NCBI GenBank assembly: GCA_963575645.1
Contig: OY754467.1
Location: forward strand, 54,035,108-54,099,107
From: Xanthostigma xanthostigma
Lineage: Eukaryota; Arthropoda; Insecta; Raphidioptera; Raphidiidae
DNA length: 64,000 nucleotides
Direction of reading: 5' to 3'
Positions 1 to 64,000 of this stretch are shown piece by piece; the stretch's first letter is position 1; every line of letters begins with the position of its first letter. Both the position numbers and the translations under genes were made by a program. The notes below the pieces were generated by a model. The model had not been told where the DNA came from. It worked only from the letters and a program-made list of their open reading frames with translations, and did not search any database.

Positions 1-188
1 AGTAAATTTCATCCAAATCGTTAGGGCCGTTTTCGAGAAAAGCACGCACAGGGTCAGGCGGAACGTTACGCGTTACGCGTTACGAACGTTACGTTAGGAA
101 CGTTACACTTTTTCGTGCATGCAGCCGGTGTTTTATCAATTTATAAGATTGGTGATTCATCAATTTATAAGACGTTATCACGTCAAAA
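1..188 (-). mobile_element. Family A element, cut by window start
   Basis: This is the terminal part of the commonest repeat in the window, called family A here. It ends with the typical TTATAAGACGTTATCACGTC, the reverse complement of the left end of plus-strand copies such as 19236-19829. It carries the family marker strings ATCCAAATCGTTAGGGCC and CACGCACAGGGTCAGGCGG. Between them lies an expanded run of GCGTTAC / GAACGTTAC units, longer than in any other copy. The rest lies upstream of the window. No protein is encoded. The superfamily is not recognised; it behaves as a non-autonomous DNA transposon. Confidence 0.8.
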
Positions 189-198
189 AAACGTTAGC

Positions 199-449
199 TG
201 TTCTTTTGTTCTGTCGATCTGTCAAAAAGATATTAGGTAGTTCACAAGCCATGGTTAATTTTTAAATGACGTGATAACATATTATGTAGGTATTACCATG
301 CACACGAATAGCAAAAATCAAAATAATTATTACTAGTCGTTATCCGCGTCGTCGTACACGTTTACAGAAATTTGAATTCATTTATTGTATGTCAAATTTT
401 AATATACATTTGAAGTTGGAATGGTTCCAGTTGATTGGAATTTTTTTTT
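199..449 (+). mobile_element. Family F element, diverged 3' part
   Basis: This segment aligns with the last ~250 bp of the two fuller family F copies at 1943-2605 and 41722-42387. Shared landmarks in order are a GATCTGTCA motif, a TGACGTGATAACATATTATGTAG-like stretch, a CGAATAG motif, a Y-rich CGCGTC stretch, and the closing GAAGTTGGAATGGT then TTGGAATTTTTTT. It is more diverged than the other two copies, so it is probably an older insertion. No coding capacity is seen. Confidence 0.6.
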
Positions 450-985
450 GTTCAATTTTAAGAAATATCTTAATTGTTTCGAAAAAATAAACAGTCAATA
501 AAAAAATGTTGTCTGTAATAAATAACTAATAACAATAAAACCAAAAGAACCTAACAACGCGTATTTGAATGTAATAAAACATTCGCTAGAGCAAAACAAA
601 AGCCGCATAAAACATTCGACAATCGATGAAAACAAAAAACTGTACGACACGATCGAGTGGCATGAGCAGAGGAGAGCTTATAACAAGTTAACGTATAGTC
701 GAGATAGAATGGAGAATATAAGTTTCGTTATTCAATAAGTGTGCATGTTAAAGCGATGTAAATAAAGGAGTATAGAAGTACAGCTGGTTCGGTAAAAGAT
801 GAATCACTTCACTTATTTAAACTAACCTCTTCATATTGTTCACCAGCATTTTTAGGAATCCGTCTAAAACGGTAATAAACGAAATTCTTAAATGAAACTT
901 CGTAATCCATTCGTCTCGACTTTATTTCAATTAAGTAATCATCTACGATTCAGTATATCAACACATTGCAATCTATGTTATGCCC
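450..985. other. AT-rich DNA with nothing assigned
   Basis: No repeat of another part of the window, no structured RNA and no credible exon was recognised. The sequence is A/T-rich with short homopolymers and scattered AATAAA-like strings that have no gene context. Confidence 0.5.
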
Positions 986-1486
986 GCACTTCACATGGCT
1001 ATTTGAATTTGTTTATTTGGCAAACAATTACCAAGTGTGGACAGTCTATTTGACAAAGTGTTGGCCTTATTTGCCTATTTGACAATTAAGGCCAATACCA
1101 AATACGCGTTACCGTGCGCTTGTCGGTTTTTCGAGGCACATCAAAGGAGTCAAATAGGCAAATACGCAAATAAACCGTCCACACAATGGCCATATTCAGA
1201 AGCGCACGCGCCGTGAACCTGTACGGACGTGCAGTATTTTTGTGTCTGTGCTGTGAGCGAGAACTGGAACAATTACTATTGAAAATGAATTGGGACAATG
1301 AAACAGTGCTAAAATTCCTGGAATTTTGAACCTTGCGTTCTGCTGCCAAATGTTTGTGTGTTTGCTGTTTGACTGCATGTGTGGATGGTCGTATTTGCCT
1401 CTATTTGCATGTTTGTCTTGAACGTCATATATTTTGCCAAATACAACAAACACCCAATAGCGAACACAAATAGCCATGTGAAGTGC
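986..1486. mobile_element. TIR element with internal TATTTG motif array
   Basis: A 501-bp element bounded by a perfect 20-bp terminal inverted repeat, GCACTTCACATGGCTATTTG, at 986-1005 and its complement at 1467-1486. The similarity continues inward more loosely for about 20 bp. Just inside both ends the hexamer TATTTG and relatives (TATTTGCC, TATTTGAC, TATTTGGC) recur many times on both strands, as do subterminal transposase-binding repeats in hAT and related elements. The flanks show no convincing target duplication, so the superfamily is open. The short open frames inside are not coding-like. Confidence 0.65.
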
Positions 1487-1942
1487 CACCTTTAGGGTAT
1501 GATATTTGTCAATCCATAAATAGTCCACAAAATACGTCATACGAACACTATGGAGCCCTATCATGTTTACAATTGATCTGTGAAATGAAAATTCAAATTA
1601 TTGATACTTTTCTCAGATTTAAATCTGCAACAGTGTAAACAACGATATCCAAAAAATATCGGTTATTCTTACGCCCAACTGTTGTATACGGAAAGTCTTT
1701 TCTTGAGCGAGCTGTATTTTTGAACTCGGTGGTGCTACCTTATAGCGCTGTGATGCAAGACACTTCGAACGCACGCTACGAGCACAACGAGACGCTTTTA
1801 TTCAATGCTCAGAGTTCATTTGTTTTACGACGCCGCCGCAATGTGCGACGATTAGATTTTGTTTAGACGTGCGCTCAGTTTACCGCCCTCTATTCTTTAT
1901 TAAAACAAAGCGTTTTTCATTGTAAATTTTATCAATGACGAA
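1487..1942. other. Unassigned DNA
   Basis: Nothing assigned. The part from about 1720 to 1900 is somewhat richer in G+C and CpG than its surroundings, but no splice signals, promoter consensus or repeat copy was found in it. Confidence 0.4.
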
Positions 1943-2605
1943 TTTTTTACCATTCCAACCCACAAGTCGGGAATGATACTAGTTTGGGTCAAAAATCACT
2001 TTTCAAAAATTTTACAATATCCTTCCGTTTTGAGGTCCCCCGAATCCAAAAAACATATTTTTGGAAAAACTCTGTGCGTCTATTAGTCTGCTTGTCTGTG
2101 AACACGATACAGATCAAACGCACGACTAGATTAAAACCAAATTTTGGGAGGCCGTTTGGTATGCAAATATGAAGAGCCCTATTGTTTTTGGAGAAAATCG
2201 GCGCATGCGCAGAAGAGATGTATGCTAAAACGGTGTTTTTTATACAATAACGATATACTTTTCATAACGGATTATTATTCTATTTATTTTTTCAAGAAAG
2301 TTTCGTTTAAATTTGTTTTTTCTAAATTCTATAATTGCGGAAATATTTTGAAAATAAAAAAAAATCAGCCGCTCTTTTGTTTCAGAAATAAACTATAGTT
2401 AGGCATGCTTTGATTAATTTTGACATGACGTGGAACATAATATTATGTAGGTAACCATGGCAACGAATAGTTAATATCATATTGAATAATAGCCATTACC
2501 CGCGTCACCTCACGCGATATCAAAAATTTTATTCTCTTTATTATATCAAATGTCAACATTTTTGAAGTTGGAATCGTCCCGTCGGCCAATTGGCTGGAAT
2601 TTTTT
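1943..2605 (+). mobile_element. Family F non-autonomous element, copy 1
   Basis: About 663 bp, collinear over its whole length with 41722-42387, with unrelated sequence outside both ends. That defines a repeat unit from TTTTTACCATTCCAACCCAC to the closing TTGGCTGGAATTTTTT. The ends share only a short inverted motif (ATTCCAGCC-like), and the start can fold on itself around CATTCC...GGAATG. An internal piece resembles AGCGGATTGAAACCAAATTT, which is also present near the right end of the family A copies at 4041 and 40105. That suggests sequence exchange between families. No open frame is conserved between copies. Confidence 0.75.
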
Positions 2606-2839
2606 CATTAGCTTTAACTATTTAACGTTTTATGTTCGGTTTACGGTAGGTACCACTTTCTACGATAATTCGAAATTCAAGATTTTATCACAGAATAGGT
2701 CATATGCATGTATTTTTTTTATATTTTTAATAAATTATTTAGTCAACCATAATACGAAAAAAATTGATAATCATTTAAAAATGTAATATTATCATAAGAA
2801 AAAAAAATATTAAATTTCACATTCAAAAATAGACAGTTT

Positions 2840-3870
2840 AAACAATCGGCCATGTTGGCGGGCTTATGTGACGTCACGATATATGATGCATGTCAACTTT
2901 GATGTCAAATTGTCAATGTTCTAAATGAAGTTTATTTGTTGTTTTCTCTAAATACTGACGTAATCTTACTGTGAGACGACCCAGTCGCCATGGAAACTGT
3001 TATTGATATATACTCTGACGTCACGCTGCGTTTTGAAAATTCGAAAATAGCGCGTATTTTCTACGTTTCTATTTTATTATTTGTATTTTTTTCAGCTAGT
3101 AGATTAACAAATTAACCATTACGATATGATCAGCAACTAAAATATATTTCAAAATGAAAATTTAAACTAATTTGGAGTCTCATGCATATGACCTAGAAAC
3201 CATGGCAAAATAAATGCCAAATGTACCATTTTTTAAAAAATCTGTAACCGTGAAAGTCGTACCAGAAATCCAACAGTCTCATTTATGCTTCGATAACCAC
3301 CCTATGACGAACTTGATTTCTATGAGTGAACAGTTTTTCTTGGGGAACTTCTTCGACCCCATCCTCCCATTCGGCTGCAGAGGATACGACGATCCAGGCA
3401 GTTACCATAGCGATGCTTTCTCCGTCACGGCAACGGCAAGCAACCGACGTCGCTTCGCTGAACATCTCGCACACACACACAGACACGCACACACACGTAC
3501 GACAGTCGCTTGTTTTAATCAACGCTCCGGTCGCTATGGCAACGTTCGAGCCGGCAGCTATTGGACAATTCATTTTGTAATTACGCTGACGACACCCTAG
3601 GCAGCCATTTTGGAGCTACCGCAATCGGCCAGCTGTGTATTGGAGGCGATTCGTACGTCGCGACGCCAACTGTTGCAGCGGCGCCGCTTTACGGAGCATC
3701 GCACAACTAATACAATTAACGGGAGCCAAGTGAAACTCGTCGCTCGTAACTTGCAGCGTTTCGCGTTGGCCTTTGAACAATTGTGAACGCTATGGAGACC
3801 GTCGTTACGGTTCACAGTTCTGCGAAGATGTAATGCCTTCAGGGAGTCAGATAACAGATTCACCGCGTTT
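2840..3870. promoter_or_regulatory. Candidate promoter / CpG-rich regulatory pocket
   Basis: A single-copy stretch in which G+C and CpG rise clearly above the AT-rich surroundings, most strongly at 3340-3860. It holds two perfect CRE palindromes TGACGTCA (2869-2876 and 3016-3023). Three sequences resemble the RFX X-box: GTCGCCATGGAAAC at 2984, GTTACCATAGCGAT at 3401, and on the minus strand GTTGCCATAGCGAC at 3530-3543. It also has an AGCCATTTTGGAGC motif near 3602 and a CA-rich run at 3470-3496. The open frames across it (up to 128 codons) look like GC-rich chance frames. It could be a promoter with its first non-coding exon, an enhancer, or an old GC-rich repeat. No TATA box or splice donor decides this. 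Confidence 0.35.
3470..3498 (+). repeat. (CA)n-type microsatellite, imperfect
   Basis: An interrupted CA run (CACACACACACAGACACGCACACACAC-like) inside the CpG-rich pocket. Confidence 0.8.
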
Positions 3871-4040
3871 TATAAAATAGTCTGATTATAATCGTACCAG
3901 ATTTGTTTCTTTGTATGCTACGTTAGTGGTTGGTTGACGTTGCCAAATTTATATTGCTCTTAGTTTCGTAATGGATGTGAACTTACTTATAATATCTTTA
4001 ACCGTTAAACTTGAAGCTTTACACTTTAAACCAGAAACTG

Positions 4041-4702
4041 TTTTGACGTGATAACGTCTTATAAATTGATGAATCACCAATCTTATAAATTGATAAAACA
4101 CCGGCTGCATGCACGAAAAAGTGTAACGTTCCTAATGTTCCTAACGTTCGTAACGCGTAACGTTCCGCCCGACCCTGTGCGTGCTTTTTGCTAATTTCTC
4201 GCTCAATTTAAATCAGATCGGTTTGAAACCAGTCTTAAACGAAAGAGGAGAACATTTTACATAGATTTCGTATAACAGAATTTGCCTAAACAGTTTTTTT
4301 ATACTTTATATAGAAAAATAGCTGTATAAATGCAATGTTGTCTAATGCATGGCGCGACGCGGTCGGTCGTCTTTGTTTGCCGTACATGGAAATTAGAAGA
4401 TAACGTATGTCTTGTCTTAACATGAAAACGGCTGCATTTCTAATGTTTAATTCAATTTTTTGACATTAGTATTTTGTGAAATGCAACGCCTTCTAAGTTA
4501 AGTATTGGAATAACTAATTATTATTAGAACATAATACTTTGACAGTTGCAAACGTCACTTTTGACATTTCTTATCATTCCGACACCAAGGATAAGCGGAT
4601 TGAAACCAAATTTTGGGAGGTTTAGGTTATGTATTACGGAATACGTTATCACGTAAAACTATCGTCCGTAAACCGACTTTACAGACAACCAATTTTTTTT
4701 TT
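4041..4702 (+). mobile_element. Family A element, 'long' subtype
   Basis: Starts TTTTGACGTGATAACGTCTT and ends CCGACTTTACAGACAACC followed by AATTTTTTTTTT. The ends are inverted with respect to each other only through the core ACGTGATAACGT, which lies near the left terminus but about 40 bp inside the right one. The body contains a segment (from CTCGCTCAATTTAAATCAG onward) shared with the copy at 40105-40669 and, inverted, with 51060-51170. Compared with the 40105 copy it has an extra ~55 bp containing a GC-rich GCGCGACGCGG stretch. No protein is encoded. Confidence 0.85.
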
Positions 4703-4808
4703 AAGAGAATACTTCTTTAAAAACGGGAGTAAACGCGTTTTCTATGTAACGAAACTTATGTCACGAAATTGTACTTAGTAACCATGTATAAACAGCAGCT
4801 CTCAGCAA

Positions 4809-4879
4809 ACATCCGTAGCTCAGTGGTAGAATCCCGGCCTGTCATGCGGCCGGTCCGAGTTCGATTACTGCCGGGTGCG
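4809..4879 (+). pseudogene. tRNA-Gly-derived sequence with anticodon GUC
   Basis: A 71-nt sequence that aligns without gaps to insect tRNA-Gly(GCC) as I remember it, at roughly three quarters identity. The A box TAGCTCAGTGG (4816) is intact, the acceptor stem keeps six of seven pairs, and the T-loop TTCGATT is preserved. A T-run able to end pol III transcription starts about 15 nt downstream. The anticodon position reads GTC (Asp) instead of GCC. The anticodon stem keeps three of five pairs and the T stem is largely unpaired. It is most likely a tRNA pseudogene or the head of a short SINE. Confidence 0.5.
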
Positions 4880-4964
4880 CGTAACAATTTGGTATTTTTA
4901 TTTTTTTTTATTTAGCGTTGCAAATCATACAATTAATTTTTGTTTAATAATCCTGTTATACCTA

Positions 4965-5519
4965 CAGTATGTAAACGCGTAAGGTGCACATAGGGAAAAA
5001 ATACTTGGATCAGAGTTAGCCATGACTGCATTAATTATTATTTCTATTGAATTATCGTGGTAATCTTGAGGATTTCTAATTTATATTGATTTATTTTTAT
5101 TTTACTTGGCTTTTTTAATAATTAAAAGCTCTTATAAATCATTTTTTTTTTTTCTACAAAAATAAAACAAAAAAACAACTCCATCTGTTTGGAAACATTT
5201 CATTCAAAAATTGTCTGACTGGTATGACGTATGCGCGTTGGTAAGTCAGTGACCCAATGTCTTTAGGTTCAACACGAATAGGCGGAGATATTTGAACTCG
5301 CACCATATTTAAGTATTTTTGGGAATTTAATGTTCCATTAATAAAAAAAGTACGATTATGTTGTAATCATTTGAATATTTTCTTCGGTAGTATACACATT
5401 CATTTTGAAAAAGAATAGTATCTGTCAAATTGAAAAACAAGATTTCAAGGCTCACTCTGATCCAGTCATTTTTTCCCAATGTTAATTTCCCTATGTGCAC
5501 CTCACGTGTTTACATACTG
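4965..5519 (-). mobile_element. Family E Tc1/mariner-like MITE, copy 1
   Basis: A 555-bp element flanked by TA on both sides, with ~35-bp inverted termini beginning CAGTATGTAAACGCGTAAGG. The CAGT start plus TA duplication fits Tc1/mariner-type non-autonomous elements. It is collinear, in opposite orientation, with 47113-47684 and 56891-57468. The interior is AT-rich and encodes nothing. Confidence 0.8.
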
Positions 5520-6600
5520 TATGTATAAATATTTTAATCAAATATTTTGCGGTGGTTATAACACTATAATTGTTAATACCTTTCAATAATCATTTCGTCA
5601 AATTTACAAAGTGCAGTTTATGAGTGTTTATACTTTATCTGTAGAAAAAAGTAATTTTCTCGGGTATGGCAACACTGCAATACGTAGCGCATTTCACGTC
5701 TGTTGGTAGAATGGATATTCTCTAAGAGAAAGCACGACTACATTTGCTCGACTGTTAGAGCGGGCAGTTTGTGGGTACATAATTTTTGTAATTACGTACC
5801 TAGTTGTTTTTATTAAGAGTTGGGGTTGGGTTTTAGTGATGTAAATTTGATAGGGCTGTATTTTTATCGTACCCGCTGTTATAATAAGGGTTTCTCGTTC
5901 TAAATGTTTTTTGTTTCTGTCGACATTTTCTTTTTATATAAAGTAAATGAGAAATTTATTCACTGCGTCCCTGTTTTTAATTAAAATCTGTTTTGAATTG
6001 TTTTTTGTTAGAAATGTTTTTAAATAATTTTATATTTATCAAATAATTTTTTACTTTAATTACTATTATTTTTTTCTCATACTGCTAACTGCACACATTT
6101 TAGATAATACTATTAGTAGTATTTATACTAAGTATTTAACCATAGTTTTGTTGCCAATTTAAGATGGTTTCATCAAAATAAGTACAGCTTTTTTGGAGTG
6201 ATTCTATATTAAAACAGAAACAGACATAAATCCTGGAAACGCATTCTCCTGCCAAAGTACCAAAGTACGATACCAAACATTTGTAAGCCCCGCAAGAAAT
6301 ATAAATAAATATAAATTCAATAAATAAATTATCGATCAATTTTTCAGACATTATTATATTGACAAAAATATAATTATAATTCAATAACTTTACGTTTAGT
6401 CCAGATTTGGACGTTCTTTAGAATTGAGCTAAAAGCTATAGGTATATTAATACGCTAAGGTTAAAGATGTTTGCCTCCCTTTTTAGAAAAAACCTCACAA
6501 TTTGTCCACATAAATTATATATCATTTTACAGATAATTGCTTGCTCTACAGACATCGACAACTAAAAAATTTATTATTGCTTTTGTTTCTGTAAATTAAT
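5520..6600. other. AT-rich DNA with nothing assigned
   Basis: No repeat copy, RNA gene or exon was recognised. The 82-codon minus-strand frame at 6136-6384 is hydrophobic and AT-driven, with no family resemblance. Confidence 0.5.
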
Positions 6601-6604
6601 TAAA

Positions 6605-6910
6605 ATACAGCAACGCTGAACAACGTCTGCCATCTGACGGCTTTAATTTTGAAACAACGTCAACACTTGGATCTGTCATCTGACCTTCATATTGTAATAC
6701 AACAGACACAATACTGCATACTGCCATCTAACGGCTTTAATTTTGAAACAGCGAGCAACGCTAAACAACGTCACAGCAATGCTGCATGATGCCATCTGAC
6801 GGCTTAGCTCAACGCTTTTGCTACTTGCGCGTCTATATGACAATTTTAGTAAAATATTTCTTCGATCTGTCATCTGAGCTTCATATTGTAATACAACAAA
6901 AAGAAGAACG
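6605..6910. repeat. Imperfect tandem/dispersed repeat block
   Basis: The string GCCATCTGACGGC with following GCTTTAATTTTGAAACA recurs near 6628, 6722 and 6790. The companion string GATCTGTCATCTGA followed by CTTCATATTGTAATACAACA recurs near 6670 and 6868. The block is a degraded array with unequal spacing (about 94, 70 and larger), probably a decayed transposon end or minisatellite. Confidence 0.5.
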
Positions 6911-7819
6911 TTATAAGCAGTGTGCAAAATTAGAAACGAATTGAATACTTGCAATCATATTTAAAAAATAATTTTGTAAAGTGATAATTATTATACTTAT
7001 TTAGTGCGAATAATTCGCACAGGTCACACTAGTATAAAAATTAATCAGTAATTAGTTTCTAATAAAATTAAGGTAGTTTGGTAGCCAAATGACTTAAACT
7101 TGTCAGAGTAAAGACATTTTGTTAAGAAAAGTCCGGATATTTAACAAGAAATAATATTTTCACATTTAATTACTTTTCTACAAAATTTATCCAAATAAAT
7201 AAATCATTTGTTGTCATCATGAAAAACTTGAAAGCGTCAAATATCGGGCCCTATTAAATTTTTAAAATTACATTGTTTTTCAATATTGTGATTATTGTTG
7301 TATTGCATCTATCTTATATTCTTTAAAATTAGATACTATAGCTAAAACAGTATATTATATGTTGTTAATTTAATTGTTCGGTGTAACAGTCGAATGGCGT
7401 TTTACCGCATCTCTTTACGACACGTAATAATTGTATTCAAGTGCAGTTCTAAAAAAAAATAACCATTGTTGAAGCTTCAGCAAAGAATACGTTTAACTAC
7501 AGAAGAATACAGTATGACAAGAAAATCTTTAATTGCTACTATAATAACATTACATCTTGAGGAAGCAGAATATAATCTGTGAAACGTGGACGCTAATGAC
7601 CTTAGTTGTCGAGCGTTTATAATCTACAATAAACGAATCTATAATTAAACATTGTAGCTAAGATATCAACCCATAAGTTTCATCAAAAATGGCTAACCAT
7701 TCTCGAGTAGCTCTAAAGACAGATAACGATTTGAAAAACATTTTCTCGGATAGTTACAGACATTATTATTTTGTAATTATATTGATTGCGCTTTATACAA
7801 TTGAATTTTCTCAAACGTT
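6911..7819. other. AT-rich DNA with nothing assigned
   Basis: Nothing firm. A short string near 7592 (CGCTAATGACCTTAGTTGTCG) recurs near 60892 and may be a shared transposon fragment. Confidence 0.4.
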
Positions 7820-8540
7820 TTAAGGAGGTTGATGCGTTACAGTCCCAATCAAAAGTAAGTCGAAATCTAAATGAGAACTTTTCCATAATACATTTTTACA
7901 AAAGGTTATAAGTCGATGATACCAATAAATTATTGTCATAAAGGAATAAATAAATAATTTTTTTAATATTAATTAATTATTTCAGTATTTTACTTAATGG
8001 ACTAACTTTTTAATTTTTTGTACAAAGTTAGGTTAGAAAAAATAAATCGATGTAAATATTTGTATTTTACATATTTTTTGCAGTAAATAATTAAAAAAAG
8101 AAATTAGAAGTAATAAAAATTAAAATTGAGTCATTAAAAAGTTGAAAATTCAGTTAAAATTATTAAAATTGTCAAGAATAAAAATCCATAATCGAAAAGT
8201 GCTAAGGTTTAATAATTTTTTTTATTGATTAAAAGTCTCCTAATTAAATTGGAAAAAATATTAAAATATGCGTAGGTAAGACAATCGATGCTTTACATAG
8301 TAGTTTTCGGAACTGCTGACATTATTTGGTTGTTTTCAAAAAATTAAAATGTACCGTTTGCATGCTAGGTTGACATGCTTTCCATAAGACTACATGTAAA
8401 AGTTTTTTTTAATTTTTAACTTTATAAATCTCGTAATGATTATGGATTTTTTACAGAAAATTTTGTCATAAAAAAATCTATTAAAAAACCATATCTCTGA
8501 TTTTTTTCATTATCTTCGTAAAACGGCTCAACCTCCTTAA
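7820..8540 (+). mobile_element. Family B TTAA-flanked element, copy 1
   Basis: About 720 bp. Starts TTAAGGAGGTTGATGCGTTA and ends CGGCTCAACCTCCTTAA, so an 11-bp inverted repeat GGAGGTTGA(K)C is set against TTAA at both ends. All five copies in the window have TTAA at both junctions and different flanks, which fits piggyBac-type insertion at TTAA. The terminus is not the CCC start usual for piggyBac, so the assignment rests on the target site. The interior is AT-rich and non-coding. Confidence 0.8.
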
Positions 8541-8909
8541 TTCTAATTACAATTAGAAAAATAACATCCTGTAATGTTTAGAGTATAATTTTGAGCTCGG
8601 AAATTTTTCGATAAAGTATTTTCAGAATGGCCATCCTGTACAACGAGTAGCGGCGGACAACTTAACGCCAATTATATCTTAAATAACAATTTAGAGACAA
8701 TTATTGCTCTAAAAGTGAAACGTTAAGGTGTTATAATAACCGGTCATAACATAAAACATATATAGGCGCGCTGAGAAAATGCATACAGTATGTTTGATGA
8801 AATTGGCATATCATAGATAACAATTTGAGAGCTATATGCATTTGCTTTGTCCGCAATAATACACATTTATTTTCTATAATAATGAAATTCATAATCACTA
8901 TACAAGAAA

Positions 8910-9855
8910 AAACTCGGGTATCAGTACTAGATATGAGCGCCGATGGGTAAAGGAGCGGCGGCGGCGCGCCGACTATTTGAGGTCGGCGGCGGCGGCGTAG
9001 TCGGCGGCGTGACCTTAGGAGCATTTTTTAATGATGGGCAGGATACAATAAAACAAAACATGTAATTTAACAATCAGAATTATTATTTATTTAACACAAA
9101 TTATTTTTATAAGGAAATGGTTTCTAGCCTAGAGCTAAAATATTTTTGGCACTTCGATTGGCAGAAAAAAATCAAGGTTGTCATAAAGTTCTAATAACAA
9201 TTAACAAGAAAATAAATCTTAGAGAAAACAAAGATGTTTCTTTTAAGTCATAAAAAAATATAAAGTAGTCTTTAAAAATATGTTTTCAACATTTTCTGAT
9301 CGCTTAAACATATGCCTTTTCGCTCGGCGCGCCGTTACATTTTCACGGCGGCGGCGGCGGGAGGGAATCGTTGGCGGCGACGGCGCGCCGGCGCGGCGCT
9401 CATATCTAATCAGTACCAAACCCTGCCGACAATATAGTGTACTACCTATATTTGCTAATACAGGCAGTGTGGCTTTATTATGTGAACTTAACTTATGTTT
9501 TTGGGCAACATAAAAAATTTAACCCCTTAGTACAACCCTTAAAATAATATTTTAATTTCAATATTATTCTCAATTTACCAAATTAAATTCACCTTTCACT
9601 AAGTAAATCCATATCTATAAACTAACATTTTCATAAAATTATTAAGTCCGGTCCTGTCGCGCCAATTTTAGAAAATATTTTGGTAGCACGTTTTTATCTT
9701 TACTAATGGATTAAATTTCAATTTTGAAACGATTCTGAAATTTTTTTTGGAATTTTTGGGCCCAAAAATTTTTTACAACCCCTAAAACCTGCCCTTAAAG
9801 TGGTCCTATTGGGCCCATTTTAAATTAGCTTCGTGCGGTTTGTGGACCAAATGTT
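8910..9855 (-). mobile_element. Family M element interrupted by a hAT-like MITE
   Basis: Outside the insertion at 8928-9408, this region is the reverse complement of 52030-52513. It runs from ACTCGGGT and the string CAAACCCTGCCGACAATATAG, through AACGATTCTGA and TTTGGGCCCAAAAATT, to TGTGGACCAAATG. The order of these landmarks is the same in both copies, so family M is a true dispersed repeat. No coding frame is conserved. A third, more diverged member lies at 48500-49040. Confidence 0.65.
8928..9408. mobile_element. hAT-like MITE with GC-rich arms
   Basis: A 481-bp insertion with perfect 15-bp inverted termini TAGATATGAGCGCCG and a perfect 8-bp target duplication ATCAGTAC (8920-8927 and 9409-9416). 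The 8-bp duplication and the TAG-start terminus fit the hAT group with TAGNGATG-like ends. About 80 bp inside each end is made almost only of GGCGGCGG and GGCGCGCC motifs, while the middle is AT-rich. It sits in a family M copy, whose pre-insertion sequence can be read across the junction. Confidence 0.85.
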
Positions 9856-9961
9856 GATGACACTTTTTCATTGTGATGTGACAGAAATAAATATAGTTTA
9901 AAAAAAAATTAAAAACACGCTTTATATCGAACTAAAAAGTAAAAAATAATTTTTTTAAAAT

Positions 9962-10030
9962 AAGCTTAAAAAGCGTGGGGCGCTTTGTTCCACATTTTCG
10001 TACATCGAGCGCCCCACGATTTTTAAGCTT
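9962..10030. repeat. Hairpin of family C copy 1
   Basis: Inverted arms of about 23 bp (AAGCTT...GTGGGGCGCT and complement) around a 23-nt loop. The loop reads in the opposite direction, relative to the element, from the loops in copies 2 and 3. Confidence 0.85.
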
Positions 10031-10227
10031 GTTTTAAAAAAAATAGTTTTTACTTTTTATATAAAGCGTGTTTTTTAGTTTTTTTTTTAAACTATACTTA
10101 TTTATTTTTCACTTTTTAGTTTGATATAAAGCGTGTTTTTTAGTTTTTTTTTAAACTATATTTATTTTCCACTTTTTAGTTCGATTTATTGTAAAAAATT
10201 TGCCGAAAAATAAACAATTTTTTTTTC

Positions 10228-10313
10228 GGCGTGGACGGGATTAGAATCCACGACCCGTGATGCCGAGAGTTGACGTCAGCGAAGACCCGTGCCTTAGACC
10301 GCACGGCTAGCCA
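10228..10313 (-). pseudogene. Class II tRNA-like head of family C copy 1
   Basis: On the minus strand it reads with an A-box-like TAGCCGTGCGG, a long variable region containing TGACGTCA, and a B-box-like GGATTCTAATCCC (the consensus GGTTCGANTCC with changes). Length and box spacing match a Leu/Ser-type tRNA. The acceptor stem does not close well, so it is a derived tRNA-like promoter and not a tRNA gene. Confidence 0.5.
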
Positions 10314-10446
10314 GTGTACTTGCTGTGCTGGCATATTATACCGCTATATAAACCACTTGCTGTAGTCCAAACGAGTTTACAAACATGCATACTTATATAC
10401 ATACATACATACAAACTTACAAGTGAAACTAATATAAAGCGTGTAA

Positions 10447-10893
10447 AAATATTGAGAATCATCTGTTATTTTAAATTTAAACAAACGATTTTAGATCGTT
10501 TTTGCAATCGCCCGTTATAGTCGAGCTACACATATTATCTCCGTAAGAAATGACTTCAGTTCTTAACCATAGGTAGGTACATAAAACTGCGATTTAAGTG
10601 TTGTGAATCCGCTAATAAAAATATCAGCTCAGCGCTGTAGACCTAAAGTATGTTATTTTGTGCATATTATGAAGATACCAACATAAATATCTTAATTTGC
10701 CTGTGCAGTTCGGTAATTGTTGCAAGTACTGAAAATCATATTCTCGGTGCGTTTATTATTCAAGAATGTACAATTACCAATGAATAAATAATAAACCAAT
10801 AGAATTGTAGGTTATGTTTCTAGTGCGTGCTATATATTATAACAGTCACATGAGTCATAATATCATCTAGCACGAGAGGCATATAGGATTTAT
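10447..10893. other. Unassigned DNA
   Basis: Nothing recognised apart from short AT-rich strings. Confidence 0.4.
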
Positions 10894-11482
10894 CTTGTCG
10901 TTAAAAAGCAGTATTTATACTTTTTTTAAGTAATAAATTTCTTTTAATATAATAAATATTTAATTGAAAATACTGTAGGAAAATTATTTTTATATAGGTA
11001 GGTACTTATAGTTTTGAAATGAGCTATTAATTAGTTTTATTTAATTTTAATTAGTCGTAATAATATTTAAAAAAATTGAAATGTAAGCCTTAGAAGAAAG
11101 CAATGTAGAAAATAAAATAAAATAAAAATATAATTGCCGACGTGAGACTTGAACCCAAGACCCTGGCATTAAGAGTCTTACGCTCTACCGACTGAACTAT
11201 TCGGGCTTGTGAACGTAACGCGCTAATATTGCAATATTTAAGTGAAGGCATTTCACCTGATAATATTTGTCGGACGGACTAATTTTGACATACATCTTGC
11301 AACATTTTTCATTCATGTTCCGCTCCAATTGGTCGTAGCGTGATATTATATAGCCTATAGCCTTCCTCGATAAATGGGCTATCCAACAAAACAAAGTTTC
11401 CAAAACGAATCAGTAGTTTCTGAGATTAGCGCGTTCAACCAAACAAACAAACAAACTCTTCAGCTTTATATATTAGTATAGA
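10894..11482 (-). mobile_element. Helitron carrying a tRNA-Lys-like sequence, 3'-truncated
   Basis: On the minus strand this begins TCTATACTAATATATAAAGC (the TC start of a Helitron) and runs through AAGAGTTTGTTTG, GCGCTAATCTCAG and a GAGGAAGGCTATAGGC motif. It then enters a passenger with a tRNA-Lys-like sequence and an AT-rich tail, and stops at CTTGTCG (10894). The homologous element at 62812-63512 continues from that point to the hairpin and CTAG end, so this copy lost its 3' end. No Rep/helicase is encoded, so it is non-autonomous. Confidence 0.85.
11136..11206 (-). pseudogene. tRNA-Lys(CUU)-like sequence inside a Helitron
   Basis: A 71-nt tRNA-Lys-like sequence with anticodon loop ACTCTTAAT (anticodon CTT), an A box TAGTTCAGTCGG and a B box GGTTCAAGTC. 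The anticodon stem (TAAGA against TGCCA) no longer pairs and the acceptor stem has several mismatches, so it should not fold as a working tRNA. The same sequence in the same position is in the Helitron at 62812. Confidence 0.75.
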
Positions 11483-11549
11483 TATATCTGAATAAACGAT
11501 ATTGCGCGAATTCTAAAAAAATAAAGCAAATCTGACATTCGTTATAGTG

Positions 11550-11887
11550 TTTTTCTGGCCGTCTGTTGCATGTCGCATTACAGGCGGCCGCGGAGTAGGG
11601 GTAAAGTGAAAGGCGTTCGGAGTAGGCGCTCGGTAGAGCAGCCAAGGCCAATATGGCGGCGCCCATGGTTAGCATCAGCTGACCGTGTAGTATGTATAAC
11701 GCATAGTCAGTCTGTCATGCGGGCAAGTGCTGTACAGTGTTTGCATGTTTTTATTCGTGTATTCATGTGAATATTGTTGTTTATAATTAATCGTGATGGG
11801 ATAAGTGTCTACAATCCAACGCCTACAATCCAATAAAAGTTTCACTTGCGTCGTGGTTTCTTAAAACCACACAACTGTTTTTTTTTT
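11550..11887 (+). mobile_element. LTR-like element N, copy 1
   Basis: About 338 bp, nearly identical (a handful of differences) to 55673-56008, with unrelated flanks. It begins TTTTTCTGGCCGTCTGTTGC and ends near CACACAACTGTTTTTTTT. Inside are AGGCGGCCGCGGAG, a TATA-like GTATGTATAACG followed by an initiator-like TCAGTC, and an AATAAA signal about 55 bp before the end. This is the layout of a solo LTR, and TGTTGC...CACA may be the true LTR ends. The flanking TTTTTCTGGCCGTC is shared by both copies, however, so the boundaries are not settled. The open frame it contains is identical in both copies only because the DNA is. Confidence 0.5.
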
Positions 11888-12322
11888 AAGACTATAGATA
11901 CGAAATTCTACCAATAAATTAAAAGGCGAATTTAAGGATACCTTTCTCGCTCTGTGATTATAATATTCTAAACGAATTCATTCATAAAATCTTACTATAT
12001 TGATGTTTATTCACAAAATAGTAGTGAGTAAAATTAATTGATGGCCGAGTATTCTCTTTTTCATAGACGTAAAGTCAAGTAATTAATTCGATCGACATTA
12101 ATCATTACAGATGTTAATGAGATCACAAGATGTATCTATTTTTAGTGACCGGTTAACTGATAACAAGGCAGCAAACAGATGTGCAGCTGCAAGGTCAAGC
12201 CGGATGCATGGGCCGGTGACAGTGCCGTCTAGAATCGAGACACAAAGGAGTACAGACTACTTTTTGACAACGGGCTTGACAAATATTTGAAGCATCTACT
12301 AGTAAAATCCTTCTTTTCGTTT
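11888..12322. other. Unassigned DNA
   Basis: Nothing recognised. Confidence 0.4.
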
Positions 12323-13052
12323 ACAAAAAAAAAATTGGTTGTCTGTAAAGTCGGTTTACGGACGATAGTTTTACGTGATAACGTATTCCGCTCGAATATC
12401 ATATTTAATAATCACGCACAGGGTCAGGCGGAACGTTAGGAACGTTACACTTTTTCGTGCATGCAGCCGGTGTTTCATCTTTTTATATTGACGTGATTCA
12501 TCAATTTATAAGACGTTATCACGTTAAAATTTATGTTCTATTTCTCCTATCTTCTACATATAATAATTATAATAATTCGAATCTATGATATTGCATCTTT
12601 CGCTTCAAATTTAGGTTAATTTTATTTATTAAAATTACTCACCACCTATAATAATAATTGTTTTTTTTAACTTTCTTTCTTTCGTATTTATTTTAAGTCT
12701 CAAAGATTAACTGTCATAATATTTTGAAAACAATTGTTTCATTGTATAAAATTCCAAAACCTACTTACAATATTTAAGTATTTTCATTAGTCAAAAAATT
12801 GATTTTTATAATGATAAAATTTGTAAGAAAACGATTTTTTCGAGAGATGAGACCTAGCTAAAACGATTTTTTGCCCCCCAAAATCCCTTTTCAGTAAATT
12901 TCATCCAAATCGTTAGGGCCGGTTTCGAGAAAAGCACGCACAGGGTCAGGCGGAACGTTAGGAACGTTACACTTTTTCGTGCATGCAGCCGGTGTTTCAT
13001 CAATTTATAAGATTGGTGATTCATCAATTTATAAGACGTTATCACGTCAAAA
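12323..13052 (-). mobile_element. Composite of two family A elements
   Basis: 12323-12527 is a complete short family A copy (AATTGGTTGTCTG start to TTATCACGT end) with a disturbed TTATATTGACGTGATTC near its end. It runs directly into 12528-13052, the body and right end of a 'GGGGGGCAAAAAATCG' subtype copy that lacks its own AATTGG terminus. The second part matches 52640-53150 and, inverted, 19236-19740. Either a short copy replaced the end of a long one, or the two recombined. Confidence 0.8.
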
Positions 13053-13131
13053 ACACGAGACTTGATATTATTAACGCAATTTTTCTTTACCTGGTTTCAC
13101 TTCACATCGATTAATAATTATTGTTATTTAC

Positions 13132-13666
13132 TAGTGATGTGCCGGATCGTTAAAAATGTATATCCGCGGATACGGATCTGAATACGGATATTTGGTTTCA
13201 AGATCCGCGGGTACGGATACGGATCTTAACTTTCTTAGAGTACGCGGCGGTAAATATTGCACATCGAGCTTTGGAAAGAGACTATCTGTTATGGGGAAAA
13301 GTTATTGACCTCTTTAAGAGTTAACTCTCATAACAGATTGTCTCTTTCCAAAGATCGATGTGCAATATCTCATTATAAAGATAGCTTTTTAGTACCTTTG
13401 AGTTATGTACTATTGGTATGGTACTCACTACGATAAATGTTTGCAATATAAAGGTGCCAAATACGATTTTAAAAAATAAAAAATAATCTGAATGGAATTT
13501 AACAGTTTTTCATTATTACCTAATTAGTAATCACCTATATGTATAAAATTTCATTTATGTATTGAAAATTAATAAGGTAAAAGATCCGCCAAAAACTAAC
13601 GGATACGGATCTTTCTTCTCCCTCGGATATACGCGGATACGGATACGGATATCCGGCAAATCACTA
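13132..13666. mobile_element. hAT element relic with ACGGAT repeats
   Basis: 535 bp with termini TAGTGATGTGCCGGAT / ATCCGGCAAATCACTA and a perfect 8-bp target duplication TTATTTAC (13124-13131 and 13667-13674). Both ends are followed inward by many copies of GGATAC / ACGGAT / CCGCGGATAC on both strands, giving a subterminal motif array. A second inverted repeat at 13257-13374 forms a hairpin with ~38-bp arms in the left half. No transposase remains. Confidence 0.85.
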
Positions 13667-13837
13667 TTATTTACTCAGTTCTACACTCAGCCACTGATGC
13701 CGGCTAACGGCCTACTGACTGTTCGAGTTGGGAAATAAATAACTCCACCATGAAAAAATCACTGTGACCAGCCGTCTAAAATGATCACTGTGATCTCACA
13801 AGAAGGAACCACGTAAACGATATCAAATTCACTAACA

Positions 13838-14209
13838 AAAAATTGGTTGTCTGTAAAGTCGGTTTACGGACGATAGTTTTACATGATAACGTATTCTGCT
13901 CGAATATCATATTTAATAATACATAACCTAAATTTTAGTAGCTGTCAAACTATATTTTTACCGACTAATAATTTGATCAACCAAAGCAAAATACATATTT
14001 TTAAGCAATTAAATTTATCTGGCCATCTGTCAGATGTAGCTTTCGCTGGAACAGCCGAAAAAAATGTTGAACGCACACTACTTTCTGACGTCACGCGAGA
14101 AGAGAGAGACTATCGCTTATATCGCGCTCTCGCTTGCGGAACGTTACTCTTTTTCGTGCGTGCAGCCGGTGTTTCATCAATTTATAAGACGTTATCACGT
14201 CAAAAAATA
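13838..14209 (-). mobile_element. Family A element, 'ACGTCACGCG' subtype
   Basis: Has both family ends (AATTGGTTGTCTGTAAAG at the left; TTATAAGACGTTATCACGTC at the right). Its interior includes TTTAGTAGCTGTCAAAC, a TGACGTCA site and GCTCTCGCTTGC, similar to 35258-35828. The 110-codon frame across it has no recognisable product. Confidence 0.8.
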
Positions 14210-14632
14210 AACTGATATTTACTGTAGAAATGTTTGTGATAAATTGGATTAAAAACTAATTGCTGATTACGTGCAAACTTTTCGAAGATGATATTTAAAA
14301 ATGGAAGATATTTTTCGAGATAATACAATTAGTAAATTAATCATTATGTAACTGCAAAGTGCATAGTCGGCAAAATTTTATTAATAATGTCAACATGATA
14401 TCATTATCATATTTTTCAGGTTCTCGTTAATTTTCATAAATAAACATAATATAACGGATCAGACTAAATACAAAATATGGAAGCTTGTGATAATAGACAC
14501 GAAAAATCGTGTGTTATGTAAGGATTTATTTCTGATAGGAATAAAATAGGATATATTTCCCGTGAATCCGATCAAATTCTGTTTTTATTTTGAATTTTAC
14601 AGGTCTTTTCACAAATAGATAAAAACACTTTT

Positions 14633-14918
14633 TTAGTTAAACATTTTTATTGTACAATCGATAATGTAAAAAATAAAAAATAATTATGGGTCATCAGTTT
14701 GGGGCTTTTACCACACTAAAATAAAATCGTAGGGCGTATTTAGTAATAGGTCGAAGAAGTCAGATATTATATCCAAGCTCCAACATATGAAAGTTTTCTA
14801 CTAAATGCGTCTCACAATTTTATTTTAGTATGCTCAAAGTTCCAGATTGCTGACCTACAATTATTTTCTAACTTTTAGTGTATCATCGATTTTACAATAA
14901 AACCGTTTAACTTTAAAA
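14633..14918. repeat. Long imperfect inverted repeat
   Basis: Two arms of ~115 bp with many mismatches, around ~50 bp. Outer pairing strings are GTTAAAC...TTTTATTGTA and TACAATAAAA...GTTTAAC. Inner ones are TACTAAAT/ATTTAGTA around CCTATTACTAAAT-type sequence. It looks like a decayed foldback or MITE with long TIRs. Confidence 0.6.
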
Positions 14919-15195
14919 GTTTTTTACCTATTTTGTTTTAAAGTTTTTTGTGTGCTTAATTGCTTAGTTCGATTTTATTATTTTTATCCGATTCGTTGAA
15001 ACGCTCCGGGAGCTCGACCCTTGGGGCTTGCATTTATAGCTAAACAGTAGGTGTTTTATCGCGTTATTTAAAAAATAAAATAATTTTGTTTATATACTTC
15101 GGTCTAACATTTATGCATTGGTAGGATTACGCGCTAGAATTTCTGCCTTAAAATTGATGTCGGAAGTACATTTCGACCGAGGTATAAAGAAAAAT

Positions 15196-15263
15196 AGTAT
15201 ACACCACACGGACAGAAAGTTTGATGAGAGCCTTGAACTTTCTGCCTTTGTGGTGTAATATAC
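15196..15263. repeat. Hairpin with TACACCACA arms
   Basis: Arms of ~27 bp (AGTATACACCACA, CAGAAAGTTT and complement) around GATGAGAGCC. A related arm (CTTGTGGTGTAA with ACTTTCGACC) lies at 62785-62812, just before a Helitron. Confidence 0.6.
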
Positions 15264-15289
15264 TAATTTTGGTTTGATAGTTACAAAAG

Positions 15290-15540
15290 ACGCATACTTC
15301 TGATCATAGTTAAACTCTATCAGTGCAACATTTCATCCCAGTCAGCTAACGGGAAGTATGGGTAAAGACAAAAGTGCGATATTCACCCAGATTAAAGCCG
15401 GCGCGATCAGTTAGTCACCATAATATTGTATTGTCATCGGAACTACAGGCGCATGCAAAATTTCAACTCAATCGGATAACGGGAAGTAGGTGAAAACCCG
15501 GTCGCAAAATTTGTAACAAACGAACATACTAAACATGAAG
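15290..15540. mobile_element. Unclassified transposon fragment
   Basis: Two related strings, GCTAACGGGAAGTATGGGT near 15345 and GGATAACGGGAAGTAGGTG near 15473, sit ~130 bp apart, the second after TTTCAACTCAATCGG. This wording recurs in insect transposon tails, but the class is not recognised. Confidence 0.35.
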
Positions 15541-16337
15541 TTAAATAAAACCATTTAAAAACAAATTGTAAAAATGACGTAAATTTTAAAAATGTGCAAG
15601 AAATTCGTTGTAAGAAAACATTGACACGAAATACAGTCGATATCAGGTGGATTCCTATATGAAGAAATGATAAAAAATAAAGTGTATATTAAATAATTAA
15701 TACACAAAACCAAGTCCAATGGGAACATCCAAGAGACCTTAATTATAGCGTAGTCATTATCAATATTTAGTTGTAATAATAAAACAATAATTAATGATTC
15801 GTTACATATTTGCTTATTTCACAATGAATATAATTTACGTGTTGAAAACAACTGACATTTGCAAATTATAATATTATTATGTGTTAAAAATATTAATCCA
15901 CGAATAAAAAGGTCAGTCAGTTTTATATTCGGTAATAAAATAAAATTACCACACCGCAGCGGCGTCGCGTGATTTAGGGCACATCGAAATTGAAATATAC
16001 GAGCAAAAAATACATGGCAGTCAAATTATTTTATAATAGGTGTGTAATACTTTGTCGATGGAAATCTTATATAGTTCAAGCTCTGAACAGTACAAAAGTC
16101 TACCGAACAGCACTACACTAAAATTTTGTTATTAACTGGCTGTACCCGGCCTCGCGTTGCTGTGACGCAGTGTTACGTTCAACAGATGGCGCTCCCGTTG
16201 CGGTAAAATATTTAATATATATAATCAACCGAATAAAACTATACAGTGTAAAACGGATATCCATTTTTATAAAAATATTATATTTTATTTATTAAATTTA
16301 TATCACTCGTTGTATAGAAATTCAGTTAATAGTACCT

Positions 16338-16671
16338 ATATTGTGCGACTAGTGAGAGAAGGAGAAGATTCCATGAGCGTGAAATTTGCCGCACGAGCGT
16401 AGCGAGTGCGGTAACACGTGAGTGGAAAATTCTCCTTCGATCAATAGTCGCACATAATACTTTATTCAACTAGCACGAGTAATATGTAATCGGGGCCCTG
16501 ATAAAAGAGGGAGAAATAATAAATTGCTTCATGTTGACGCGTAGAGTGCGAATAATGAGCCGAAACTGCACGGTAATATATATTACTGCATAGTTTCTGG
16601 GCCAATAGGAATTTCTCTCGAATTTAGCAGGGCCCCGAAATTATAATATATTACTCACGCGTGTTGAATAA
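16338..16671. repeat. Two adjacent foldbacks
   Basis: The first palindrome, 16338-16459, has arms TATTGTGCGACTA...AGGAGAA and complement. It encloses the hairpin CCGCACGAGCG/CGAGTGCGG at 16389-16411. The second, 16462-16671, has arms TTATTCAACTAGCACGAGTA and complement, with inner GGGGCCCTG/CAGGGCCCC. Neither contains a coding frame. The paired layout suggests one compound foldback element. Confidence 0.6.
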
Positions 16672-17008
16672 AGATAATTATTTTACCGCTACATAGCATC
16701 ATGATTCATGATAGTATTTAAAAAATGAGGTGCCTTATTTTACGAGTCGTTCATGAACTACAGTTCATTGCTAATATTAATTTTTAATAATAATATAAGT
16801 TAATAACTATGAATAAATTATAAATTATTGTTTTTTTTTAAATTTATTAACGATAATTAATTTAAAAAATTAACACTCATGATCAGATTGCGCAAAATTG
16901 ATTTTTTTTATACAAAAGCCATCATTGTTTCAGGAAATTTGGGTTTCTCTCGTTTAGGTAACCCAATCCGTAATAAATAATTATACTGATATTATTTAGT
17001 TGTGCCAT

Positions 17009-17236
17009 TTAAAAAAAATTGGTAGTCTGTAAAGTCGGTTTATGGACGATAGTTTTACGTGATAACGTATTCCGTAATACATAACCTAAATTTTAGTAGC
17101 TGTCAAACTTGGGCCGAAGCATACTGCGCTTTCGCTTGCACGCACAGGGTCAGGCGGAACGTTAGGAACGTTACACTTTTTCGTGCGTGCAGCTGGTGTT
17201 TCATCAATTTATAAGACGGTTATCACGTCAAAAAGT
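17009..17236 (-). mobile_element. Family A element, shortest subtype
   Basis: 228 bp with both family ends and almost no interior. It passes from TTTAGTAGCTGTCAAACTTG and GCCGAAGCATACTGCGC directly to CACGCACAGGGTCAGGCGG. It is near-identical, inverted, to 62160-62386, so this deletion derivative moved as such. Confidence 0.85.
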
Positions 17237-18131
17237 TAATTTTATTTTTTATAAATAGGTATAACTTCACTGACATAAATACTTTAGATATTATGTACTG
17301 ATGCAATACTTCGTATGTCAAGTTTTGTGTAGCTGCAGAAGCCAGGCTTTTCATTTGTTTTTTTTTAACTATAAAATAAAAAAAGTTTTATTGTTTTATA
17401 CAAAATAAAAATTCCAGCGAGCTCCGTCAGACTTTATAAGATTAAAATGACAGAAGAAAAAGAACAAAAATGTTAAATTGTTTTTAACCAAATCGTTAAA
17501 GTACGAAACTGTGTGCCGAATATCTTTGATAATAAAGTATTTTTTAACAAGCGGAAATACGAAATAATGCCTTGTATTTACTATTTACAACGGCGGCTCT
17601 CAAACTTTTATGTGTCTGTACCTAAAATAATATCTAATCGTACTTAATGAGAAAAAGTCTATTACGCATAATCTCAGAGACTATGCTGACTTGATTTGAA
17701 AAATTCTTCGGTCCGAATAGACGTTCTTTTTGATCATTTTGACGTGTGTACGTTTTGATTGGCTTCCTAACGAAATCAAATTCATTTTTTATTCGCGAGA
17801 TGTCGAGTAAAATCAGCCTTGGTCATACTACTTGTCCAAGATTGATTTTAATAAAAAAAAAAGTGGCCTGAGTGATGATGAAAAATTTTTTTGGATTATT
17901 TTGACGTTAATACGCTTCGATTGACACCGTAACGAAGTCAAATCAATTTTTTTGACAGTCGTTTCTGCAACCCAGCATATGTGTTCATTAATTACTGATG
18001 TGTTCATTAAATATTAATTTCCCCAGTATGTTTTAAAATTAATTAGCACAGATTCAAAAATTACATTTTTAATTGGTTTTTGTATATAAAAATCCTTTTT
18101 TTACAATCATCAATTTCTCTGTATAAAAATA
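17237..18131. other. Unassigned DNA with an internal direct repeat
   Basis: Two related ~50-bp stretches (TTTTGACGTGTGTACGTTTTG near 17737 and TTTTGACGTTAATACGCTTC near 17900) with the following CTAACGAAATCAAAT / GTAACGAAGTCAAAT form an old direct repeat 165 bp apart. Nothing else is assigned. Confidence 0.4.
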
Positions 18132-18196
18132 TAGTTTAAAAAAAACTAAATAACACGCTTTATATCGAACTAAAAAGCAAAAAATATTTTTTTAAA

Positions 18197-18343
18197 TAAG
18201 CTTAAAACAATAATGAATAAAAAATACAAGTATTATTGTGAAAAAAGCGTGGGGCGCTCGATGTACGAAAATGTGTAACAAAGCGCCCCACGCTTTTTTC
18301 ACAATAATACTTGTATTTTTTAATCATTATTGTTTTAAGCTTA
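18197..18343. repeat. Long hairpin of family C copy 2
   Basis: Nearly perfect ~62-bp arms (AAGCTTAAAACAATAATGA ... GTGGGGCGCT and complement) around CGATGTACGAAAATGTG plus six bases. In the strand as given this loop is the reverse complement of the loop in copy 1, although the two elements lie in the same orientation. Confidence 0.9.
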
Positions 18344-18479
18344 TTTTAAAAAAAATATTTTTTGCTTTTTAGTTCGATATAAAGCGTGTTTTTTAGTTTT
18401 TTTTTTAACTATATTTATTTTCCACTTTTTAGTTCGATTTATTGTCAAAAATTTGCCGAAAAAAAACAATTTTTTTTTC

Positions 18480-18565
18480 GGCGTGGACGGGATTAGAACC
18501 CACGACCCGTGATTCCGAGAGTTGACGTCAGCGAAGACCCGTGCCTTAGACCGCACGGCTAACTA
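18480..18565 (-). pseudogene. Class II tRNA-like head of family C copy 2
   Basis: Minus strand: TAGCCGTGCGGTCTAAGGCA (A-box region), TTGACGTCA on the given strand in the variable arm, and B-box-like GGGTTCTAATCCC. The acceptor 3' side CCACGCC has no matching 5' partner. Confidence 0.55.
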
Positions 18566-18692
18566 CCGTAGTTACAGTGCTGGCATATTATACTACAGTA
18601 ATAAACCACTTGCTGTAGTCCAAACGAAGGTTACAAACAAACATACATACATACAAACTTACAAGTGAAGTTAATATAAAGCGTGTAAAAAG

Positions 18693-19235
18693 TCTCGTAC
18701 TCGAAACTTCCGTTATCAGAGTGCCAAAACTGTGATTTGGATCGCGACCTAAAGTTGAGACTTGAAATTCACTGGCTTTATAACATTAACAATTTATAAG
18801 ACATAATATTACGCAAAGTACTAATGTTTTCTAATAAAAAACTAGCTTTTAGGGTATGATAACCCGTTAAAATGATTGTACAGTAACAAAATGAAACACG
18901 ATGTACTTAAACACTGTAAATATTTCTCACAGTTATCAATCATCATTAAATTAATATTTTTGCACATTATACTCGACTGTCAAATTGAGTGAAAGATATT
19001 TAGAAAGAGACGTGCAATAAAATCATAAAATTATAGCGAAGTACAAATTAGAAAGACTATTTTCAAATCGAGTACTCGATAAGTGGACGCTTTGAGAATC
19101 GCAACGTGTTATTTTTGTTCAGCATAATTCCTGTTCTTTTTCGGTAACAATTCAAAATTCACTGCTACTGTTATTTTGTCTCACCACATGGTATCTATAC
19201 CTAAGTTTTAAACTTCCATTTTGTGTTCCTTTGAT
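18693..19235. other. Unassigned DNA
   Basis: Nothing recognised. Confidence 0.4.
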
Positions 19236-19829
19236 TTTTGACGTGATCACGTCTTATAAATTGATGAATCACCAATCTTATAAATTGATAAAACACCGGC
19301 TGCATGCACGAAAAAGTGTAACGTTCGTAACGTTCCTAACGTTCCGCCTGACCCTGTGCGTGCTTTTCTCGAAAACGGCCCTAACGATTTGGATGAAATT
19401 TACTGAAAAGGGATTTTGGGGGGCAAAAAATCGTTTTAGCTAGGTCTCATCTCTCGAAAAAATCGTTTTCTTACAAATTTTATCATTATAAAAATCAATT
19501 TTTTGACGTATGAAAATACTTAAATATTGTAAGTAGGTTTTGGAATTTTATATAAACAGTGAAACAATTGTTTTATAAATAGTATGACAGTTAATCTTTG
19601 AGACTTAAATAAATACGAAAGAAAGAAAGTTAATAAAAAAAATTATTTTTATAGGTGGTGAGTAATTTAATAAATAAAATTAACCTAAATTTGAAGCGAA
19701 AGATGCAATATCATAGATTCGAATTATTATAATTATCATATGTAGAATTTAGGTTATGTATTACGGAATACGTTATCACGTAAAACTATTGTCCGTAAAC
19801 CGACTTTACAGACAACCAATTTTTTTTTA
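19236..19829 (+). mobile_element. Family A element, full 'GGGGGGCAAAAAATCG' subtype
   Basis: About 594 bp with both family ends. It is collinear, inverted, with 52579-53152 and with most of 12528-13052. The interior contains GGATTTTGGGGGGCAAAAAA, TTCGAGAGATGAG (complement) and AAATACGAAAGAAAGAAAG. This copy is the best reference for the subtype. The 70-codon frame at its left end is shared with other copies only through DNA identity. Confidence 0.9.
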
Positions 19830-21262
19830 TAAAATCAATAAAATTCGGGAACATAACCTCTCGTCTATAAAGTAACAAATTTTAAAGCAATAACAAAAAT
19901 TGTTTTTTAGCAACCAGTTTTATATATCCCCGACGAATTACTTTGTTCCCTAGCGCGCTCAAGACCCGAAAATGTATTGATTTACTCTTTTAACTTCGTT
20001 GACACTTGATAATTGAAACTTGAAAAAAGACCTCGCGGACCCAGAAAAGCATACAAAACACTCGTAAAACGAGAGCTGCCTGTAAATTTGGGAGTGGGTT
20101 TACAGTCCTTGAAGCATTTTAAATGTTCAGGATGTTTGGAATTCTTGGAAGTTTAGATCTAATTACGGCCACTTATATTCACCCCGTGGGTTATGTAATA
20201 CATAAACATTATAAATCTGCTTCCTTATACAATTTAACTAAACCAACCATTATACTAGAATGGAGGACACACAGTTTAATAAATGGTCCGTTGTGGATCA
20301 CTAGATCCAAATAAAAACATTGGCGGTTCGTTATTTTGAGGCTACCAGCTCACAAGCTAATTTGGACTTATCATTAATTCATATTTTTAATCGATCATTA
20401 TTTTTATTAATAAATAAAAATCGTTTGTAGAGAATTTTATACTCTACAACTTTTATAATGAATGAAAATACGATTTGAGGCAAAAGAAGCGAGATATTTC
20501 AATAAAACTGATTTTCGATACCTTTGACCTTGACACACGTGACCTTATGAGACTTTCGAGATAACATTTAGAAAGCCAAAATGAAGGTTTATACAAACAT
20601 TCAGCTTATTGCGTTTCATTCCGAGGTTGTCCCCCTTTTTTTAGTTTATTTGACTGCACTATATTTAGATAGCCCGCAATAATCGTATAAATCCGAGACG
20701 GATCGTTATTAAAATACAAAAGACAATGTCTGTCTGTCTGAAAGTGATAAACTAGAATCTGTTCAACCGATTTTCAGACAATTTTAACAGGTAGAGAATA
20801 TATTTGGGAAGATTTTAGGCTCCTTGTCTAATATGACGAGTCCCTTCTGCTTTATCCCAAAGGCAAAATGCATCGAAACGGGTCCGATTAAATCAAGGCT
20901 GTAAAATAAAGTTTCGTTTAATTTTTTTCTAATTTCTTTTCAATACAATATGCATATTAAGGCCATTATCTTTATTTATTGGTCGGTAATAGATTAGAAT
21001 ACAAAGGACAGATGCATATACCATTGTACATATATATTCGACAGAAATACATTTGAAATAAACCATTTTTTCAGTAAAACTTGAATATTTGTGTTCAATT
21101 TTGGATTTTAATTTTTTTTTTTGCATAATCCATTTCAAATAACCGCTTTTCATGCGTGTATGGCGGTCGTAAAAATGACACATTTAAGACTAGTCCATAA
21201 AGCTAAATTCAATCGTAATTTACTATTGTATATAAACGCTTCTAATATGTCAATGATATACA
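19830..21262. other. Mostly unassigned DNA
   Basis: No repeat copy of the window and no exon was recognised. Around 20690-20910 a string with GTCTGTCTGTCTGAAAG followed by CTGTTCAACCGATTTTC resembles the opening part of Helitron-type repeats but lacks ends. The 20400-20560 part (CTCTACAACTTTTATAATGA, GATATTTCAATAAAA) reads like a decayed transposon. Confidence 0.35.
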
Positions 21263-21581
21263 ATACGCGCCACGGATCTAAAAGGTTCGGAAGTTCGTCA
21301 CAAAGAGCGTCGCAAAGGTACATTTTAGAGCCGTTGATACTCCCACCACCTCCCAGCTACCTGCACGGAACGTGCGCTCGTCGGTGATTGGCCGTGATCG
21401 CTTGTTGCCTTTGTCACTTGTCGCTTTCCTGCTTTAAAGTACAGTCGAGTACGCTATTGTCAAGTTGTTATTGTTGTTTTAGTTTTGTTTAGTTGCGAGT
21501 TTGTAGTTTTTCAACAGACTGTACAAGCGCAAGCCCGCATTCGCATCTAACTTCCGAGCCTTTTAGATTCGTGGCGCGTAT
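21263..21581. mobile_element. Family Q MITE with ~33-bp TIRs
   Basis: 319 bp with termini ATACGCGCCACGGATCTAAA / TTTAGATTCGTGGCGCGTAT that pair over ~33 bp through AAGGTTCGGAAGTT. It is flanked by TACA on both sides (a candidate 4-bp target duplication, also readable as TA-type). The interior is unusually GC-rich for the window (CTCCCACCACCTCCCAGCTA, ACGTGCGCTCGTC). Partial copies lie at 54675-54893 and 62704-62756. Confidence 0.75.
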
Positions 21582-22134
21582 TACACTAACTGTAATATAA
21601 GAACCTAGGATTTGTAATAGATAATCCGTGGAAAACAAAAAAAAATAAAAATAATGTGGTATTGTTTTTAAATCGATAAAATATACACACGTTGTAAATA
21701 TTACACGTTTCATCATTTAATGTAATTAGTAGTTTACTAAACTAATTTAGGTACATAAAAAACAATAACTCTAAAACACTTTGAGCATACCAAAAAAAAA
21801 GAACCTTTAAATCTAACTTATAACTATGTAGTTCTACATTATAATTTAACCTCGCGGTATCTTATACAAGGTAAGGTTCTCGCGTACAATATATTATGAT
21901 GTCTGTACCCAGTCATTTGTACACCAGTTAGATTTTACATGTCATTTTAGAGACATAAATAACTAGGTACAAGTATAAACTATGGTTGTAAGTAATAGCT
22001 CCATTCGCGAATTATACCGACTCTCTGCAATATTGTAAAACCGCTCATAATATAACTTTCTCGTCGTAAAAATAAGTTATTTAGTGCATCAAGAGCCAGC
22101 GCTCTGACCTAAAGCTGCGTTTTCACTGCACCGC
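21582..22134. other. Unassigned DNA
   Basis: Nothing recognised. Confidence 0.4.
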
Positions 22135-22340
22135 CAGTGCCGGATTTCTGCCAACCTAGCCAACCTAGGGGCCCCGGTGGCGGAATCTTTGCATAAGCTC
22201 AAAAACCTGACTTGCCTCATCAAAAAGCTTTATCGAAATATTTTTACTATATTTTGCCAAAACAGGGCGTTCATAATATGAGATGGTGGGGGCCCAAATG
22301 TCAAGTGCCTAGGGGCCGTGGGTCTCTAAGTCCGGGCCTG
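22135..22340. mobile_element. hAT-type MITE (CAGTGCCGGA ends)
   Basis: 206 bp from CAGTGCCGGATT to AAGTCCGGGCCTG. The flanks TGCACCGC and TCACCGC match as an 8-bp target duplication with one base lost. The interior has CTAGGGGCCCC-type strings near both ends. A diverged left half of the same family lies at 53804-53876. Confidence 0.6.
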
Positions 22341-22896
22341 TCACCGCTGGCACATTTGGGGAACCTCCGTTAATTACGTGAGGCGTTTTCTTTAAATCTA
22401 GATTTAAGAATACGATTTGTTTTCAATCAAATGAAGAATTCATTTAGTTGTGTAGATTTAAAAGCGGAAGTCATATTAGAAACCGAGCATAAAACTGAAA
22501 AGTAAGACGTTGGACCTTTGTTGTCCATCGTCTATAATTTATAATATCTATATCTAAAACTTTAAAACGATCACCTTTGAAATCGGAACTTATTACAATA
22601 GATAATAATATTGACTAATAAATGCCTCATGAATTTTCTGGTGAAATCGTTAACTTATAGAGCCATCAAATACTTAATATTATGTACATATATGGTAACG
22701 GCTTAACAAAGACGTTAGAATAGATAAATCTATAAAACTATGAACTGTGTACCTACCAGTAATAGAGATGTCTACCTCTATAATATTATCTATTAAATAA
22801 TATTAATATAGAAACATTACTATTTACACATTTTGTGGTATTACGGTAATAAAATGCTTCCAATGCTTCAAATCTTCTCGGTTTCCGGGCTTGTAT

Positions 22897-23035
22897 GCCG
22901 TGGTCCATTGGTATTTGTACCTGACGTTTCGTCTACAGCTGCGGTAGACATTATCAAAGGCGATGTGGTAGCCTTTGATAATGTCCATCGCAGTTGTAGA
23001 CGAAATGTCAGGTAGAAATACCAATTTATCCCAGG
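22897..23035. repeat. Foldback with ~60-bp arms
   Basis: Arms read TTGGTATTT..ACCTGAC, TTTCGTCTACAGCTGCG, GACATTATCAAAGGC and complement, around GATGTGGTA. Both strands therefore give similar short open frames, which are not genes. It is probably a small foldback transposon. Confidence 0.75.
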
Positions 23036-23190
23036 GTTTGATTTTAATATTTTTATAATATACAATAGTTTTACTTTCTTATAAACATCAATATCGGATA
23101 CATAATTTGGTATAATAGAAAAAGTTGTTATTTATGAGAAGATGTTTCTTAAATTTACTGTGGGTAACATTTCGATCAGTTAGATTTTAA

Positions 23191-23893
23191 TTAAGGAGGT
23201 TGATCCGTTACAGTCCCAATCAAAAGTAAGTCGAATTCTAAATGGGAACTTTTATAGTTTATAAGTTGATGATACCAATAAATTATTGTCATAAAGGCAT
23301 AAATAATTTTTTTTTTTAATATTAATTAATTATTTCAGTACTTTATACTTAATGGACTAACTTTTGTATTTTTTGTACAAAGTTAGGTTAAAAAAAATAC
23401 ATTTATGTAAATATCTGTATTTTACATATTTTTTGCAGTAAATAATTGAAAAAAGAAATTAGAAGTAATAAAAATTAAAATTAAATCATTAAAAAGTTGA
23501 AAATTCAGTTAAAATTGTTAAATCTGTCAAAAATAAAAGTCCATAATCGAAAAGTGCTAAGGTTTAATAATTTTTTTTATTGATTAAAAGTCTCCTAATT
23601 AAATTGGAAAAAATATTAAAATATGCGTAAGACATCGATGCTTTACATAGATAGTTTTTGGAACTGCTGACATTATTTGGTTATTTGCAAAAAATTAAAA
23701 TGAACAGTTTGCATGCTAGCTTGACATATTTTCCATAAGACTACATGTAAAAGTTTTTTTTTAATTTTTAACTTTATAAATCTCCTAATGGTTTTGGATT
23801 TTTTACAGAAAATTTTGTCATAAAAAAATCTATTAAAAAAACTTTATTTCAGATTTTTTTCATTATCTTCGTAAAACGGCTCAACCTCCTTAA
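23191..23893 (+). mobile_element. Family B TTAA-flanked element, copy 2
   Basis: Same ends as copy 1 (TTAAGGAGGTTGATCCGTTA ... CTCAACCTCCTTAA), collinear throughout. The TTAA is preserved at both junctions. Confidence 0.85.
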
Positions 23894-24642
23894 GATCTAT
23901 TTTTTGGTTTATTCTGCTGTATAACTTCATTAAAATGATAATAATAAAGTGTTCACACAATAAGTATTGTGGTCCACAAATTTCTGACACTGCACATGAA
24001 ATCTATAGACTTAAGTTCCGTTAGTTTCTATATTTATTTAACAGACGTAATATTTACGGCTTAACTCTAACATACCGCTCACATTCGTTCTGGCTAATTT
24101 GTGAAGCATATTTCTAAAGCGGTCCAAAAGAACCAAACATATAATTAAGTGATTACACAGCGCTGGAGCACCCTGCAGGCTGACAGCTCAATCACATAGC
24201 TCTCCGCGCTGCTCCATTGTTTTTGTTGTGTTTTGTTTCTCCTCTTATAGAGTAGAGAGATGCCGCGCGATGCTGTTTTGTTAGATAGATATATGTGTGT
24301 GTGTGTGTATTTTCGACCGTATATAAGATTATTATTTTAAGAAAGAAACCTTAAATTATAAAACAATTTTTATATCAGAGTGTAACACAATTTGACTGCA
24401 GTTAAATGGAGACGGGTGTTGCTATGAATAAGTGTGATTGATGGGCTGTAATCTAATGCTGTTATGAATGCTAGTCATATACTATTATATTCTGGTACAT
24501 AATGATGCATCAATCAATATATAATTATAGTCAATTTGTTCGTAGTTTATATTATGTCGTCATTTAATGTACCGCAGACTTTATTAGTATACAGTTACGT
24601 CACCACTAACATGATAATTGAATTTGTTCCTGAAGGCTGCAT
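23894..24642. other. Unassigned DNA with a GC-richer patch
   Basis: 24150-24270 is richer in G+C (CAGCGCTGGAGCACCCTGCA; CTCCGCGCTGCTCC) but shows no splice site or repeat. A (GT)n run lies at 24291-24309. Confidence 0.4.
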
Positions 24643-25354
24643 TTAAGGAGGTTGATGCGTTACAGTCCCAATCAACAGTAAGTCGAATTATAAATGGGAA
24701 CTTTTCCATAATAAATTTTTACAAAAGGTCGATGATACCAATAAATTATTGTCATAAAGGCATAAATAAATATTTTTTTAAATATTAATTAATTCTTTCA
24801 GTATTTTACTTAATGGACTAATTTCTGAATTTTTTGTACGAAGTTAGGTTAGAAAAAATAAATTTATGTACCTAAATATCTGTATTTTACATATTTTTTG
24901 CAGTAAATAATTAAAAAAAGAAATTAGAAGCACTAAAAATTAAAATTAAATCATTAAAAAGTTGAAAATTCAGTTAAAATTGTTAAAATTGTCAAGAATA
25001 AAAGTCAATAATCGAAAAGTGCTAAGGTTTAATAATTTTTTTATTGATTAAAAGTCTCCTAATTAAATTGGAAAAAATATTAAAATTTGCGTAAGACATC
25101 GATGCTTTACATAGTTAGTTTTCGGACTGCTGACATTATTTGGTTATTTGCAAAAAATTAAAATGTACCGTTTGCATGCTAGGTTGACATGCTTTCCATA
25201 AGACTACATGTAAAAATTTTTTTAATTTTTAACTTTATAAATCACCTAATGATTTTGGATTATTTACAGAAAATTTTGTCATAAAAAAATCTATTAAAAA
25301 AACTTTATTTCGGATTTTTTTCATTATCTTCGTAAAACGGCTCAACCTCCTTAA
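24643..25354 (+). mobile_element. Family B TTAA-flanked element, copy 3
   Basis: Collinear with copies 1 and 2, with TTAA at 24643-24646 and 25351-25354. It lies only ~750 bp from copy 2 in the same orientation. Confidence 0.85.
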
Positions 25355-25448
25355 GGACCTTAAGCCACATATTTAACGCAAATCTGTGGCACTTAGACAT
25401 TAATACAAAAGGGTTTTCGATATCGTAGAAAGGTGATCAGATAATTCA

Positions 25449-25685
25449 ATGGAAGTATCTTCTTCACGTGGGTACCTTGAACAAACGCCCGCAAACCAGA
25501 GTCAGACAGACAACAGACACGTTTTGCTCTGTGTTTATATATTTTGCGCGCACCAGATTTATTCACAAAACAAGCTTGAAAAGACGTCTCGTGTGAAGCG
25601 AGCACATAAAGCAGTCAAGAAAACCGGCGCTAGAAAACTAGTAGGCAAATCTAGCAGCATTTCTATAGCCACGTGTGCAGCGGCG
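25449..25685 (+). mobile_element. Family O repeat, copy 1 (right-truncated)
   Basis: Aligns with the two halves of the interrupted copy at 57755-57867 and 58403-58540. Shared strings are ACGTGGG, AACAAACGCCC, CAACAGACACGTTTTGCTCT, GCACCAGATTTATTCACAAA, and the tail GCGCTAGAAAACTAG. It shows the unoccupied junction of the 57868-58402 insertion. Its right end is cut by the TTAA element that follows. Confidence 0.7.
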
Positions 25686-26589
25686 TTAAGGACGTAGTCC
25701 TATGTTCAGGCTCGTTTTCAACCGTTATTTCAGAATTTTTTTTTAATATCAAAATAATGTACCATGTTTTCAATTTTGTTACATGTTTTTACTGACATCA
25801 TAAACTAAGAAAAAAAATTTTTTTTTTGCTTAATTTTACGCCATTTTATAATTGTTTTTTTAACCTAAAGTAGACAACTTTAAATTGAGGTAGGTGGGTA
25901 GCGCGGGTGATAACGTCACTTGCAGTCAACTGAATTATAAAAATTAAATTTGTTATTGTTTCGTAGGCTTGTGGCTCTATCCCGTACTGGAAATAAACAT
26001 TTTTATTGATGAATAACAAAATGGCGGGTTTAAGAAAAAAAAACAACGAGAAAATCGTGATTTTTTCGTTGAAAATCGGTTAAAAAAATAGAAATAATTT
26101 TTATAATTAAGTAATTCTAGTACCGGACGGAGCTATTGTTGTGTAGAATACCCTGTGTAAAACTGAAAGCAATCGGTTGTATACAATTGTTTCAATCACC
26201 CGAGCCGCTTAGAAGAACGTAGTTTTGAGAAAAACGCGTTTAAAGTTTTAATTTCAGATTTCTTACAAAAAAATAAAAATGAATATTTACACAAATCAGC
26301 AATGCCTGGTGTATAGTAAACCTTCCGTTTCTTCAAAGGCATCGTTTTCTGCTAATTTGTTTGCTCTACTCTGCGAGAGTATAAGGGTAACAATTGAGAG
26401 GTAAGAACAGGTAAGAGTCTTACCGTAAGACCGTTGCTGCTCTCGACTATATGCTATAGCGTTGTAAATATTTAATATTTCGGTCTAAAATTTTTTACAG
26501 TATTTTCTCCAATATATTATACTTACTAAAAATGTAAAAAAAATAAATTCGTTTTTTCAAAACCCGCGAACACCAGACTACGTCCTTAA
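25686..26589. mobile_element. Second TTAA-flanked element
   Basis: About 0.9 kb between TTAA at 25686 and TTAA at 26586, with inverted termini GGACGTAGTC (both ends; left continues CTATGTTC, right complement TGGTGTTC). The TTAAGGA...TCCTTAA frame is like family B, but the rest differs. The interior is AT-rich with no transposase; a CGGGTGATAACGTCACTT segment lies near 25905. Probably a piggyBac-type non-autonomous element. Confidence 0.65.
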
Positions 26590-27065
26590 GTCTCTTGCCC
26601 TTGCGACCGAACCGCATGACGTAACGTTCGATTTAGAGATGCTCAAGTACAACGGAGGTATTCACTGACCATGCATCAAGATGAATGAGGTTGAAATTAG
26701 ATTTTGTCGTGCTGTTTCTTAATAAATTTGTGTATTAATATTCTCTCTTTGTGTGTGTGAATAACGCGTTGCGGCAATAATAGATTAACACAAACGGCGA
26801 AATCCGTCAGACAAAGATGCCCTGCGTGTTTGCTTGGCTGTGTGTGTGTTACCGGTCAGGGTAAATAACTCAATTACCACCATCTAGTTTGGCCAACGTA
26901 TTTTGACGTATGTATATTATATTAACAGGTAACATATTCTGTTATTAATTATACAAGTCTGTATCAATAGGCTATTTGACTCTTATTTTTAGATTGTCTT
27001 ACAATGTTCATATCGTAGCAAGTATTTTAATTATAACCCTAAAAACCAACACTCAAATGACTATT
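26590..27065. other. Unassigned DNA
   Basis: Nothing recognised beyond short GT-rich runs near 26750 and 26842. Confidence 0.4.
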
Positions 27066-27277
27066 AGTATTTTGCACCCGGGTGAAACCGGGATCGAGCG
27101 TTAGTAATCCATAAACTTAAAATTTGTCCGTCCGACAAAAACTTTTGAACGGTAACTCCGATCACAATGAAATTTGGACACACCATTCATCTCGGTAAAC
27201 TAAGATGAATGTGCGTACTCATGTTCCTCCCGCCACTCGTACTTTTGCACTCGGGTGAAACCGGGCGGGACCGCTAG
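27066..27277 (+). mobile_element. Tandem Helitron 3' ends
   Basis: Two Helitron 3' termini in a row. The first is CACCCGGGTGAAACCGGG with a TTAG in place of CTAG (to ~27104). The second runs from AAATTTGTCCGTCCGAC to ACTCGGGTGAAACCGGGC and GGGACCGCTAG (27274-27277), followed by T as expected for insertion between A and T. The 5' parts are missing. Confidence 0.75.
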
Positions 27278-27380
27278 TATTTATATATTATTTAATGGGT
27301 TCTTAATACGTGTCCAAAATTGCAAATTATTCAGACGTCCAGAAGTGGATGAAAATTAAATTGAAAGATTTAATATTATA

Positions 27381-27881
27381 CAGGCTGAATTTTAAGTTGA
27401 GGCTTTTTTTTACAGCGTGTAAAAAATCAAATAGACGAGCAAATATTTAAATTGTTTTTTTATCAAAACCCAAAAATAAGAGAGAAACAGCCTTTCGAAG
27501 TTTAAATAAATTTTATTAAATTTTCTTTAATTTTGAGGTCGGTCCTGGGGTTATATTATGTCACTATGGAAATATGTTATTATCAAGTATTCACAGAAAT
27601 TGTTCGAAGTTGTCCCCGTTTTGTTGGACACAAAGATGCGTGCGCCGTAGCCATGCTTGTACATGCTTGTAGTAGCGATAATAACAACTGATTTCCATAG
27701 TGACATAATATAACCCCAGGACCGACCTCAAAATTAAAGAAAATTTAATAAAATTTATTTAAACTTCGAAAGGCTGTTTCTCTCTTATTTTTGAGTTTTG
27801 ATAAAAAAACTATTTGAAATATTTGCTCGTCTATTTAATTTTTACACGCTGTAAAAAAAGCATCAACTTAAATCTCATCTG
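27381..27881. mobile_element. Foldback element with ~205-bp arms
   Basis: Arms at 27381-27585 and 27676-27881 separated by ~90 bp and flanked by TA on both sides. The inner ~94 bp of each arm (from GAGAGAAACAGCC to TCACTATGGAAAT) pairs without a mismatch, while the outer part has a few. The loop is GC-richer (GATGCGTGCGCCGTAGCC). No protein is encoded. The TA flanks suggest a Tc1/mariner-type foldback MITE, and a transcript through it would form a very stable RNA hairpin. Confidence 0.85.
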
Positions 27882-29043
27882 TATACATTACATACGAGTG
27901 AAGTTAATAATTTTTTTTCTGTATCCAAAGTAACTTCTTTTGAAATATAATCTCTATTAATTGTATGCTCAAGGAAATCTTTAAAAAATCCGTATATATT
28001 TTTTTCAGTTTTTTTAACACAAGATTTGAGAACCTCCAAACAATCGTAGTAGAAACACTATAAGAACCTTGTTTTGTTTTTTTTTTAAATATCAATAACA
28101 ATTTTTAATGTTAATTAGTGAATGTACTGAAGTTTTGCAGCTGAAAATGTATTACGATTTCTATTTTTACCATAAAAAACGCCGCTGCAAGCATTTATGT
28201 TATTAATTGGTTCTTTGACTTCCAGAAGACGACAAAAAATATGTAATAATATAATAACATTCGATAAAAAATACTATGCATGTATTTGGATACAATATAC
28301 TTCCAGCGATCGTGCATTGTTTTGGTGTTAGTGTGTTGTTTTCTTGTAGACAAAGTGGTACCAACATTGACTGAACTAAAACCCTTATCATTTAAGCATT
28401 TTTAGAGCGGAAAATGTTAATAAATTTGTCACAACAATTATAATACTTTATACATCCGTTGAACAAAATAAATAATAAATTAAAATATATAACTAATTGT
28501 TAGTATGATCAAAGATGCCGATTCATTAAATGTGTAAATGTAAAATTTGGCACTTTTGTATCGGGTCAATGAATATTTTTATAAAAATAATTATAATAGT
28601 TTTATTTATCGAGGAATATTTTAATAACAAAAATGAGAAGTTAAAAAACAAGATTTCTTATTAAACACATACGCAAAATAAAGTTCGTAGTCAAAACATA
28701 ATAAACACAACTTATTCAAGTATTCTTTCATTTTATATTTTTTGAATTTGAGCAATTTTTTTTACGTAAAGATGCAGTGGCGAACTAATAATGGCGGACG
28801 ACGAAGAGGCAAGAGGGACTTCCGATGTGTCGTATTTAGAGTGGCATACCATTTTGATCTCAAAAAAATGTAAATACACTTCCCAAAAATTACGAAAAAA
28901 AACTAGAAGAAATGTGACAGTAACTTAATTTTCAAACTACTTTTATATTTTAGTTGTTAATATCTGTTTTTATTTAAGTACTTATTTGCAATTCTTTCTT
29001 TTATTTGCATTTATTTATGCTATTTTTTTCTGTTTTCAATAAC
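27882..29043. other. Unassigned AT-rich DNA
   Basis: No repeat pair or exon was found. A lone CAGTGGCGAACTAATAATGG near 28784 resembles one end of a hAT-type MITE without its partner. Confidence 0.4.
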
Positions 29044-29051
29044 GTCTAGAG

Positions 29052-29366
29052 CTGTGTTTCCCAACCTGTTTTGTGCCATGCCCCACCTTAACCTTTCTAA
29101 AATTCTTATGCTCCCCCCCATGTAACATACATAATTTTTAATATTAAAAAACTGAAATATTGTTCATTAAGAAACTTAATTGATAGGTTTATTAATTATA
29201 TAAATTATACTTAACAATTATTTACGGCAATTATTTAAGAATTTGCTTTTTTCTTTAAATTTGGCACCGAAATCTAGCATTGCATTTAAATGGCCCGGAG
29301 CGAAAGGGTTAGTTCATTTTCGAATTGCCCCCCTGTGGGGCGTGAGCCCCACGTTGCGAAACACCG
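29052..29366. mobile_element. hAT MITE (CTGTGTTTCCCAAC ends)
   Basis: 315 bp. Termini CTGTGTTTCCCAAC and GTTGCGAAACACCG (complement CGGTGTTTCGCAAC) are flanked by GTCTAGAG / CTCTAGAG, a 7-of-8 target duplication. Inside the ends are strings seen in hAT relics, CATGCCCCACCTTAAC and GGGGCGTGAGCCCCAC. No coding content. Confidence 0.8.
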
Positions 29367-29652
29367 CTCTAGAGGATACAGCATTGAACATATTATACGC
29401 TTTAGCTCTTAATTTATCTTCTTCAGATTCGGGTTAATATGTAAGTTTTACACATTTGTAATGAAAAAAAATGACAATAATATACGCAAAATTAAAAAAA
29501 AAAACGCTTCATTCTTTGTGAAATTTACGTTTTTATACTGTTTCTACCAAATATAGCCTACAACTTTAATAAAAAAAAAACTAAACCGTTGTCACGTACA
29601 TCGAAAATATGTGGTTAAGAATTAACTAGATCAAAAATTATATTTAACTTAC

Positions 29653-29677
29653 CGCTGATCGTCCCCGCTGTACTCAT
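29653..29677 (-). CDS. Candidate 25-nt micro-exon
   Basis: On the minus strand, a CATTTTATTTTTCAG acceptor with a pyrimidine-rich run stands directly before 25 nt, which are followed by the donor GTAAGT. The 25 nt are ~60% G+C in a very AT-rich neighbourhood and begin with ATG. In that frame they read MSTAGTIS plus one base. In the third frame they read EYSGDDQR after a shared codon. The second frame starts with a stop. Both splice signals fit the consensus unusually well and nothing around them is repeated. If real, the gene runs on the minus strand and much of the window could be its intron. A chance arrangement cannot be excluded without transcript data. Confidence 0.35.
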
Positions 29678-29897
29678 CTGAAAAATAAAATGAAAATATA
29701 ATATAATTAATACACATTATTTTCAAAAAAGAGTAAACAATGATAAAATTATAATAAAACTATATCGAGTTTTATTGTGGTATAATTTTACAAAACATGT
29801 AAATAACAAAATATCAAATAAACATCATATAATGTCAGTTTTTCAAATCGTTGAAATATTGTAATAGAACAGTATTTATAATTAATAAAACAAATGA

Positions 29898-30065
29898 GTG
29901 TCTAGTGTTGAGGGCGGCGGCGTTATTCAATTATTTTCGAATCTTGACATGTGTGTGACGGCAGGAAACGATAGCAACACGACCCGCGACGACCCCGAAG
30001 ACTTTAAGAGCGGTGTTATTTTCATTCATCAAAGAAACTCAAAACACTTGCGTTTCTCAATGACC
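29898..30065. other. GC-richer single-copy pocket near the micro-exon
   Basis: A ~170-bp stretch with higher G+C (GAGGGCGGCGGCG, ACGACCCGCGACGACCCCG) lying upstream of the candidate micro-exon on the minus strand. It has an open plus-strand frame of 77 codons but no firm splice signals. It could be a first exon or promoter for the minus-strand gene, or simply unique DNA. Confidence 0.25.
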
Positions 30066-30599
30066 GATATATACTATAATAATTTGTTAAAAAATGATAT
30101 TATTTTATACATAATGAGACTGTTTGATTAATAAATTATTTATTGTCAACAAGGCAGCAATAAAATTTACTTTCAATTCACCACGCAATATATCTGTTAG
30201 AATAGTTACTTGTAGAATAAATATATACTGCACTATACGCCTTGCTCTTTTTGTCCCAAAAATCCGACCGAAGTCAAAAAAAAAAAACATTCACAAAATA
30301 AAATTGTTTTATGCTAACCCAATTGCACACAAAACTTTATTGTTTTACACAACTATATACACTTCATCAAAGGTTAATAAACAACACATAAATAAATTCA
30401 CAAGAGCAACTGTAGATATATAATACTCCACGTCTAATAGGTTAGGTATTATGTGTGTGTGGCAGCCATTATTATTTTATCAGGCGAATAAATATTTATA
30501 CCGTTCAAAGTAAGACAGAATAGATTTATACCTGCAGTAAACATAGTTATGTATAGTGAATTGAATTATCGATATTTATTCGGGGGAATAGCTACCTGA

Positions 30600-31040
30600 A
30601 GAACAAATGAACCGAATAAATAACTTTAATCAACTCATGCGCGTTATTCATGTTTTATCATGCCTAAAAACCGAACCCTAAATAGCCATTTACCGACTGG
30701 TGACAATTACTTGTCATAACTCAATGAAGATTCCTACTAGCTCGGCCATTGTGGAGTAATGAAAAAAAACGTAACTATTTTCTGAGTCGTAACGAAATAG
30801 TAGGTAACAACAACTCCCTGTTGTTACCCATTGAGACTAAAATTGAGAGGCCGAATGTTTTCCACATGGAGTTTATTCATAACCGGCTAACCTCAAACCA
30901 AAACATTGAATCGTGCTGTTTGGTGCTGTTAGTATTGACAGTTTTTTTTTATAAAGAAATAAATAGATATTTACAACATCTCATTAATAACAATAAATAA
31001 AACATGAATAACGCGCAATTGTTGAATAAAATTATGGGCG
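30600..31040. repeat. Inverted repeat pair ~400 bp apart
   Basis: ATGCGCGTTATTCATGTTTTAT near 30637 (shown in part) pairs with ATAAAACATGAATAACGCGC near 30998, with weaker similarity outside (TTAATCAACTC / TTGTTGAATA). Between them a small hairpin GGTAACAACAACTCCCTGTTG is at 30802. Probably a MITE with ~30-bp arms; no target duplication was resolved. Confidence 0.5.
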
Positions 31041-31097
31041 TAACTTGTAGGCTAAGTCATGACACGCCATGAATGACTTAGACTACTAGTTACGCCA
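31038..31097. repeat. Small hairpin
   Basis: Arms GCGTAACTTGTAGGCTAAGTC and an imperfect complement (GACTTAGACTACTAGTTACGC, shown in part) around a CACGCC loop. Confidence 0.65.
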
Positions 31098-31984
31098 ATA
31101 ACTAATACATACTAAAGTTCGGTGAATATGGCCATGAGTGGCAATGCGTGGACGGGTACAACTAGTCATATAATAAGTATGGTTCATAAGCCTTTATTAT
31201 CATGTAAAAATGATCATTGTAATTTTTAAGAACCACTTGCGATTAAATAGATCAGACAGTTTTTTTACCAAAAAAAAATATCATTGATAAATTATTCAAG
31301 TGTTCAACTGTTGCGAAACAATAACAGTGATTTGTCATTAATTTATAAGAATGAATCTATAAATATATTCGTAAAAAAATAAAAAATTATCATTTTGTTA
31401 TTGCTTTCGATATTATTAATATTATTGTCATATTAAAATTAAAATGAGAAATTGGAATATTATGATTGTGATGCTTCGTTGATTATAAATAATACAATTT
31501 AATTAATTGTTTTTATGTATCATTAATTGTTTAAAAATAACATCCTGTGCACAAACAAAAGAATCGGCATTTTAAAAAGAACAAACGAGATTATTGGGAC
31601 GCCGTTGTTTATAATAAGTTTTAACATATTATATTAAAAAAAAAAAACTTCGGAGAAGTAAAAACTTCGTTCTATGCTAAATTCAAAAACTTGAGGCGAC
31701 TGAATCTTAAGATCCTATGAAAGTCACGTGGTCACTATAAAACTTGGAAACTGGCTTCATATACACGGCGTTATATGGGACAAAGGCAAAATCAATGTAT
31801 AAGAATACGCTAGAGATTCGTTGGCATTTAGCACAGAAAAGAATCTCTAGCGAGATTCTTCGATTAGTCTGCACTCCCAGTTTTCAAGTTCTAGTCTCTA
31901 GAGCACTGATGGCGACTCGCGGGTCAGACACTGACCCGCGCAGGCTTTTTAAATGACCCATGTGTTTATTTCTATGTAAACTCA

Positions 31985-32695
31985 TTTTTGACCAAAACCG
32001 AAATCTTTCGGAACTTTGGCAAAATCATCACGCTTATAGAAAAAAACACGCTGAATCCAATGAGCACAAACAATCGTCTGTATGTCTGTTGGTTTAGGAG
32101 TTGTTTGCGTTTATATTTTTCAGAAAATCATATAAAACCTTCGAATGGCCGTATAGTTTCCAAACTAAAAGAGATACAGACGTTTGCTTATGCTCATTGA
32201 ATTCAGCGTAATTTTTTCTGTAAGCATACTCAATTTCAAACTTATATTAAAGAATTCGATTTTTGCAATTTTTCAAGGCATACACCCCTTTAAAAAAATT
32301 TGATTTTTGACGAATACCGAAGTCTTTCGGAACTTTGGCTAAGTCATCATGCTTATAGAAAAAACACGCTGAATCCAATGAGCACAAACAAACGTCTGTA
32401 TGTCTGTTGGTTTAGAAGTTACTTGCGTTTATATTTTTCAGAAAATCATATAAAACCTTCGAATGGCCGTATAGTTTCCAAACTAAAAGAGATACACACG
32501 TTTGCTTATGCTCATTGAATTCAGCGTGATTTTTTCTGTAAGCTTATTAAATTTCAAACGTATATTAAAGAATTCGATTTTTGCAATGTTTTCAAGGCAT
32601 ACCCCTTTAAAAAATTGCGATTTTTGACGAAAACCGAAATCTTTCGGAACTTTGGCAAAATCATCATGCTTATAGAAAAAAACACGCTAAATCCA
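31985..32695 (+). repeat. ~318-bp tandem satellite, 2.2 units
   Basis: Unit starts at 31985, 32304 and 32621 (periods 319 and 317). The units are close to each other in sequence, from TTTTTGAC..AAACCGAAATC through CTTTCGGAACTTTGGC to TCAAGGCATACCCCTTT. Each unit has inverted arms CGCTGAATCCAATGAGC and GCTCATTGAATTCAGCG about 120 bp apart. The third unit stops after 75 bp. The 70- and 72-codon frames in units 1 and 2 are alike because the units are alike; their starts differ, so coding is doubtful. Another copy begins at 63956. Confidence 0.85.
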
Positions 32696-33181
32696 GCATG
32701 GTCGTAAAACGTCGTGTGTCATCCAAAAAAAGTTTCGAACTAAACAAAAAATAAAATTTAACCATCCCCCCTCATTCTTTCCAAGTAACGCCACTGACTT
32801 AGTACTAACTAGAGCACGTAACAAACACATCTAGTGTTGACTAAAAAGTTAAAAGAACTACGAAATGGAATACCTGTATAAAAAATGGAAAAATATTCAA
32901 TGAAGCACCGTTTTAATGACAAGAAGGCTCGGCCATCTTTAAATACAATTTTATCAATGAAATTTCCTTGTTCTCATTATTGATTGGTCAGTTTGTTATC
33001 TTAATTATATTTTGAAAAAATCTTTGACTTATTTTGATAGGGTAATATTTTCGCAAATAGATAATCACTATCTAATTCACAAACAGACGAACGTCTATCA
33101 AAATAATTTATTATTTCAAAACACATCTATCAATATTGAGAGCAACGTTGCCTATTTGTATCTTACAAGCATGGATATCTA
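32696..33181. other. Unassigned DNA
   Basis: Nothing recognised. Confidence 0.4.
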
Positions 33182-33804
33182 TCTTTATATATAAAAATTA
33201 CGTGTCACATGTTTGTCCGCGATGAACTCCTAAACTACTGAACCGATTTTAAATTTGATTTGCACACCGTGTGCAATTCGACCCAACTTGAAAGATAGGA
33301 TAGCTTACATTTCAATTTATAGTCGCAATATTATTTTATTGCAAATTATTTGTCTATTCCTTGACAGTCATAATTATCTGTTAGCTCCAGGATTGAGTGA
33401 ATATTCAATAGATGGCGCAACGAACTTAACAACCATATAAGATGGCGATACCTGTTGACTGGATTGAGTGAATATTCAATAGATGGCGCAACGAACTTAA
33501 CAACCATATATCTAGATCGAGGATGTAAAAAAACTGAATATCGTTTAAAACTGCTCGGCACGACGGCGCAGCCGGAGTGCTCGAAATAGAGCAAGTGTTT
33601 TAAAGACCAGTTATCCACGAATACTTTACGCTATTTTTTTTCGAGCACGACGGCGCAGCCGGAGTGCTCGACATACACACATATACGCCCATGTATATTT
33701 TAAAATAGCTAGCAATTAATAAAATAGATAGATAGATAGATGTTCCAATTAAATTGTTTTATTATTTCACTGTATACGTAGCGAAGCACGTACAGGGCCG
33801 CTAG
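33182..33804 (+). mobile_element. Non-autonomous Helitron (TCTTTATATATAAAAATTACG type)
   Basis: Begins TCTTTATATATAAAAATTAC and ends GCGAAGCACGTACAGGGCCG CTAG (33801-33804), followed by T. Inside are two 50-bp direct copies (33390-33439 and 33461-33510, starting GGATTGAGTGAATATTC) with a 71-bp period. There are two copies of a palindromic 31-mer (33554-33584 and 33641-33671; core CACGACGGCGCAGCCGGAG) and an ATAG microsatellite at 33722-33741. No coding content. Confidence 0.8.
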
Positions 33805-34146
33805 TATAATATATAAAGCAGAAGAGTTTGTTTGTTTGTTTGGTTGAACGCGCTAATCTCAGGAACTACCGGTTCGAATTGAAAAAAAAATTTTTTTTTG
33901 TTGTATAGCCCATTTATCGAGGAAGGCTATAGGCTACATAATATCACGCTACGACCAATAGGAGCGGAGCATCGATGAAAAATGTTGCAAAATGTAAAAT
34001 TTGTCTGTCCGACAAAAACTTTTGAACGGTAACTCCGATCATCATAAAATTTGGACACAACATTCATCTCGGTAAACTAAGATGAATGTGCGAACTCATG
34101 TCCCTCCCTTCCCCATTGGTTCTTTTGCACCCGGGTGAAACCGGGC
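33805..34146 (+). mobile_element. Non-autonomous Helitron, head-to-tail with the previous one
   Basis: Starts directly after the CTAG of the preceding Helitron with TATAATATATAAAGCAGAAG. It runs through GTTGAACGCGCTAATCTCAG, CGAGGAAGGCTATAGGC and TCTCGGTAAACTAAGATG to ACCCGGGTGAAACCGGGC, where it stops without the final GGGACCGCTAG. Confidence 0.8.
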
Positions 34147-34996
34147 TATTACTTAATAAAGAGAGAAAATGAAATTGTTATAAATCTGCAGTTATAGGTT
34201 GTAAATCACGATATTCTTCAGCAAATAAAAGCCAGTTCTGTTAGTATAAGTCAATAAAATATAAAGAAACAACACATGATGCAGCCTACTGTTGAAACTG
34301 AATCATATAATGTAAAATAAAATCAAAGGACATGTAATGAATAAATGAATGAATATAGAGAAGTGGCATTATACCGTATGCCGCTACTTCCCCTGTCCTG
34401 CCGAGTGAGGTGACTTGGGTCCCGAGAGTCCCATAACTCCAGACGCAGTGACGTCGCGGCGAACAGATTCACTATCTCCCTCTCATACTCTACTTGTCCT
34501 TTTGCAATACGAAAATAAAGTTATTATGAAGATATGATATTGTTGGTATATGATTACAGTCTATACACAACTGATTATTCAAATCAAAATAATCTTAAAA
34601 CTAGAATGATCAAAACTTTTATTGGTATAAAAAAATTATGAATTTGTACCAAAAACGCTGTTACTACCAACCATTTTCATTCGCTGGAGATTTTTGTTGT
34701 TGGAACAATAGCTAAAAAATAAATATTTTCTTATGTAACATGTAAGATATATTGTGACACGTTATGGTAGTTAGGATATGAGGAAAAAAAACAAAAGTGT
34801 GTTAAGCTTGGTGTAGAAATTAGCCTATTAATGTTAAGCAAGTTGTTCGTTTCTATACCAAACACTCTTGGGGGCTAAATTAACTGAATGATCTAATTAG
34901 TTTCTATAAAAGCACCTAGCTTTTATAACGTGTCGCAGCGGGGGTATGTCTTGACTCTGTTACAATCAAACCAAACAGATCTCTCTTTATGTACAA
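34147..34996. other. Unassigned DNA with a GC-richer patch
   Basis: 34365-34500 is GC-richer (CCTGTCCTGCCGAGTGAGG, AGTGACGTCGCGGCG) and single-copy in the window, but no gene or repeat signature is visible. Confidence 0.35.
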
Positions 34997-35895
34997 CTAG
35001 CGGTCCCGCCCGGTTTCACCCGGGTGCAAAAGAACCAATGGGGAGGGAGGGACATGAGTATTCACATTCATATTAGTTTACCGAGATTAATGTTGTGTCC
35101 GAATTTCATGATGATCGGAGTTACCGTTCAAAAGTTTGTGTCGGACAGACAAGTTTTGAGTTACATTTTGCAACATTTTTCATTGATTCTCCGCTCCTAT
35201 TGCTCGCAACGTGATATTATATAGCCTATAGCTTTCCTCGATAAATGGGTTATCCAACATTTTTGACGTGATAACGTCTTATAAATTGATGAAACACCAG
35301 CTGCACACACGAAAAAGTGTAACGTTCCGCCTGAGCCTGAGAGTGCAAGCGAGAGCGCGATATAAGCGATAGAGAGGCACGATCGGCAATGGCAATATGG
35401 CGCTAATAATAATTAATAAATGTCATTTTATTTTGTTAAAAATAACTGATCGCCGTCATTATGGATAAAATATGATATTATTCACAACGAATGGAAATGT
35501 ATTGAACAATTAATAGTTTGTACACAAACGCAGCTACATTTTGTATCAAAAACAAATCTTGGGAGATATCTGCATTTCATAACAGCAGCTAAAATAGACG
35601 GTTTGTTAACAAATATATAATATATATACATTCTTTTAAATGTCTTTTATAATTGCTTAAAAAATATGTATTTTGCTTTGGTTGAACAAATTATTAGTCG
35701 GTAAAAATATAGTTTGACAGCTACTAAAATTTAGGTTATGTATTATTAAATACGATATTCGAGCGGAACACGTTATCACGTAAAACTATCGTCCGTAAAC
35801 CGACTTTACAGTCAACCAATTTTATTTTTCAATTCGAACCAGTAGTTCCTGAGATTAGCGCGTTCAACCAAACAAACAAACTCTTCAGCTTTACA
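34997..35895 (-). mobile_element. Non-autonomous Helitron split by a family A insertion
   Basis: On the minus strand the Helitron 3' end (GGGCGGGACCGCTAG, hairpin CACCCGGGTGAAACCGGG) is intact at 34997. Sequence runs to the GGGTTATCCAAC junction at ~35257, is interrupted by a family A element to 35828, and resumes at CAATTCGAACCAG. It ends with CTTCAGCTTTA (~35893), so the extreme 5' end is missing. Unoccupied versions of the junction are at 53977-54223 and 59776-59971. Confidence 0.85.
35258..35828 (+). mobile_element. Family A element inside a Helitron
   Basis: Begins TTTTTGACGTGATAACGTC and ends GACTTTACAGTCAACCAATT. The interior matches 13838-14209 (GAGAGCGCGATATAAGCGAT; AAAAATATGTATTTTGC) and adds a GGCAATATGGCGCTAATAAT region. 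The position in a poly-A/T stretch of the host fits the T-rich target seen elsewhere. Confidence 0.85.
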
Positions 35896-35896
35896 G

Positions 35897-36459
35897 CCAA
35901 TAGCCAGTCGAATCATAAACATAGCTCAAAACTCAAAAGAAAATCTGACAGAACCCCAATCTTTCGTACTATATCTAAGCTACACATACAGACTGGTGGT
36001 AGTTCGAGGTCCGTATGTGAATCCTGTACACGACGCGTGGTTATTTACTGCCTTTTTTTCGCGATACGTGTTCGCCGGATGAACGCGGAGTATGGGGGCT
36101 GGAGGGAGCGCGGGGACGCCTGGTAGCAGAGCGTAGTTGTTTATTTTTTGTGATGTGAGTTGTAACGCGATTTGTACCTACTTTATACCACATATAATAT
36201 AAAGTTAAATTTATGTGCAATGTTACCGTTACAGATATATTGGCCCTTGCCGTGCTGTGCTACATGCTCTACTGATGGGCTTGTGTTGGCTCGAAGCGTG
36301 CCGTGCATGCAGATAATATACTGATGGGCTTATATAGTGGCTAAATATGAACAATGGATCAATTTATACATTTTTTTTACGTTTGTATTTTGAAAACATT
36401 CACTCTATATAAAATATAACCGTTCAAAATTATCACTATACATTCTTCCAATTGTATAT
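35897..36459. other. Unassigned DNA with a GC-rich patch
   Basis: 36000-36130 contains TGTTCGCCGGATGAACGCGG and GGGGGCTGGAGGGAGCGCGG, clearly GC-rich and single-copy here. No splice donor, TATA box or repeat partner was recognised. Confidence 0.35.
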
Positions 36460-36463
36460 ATAT

Positions 36464-36776
36464 TGTAACGGGACGCCACTGGAGGCGACGCCACGTTAGG
36501 CAACAATGTTGGCATTGTTGACGGAACTGCATAGACAACAAGGCGCGCATTGTTGCGCACATTGCTATACCGCACAGAAGCATGCCGAAGCTTTCTAGAA
36601 CGCCGAAGAATGTTCCGGAAGACGGTTGAAGAACTTATATAAACAGCGCTAGCGTGGAAGGCAGGCAGTCAGTCAGAAGTGAGCGTCAGTGACAATGAAC
36701 AGTGCAGCGCGACATAAATAAATAAGTGTTCTAAATAAATTATTATTATTATTTATTTATTTAATTCTTCAGCACA
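36464..36776 (+). mobile_element. Probable Ty3/gypsy-type solo LTR
   Basis: 313 bp from TGTAACGGGACGCC to TTCTTCAGCACA, i.e. TG...CA ends, flanked by ATAT on both sides (4-bp duplication, but low-complexity). The interior has LTR regulatory order: a GC-rich U3, a heat-shock-element array (36592-36621), the TATA box TTATATAAA at 36635, initiator-like TCAGTCAGT motifs ~30 bp downstream, then AATAAATAAG and AATAAAT signals. No internal coding region adjoins it, so it would be a solo LTR. The alternative is a cellular heat-shock promoter; the TG/CA ends and duplication favour the LTR. Confidence 0.6.
36592..36643 (+). promoter_or_regulatory. Heat-shock element array and TATA box
   Basis: Six contiguous 5-bp units: TTTCT AGAAC GCCGA AGAAT GTTCC GGAAG. 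Five of the six follow the alternating nTTCn/nGAAn pattern in register, the last three giving a perfect trimeric HSE. The TATA box TTATATAAA begins 14 bp later. This is the arrangement bound by the heat-shock factor HSF. Confidence 0.65.
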
Positions 36777-36780
36777 ATAT

Positions 36781-37751
36781 ACAAATTTATATAATATGCA
36801 AGAGAGGATTTTCTGTCCAACTTGGGAAACCAGTACTATAGGGCAGGAATATATATAGAGATAAATAGACATCTGTGAGATATAAATATTTGGTGTACAT
36901 AGTAGTTTAGTGTTATTATTGTTGTTTTAGAATTCGTTTGTTGTTCGTTATTTATTACCTATTTCATTTTTTTTTCATTATTATTAGAAAAGTACTTTTT
37001 AGTTAGTTTTTGTTGACTTGCTTTTGTAAATTAATGCTCTAGTGGATTCAAATGTTTCAAAACAAATGAAAAAAATAATATAAAAAAATTGGCCAAGTTT
37101 CAAATTTTTTAAAGTTAAATTCCGATAGAAAACACTGAGTGCAAAGTGCAAAAAATCATGTTCCGTAATTATTCGAGCACCTACTTTAGAATTGAGATAG
37201 GGAGTTTAAATTTGGCTATTTTCGGAAAATACCGGTTTAAGGATTATTCTAGTGGTCTGTAATTAGTATACATACAAAAAAAATATTATTATCTGTCTCC
37301 TATGTCCATTTTGCATGTCGGATACTATATAGTTAAATATAATGTAGCTATAAAATGTTTGTGCGAAAAAATTATTATTGTTACAGGTTGTTTCCCGAGT
37401 TCATTTTTTTTTATTTATTTTTCTTTTTTAACACTGCAAGCCAGCAGGAGCACATGTATAAACGTAATACATACTATAAAATATTGTGTCGTTATTAATA
37501 ATGATTTAAAGCGATCATTTATTCGCTCATTACTTGATATTACACAAATTGAAACGCTTATAAGCACATACCTAAACGAAAACATTAAACAATTTCTTTA
37601 TAATGCCTATAAAACCAAATTCCAGACCTTTAACACACAGATTTTTCCATTCAACCATTAATATAATACTTGAACGTATGTTAATATTCAATTCATCACT
37701 AAAAAAACTATTTACAAATTATTATTGTTTAAACTGGTTTCAATAAAAAAT
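36781..37751. other. Unassigned AT-rich DNA
   Basis: The 119-codon plus-strand frame at 37302-37661 is the longest in this part. Its translation is low in complexity and rich in I, F and Y, without a recognisable domain, and is likely chance. Confidence 0.35.
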
Positions 37752-37812
37752 CTGAGGTTAGCGTGCTGGTCTTTGAATCAAACTGTCGTGGGTTCAAATC
37801 CCACTATCGTTT
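37752..37812 (+). pseudogene. tRNA-Gln-like fragment
   Basis: A-box-like TTAGCGTGCTGG, CTTTGAATC in anticodon position (TTG, Gln), and a perfect T arm (GTGGG TTCAAAT CCCAC) with an intact B box GGTTCAAATCC. The acceptor stem is absent. Probably a tRNA-derived SINE head or pseudogene. Confidence 0.45.
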
Positions 37813-37869
37813 AATGATGTCGTTTGATATGTAATCTGATGTAGGAATTTAATGAACGGAAGATAAAAT

Positions 37870-38060
37870 ACTCTGGTGTGTGTGCAGTCACAGTCGACAG
37901 CAATTTACCGATCAGACTATATACAAACGACACGGTACGTTACATTGTGCGTATGCGACGTCACCAGGAATAGGGAGGCGCCCGGCCCGTTACTCCCGCG
38001 GGACACCGATGCTGTGATTGCTGCCCATCTGGCCGTGCAGAGCTGTTATGATTTTAAATT
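37870..38060. other. GC-richer single-copy pocket
   Basis: About 190 bp with higher G+C (GGGAGGCGCCCGGCCCGTTA) and an open 66-codon frame. No splice signals or family were recognised. It may be an exon or regulatory remnant; nothing proves it. Confidence 0.25.
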
Positions 38061-38180
38061 ATATCCACCATCATAAGCCAATATTACCTACCTACATGAC
38101 GAATGCTGCTTATATTGGGATAAATGACACAATTGTCGGCCCGGGCTATATTTAAATCATTAATTAAAATCTTTGATTAA

Positions 38181-38388
38181 CGTCTGAATAGAACTCTTCA
38201 AGTAAATAAAATTGTCGACCAATTTTTCTCAGATTGTAATATAAATTATATATATGGGCAAACAAAAAGAGCGCTTAAAACACGTGTTAAAGAGCATCAA
38301 AACAATTATAAACTACTCCCTGATAAACATAATGTCGTAACTAAGCATAAAATTGATTACGAAAAAAAAGCTACGCTGAGCTACGTAA
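38181..38388 (+). pseudogene. GIY-YIG endonuclease remnant, Penelope type
   Basis: The frame opens after a stop at 38178-38180 and reads ...LQVNKIVDQFFSDCN, then NYIYGQTKRALKTRVKEH and KLLPDKHNVVTKHKIDY. The Y-(I/V)-Y/G-x-Q-T-K-R-x-L-x-x-R-x-x-E-H pattern, followed by a late conserved H, is that of the GIY-YIG endonuclease domain at the C terminus of Penelope-like retroelements. Stops lie just upstream, there is no reverse-transcriptase region, and a family C element interrupts the sequence at 38389. It is therefore a dead fragment. A stand-alone homing-type nuclease is a less likely reading. Confidence 0.55.
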
Positions 38389-38528
38389 TTACACGCTTCA
38401 TATTAACTTCACTTGTAAGTTTGTATGTAGGTATGTATGTAAGTATGTATGTTTGTTTGTAACCTTCGTTTGGACTACGCAGCAAGTAGTTTATTACTGT
38501 AGTATAATATGCCAGCACTGTAACTACA

Positions 38529-38615
38529 GTGGTTAGCCGTGCGGTCTGAGGCACGGGTCTTCGCTGACGTCAACTCTCGGAGTCACGGCTCGTGGGTTCT
38601 AATCCCGTCCAAGCC
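38529..38615 (+). pseudogene. Class II tRNA-like head of family C copy 3
   Basis: GGTTAGCCGTGCGGTCTGAG (A-box region), a variable arm with GCTGACGTCAAC, and GTGGGTTCTAATCCCG as B box. It resembles Leu/Ser-type tRNA in length and box spacing, but the acceptor stem does not close. Confidence 0.55.
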
Positions 38616-38814
38616 GAAAAAAAAATTGTTTTTTTTTCGGAAAATTTTTGACAATAAATCGAACTAAAAAGTGGAAAATAAATATAGTTTAAAAAAAAAA
38701 CTAAAAAACACGCTTTATATCAAACTAAAAAGTGAAAAATAAATATTGTTTAAAAAAAATTAAAAAACACGCTTTATATCGAACTAAAGAGTAAAAAATA
38801 TTTTTTTTAAAATA

Positions 38815-38957
38815 AGCTTAAAACAATAATGAATAAAAAATACTAGTATTATTGTGAAAAAAGTGTGGGGCGCTTTGTTCCACATTTTCGTACATCAAGC
38901 GCCCCACGTTTTTTTCACAATAATACTAGTATTTTTTATTCATTATTGTTTTAAGCT
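38815..38957. repeat. Long hairpin of family C copy 3
   Basis: Arms of ~60 bp (AAGCTTAAAACAATAATGA ... GTGGGGCGCT and complement) around TTGTTCCACATTTTCGTACA plus three bases. In element orientation this loop agrees with copy 2 and is inverted relative to copy 1. Confidence 0.9.
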
Positions 38958-39030
38958 TATTTTAAAAAAAATATTTTTTACTTTTTAGTTCGATATAAAG
39001 CGTGTTTTTTGTTTTTTTTTAAACTATTTT

Positions 39031-39751
39031 TTTTTCTTGTATTTTATTTGACACAATATATTGTATTATATACAACGAATATCAGTGAAGTATTTGGTTA
39101 GGAAATTTTCATGGCTTTTTGGATCTAAGAAAGCAGTAATTTTTTATAATTTTGCTTTATTCTTACGTATTTTTGTTTGATTGTTATTTTCTTCGATTAA
39201 TACATTTTAATAAAAGCTTGTTTTTAAAATGTTTTTGACTTATATTTGATTATTGTCCGATTAACTATTTGAAAACCACCGCCATGCTCTTGTTGGAAGT
39301 AGTTTTTTTTCTGTCAAGCGATATTATATTTTATGTGTATCAGCATGGACATTGGACAGTTACATAATTGATTGCCGATTATTGGAACCTCCCACCTACA
39401 TAAATATGTATCAGTGTATTGTTATTTTTGCGGTCGGATATTTCATTTCACGCTGGCAATCTATAAAGCGAAAACGATTTTTTTTCTATTAATATTTTAT
39501 TGAGAGTTGTTTTTTTTTCACCTCCTCATACAAATATCTACCCTTCATTATATTATGTTGGAACAGTATAATAAATTTTGATTAAATTAATGATTCGTTA
39601 CTATAGAATGTGTCATAACATAGTGATGGTCCGGTAGAAGGGGTATAAAAAAAATTAAATGGAATTTTAAATTAAAACAACTGACTGTATGAAAAATTCG
39701 GTTAAAGTGTACGGGCCACTATAGGCAATGCAATCAGGTCTTTTCAAGTTG
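39031..39751. other. Unassigned AT-rich DNA
   Basis: Nothing recognised. Confidence 0.4.
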
Positions 39752-39759
39752 ATATGAAG

Positions 39760-40876
39760 CAACGTTGCCAGACGTCTCGATTTTGGCGGGACGTCCCGAT
39801 TTTAAAATCAAAATTAAATGTCCCGCGCGGGACAGGCTCAGTCCCGCTTTTCGGGGATAACTTTAAAAGAAGTTAAATCTTCACAGAATTATCATGAATA
39901 AGTAATTCTTATAAATAATTATTCTCTTATTGTAAGTTGCAATATTTTGTAACACTCACTCCACAGACTATTGTTTGAAACGCCATATTTTTCTAATGAA
40001 TAAAACTTTTTTGATTTTGATTTCTGTTTTTTTTTTTCTTTATTCTGAAGACGAAAAAGACTCAACTATTTAACGATAGGGTAAATCTGATTTAAAATAT
40101 TATATTTTTGACGTGATAACGTCTTATAAATTGATGAATCACCAATATTATAAATTGATAAAACACCGGCTGCATGTACGAAAAAGTGTAACGCGTAACG
40201 CATAACGCGTAACGTTCCGCCTGACCCTGTGCGTGCTTTTTGCTAATTTCTCGCTCAATTTAAATCAGATCGGTTTGAAACCAGTCTTAAACGAAAGAGG
40301 AGAACATTTTACATAGATTTCGTATAACAGAATTTGCCTAAACAGTTTTTTTATACAAATTTATATAGAAAAATAGCTGTATAAATGCAACATGAAAACG
40401 GCTGCATTTCTAATGTTTAATTCAATTTTTTGACATTAGTATTTTGTGAAATGCAACGCCTTCTAAGTTAAGTATTGGAATAACTAATTATTATTAGAAC
40501 ATAATACTTTGTAAGTTGCAAACGTCACTTTTGACATTTCTTATCATTCCGACACCAAGGATAAGCGGATTGAAACCAAATTTTGGGAGGTTTAGGTTAT
40601 GTATTACGGAATACGTTATCACGTAAAACTATCGTCCGTAAACCGACTTTACAGACAACCAATTTTTTTATTAAAATACATTTTCTATGGCTATTTTTGC
40701 TATCTATTGTCACGTAAACGTAATTTTAATTCAAATAAAAAGATAAATAGGTATTTGAAAACTTCTGATTATATACGTTTTTTTTACTATGTCCCGCTTT
40801 CGACGAAAGAATCCCGCTGTTTTCACTCAAAGAGTTCCAAAATCCCGACTTGGCAAAAAAAAAACTGGCAACGCTG
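39760..40876 (+). mobile_element. hAT MITE P, copy 1, split by family A
   Basis: Ends CAACGTTGCCAGACG and CTGGCAACGCTG with a perfect 8-bp target duplication ATATGAAG (39752-39759, 40877-40884). The family A insertion occupies 40105-40669; without it the element is ~550 bp and collinear with 57868-58402. Internal marks are GACGTCCCGATTTTAAAATC, GTCCCGCGCGGGACAG and GGTATTTGAAAACTTCTGA. Confidence 0.9.
40105..40669 (+). mobile_element. Family A element inside hAT MITE P
   Basis: Same subtype as 4041-4702, minus ~55 internal bp. Comparison with the empty site in the other P copy (58180-58200) shows that the inserted block runs from (TTTTT)GACGTGATAACG to ACAGACAACCAA(TT). The target was a run of T, so the exact duplication is hidden but can be no more than a few T. 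It has the CGTAACGCGTAACG repeat variant near its left end. Confidence 0.9.
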
Positions 40877-40884
40877 ATATGAAG

Positions 40885-41721
40885 GGATGTGAGTAACTTC
40901 CAGATGATCGGCTCCAGGCATCCTGTTATTTCAATGTCTTATGTGATATTGTAACAACATGATTACTTTGACTAGATGCTGCAGCATCGCCTTACCTGAC
41001 TCGTTAGCTTTAATTGAAATGCTCTTAATGAATAGGTTATAGATAATTAATGATCCAGATTTTTTCATGGGTCAGGAAAAATAAATGAGACGTGACGTGG
41101 TTATTTTAAATTTTATCTTGATAAATGCAATAAATTACAATAAACAACGAAAGAAAATAATATTGTTGTTGGGAAATTTCATACAAATTTTCAAATAAAA
41201 TTTTCGTTAAATGAATTAATTAATCGAGAGTCTACTTTATGCTAATTGCAGCGCTTGATTCACACTGTATACGAAAGGCAAGCATCAAAGCCGATCATCT
41301 GTTGTTATCCAGGATTAGAAGCACAAACTGATTTGATGTGTTGATAATCAATATGTTCAGCGTTATGTTCGCTTGTTGCCTGGTCCCTTCGCCCCATACA
41401 GCGCAAAAGGGGGAACACAAAACCGCATGTTGATCACTCAGGTTTGCGTAATGTCAATCTGAACAAGATTTCTAACGTATACGCCAATAATTTCTCGAAA
41501 TTCAAAAAATGCACCTCCTCAAAGTATTGGAAAAAAAAGTGGGTCATAATGTATATAATTGACGTTTGTAACCAATTTTAATTATTGGATCAGCAATAAA
41601 TTATTATCTATCTATCTATCTATTGCATTAAAGTGGGGGTTCAGTACGATAACTTGATTTGCCAAAATTTTGACTTTTTTGTTTAAGTCATAGAAAACAC
41701 TAAATTTTGACGTTCGCCGAC
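40885..41721. other. Unassigned DNA
   Basis: Nothing firm. A TATC microsatellite is at 41607-41629. Confidence 0.4.
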
Positions 41722-42387
41722 ATTTTTACCATTCCAGCCCACAAGTGGGGAATGGTAAGTACTAGTTTAGGTCAAAAATCACTTTTCAAAAATTTTACAA
41801 TATCTTTCCGTTTTGAGGTCCCCCGAATCCAAAAAACACATTTTTGAAAAAACTCTGTGCGTCTGTTAGTCTGTGAACACGATACAGGTCAAACGGATGA
41901 GCGGATTGAAACCAAATTTTGGGAGGATGTTTGGTATGCAAATATGAAGAGCCCTATTGTTTTTGGGGAAAATTGGCGCATGCGCAGACGAGATATATGC
42001 TATAACGGTGTTTTTAATATAATAATGGTATACTTTTCATAACGTCTTATTATTCTATTCATTTTTTCAAGAAAGTTTTGTTAAAACATTTTTTTTTCTT
42101 AACTTTACAGTTTCGGAAATATTTTGAAAATAAAAAAAAACAGCCCGCTTTTTTTGTTTTATGGATCTGTCAGAAATAAACTAGTTCGGCGTGCTTTGAT
42201 TAATTTTTACATGACGTGGAACATATTATGTAGATAAGCATGGCAACGAATAGTTAATATCATTGAATACTAGCCATTACCCGCGTCACCTCACGCGATA
42301 TCAGAAATGTTATTTTCTTTATTATAATCAAATGTCAACATTTTTGAAGTTGGAATGGTCCCGTCGCCCAATTGGCTGGAATTTTTT
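41722..42387 (+). mobile_element. Family F non-autonomous element, copy 2
   Basis: Collinear with 1943-2605. The start CCATTCCAGCCCACAAGTGG GGAATGG is itself a hairpin here, better preserved than in copy 1. It ends CCCAATTGGCTGGAATTTTT. Confidence 0.8.
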
Positions 42388-43309
42388 TATCTACATTTAA
42401 AAGCTGTCACGTTTAGGTGTTTTGTGGTGTTATTATGAACTAGAAAGCGATATTTTTACTGTCAAATTTACAAAGCCATTCATATGAAACACGCAAATTA
42501 TATGAGAAAATTATTTAACATTTAATTTTTTAACACCACAAAACACCAAAATTCGAGTTAAAAACGCATGTTTTCTAATATAAATAATTTAAATACTATT
42601 TTAATTTTAGATAAACAAATAGACCTGTCAGACATCAATTCATTTAATAGAGATTATCACTTTTCCTATCAAACATGAAAGAATGAAGGGCTTTCGAACC
42701 CACAAAACAAAATCACCTATTTAATAGTCAACTGGCAAGCACTAGATTGTAATAAATGATAAATAATGCCCATTAATAAACCTCTAACACATGTACGACA
42801 ATATCTGCAGACTATATAGCTGACGAGGAGTTCCCTAAGGACAATAGATCCTATGGGACTCAACCCGCGGCACAACCGACAGGGTGGCATATGGCCAAAT
42901 GAATATATATGCAATGCGATGTTGTTTCGTTATTCAACTGCTACATTGTAATGAAACAATTGACGTCGCGTCCTGCATTTGTTATTTTGTTGACGTAACT
43001 TTATGATGTCGTATATAAAATGATGATAAGAATATTATTATCGTTATTAAAATTGTAATTAAAATTATGAATGAAAAACATCCTACACGACCGGCCACAG
43101 TTTTTTTCATGCTATTTCAGTAAATAATGAAGCATAAATATGAAACAAACGAAGGTCAGGGTATAACAAAAATGTAGTTGATAAGTGTTTCTTTGTTTAT
43201 TTTCTATTATAAGATTCTAGAATAATTTTAAAGAATAGCTTCTGTTGCTACATTATTAAAACACCCATTGTTACATGTCTATATTAGAAAAATTTACTTC
43301 TCAAACAAT
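42388..43309. other. Unassigned DNA
   Basis: Nothing recognised. AAACACCAAAATTCGAG near 42543 and TTTAGGTGTTTTGTGGTGTT near 42413 form a weak inverted pair. Confidence 0.35.
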
Positions 43310-43317
43310 GTCACCAT

Positions 43318-43395
43318 CGAGATACGAACCCCGAATCTTTCCACTATCGAGGCGGACTGAGTTACATTACTCAGTCCGCCGCGATAGTAAAGTTA
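43318..43395. repeat. Hairpin with tRNA-like B box
   Basis: Arms CTATCGAGGCGGACTGAGT and ACTCAGTCCGCCGCGATAG pair with one mismatch around TACATT. On the minus strand the hairpin is followed by GGGGTTCGTATC, which fits a pol III B box, with an A-box-like TAACTCAGTCCG upstream. A degraded tRNA-derived element is likely. Confidence 0.5.
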
Positions 43396-43730
43396 TTAAA
43401 TAGTAGTACGCACTATACCGTACTAAATATTAACATTCTAGAATAATGTTTTCATTCGAGGTTAGTTGAGCTTTTTACGATGCCAAGTACCGATGGAAAC
43501 ATTCACACATTTTTATGTTGGATGTTTGGTACGATTTCAGCCTTCAATCTAGATTTAAGAAAGTCATTTCTTTTACACTAAACGGATGTTTCTATAGTTA
43601 ATTTGAAACAAATGACATTCTTAAATGTATATAAATCATATACTTTTATTCTATACTGAGCATAGGATTAAAATCGCAATCGAACCATTAGGGTGCAAAC
43701 ATATACTTCTGTCTTTTTTTACGCCGTAAG

Positions 43731-43827
43731 CACTGGCGTATCCAGGAGGACAAAACAAGCACGGGGGACCAGGCTTAATAAATTTCTAATTTGCCCCCTC
43801 CTGGGCCAAAAGCTGGGTACGCCCATG
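43731..43827. mobile_element. Short hAT-type MITE
   Basis: Termini CACTGGCGTATCCAGGAGG and CCAAAAGCTGGGTACGCCCATG (complement CATGGGCGTACCCAGC) are inverted copies of a hAT-type end. The flanks do not show a clean 8-bp duplication. Confidence 0.5.
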
Positions 43828-44200
43828 TTAACGTCGTAGAAAAAAACAAAGTTTTTGAAACAGAGATACTTTATTCAGATTATAAATGCAAGTACATCAA
43901 TCAATCCTATCATCGGAGAAATCAAAGGGAATTATATCGAAGAAAGAGACGCAGATATATTTTCGATACGCTTTGTTGCGTTCACTCACCGCAAATTGAG
44001 TAGATAGGCAATGATTCATATAGTTAATTAATAGATATATGGTATAAATTCAATAATTTGCTATCTCCATAAAATTGTGACATTATAAGTTTAAAATTTT
44101 GATCGATAACTAAGATAATCCTGCTTAATTTACATTAATAAATATCTACATAGAAATTCTCTGAATGGTGGGGAAAATCCATAGTGTAGTTTAGAAGAAC
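43828..44200. other. Unassigned DNA
   Basis: Nothing recognised. Confidence 0.4.
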
Positions 44201-44878
44201 TTAAGGTGGTTGAGCCGTTTTACGAAGATAATGAAAAAAATCTGAAATAAAGTTTTTTTAATAGATTTTTTAAGACAAAATTTTCTGTAAAAAATCCAAA
44301 ATCATTAGGAGATTTATAAAGTTAAAAATTAAAAAAAACTTTTACATGTAGTCTTATGGAAAATATGTCAACCTAGCATGCAAACTGTCAGCAGTTCCGA
44401 AAACTAACCATGTAAAGCATCGATGTCTTACGCATATTTTAATATTTTTTCCAATTTAATTAGGAGACTTTTAATCAATAAAAAAAATTATTAAACTTTA
44501 GCACTTTTCGATTATGGACTTTTATTCTTGACAGTTTTAACAATTTTAACTGAATTTTCAACTTTTTAATGATTTAATTTTAATTTTTATTACTTCTAAT
44601 TTCTTTTTTAATTATTTACTGCAAAAAATATGTAAAAGACAGATATTTACATAATTTTTTTTTTAACTTAACTTTGTACATAAAATTCAAAAGTTAGTCC
44701 ATTAAGTAAAATACTAAAATAATTAATTATAATTAAAAAAAGAAATTATTTATGCCTTTATGACAATAATTTATTGGTATCATGGACTTATAACCTTTTG
44801 AAAAATGTATTATGGAAAAGTTCCCATTTAGAATTCGACTTACTTTTGATTGGGACTATAACGGATCAACCTCCTTAA
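44201..44878 (-). mobile_element. Family B TTAA-flanked element, copy 4
   Basis: The only minus-strand copy: TTAAGGTGGTTGAGCCGTTT to GATCAACCTCCTTAA. It has a one-base change in the first TIR (GGTGG for GGAGG) and small internal deletions. Confidence 0.85.
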
Positions 44879-45539
44879 AGGACCAAACAGGAAATCACGA
44901 ATAGCGACTTCGTTTTATACTATTTAGAGATAGAGAATAAAGAAAAAAATAAACTGAAAATATAAATTAATACGAGGCCCAAATATCTCTGACTGTTGGC
45001 GACCTTAAGAAAAATTAAAACTGGTGTTAAAGATATATTTTAGCTGTATTCTAATTATGCAGTTCTGCCCTATTTTCCACCTAATTATTTAATACAAAAC
45101 ACCGCTCGAAAGTTCAACCGGAAAGAATGTCAGATCACGAAATTAAAGAGCGTACCGGTATTTAACTATTTACTAATAGTTCTTTTGTATATATAATAAG
45201 TATATCAAAAAATAGAGAACGTATTCAGGTATATGATTAACTTACTGTAAATGATACAGACGTCAGCTTTTAAATATCAGTTAAGTTGGTAAAATGACTG
45301 ACACAAAATGATCGTAGACCGGCGTTAATGTTGCAGGTAATGCATGAACGTGACACGTTTGACTTGGTAATTATTAAACTGTAAAATTGTTACAATCTTA
45401 AAATCTACATTCTACACAAAAATTATAGCATATTTATTTTTATAAATCACATGCTAAATTTTGTATCGAAAACGCATCAATTGAGTATTAATGAGGAAAA
45501 AGAATTTAAGATTGTTTTTCGATTTCAAAAATATCAATT
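44879..45539. other. Unassigned DNA
   Basis: Nothing recognised. Confidence 0.4.
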
Positions 45540-46085
45540 TACAGGATGATTCCAAAGTTGACGTTATCCTTTCACCAGCGAATAGGGCTTCAGAAAATAA
45601 GATTTTTTTTTCTTTGGCGCTTTTTCGAAATATCAACATCAACGGAGATACAGGGTGTCAAAGTTTTTATTTTTTTACTCGAAAACGGTGCGCCGTACCA
45701 AAAAATAATAAAAGAGCTTTTCTTTTTAGAATTGCACAAGGAATTCAATAATAATTTTTATTTTTAGAAAAATCGGTGACGTACCATTTTTTTCTTAAAA
45801 GCATTAAACAACTTTTTTTTACGCGCGCCACTGGTCAACTCAAAAATATTTTATTTATTGAAGAATTTTTCTCCCACGTAGCTATTGACACCTATAAAAT
45901 TTTTCTTAAATATATCAAGTGGTTTGGCAGTTATTAATAAATTTTAATTTTTCTAAATAAAACTTTGACACCCTGTATCTCCGTTGATGTTGATCTTTCG
46001 AAAAAGCGCCAATGAAAAAAAATCTTATTTGTTGAAGCCCTATTCGCTGGTGAAATGATAACGTCAACTTTGGAATCATCCTGTA
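45540..46085. mobile_element. Foldback MITE with ~123-bp TIRs
   Basis: Arms 45540-45662 and 45963-46085 start TACAGGATGATTCCAAAG and finish with an internal TACAGGGTGTCAAAG, itself a well-known style of terminal sequence in insect mariner-type MITEs. The 300 bp between are AT-rich. The TA at the ends fits Tc1/mariner insertion. The two short open frames in the left arm are mirrored in the right and are not genes. Confidence 0.85.
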
Positions 46086-47112
46086 TAAGAAAGATATACC
46101 TATATGTAGTTAATTAAACATTGATCACCCATCGAATACGTCATTTGACTGCAGTCTACGTACAAGCAAAAGAAGGCTAAGTAGGTACACCATTTAATGC
46201 ATATGATTTAAATTCGTTTCTAAGCTACTGAATTATGCTGGTAGATTTGGGCTGGATTGGTTTCGGTTGGGTTGGGATTCATGTCTTTGCACTTCAAATC
46301 AAAAACCGACATTAACTCCAACAGCGGATAAAACATGGGCAAACATTATCTATTAGTAGTGTAACTGTAAGTAATAAATCTGTATCAAAAATACCAAACA
46401 ATTATTGTGAATAGAATCATAAAATAAAAATCATAAAATTAAAAATAATATCGATGAGAGTGTTTGACAAATCGAAGAATGTATTATCTATATTCTATAT
46501 ACTATTTTTGTAAGCTTTATTTATTGATAAATATATGCCCAAAGTGTTTACAGTACCGTTCAGAAAGCCACTAGATCTCAGTGCCGCACGTGCGTCGCGC
46601 ACCCTGTATAATAATGATTAAACAGTCAAAATAATTAACAAAATAAACACTGTAAAGTGTGAACCTGCAAAAATTTAAATAGTAAGTGTTTTCCAATGGC
46701 TCCAAATCAGACCCAAATAAGAAAAAATAAAACATAAATCGTTTTGTCTTTTGGTGGCAGGTGTATTTGTTTAGTTGCAAATAAACAGGAATAATTTAGA
46801 CCAGTTAATTTAAGCGCATTGTGTCTACAAACTTGTTTATTAAATTGTATACAACGTGTAATGTAATTACAGTTGAAATTACTGCTCCATTTACTACACC
46901 AGTAATTATTTGTCAACAATGGCGCGAGACGTGTTACATTCATTTGTTGCATAACAAAACAGCTGCCTGTCGCCACGGTGGGCCTGTCAGGTGCTGCCAC
47001 CAAGTTATATTCAACCGTTGGCACATGAAGGAATCATTGTTGCTGACGATAACAAAAGAAGACAACTAGATAGGTAACACGAACGAAAATTTTGTGAAAT
47101 AGAATTTTTATA
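46086..47112. other. Unassigned DNA
   Basis: Nothing firm. A lone CGCACCCTGTATA near 46599 resembles one end of the same mariner-type MITE group. Confidence 0.35.
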
Positions 47113-47684
47113 CAGTATGTAAACACGTAAGGCGCACATAGGGAAATTAACATTGGGAAAAAATGACTGGATCAGAGTGAGCCTTGAAATCTTGTTTTTC
47201 AATTTGACAGATAACATTCTTTTGCAAAATGAATGTGTATACTACCGAAGAAAATATTCAAATGATTACAACGAAATCGGACTTTTTTTATTAATGGGAC
47301 ATTAAATTCTCAAAAATACTTAAATATGGTGCGAGATCAAATATCTCCGCCTATTCGTGTTGAACCTAAAGACATCGGGTCACTGATTTACCAACGCGCA
47401 TACGTCATACCAGTCAGACAATTTTTGAATGAAATGTTTCCAAACAGATGGAGTTGTTTTTGTTTTATTTTCGTACAAAAAAATTAAAATAATGATTTAT
47501 AAGAGCTTTTCATTATTAAAAAAGCCAAGTAAAATAAAAATAAATAAAAATAAAATAGAAATCTTCAAGATTACCACGATAATTCAATAGAAATAACAAT
47601 TAATGCAGTCATGGCTAACTCTGATCCAAGTATTTTTTTCCCAATGCTAATTTCCCTATGTGCACCTTACGCGTTTACATACTG
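47113..47684 (+). mobile_element. Family E Tc1/mariner-like MITE, copy 2
   Basis: 572 bp between TA dinucleotides; termini CAGTATGTAAACACGTAAGG / GCGTTTACATACTG. Collinear with 56891-57468 and inverted to 4965-5519. Confidence 0.85.
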
Positions 47685-48499
47685 TATATTATTTACCAAT
47701 ATAGAATGATCCAAATAATAAATTCTGTGTGGTTATCAAATGATAATAATAATAATATTTAGACTTAAAAATTGTCGAAATCATACGCGAATATGGTTTT
47801 TCCCTCTTTTAGAACCTTCTATTGTCTATATAGGTTCTAATGTTCTAAACCAAATTAGTATAGAACCATAATCACTAGTAGCATCTGACCTATGATAGTA
47901 CGCTGTATCAACGAAATTATTCATGTTTTCGTGTTCTCTGTGCTTTTTTCAAAAACCACAATGAACGTTGATTGAATATGTTTTCATGGTGGTGAAAAGA
48001 TTAATTGAATTGTCAAAGTAACAAAATATGAAAAATATGAATTGGTACTAAATCCTGATTTAATCATACCAATACGTATGTGAACTTTATGAACTTTCAT
48101 TGAAACTATCAAGTGATTTAATCATAAAGTATTGAAAAAATCGATTAAACAATGTGTAGAATGAGTTTTATTAAACCGGCAGAGAAAGGAGTGAATGCAA
48201 TTTAAACTGTTTTTTTGAACCATTCAATATGATTGCCTTAAGGTAGGCAGTTGAAGGAAGATCGTTTCTCATTTGAAATTAAATTATTTCATCTCGTTCT
48301 CTTCTTAACAACGTTGCAGTGAGAAATATCTGGAAATGAAATAAATGTTAATGTATCCGTAACGTAGCTAATATAGGGCTGAATCAATAAATCTGGTCCT
48401 TTTTAATGAATTGGATTATTTCCTGTGATATACTTACGTATTGTTATAGTTGAAAATGATCTTAGATTGTGACCAAGATTTGGAGTTTTGTCAATTTTT
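47685..48499. other. Unassigned DNA
   Basis: Nothing recognised. Confidence 0.4.
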
Positions 48500-49040
48500 T
48501 GGTGTATTTACCGATATGGTAAAATATATAATTGGAGCCGCGCGTCGCCCGTTCTGATGACACTGTCAGCACGATAACGCTCGAAAAGCGTATTCGATTT
48601 AAACAAAATTTGGTTAGCATTGTTGAAATCATATCCGCACAAAGCTCACTTAAAATGGTCTCAATCGGACTATTTTTAGAGGTTGTAAACCACTTTTTAA
48701 CCCAAAAGAACCGAAAAAATTCTCGGTTAATATTTTCAAAAACTAAATTTTAAAATTTAATGAGGATTAAACAGTGCCTCTAATAACGCTATTCTGAATG
48801 GTCAATGCTAAAATTAATAGCGCTGTTAAATTTCTGCCTTAACTTGATTTTAAATTTGTTAGAAAATGACAAAATATTAACGATATTGTAAAGTCATTGA
48901 CCATACGGAATATGTAGCACCATAAAATTTTTACGAAATCGGTTAGACAGCTTTGTTTTGTGAAAACGTTTGTGGGATAACTTATTACTTATGGGTGTAT
49001 TTAATTTGGTTGCAGATGTTGGGCTGATATGATTATTGAA
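48500..49040 (+). mobile_element. Family M element, diverged copy
   Basis: The order of motifs follows 52010-52320: CACGATAACGCTCGAAAAG, ATTCGATTTAAACAAAATTT, CACTTAAAATGGTCTCAATC, then AACCCAAAAGAACCGAAAAA, TTCTCGGTTAA and a late GGGTGTATTTAATTTGGTTG. Similarity to the other two copies is clear but low. Confidence 0.45.
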
Positions 49041-49107
49041 GTTTTTTTGTCATTTAAAAAAAAATATGAATATTTTCATTAATTAAATATATACCATTTC
49101 TTCACTG

Positions 49108-49294
49108 CAGTGGCGGATCCAGGATTACGGCAAGGGGGGGGTCTTGAAAATTTTTTACTCCTTTTGAGGAGAATTCATGAAAAACATGAAAAGCTTTTTT
49201 TTAATTGCGCAGTAAGATTTTAATTTGGGATTTTTGATTCTCTGGAAGGGGGGGGGGTTGAACCCGAACCCCCCCCCCCGTGGATCCGCCACTG
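49108..49294. mobile_element. hAT MITE with perfect target duplication
   Basis: 187 bp from CAGTGGCGGATCCAGG to GTGGATCCGCCACTG (complement identical over the first 12-13 bp), flanked on both sides by CTTCACTG (49100-49107, 49295-49302). Long G and C runs stand near the two ends. Confidence 0.92.
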
Positions 49295-49302
49295 CTTCAC
49301 TG

Positions 49303-49914
49303 CATTTTGATAATAATATACGATCAATAATCGCTACGAATAAATATAAATAATAAATAAATAAATTTATCCATCCTTGACCAACAATCATATTGTTATT
49401 CTGAGATAGTTACAAATATACATTCGTTGTTTTTTTTATTATTTTTATTTTTTTAATTTTTGAACAAACAGTTCAAGTTTTCAAATTAAAATGTCTACCC
49501 GGTAACAATAGAGCGGCGCATTCCGACACATAGCCAATTAACACCTGGCTCTCTTACTCGTGGGATGATAGATGTAGTTCTGTTCAATGTCACAAGTATG
49601 CGGAATATCAACCGCGAATGTGGATAAATCATTTCCTTCGATTACTTCCCAGTATTCAACTAAAGATGCTGTATATTCCGTGAAGAAAAATGCAAAATAA
49701 AAAATGTTTCACCTAATTTTGTATTTTTAGATAGATGAATGAATTATAAATTATAGACTTTCAACTATCTATATTTTATAATACGACATTGGCATAATTG
49801 ATTTGCTCTAATTCTGTGTAATCATACAAAATTAGAGCAAAAATCAATACAAAATCGTTTAGGCTCTAAATGCGCCCACGAACAGACGTTATTTAAAAAT
49901 GTAACAATTATTAT
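49303..49914. other. Unassigned DNA
   Basis: Nothing recognised. Confidence 0.4.
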
Positions 49915-50095
49915 TATTTTATTTAACATATTTATTAACGTAAGTTTGTAACATGTATATTATTTAACTCAACATATGTATTTATTAACGTAAGTTTGTA
50001 ACATGAATATTATTTAACTCAACATATTTATTAACGTAAGTTTGTAACATGAATATTATTTAATTCAGCACATTTATTAATTTAAGTTTTTTTAG
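49915..50095 (+). repeat. ~60-bp tandem repeat, about three units
   Basis: The unit ATTTATTAACGTAAGTTTG plus TAACATGAATATTATTTAA recurs at ~49929, ~49980 and ~50028, the last followed by a degraded fourth. Unit lengths differ slightly (about 57 and 48). Confidence 0.75.
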
Positions 50096-51059
50096 CATGA
50101 ACACTACTTCCTATAGTTCATACGCTCCGCTGCCATCTTGTCTCTGTTTCTTTACATGACCACCAGGATACACTAGTAGCGGCGTGGCTTTTTAAGACGT
50201 GGTGTTACAAAAACACTTTTTTGGTTCAGGGAACTAGAAAAAATGTAAGCCGGCAAAAATTCAAAATTGAATTTTTGTTCGATCACAAGACTTCCCCCAT
50301 ATACTCCATATACAGAAAGTGAAAACTGGGACGAGTTTGAAGAAGCAAGCGTCAAAAAAATTGCCTTGCAACGAGCTGAACCAAGTCAAAAAGTCGCACT
50401 GTAAAAACTGCAACGAAGAAAACTATACAACAAATAACAAAATTAGTCCGCTCGTTAGTTGATCTGGTCAGAAGTAGGCCCCCCGGTGGGGCGGAGCGCG
50501 ACGGGGGGGCCACCTGGAGCACGGTATTATTTAATGTATTCACAATCGGTGTTGTAGCACGTTAATCATACCAACACCTCACGGTCTATGCCCCAAACAA
50601 GCCGCAACAAAATATATCTCCACGCACACATATACATTTAAACCGCGTGCACTGGTACCTCTAATATCATTTATGTGTCAAAAGTGGAGGATGGAGCGTT
50701 ATGCCGGCCACTACCGTATTTTTATTATATTCTTTTTTTGATGGTGTTATTAATTTTTTATGGTTGGTAAATTCGTTTAAATAGGCGCATATTTACTTTT
50801 GGATAAAACGGAACAGTGCCCAGGGCGTCAAAATTCGGATATTTTAAAAAAGTTATTTAGTAACAAAACGATTGCCAGTTCGTGAATGAGCCTGTTTCAA
50901 TAACAGAAAAAATGAGAAAGAAAAAGTTAATTGTAAAATAAACATTTTTAAAAACAAGCTTTTATTTGAATGCTCTGAAAAAAATATGCATTAAAATTTG
51001 CACTGATTTTTCACTCGGCACTGTAGAACATGATTAATAACAAATAGTAAAAAAACTGT
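50091..51059. other. Unassigned DNA with a GC palindrome
   Basis: 50477-50512 folds as a hairpin GGCCCCCCG...CGGGGGGGCC around TGGGGCGGAGCGCGA. No gene or other repeat was recognised in the stretch. Confidence 0.4.
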
Positions 51060-51175
51060 TTGGGCATATTCTGTTGTACGAAGTTTATATAAAATTATGT
51101 CCTCTTTTCGTTTAAGACAGGTTTCGAACCGATCTGATTTAAATTGAGCGAGTCATAAGCACAAAACTTCGTTTT
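51060..51175 (-). mobile_element. Fragment of family A 'long' subtype interior
   Basis: Reverse complement of part of 4190-4300: CGTTTAAGACAGGTTTCGAA, CCGATCTGATTTAAATTGAG, and CTGTTTGGGCATATTCTG at the far side. Neither family A terminus is present. Confidence 0.6.
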
Positions 51176-51379
51176 TTCCTTATTGCTCTCCTCTGTGGTC
51201 AAAATTCAAAAATCGGCCGACGTTACGAGCTAAGTTACGCAGAGACGAATCGAACAAAAAAAAAGTTTTTTTAAATCGGTTAAGGCGTTTAAGATGTACG
51301 CGTGACACACAGATTCACAGACAAACCGGGTGCATATAGGCGCCTCTAGCTAAAGCTTGCGTCGCGCCTAAAAACAAAA

Positions 51380-51556
51380 AAAGACGTGAAAATTCAACAA
51401 AATATTTTCTCTTCTCATCGAACGTGTCGGACAAGTCCATCATCAGGAGTACAGACATGTACTACTATACTATACGTATGTACTCCTGATGATGGACTTA
51501 ATATCCTAAACGACCGTAGAGAAGAGAAAATATTTTGTTGAATTTTTACGTCTTTC
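51380..51556. repeat. Foldback hairpin
   Basis: Arms AAGACGTGAAAATTCAACAA...TTCTCTTCTC and complement, with an inner arm pair AGTCCATCATCAGGAGTAC/GTACTCCTGATGATGGACT. Arm length is ~75 bp with gaps. Confidence 0.75.
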
Positions 51557-51620
51557 TTGTTGTTATTAAATAATAAATATACTTTACATTAAATCAAACC
51601 CAACCATTCATTACATTATA

Positions 51621-51787
51621 CAGTTTATATGATATAAAAGCTCGTCGCGAGATTTTCCTGTGTAAATTTTAGTTTATGAAATACATTTTTAGAATTACTT
51701 ATGTCAAGATTAAGCTACATGTTGTATTCTTGTTTATTTACGCGGGAAAATCTCGCGACAAGATTTTATATCATATAAATTGTATAA
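51621..51787. repeat. Foldback hairpin
   Basis: Arms TTATATGATATAAAAGCTCG, GCGAGATTTTCC and complement (about 43 bp each) around ~80 bp. It lies 65 bp from the preceding foldback. Confidence 0.7.
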
Positions 51788-51837
51788 GGTAATGGATTGC
51801 TATATTCATTATTAGTGTATTTGCCATAAGGCACTTA

Positions 51838-51944
51838 CACTATTGGCGTCGGTCGGATGGCGGGACCTAGGGGTCGGACCAAAATTTCTCGACGTTTCAT
51901 AAGTTTCTAAGAAGTTTGGCACCATTTTTGGAAATGTTTATATA

Positions 51945-52000
<56 letters not shown>

Positions 52001-52513
52001 ACCACGATAACTCTCGACAGACTTAATCGATTTAAATGAAATTTGGTCCACATGTTGGAATCCATCATCGCAAGAAGCCTATTTAAAATGGGCCCGATCG
52101 GGCCATTTTAAGGGGGGTATTTAGGGGTTGAAAAATGTTTTTGGGCCCAAAAATACCGAAAAATTCTCAGAATCGTTTCAAATTTGAAATTTAACCCTTT
52201 AGTAATTATTGAAATGTGCTGCTAAAATTTTAATAAAATCGGCCCGACAGAACCGGACTTACAAATTTTATGAAAACGCAAGTTTATTGATATGGATTTA
52301 CATACTGAAGGGTGTATATAATTTGGTACAGATGTTGAATTGGTATATAGTATTTAAATTAAGTAAAAAAAATGTTTTTTTAAGGGGTGTATAAAGGGGT
52401 AATTTTTTTTATTTTGTGCAAAAACAAAGTTAAGTACATACAATAGAGCCACACTGCTTATAAAAGCAAATACACTATATTGTCGGCAGGGTTTCGCACT
52501 GCGACCCGAGTTT
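51838..52513 (+). mobile_element. Family M element, most complete copy
   Basis: Runs from GGCGTCGGTCGGATGGCGGG through a TA microsatellite (51942-51995), CCACGATAACTCTCGACAGA, AAATGGGCCCGATCGGGCC and TTTTTGGGCCCAAAAAT to GTCGGCAGGGTTTCGCACTG and CGACCCGAG. The second half is repeated, inverted, at 8910-9855. The class is not recognised. Confidence 0.6.
51942..51995 (+). repeat. (TA)n microsatellite
   Basis: An almost pure TA run interrupted once by TG, inside family M. Confidence 0.95.
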
Positions 52514-52578
52514 TTTTTACTTTAATGTAGGTATTATCTGAAATTCCTATCTATATATTAATAAAAATATTTCTGTCC

Positions 52579-53152
52579 AAAAAAATTGGTTGTCTGTAAA
52601 GTCGGTTTACGGACGATAGTTTTACGTGATAACGTATTCCGTAATACATAACCTAAATTTATATAATAATTCGAATCTATGATATTGCATCTTTCGCTTC
52701 AAATTTAGGTTAATTTTATTTATTTAAATTACTCACCATATAATATAATTGTTTTTTTTTAACTTTCTTTCTTTCGTATTTATTTTAAGTCTCAAAGATT
52801 AGCTGTCATAATATTTATAAAACAATTGTTTCACTGTTTATATAAAATTCCAAAACCTACTTACAATATTTAAGTATTTTCATACGTCAAAAAATTGATT
52901 TTTTTAATGATAAAATTTGTAAGAAAACGATTTTTTCGAGAGATGAGACCTAGCTAAAACGATTTTTTGCCCCCCAAAATCCCTTTTAAGTAAATTTCAT
53001 CCAAATCGTTAGGGCTGTTTTCGAGAAAAGCACGCACAGGGTCAAGCGGAACGTTAGGAACGTTACACTTTTTCGTGCATGTAGCCGGTGTTTTATCAAT
53101 TTATAAGATTGGTGATTCATCAATTTATAAGAGGTTATCACGTCAAAAAAAA
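52579..53152 (-). mobile_element. Family A element, full 'GGGGGGCAAAAAATCG' subtype
   Basis: Collinear, inverted, with 19236-19829, with both ends present (AATTGGTTGTCTGTAAAG ... TTATCACGTC) and no composite structure. Confidence 0.9.
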
Positions 53153-53803
53153 ATAGTAAATTGGAGTTTTCAAATTAAAATGGTAAAAATTGTCTCCACA
53201 TCCCTATAAAAAGGGAATGTTTGGTAAGCTTTTTTGCACGGTGAATAAACTGAGAATATATCAATTTATAATTTTACAAGAATATATTATTTATGTATAT
53301 ACAGCTGTACACATTTGCACATAACAAACTAACACACGTCTAACTATTTTATTTATGTGTTTGTAATTTATATTATATACACTACAAATTGAATTTCATT
53401 TTGTTGACAGAAAGTAAAAAAAAATTGATGTGTATATGTGAAGGAATTTGGTTTGAAATTAATTAAAGACGTGAATAAAAAAATGTATTATTAATTTGTG
53501 TACCACTTAACGTTGAAGTAGGTACAAGGTTATAATAACTTAGCTACGGAATTCTATGTAGGTATACAAAAACGCGAAATGAATAATCTAATTATTTTCT
53601 ATTCGATTTTAACAAAATCAATAGTTCTATCTACACATATATAACGGGGTCTGTGAATTTTATTTTTATAAAAAGTTATTAAAAAAATGGAAATTCTAAT
53701 TACGAAATCCTATCATTTACATATTATTAAAACTGTGCTGATACTTGAACGGTTTTTTTTTATTATAAATTTATGGCCTTACACTTTTGTGTAAACTAAT
53801 GAC
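53153..53803. other. Unassigned AT-rich DNA
   Basis: Nothing recognised. Confidence 0.4.
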
Positions 53804-53876
53804 CAGTGCCGGATTAATCATTAGGCAGAGTAGGCAAGTGCCTAGGGGCCCCGCATCGACTAGGGGCCCGTGCACG
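53804..53876 (+). mobile_element. hAT-type MITE fragment (CAGTGCCGGATTAA end)
   Basis: Starts CAGTGCCGGATTAATC and contains GTGCCTAGGGGCCCCG and CTAGGGGCCC, like 22135-22340. The right terminus is missing. Confidence 0.55.
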
Positions 53877-53976
53877 CACCAAGAAAAAAACTTTTCATTG
53901 AACGAAAAATTTATTTGAAAATTTGTATGAAATTTCTCAACAACAATATTAATTTCTTAACAAGATAAAATTATTG

Positions 53977-54223
53977 ATGATCGGAGTTACCGTTCAAAAG
54001 TTTTTGTCAGACGGACAAATTTTGAGTTACATTTTGCAATAATTTTCTTTTATGCTCCGCTCCTATTGGTCGTAGCGTGATATTACATAGCCTGTAGCCT
54101 TCCTCGATAAATGGAGTATTTAACAAAAAAAAAAAAACAATTTTTCAATTCGAACCAGTATTTCCTGAGATTAGCGCGTTCAACCAAACAAACAAACTTT
54201 TCAGCTTTATATATTAGTATAGA
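53977..54223 (-). mobile_element. Helitron, 3'-truncated
   Basis: Minus strand: TC start at 54223 (TCTATACTAATATATAAAGC), then the same order as 34997-35895 down to GGTAACTCCGATCATC, where it stops. Confidence 0.8.
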
Positions 54224-54674
54224 TGACATAATTATGTGAAATACATCAAATGTGTATCAGCACCATATAGTTATAGACAGTTTGCAGTTGTATTATGACT
54301 TCATTTCATTACAACACATAATATTATGGGATCATTGAAAGCAGTCAACTGTGGTCATAATAATGTCTATAAATATATTCAGACACTGTACAAATTGCTC
54401 ATTGTAATTCAACACACCTATGTAGAGTTAAATAAAGACGGTATAGAAAATCATTTATCGATTTATTAAAAATCATCATCGTTATAGGGTTTCAGTAGCG
54501 TGCGTTTACTAATTCTTAACGATACAAAAATCTTACAATTTTTCAATGATTGGAGACTAATAATTTAGAAATCTGTCTTTTTTAAAAGACGTCAAAAATC
54601 TCTCTGATGCTGTTTAAATATAGTGTTCTTATGGAAAAAAATAATATTGATCCACTCTTCTTTAAATTTGAACG
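54224..54674. other. Unassigned DNA
   Basis: Nothing recognised. Confidence 0.4.
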
Positions 54675-54893
54675 TATACTCCCACCACCTCCCAGCTACC
54701 TGCACGAAACGTGCGCTCGTCAGTGATTGGCCGTGATCGCTCGTTGCCTTTGTCACTTGTCGCCTTCCTGCTTTAAAGTACAGTCGAGTACGCGATTGTC
54801 AAGTTGTTATTGCTATGTTAGTTTTGTTGAGTTGCGAGTTTGTATAGTTTTCGCGTCTAACTTCCGAGCCTTTTAAATTCGTGGCGCGTATTA
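54675..54893 (+). mobile_element. Family Q MITE, left-truncated
   Basis: Matches 21335-21581 from ACTCCCACCACCTCCCAGC to TTCGTGGCGCGTATT, with a ~35-bp deletion before the right TIR. Confidence 0.75.
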
Positions 54894-55008
54894 TAGAGGT
54901 ACGGTTGTTGCCAAACGTATTAGAAAGCGCTTAATGTCTAAAAAGTCGCATGAAAACTAGAAAATAATTGTGATAGGTAGGTATATGAAAAAATATAAAT
55001 ATACAATA

Positions 55009-55215
55009 TCTAAATATATAAAAGTGAACCGTGACTGACTGACTGACTGATCTATCAATGCGCGGCTCAAACCACACGTATTAGACTGAAATTCGGCACA
55101 CAAATTATAGTTATTATGACGTAGACTTCCGCTAAGAACGGATTTTTGAAAATTCAACCCCTATAAAAGGTTGTAACGGCGGTTCAAAATTTGCATGGAG
55201 AAATCATATAAGATA
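55009..55215 (+). mobile_element. Helitron 5' part (TGACTGACTGACTGATC type)
   Basis: TC start followed by TAAATATATAAAAGTGAACC and GTGACTGACTGACTGACTG, then CGCGGCTCAAACCACACGTA. No CTAG end was found downstream, so it is truncated. Confidence 0.6.
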
Positions 55216-55672
55216 ATTCGAAAATACGCAAGATTACTCTTTAATTTGGAAAGAACGCACGCCACTGCATCAGTTCACAGACCGTTGATTCAGACAGTGC
55301 CGTGTTGTGTTCTATACACGTTGGATATTATTATTCAATAGTGAACTATGATCCCATATAAATAACAACAATAACCTATAAAGATGGGCATCGTGCGGTG
55401 TGTGCGATATAAACATTAATTTTATAAAGATCTCTGCCATTATATGCCACAGTGATTCTTAAACAGTTTATCACAATAATCACACACTAAACATCAGATA
55501 ATATTTAGGTACCTATACAGAATGTTCGACGAACGTCGAAACATATCGTCATTCATTTTTGAAGTTTAAACTATAACATAATTATTAAGTATAGGGATCC
55601 GATCCGATTTCGTTTGAATTTGTACATTGCCACAGTTTTTTTAAAGTGAAACTTTTATTCTATCGCCCCGAA
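55216..55672. other. Unassigned DNA
   Basis: Nothing recognised. Confidence 0.4.
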
Positions 55673-56008
55673 TTTTTCTGGCCGTCTGTTGCATGTCGCA
55701 TTACAGGCGGCCGCGGAGTAGGGGTAAAGTGAAAGGCGTTCGGAGTAGGCGCTCGGTAGAGCAGCCAAGGCCAATATGGCGGCGCCCATGGTTAGTATCA
55801 GCTGACCGTCTAGTATGTATAACGCATAGTCAGTCTGTCATGCGGGCAAGTGCTGTACAGTGTTTACATGTTTTTATTCGTGTATTCATGTGAATATTGT
55901 TGTTTATAATTAATCGTGATGGATAAGTGTCTACAATCCAACGCCTACAATCCAATAAAAGTTTCACTTGCGTCGTGGTTTCTTAAAACCACACAACTGT
56001 TTTTTTTT
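55673..56008 (+). mobile_element. LTR-like element N, copy 2
   Basis: Nearly identical to 11550-11887. I can see about four or five substitutions and one single-base indel over ~336 bp. Its flanks differ from copy 1, including immediately after the terminal T-run. See copy 1 for the internal signals. Confidence 0.55.
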
Positions 56009-56890
56009 GTCTACTTACGTTGCAAAATTGACCTCCATAATATATGAGAAGCGCTTTTATTTTAACGCGATAATATCCTGAAAGTCCATTCTAAATATTG
56101 ATGAAAAAAAATTGAAATCGGATCAGCAGTTTCGGAGATTACCTTCCACATTCAAATTCACAAACTTTACCTGTTTACCACTAAGAGCGGATTTTATGCA
56201 AATCGCACCCAAAACGGATAATAATAATAATTTCTTTATTTAATGAGTAGCAACACTTACTCAATCAACAACATGCTACGCACGTAACAGTTCTATTCTA
56301 ATACAAAACAAGCGTCCGCTACCGGTGCGTTTACACAGCACAATATGGGAACTCTCGCATACAACACGGTACGACAACTATCAGAGTACAATACACTTCA
56401 GTAGACCATATCTGAACTCATTGCAATTACGCGCTTAGTTGGCAAACTGATCGCAACGTCTGTATGCCTTACAAGCTCGGTGCGCGAGTCCGACTCGCAC
56501 TTGGCCGGCTTTTTTTCTAGTAAACTGTTCACCTGTAGCTTGAGTAATGAGTTTGCCGTCTGCGACCATGGCCTGCGTTTAAAGGAGCATAGTTTCAAAT
56601 ATTATGTTCACGACGGTGTTTATATAGAAATTAAAAGAAAAATCTCTCAGATCTTTTTCGTGCTGATCTAAAGTTGAACGGGGAAATGCCTTGATCGTAG
56701 CATCGCATAGCCACTATATATATACGATCGGATCATCATCATAATGATGATTGTATAACATAGACTATATAAAGTGATAACCACATGTTTGTGGCGAGGC
56801 ATCCAAACTGTGTTATTTGTTAGCCGACCGCGCGCTATATAATTTGAACATCGCGGGTTCTAATAAAGCTATTAGTGTTATGTTTGTATA
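56009..56890. other. Mostly unassigned DNA
   Basis: 56090-56180 (TTGAAATCGGATCAGCAGTTT, shown in part, then CGGAGATTACC) resembles the tail of a decayed transposon. See the hairpin at 56480. Confidence 0.35.
56480..56518 (+). repeat. Hairpin plus T-run, transposon tail type
   Basis: GTGCGCGAGTCCGACTCGCA C forms a hairpin, followed by TTGGCCGGC and a T-run. I remember this hairpin as a recurrent end sequence in moth and butterfly genomes; that recollection cannot be tested here. Confidence 0.5.
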
Positions 56891-57468
56891 CAGTATGTAA
56901 ACACGTAAGGTGCACATAGGGAAATTAACATTGGGAAAAAATGACTGGATCAGAGTGTGCCTTGAAATCTTGTTTTTCAATTTGACAGATAATATTCTTT
57001 TGCAAAATGAATGTGTATACAGTTATCGAAGAAAATATATTCAAATGATTACAACATAATCGGACTTTCTTATTAATGGGACATTAAATTCCCGTAAATA
57101 CTTAAATATGGTGCGAGATCAAATATCTCCGCCTATTCGTGTTGAACCTAAAGACATTGGGTCACTGATTTACCAACGCGCATACGTCATACCGGCCAGA
57201 AAATTTTTGAATGAATTGTTTCCAAACAGATGGAGTGTTTTTTTTTGTTTTATTTTTGTAGAAAAAAATTAAAATAATGATTTATAAGAGCTTTTTATTA
57301 TTAAAAAAGCCAAGTAAAATAAAAATAAATCAAAATAAAATAGAAATCCTCAAGATTAGCACGATAATTCAATAGAAATAACAATTAATGCAGTCATGGC
57401 TAACTCTGATCCAAGTATTTTTTCCCAATGCTAATTTCCCTATGTGCACCTTATGCGTTTACATACTG
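56891..57468 (+). mobile_element. Family E Tc1/mariner-like MITE, copy 3
   Basis: 578 bp between TA dinucleotides; closely similar to 47113-47684 in the same orientation. Confidence 0.85.
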
Positions 57469-57569
57469 TATATATGTATACACACATATTTTGTGTGTGT
57501 CAGGTGAATCTAATAAATATCTGGTACAGACATACATTGTACGATTAAAGTGAAGGATACGGGTACACT

Positions 57570-58560
57570 GCAGGCTCTTGTTTAAAGGCCGCTGCACACG
57601 AGGCTGGAAACACTGCTTGGAGTTCTGCTGGCCGATAGGCTGGAAATGACGTCACTGCGCGGTCGCCTGCTAGCTCACAAGATAGGTTTTAAAATTAGAA
57701 CAGGGACTATTTTCCCTGCTAGATCTGCTGCTAAGTATGAGCAAGATTGGAATCAGGAAGCAGTATCTTGTCACGTGGGCGACTTAAACAAACGCCCACA
57801 AACCAACAGGACGTCAGACAACAGACACGTTTTGCTCTGTGTTTGTATTTGAACTGTCAGTGCGCGCCAGCGTTGCCAAACGTCCCGATTTTTAAATCAA
57901 AATTAAATGTCCCGCGCGGGACAGGCTCAGTCCCGCTTTTCGGGGATAACTTTAAAAGAAGTTACATCTTCACAGAAATATCATGAATAAGTAATTCTTA
58001 TAAATAATTATTTTCTTATTGTAAGTTGCAATTTGTAACACTCACTCCACAGACTATTGTTTGAAACGCCATATTTTTCTAATGAATAAAACTTTTTTGA
58101 TTTTGATTTCTGTTTTTTTTTTTTATTCTGAAGACGAATAAGACTCAACTATTTAACGATAGGGTAAATCTGATTTAAAATATTATCTTTTTATTAAAAT
58201 ACATTTTCTATGGCTATTTTTGCTATCTATTGTCACGGAAACGTAATTTTAATTCAAATAGGTAAAAAGATAAATAGGTATTTGAAAACTTCTGATTATA
58301 TACGTTTTTTTACTATGTCCCGCTTTCGACGAAAGAATCCCGCTGTTTTCACTCAAAGAGTTCCAAAATCCCGCCTTGTCAAAAAAAAAACTGGCAACGC
58401 TGGTGCGCGCGCACCAGATCTATTCACAAAACAAGCTTGCAAAATAGTCTCGTGTGAAGCGAACATTTAACAGCAATCAAGAAAACCAGCGCTAGAAAAC
58501 TAGTGGGCAAATCTAGCAAGAAATCTAGCAGCGTTGTTTTAATATCTTTAAGCAAATTGG
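57570..58560 (+). mobile_element. Family O repeat, copy 2, split by hAT MITE P
   Basis: 57755-57867 and 58403-58540 join to give the order seen at 25449-25685. Upstream, 57590-57750 (GCCGCTGCACACGAGGCTGG; TCTGCTGGCCGATAGGCTGG; TAGATCTGCTGCTAAG) is probably also part of family O, missing from copy 1. The class is unknown. Confidence 0.65.
57868..58402 (+). mobile_element. hAT MITE P, copy 2
   Basis: 535 bp, ends CAGCGTTGCCAAACGTC and CTGGCAACGCTG, flanked by the 8-bp duplication GTGCGCGC (57860-57867, 58403-58410). It lacks the family A insertion of copy 1 and so shows that site empty. Confidence 0.92.
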
Positions 58561-58968
58561 GCGTTCGTCTTATTCAACCAATCATCTGATCTCATCTGAT
58601 CTCTATTGTTGACAATCAATCAACGATCATTTCAATTCGGACACAATACATTTTTCATAGCTTTCACTGTTCACAAAATTTCGGCGGGTGTTTACATATT
58701 TTTAGACATCGTAATAATATTAAATAGGCATGTATAAGGAGTAAGGCACGCACAAATAACAACATTATTTATTTATTCAACGTTTTGATTATACGTTATT
58801 ATGTAACATTATCTTCTCAAACATGCATGAATACACTTATAAATATTATTACACTCTACTATAACCGATGCGACCAGAAAGATCTTTTGGGATCTTGATT
58901 CTTGAACGTTTACTCTGCAGTCTGCACTCTGCACCAGTGGCGGCTCAACAGGCTAGAGTTGATGCCAC
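58561..58968. other. Unassigned DNA
   Basis: Nothing recognised. Confidence 0.4.
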
Positions 58969-59682
58969 TTAAGGAGGTTGATGCGTGACAGTCCCAATCA
59001 AAAGTAAGTCGAATTCTAAATGGGAACTTTTCCATAATAAATTTTTATAAAAGGTTATAAGTCGATGATACTAATTGTCATAAAGGTGTAAATAATTTTT
59101 TTTTTAATATTAATAATTTATTTCAGTATTTTACTTAAAGGTCTAATATTTGAATTTTTTGTACAAAGTTAGGTTAGAAAAAATAAATTTATGTAAATAT
59201 CTGTACCTATTTTACATATTTTTTGCAGTAAATAATAAAAAAAAGGAATTAGAAGTAATAAAAATTAAAATTAAATAATTAAAAACTTGAAAATCCAGTT
59301 AAAATTGTGAAAAAAGCCAAGAATAAAAGGCTATAATCGAAAAGTGCTTAGGTTTAATATTTTTTTTAATTGATTAAAAGTCTCCTAATTAAATTTGAAA
59401 AAATATTAAAATATGTGTAAGACATCGATGCTTTACATAGTTAGTTTTCGGAACTGCTGACATTATTTGGTTATTTGCAAAAAATTAAAATGTACCGTCT
59501 GTATGCTAGGTTGACATATTTTCCACAAGACTACATGTAAAGTTTTTTTTTAATTTTTAACTTTATAAATCTTCTAATGATTTTGGATTTTTTACAGAAA
59601 ATTTTGTCATAAAAAAATCTATTAAAAAAACTTTATTTCAGATTTTTTTCATTATCTTCGTAAAACGGCTCAACCTCCTTAA
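58969..59682 (+). mobile_element. Family B TTAA-flanked element, copy 5
   Basis: TTAAGGAGGTTGATGCGTGA to CTCAACCTCCTTAA, collinear with copies 1-3. Confidence 0.85.
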
Positions 59683-59775
59683 ACAATAATTCCTGTTCGA
59701 TTTAGGTTTTTTACGAATCCCCTTTATAATTTCAAGTAAAATGCCGTATCGAGTTCGAATCTCGATTTAAAAGTG

Positions 59776-59971
59776 GTTGAGTTACATTTTGCAACACTTT
59801 TCATTGATGCTCCGCTCCTATCGGTCGTAGCGTGATATTATATAGCCTCTAACCTTCCTCGATAAATGGGCTATCCAACAAAAAAAATGTTTTCAATTCG
59901 AACCAGTAGTTCCTGAGATTAGCGCGTTCAACCAAACAAACAAACTCTTCAGCTTTATATATTAGTATAGA
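59776..59971 (-). mobile_element. Helitron, 3'-truncated
   Basis: Minus strand: TC start at 59971, the same order as the other TCTATACTAATATATAAAGC copies, stopping after GCAAAATGTAACTC. Confidence 0.8.
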
Positions 59972-61313
59972 TATCACTGAGGCTTCAATGTCACCGCCAT
60001 CTTACTATAAAGCAGATTAAAATGAAATTATAAGCGCAGATTACCTTCTTAGGTAAACATCGTACCAACTTTGCTTTAAAAATATAAGTTTTAATGTTCT
60101 GGAAAAAAAGCAACAAAAAAAAAAGTATAATATCACTAATACACATCAGTATATAAATATGATAGATCAGCGTGTATCGACAGTGTATTGTTATAATAAT
60201 AAATATTCTGAACGGAACTGACTGCATCAATCATTGTGGAAGGGGTGGCCTGTCAGCACACTAAACACCCCAATCCTGTCTTCAACACCACCCCCTTAAA
60301 CTTTATTATATATGTAGCTGAAAGCGTTCTTCGAGATCCCGGTAACTCGATATCTAAAACAAATACCTTGTTAAATATTTTCTTAAACTATCTTTTTAAT
60401 AATAATTTAATTAAACATGACAAACTGCATTTCGTAGTCTATTATTATTTTTAAATGATAAATTAATTAGCTTGCAATTAAATAAATTCAAATGAGAAGC
60501 TTGTTGCGCATGCGTACATTTCCAAAACATAATTTTCGAAAATTAGCTATAACTTTTGATAGAATAGAGGTATGAAAAAAATTTTCAAACAAATTTTGTA
60601 GACAAAATTTTAATCTACAACTTTTATCTGAAAAGTTTTTCATTATTGTATTAAATTTTAGAATTACCCTTAAAAAATAAAAAAAAAATATTTTTTCCCA
60701 AATTAATCAAGTTTATGCATGAAAATCTTAGGGCAAAGTTTTGTCATTGCATAACACATATTATTTACTACCTATAAATTCAAATTGTCATCCATTACAA
60801 ATTTTTTTCTCCTCCAAAAGTATTCTTTGACTGTACTAATTAGTTGTTGTCTTTTTATCTGAGCGTTTTTTTATTTTATGTTTGTTTAGGCGCTAATGAC
60901 CTTAATTATCGAGCGTCTTTAATCTACAGTCTCGCTCATAAGTGATCGTTAGCCTACGAACCCCCTCCCCCGCCTATGGTTTTTAAAATTCAGTTATTCG
61001 CCGCATGCCAAACGGAAAATAAACTACGGATTTTAAAACGACGTACCAGTTAACTGTCTCCAGATTAAAAGTTTTATAAAATATACACTTTTATTTTTAA
61101 TGCAGTGAACGGTTACATTTTTATCGACGAAATTTCAGTTCAGTTCGGAAATAATAGTGAGTGACTAATACTTAGTTACTAACAAACTTAATGGAGCAGC
61201 AGAGCAATGGACCAATACTATATACGCGCGTTGTCTCAATGTGACATATTGTTACAATACGCGTTGGCAAACAATTTTTTGTTTATATTTTATGTTTTTT
61301 ATATTTTGAACAA
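59972..61313. other. Unassigned DNA
   Basis: The string CGCTAATGACCTTAATTATC near 60894 is shared with 7592. Otherwise nothing was recognised. Confidence 0.4.
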
Positions 61314-61401
61314 TCTGATCCAGTTACATCTGAACCGAGAAATAATGTGAATGCATCCGTGTTTCGTCTCAATCGCGTGCAAAGCCGCGGGTAACGGCTA
61401 G
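61314..61401 (+). mobile_element. Helitron 3' end fragment
   Basis: CAATCGCGTGCAAAGCCGCG GGTAACGGCTAG followed by T: a GC-rich short hairpin and CTAG end of a different Helitron subfamily. The 5' part was not found. Confidence 0.55.
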
Positions 61402-61436
61402 TCATATATAAATACGGGAAGGAAAAAAGTTGTGTA

Positions 61437-62072
61437 CGAATTAGAATGCTTTAATTCGCACACTTTGTGATGAAACATACAGTGTAAACTCTTTATAACG
61501 AAACTCAAGGGACCGAGCATTTTTTATCGTTATAGAGAGTTACCGTTATATGGAGTGAAGAAAGAAAAACAACCAAATTAACAATAATCTTCAATGTACT
61601 GTATAATCTCTTTATAACGAATTTTAAGGGACCGAACATTTTTTTCGTTATAAAGAATTTTCGTTATATGGAGGGAAGAAAGAAAAATAACCAATTTTCA
61701 CAAAATTAATTTATTCCAAACACATATACAAACACATACCTATAGTTTGGCGTCATCAAGTGCTTGTTGAATAGATGGCGATGGTTCAGAATGGCCCTCT
61801 TTATGTCTGTAAACATTTGCTGACGCCTAAATATGAACATATTTCTTCGTAATAGAGAATGGCTGTTGCGTTATAAAGAGAGTATTAATGTATAGGTTTT
61901 AAGGTAAACCAACCAAATCGTAAAAATTTCGACGTTATAGGGAGTTTTTCGTTATAACGAAGGAAGTTATAAAGAGTTTACACTGTATATCGTTCTCTTC
62001 GTTTTAATGAGAAGTAGAGCACAATATATGTTTCATCACGATGTGTATGAATTAACACAAATTAAAAATGTA
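61437..62072. repeat. Foldback hairpin interrupted by a pogo-like MITE
   Basis: AATTCGCACACTTTGTGATG AAACA at 61453 and its near-complement TGTTTCATCACGATGTGTATG at 62028 (shown in part) are arms that would be adjacent without the TA-flanked insertion. Confidence 0.6.
61480..61985. mobile_element. Pogo/Tigger-like MITE
   Basis: 506 bp flanked by TA with ends CAGTGTAAACTCTTTATAAC / GTTATAAAGAGTTTACACTG. Near-repeats of the terminal region inside (61600-61694: CTCTTTATAACGAATTTTAA, GGGACCGAACA, CGTTATATGGAGGGAAGAAA) show an internal duplication of the left ~110 bp. The CAGT start, TA duplication and ATAACGAA wording fit the pogo/Tigger branch. Confidence 0.8.
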
Positions 62073-62159
62073 ATGAATTACGGTCGAATTTCGGCCACTT
62101 GGCGACCACACTAGTATAGTCATAAATCTTTTGAGGTTATAGAGAACTCAATGTTTTTT

Positions 62160-62386
62160 TTTTTGACGTGATAACGTCTTATAAATTGATGAAACACCAG
62201 CTGCACGCACGAAAAAGTGTAACGTTCCTAATGTTCCGCCTGACCCTGTGCGTGCAAGCGAGAGCGCAGTATGCTTCGGCCCAAGTTTGACAGCTACTAA
62301 AATTTAGGTTATGTATTACGGAATACGTTTTCACATAAAACTATCGTCCGTAAACCGACTTTACAGACAACCAATTTTTTTTTTTA
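62160..62386 (+). mobile_element. Family A element, shortest subtype
   Basis: Inverted near-copy of 17009-17236. Ends TTTTGACGTGATAACGTC and ACAGACAACCAATTTTT. Confidence 0.9.
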
Positions 62387-62703
62387 CTTAAATATAACAA
62401 AATATTATCTCAAAATGAATCTGAGTTTTTGTGAAATATGTTAATTTTCAGGCGTGAATACTACAAACGAAACAGAAAACATTCCAACTGTACAAAGAGA
62501 TGCTTAAACAGTGATGAGTGTGGTAGAAAGATGGGGGGAGGGGGGGGGTGAGCGTGTCGTCAGTTAATGATATTGCACGCTAGTTAAACACTCGTTGCCT
62601 TAATGAAGTGACGGCATATAAGTGCAGGCTCTGCCCCCGCAAATATACCAAGCGTCTTCCATAAAAATAGCAGACAACAAGTAGGTATATATAGACGCTG
62701 TTA
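62387..62703. other. Unassigned DNA
   Basis: A TTAATTTTCAG followed by 18 open codons and TAA (62454-62509) was considered as a terminal exon but not accepted. A poly-G run is at 62530-62549. Confidence 0.35.
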
Positions 62704-62756
62704 TAATACCCGCCACGAATCTAAAAGGCTCGGAAGTTAGATGCGAATGCGGGCTT
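62704..62756 (-). mobile_element. Family Q end fragment
   Basis: One TIR of family Q: CGCCACGAATCTAAAAGGCT, CGGAAGTTAGATGCGAATGC, GGGCTTG, as the complement of 21528-21581. Confidence 0.65.
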
Positions 62757-62811
62757 GTGTGTGATCCTTGCCCCAGGGCAAGATATCACACTTTCGACCC
62801 TTGTGGTGTAA

Positions 62812-63512
62812 TCTATACTAATATATAAAGCTGAAGAGTTTGTTTGTTTGTTTGGTTGAACGCGCTAATCTCAGAAACTACTGGTTCGAATTGAAAAAAA
62901 TTTTTTTTGTTGGGTAGCCCATTTATCGAGGAAGGCTATAGGCTATATCACGCTACGACCAATTGGAGCGGAACATCAATGAAAAATGTTGCATGATGTA
63001 TCTCAAAATTAGTCCGTCCAACAAATATTATCAGGTAAATATATTGCAATATTAGCGCGTCACGTTCACAAGCCCGGATAGCTCAATCGGTAGAGCGTAA
63101 GATTCTTAATGCCAGGATCTTGGGTTCAAGCCCCACGTCGGCGAATATATTTTTATTTTTTTTATTTTCTACATTGCTTTCTTCTAAGGCTTACATTTCA
63201 ATTTTTTTAAATTTTATTACGACTAATTAAAATTAAATAAATCTAATTAATAGCTCATTTGAAAACTATTACGACTATACCTATATAAAAATAATTTTCC
63301 TACAGTGTTTTCAATTAAATAAAGAAATTTAAAACTTAAAAAAAGTATAAATACTGCTTTTTAACGACAAAAACGTTTGAACGGTAACTCCGATCATTAT
63401 GAAGTTTGGACACAACATTCATCTCGGTAAACTAAGATGAATGTTCCTACTCATGTCCCTTCCTTCCCCATTCGTTCTTTTGCACCCGGGTGAAACCGGG
63501 CGGGACCGCTAG
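62812..63512 (+). mobile_element. Complete Helitron carrying a tRNA-Lys-like sequence
   Basis: TC start TCTATACTAATATATAAAGC preceded by A, and end hairpin ACCCGGGTGAAACCGGGC, GGGACCGCTAG followed by T. Both borders therefore match Helitron insertion between A and T. The middle holds the tRNA-Lys-like passenger and ~210 bp of AT-rich sequence, both also present at 10894-11482. Simple relatives (33805-34146, 34997-35895) lack them. Confidence 0.9.
63072..63142 (+). pseudogene. tRNA-Lys(CUU)-like sequence inside a Helitron
   Basis: GCCCGGATAGCTCAATCGG, anticodon region GATTCTTAAT (CTT), B box GGTTCAAGCCC, 3' side CCCACGTCGGC. It differs from the copy at 11136-11206 at a few positions. The anticodon stem is broken in both, and both pol III boxes survive. 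Confidence 0.75.
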
Positions 63513-63955
63513 TATACTATATCGATTAAATGATCAAACTAAGCAGGGACGCTCAATATGTATTCATATTATGCTTATGAGCATAGCAGCGTAGGCTTGG
63601 CACAACTGTCACAAAGCGCACGGCATAGCAATGCTACACACTCACAGAGCCGCATGTACTCGACATCCCTCTCCCTTTTACCGCGGCACTTCTAATCCTG
63701 ATTCCTGAAGCCTCCAGCACAGAAGGTATTATTGTATTAACGCGAAAAGTGAGCCTAGCCCCCTGTTTGATGTAGCAAAACTACCGAAAACCAACTACTA
63801 TAACAAAATGATATTATTTAACACTTTGAAATATAACTCTAGAAATCACAAAAGCAATAACAGACTCGGCACGTCATCCTATGCTAGAAATACAGTTAAG
63901 TTCGCTGCACACGCTGAATTTTTTGCTAGGTTCCTTACCCGTTTCAAGCCCGGTT
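63513..63955. other. Unassigned DNA
   Basis: 63590-63720 is GC-richer and single-copy, with a possible minus-strand splice pair that is too weak to annotate. Confidence 0.35.
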
Positions 63956-64000
63956 TTTTTTCAAGGCACACCCCTTTAAAAAAATGCGATTTTTGACGAA
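63956..64000 (+). repeat. Start of another 318-bp satellite copy
   Basis: TCAAGGCACACCCCTTTAAA and GCGATTTTTGACGAA match the unit junction at 32591-32630, so an array or single unit probably continues past the window. Confidence 0.75.

Follow-up and report, generated by a model that had tools for sequence, protein, structure and literature searches.

A probable solo LTR with a heat-shock-like promoter in Xanthostigma xanthostigma

The stretch of X. xanthostigma DNA analysed here (64 kb, C4:54035108-54099107; hereafter the window) carries what we read as a damaged, probably solo long terminal repeat (LTR) from an old subfamily of LTR retrotransposons, with a heat-shock-like promoter in its U3 that would have been driven by heat while the element was active. 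We put the probability of this reading at roughly 0.7. The repeat family, its ends and target duplications, the in-register heat-shock element (HSE) and the steady spacing between the HSE and the TATA box are observed directly.

The heat-shock element and the boundaries of the window copy

The 30-mer at 36592-36621 consists of six contiguous pentamers with the cores TTC, GAA, CCG, GAA, TTC and GAA; all except CCG follow the alternating nGAAn/nTTCn register, which bears out the five-of-six count claimed in the sequence-only reading of this DNA. The register is taken up again by TGAAG at 36627-36631, one unit downstream of the 30-mer, so that the HSE array (36592-36631, plus strand), found by register scan and shuffles and kept in other copies, comprises 6/8 pentamers. 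We regarded at least three contiguous alternating units as an HSE, and the window copy contains such a run in AGAAT GTTCC GGAAG, the sole perfect triple within the 64-kb window. The element is real and beyond chance: among 131 shuffles of the window that preserved dinucleotides, the top six-unit score was 3 in 111 and 4 in 20 and never reached 5, the top eight-unit score was 5 once and never 6, and 4000 shuffles of the 313-bp stretch at 36464-36776 reached 4/6 once and 5/6 never. The TATA box TATATAAA (36636-36643, plus strand) begins 14 bases downstream of the 30-mer, exactly as had been claimed, and at each of its positions 36637-36643 the letter of the window is shared by 38 or all 39 of the copies from elsewhere in the genome. 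The family array has additional GAA units (AGAAG and CGAAG at 36576-36590, plus strand), which are out of register in the window copy because of an extra T at 36592; a base at this position is present in 18 of the 39 copies selected by their U3, and copies that lack it can have longer in-register arrays.

The 5' segment of the LTR (36464-36740, plus strand), which includes the U3, the promoter and the beginning of a presumed R region, aligns with every one of the 39 copies retrieved from the genome, at 77-90%. Besides the TATA box it contains the motifs GCAGTC and TCAGTC (36665-36674, plus strand), which we take to be initiator-like and which would place a transcription start near 36667, with the TATA T 31 bp away, and two motifs resembling the AATAAA poly(A) signal (36717-36739, plus strand). 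It is followed by a 107-bp insertion (36741-36847) absent from the aligned family copies, and then by the 3' segment (36848-37035, plus strand), delimited by alignment to family copies. In family copies the sequence up to 36740 is joined directly to the sequence from 36848 onwards: the break is exact, with a 7-bp overlap, in 10 of the 20 copies aligned to both parts and lies nearby in the other 10, as would be expected of an insertion that made its own duplication. The inserted sequence resembles the 3' tail of a LINE on the minus strand, a class assignment that we presume. The window copy thus comprises 36464-36740 and 36848-37035, and lacks roughly the last 43 bp of the family sequence, the terminal GTTACA included.

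The sequence-only reading had proposed a TG...CA element of 313 bp with flanking ATAT duplications. Its TG at 36464 is a true family end (found in 66 exact copies), whereas the CA at 36776 lies within the insertion and hence is not an LTR end; since family sequence extends beyond the interval, we rejected its outline, and the ATAT on both sides of 36464-36776 is a coincidence of a TA-rich stretch. Because the 3' end has been lost, the status of the window copy as a solo LTR is likely rather than proven. A six-frame Pfam search (E 0.01) of 29500-44498, about 7 kb on each side, returned 0 families and hence no protein domain, a search within the window found no empty site, and tRNA and Rfam scans gave nothing informative for the element.

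A dispersed family and the conservation of its array

A similarity search of the host assembly (623 Mb, 28 contigs) returned 41 match rows, namely the window itself and 40 rows at 39 other places, a lower bound as 40 were scored among 632 candidates. All 39 matched places were retrieved and constitute a U3-selected sample. Exact patterns of the family termini, TGTAAC...GTTACA, occur 86 times for the 3' end and 66 times for the 5' end, and the TATA module CTTATATAAACAGCGCTARCGTGG has 102 exact copies in the genome, each reversed control giving 0; the repeat family that the sequence-only reading expected therefore exists. We read 70 of the 86 3' ends and used 30 of the 66 5' ends as a 5'-end sample. 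In 58 of the 70 the family end is directly followed by an NTAN 4-mer. Of all 70 copies, 36 had a recognisable 5' end and 34 had none; identical 4-bp flanks, i.e. target duplications, surround 22 of the 36 two-ended copies as compared with 6.7 expected by re-pairing, and 27 of the 36 measure 400-560 bp. When 30 loci were anchored on the 5' end, there were 227 pairwise matches at 450 bp, 62 at 500 bp and no more than 22 beyond 550 bp; anchoring 30 loci on the 3' end left at most 7 downstream of that end. Among 25 typical copies the mean difference is 18.7%, and 13.9% between nearest neighbours.

Longer two-ended copies mostly hold extra sequence missing from typical copies or, in the case of L130 (C5:32688449-32689431), a triplicated promoter module, the promoter stretch aligning three times. 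Among the 100 TATA modules listed of the 102, recurrence on the same strand 134-538 bp apart was seen in five places: L130, C3:4580011/4580458, C6:40708044/40708240, C6:46734051/46734185/46734589 and C7:7004316/7004451. In L051 the 5' half of the LTR is interrupted, upstream of the 3' end of that copy, by what we take to be a mariner-type transposase remnant. Pattern scans of other viral and genome contig collections gave no matches, save one scan with two 18-base matches, and BLAST of the same collections found only 19-20 bases alike. Phage records contained nothing relevant to the LTR, and a literature search on its start sequence found no relevant report.

The array recurs through the family. 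In the 39 U3-selected copies the six matching units of the window were kept 31, 34, 33, 36, 30 and 34 times, with a mean of 33, whereas 51 CpG-free triplets elsewhere in the U3 average 20.8 (permutation 0.001, in copies that were themselves selected by U3 similarity). All six units are kept by 14 of the 39 copies, at least five by 30, and three or four by the remaining nine; the lack of the register in other copies, which the sequence-only reading had named as counting against it, did not come about in this sample. The perfect triple is found in 32 of the 39 and in 12 of the 30 copies selected by the 5' end. We also examined copies found by their ends: of 66 elements 62 were unique, and 48 of these were retained at 60% identity or more over 36576-36660, a stretch that includes the HSE itself, with 14 dropped. 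In the 48 promoters the six units were kept 20, 38, 28, 36, 29 and 35 times and the HSE triplet was the commonest at each position, although the units exceed the remaining U3 triplets only weakly (permutation 0.095). Counted by promoter, six of the window's units are kept in 6, five in 6, four in 18 and three or fewer in 18. The GAA/TTC core columns of the aligned promoters score 0.868 versus 0.767 for the spacers (Mann-Whitney p 0.002) and 0.789 for the flanking columns (p 0.003), and the TATA box with the stretch after it scores 0.92; nine units were counted as core, one of which (36567-36569) did not align as GAA, and in all these statistics neither columns nor copies are independent of each other.

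In many copies the array is longer than that of the window, with GAA every 10 bp and TTC between. At least 5 of 11 units are in register in 17 of the 30 copies of the 5'-end sample, in 16 of the 36 copies of the 3'-end sample (those with a recognisable 5' end) and in 34 of the 39 U3-selected copies, these samples being drawn with no identity filter and overlapping in part, and 1320 mononucleotide shuffles of end-selected copies never exceeded 4/11. Copies with fewer than 5/11 units (13/30 and 20/36 in the 5'- and 3'-end samples, respectively) look as decayed or array-poor copies would. The distance from GTTCnnGAA to TATATAAA is 15 bp in 11 of the 16 copies, among the 48, where both exact motifs were found.

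An array that is real and family-wide might still have had a user other than HSF: it could serve another factor, form a part of a constitutive promoter, or have been dead already when the family spread. The weak excess in copies found by their ends (0.095) is compatible with this, and the CATTGTTG repeats of the U3 could carry regulation instead. Such an explanation leaves unaccounted for the alternating GAA/TTC register at 5-bp steps, the better preservation of cores than of spacers, the constant distance to the TATA box and the location of the array where it is expected in a heat-shock promoter, of which fly hsp70 is the model, and we regard it as unlikely. The U3 segment at 36501-36555, like the matching region of many copies, contains inverted and direct CATTGTTG repeats, presumably SOX-like, and in L064 a related unit occurs in tandem.

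Identity of the family and its primer-bearing relatives

We conclude from sequence comparison that the family is the LTR of an LTR retrotransposon, seen here without its internal region. Its TG...CA ends and short target duplications are those of an LTR (the window copy being without its 3' end), and the TATA, initiator-like and AATAAA motifs provide a promoter and a poly(A) signal inside the repeat, in agreement with the LTR-type signals reported earlier, as far as motifs can be read from sequence. The identification is drawn from relatives with the same 3' end that run on into a primer-binding site, one of which also has the same 5' end. A broader search for TGG produced 91 matches versus 23 in the control, and 16 loci (L150-L165) were picked from these for one-base spacing. 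In 12 of the 16, GTTACA is followed by one base, by TGGTGTCAG and then by an ATG frame resembling, by eye, the start of gag; a further locus has a single-base difference in the primer site and three do not fit. The long form of the 3' terminus with the primer site has 22 exact sites in the genome (control 0). TGGTGTCAG is the complement of CTGACACCA, which we take to be the 3' end of tRNA-Leu; a primer site of this type together with a 4-bp duplication would suggest, presumably, the Ty3/gypsy group. A search of the literature on mdg3 and the tRNA-Leu primer found no report. L154 has a primer-site-like sequence after the LTR end and then, no more than about 30 bp further on, another TGTTACA-GTAT; it looks as though two LTR ends had been brought together by an internal deletion.

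One of the primer-bearing elements, on C11 (L159, L167, L169), shares more with the family: besides the 3' terminus it has a homologous 5' terminus, starting with TGTTGCGAACGCCACTG, alike by eye to the family's TGTAACGAGACGCCACTG, and also a TATA box and TCAGTCAG. It differs in its U3, from which the HSE array is absent (at best 3/8 units in L169 and 3/11 in L167, scanned apart); L166, L168 and L170 were not recognisable as U3. Being absent from the sole primer-bearing relative whose U3 was read, the array may be a gain of the HSE-bearing subfamily, or may have been lost in that relative.

In the primer-bearing elements the 3' terminus of the family is accompanied by the TGGTGTCAG primer site. 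None of the 70 3' ends read (of the 86) enters a primer site, and the remaining 16 showed none in the TGG search, which a mutated site would escape; two of the 86 do appear in that search, both as ATATGG, fitting a target duplication. All 100 TATA modules listed (of 102) are more than 12 kb away from each of the 22 primer sites. No full-length element with an HSE-bearing LTR, for which the sequence-only reading had proposed a search, was found among these ends and modules, nor was any HSE-bearing copy seen joined to a primer site.

These observations bear on the idea of a non-autonomous, MITE-like DNA transposon that retained a transposase promoter with the HSE and has short imperfect terminal repeats and 4-bp duplications. 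The copies are indeed discrete units, mostly (27/36 with two ends) of 400-560 bp, similarity among the 60 anchored loci falls steeply beyond about 500 bp, no primer site was seen at the 70 3' ends, and the two termini pair imperfectly over 13 bp (by eye). Relatives with the identical 3' terminus nevertheless continue into a primer-binding site, and one of them has the 5' terminus too; we dropped the idea once these relatives and the C11 5' terminus had been found, and consider it very improbable. A single chance site in non-repetitive DNA, with which the lack of a second copy of the LTR in the 64-kb window would agree, is rejected by the shuffles and by the matches at no fewer than 39 other places (40 scored of 632 candidates), whose copies keep the register, and its probability is negligible.

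A possible heat-driven promoter and known systems

HSF, which animals possess, binds as a trimer to contiguous nGAAn units in alternating orientation, and it activates promoters in which HSEs lie a short way upstream of the TATA box. In the host genome the HSF DNA-binding domain has one match (E 3.8e-9), a single 45-residue row with three stops counted inside it, and hence a hint and no proof of an intact gene. In the LTR promoter, counting from the presumed start, the HSE array would lie some 36-75 bp upstream (many copies have a longer one), with the TATA box at -31 and an initiator. As this promoter carries a long HSE array beside its TATA box, the family was probably switched on by heat, and we consider it most likely that the element, while active, was transcribed in response to heat: binding of HSF trimers to the array would have driven its transcription and coupled the element to stress. 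We further infer that recombination between LTRs later left mostly solo LTRs, each of which would be a potential heat-responsive promoter; their residual activity is speculative, and any effect on host genes is speculation. A more far-reaching scenario, which we advance only tentatively, with the odds against it, is that one LTR lineage gained an HSE array of up to 11 or more units, giving it an hsp-type promoter absent in primer-bearing relatives, spread, and survives only as solo LTRs in more than 100 places, where it seeded heat-inducible promoters, some of its HSE-TATA modules having been duplicated or triplicated.

Systems that look comparable are described in passages of three papers. 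In the Arabidopsis LTR retrotransposon ONSEN, of the copia type, the LTR is bound in vitro by HSFA2, in whose absence activation drops severely (PMC3907296). If the X. xanthostigma LTR works, it would work in a similar way; ONSEN is a plant element with measured activity, whereas the present family is known from LTR copies alone and has a longer array. The Cryptococcus LTR retrotransposons TCN3 and TCN12 have two and one putative HSEs in their LTRs, respectively, for which coupling to heat has been proposed (PMC12810828). They share LTR-borne HSEs with the present family and differ in being fungal, in having one or two HSEs and in that heat-dependent mobilisation was measured in Cryptococcus (PMC12810828). 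Helitrons of Caenorhabditis are likewise a mobile family with substantial numbers of HSEs in an animal genome (PMC6927752), but are DNA transposons rather than LTR elements. According to one passage, activation by heat through the machinery of the host has been demonstrated in animals (PMC12810828). HSE-carrying mobile elements are thus reported, in these passages, from plants, nematodes and, putatively, fungi (PMC3907296, PMC6927752, PMC12810828), and titles and opening lines of abstracts in the open-access literature yielded no report of an HSE-bearing LTR in insects, moths or butterflies. If our reading is true, a repeat that scatters HSE promoters offers defined loci at which to ask whether host genes adopt heat-inducible promoters of transposons.

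The window also contains a tandem repeat at 31984-32695 (318-bp unit, 2.2 copies, 92% matches), and a dispersed repeat family with five copies, at 8035-8488, 23390-23839, 24855-25302, 59180-59629 and, on the minus strand, 44201-44805.
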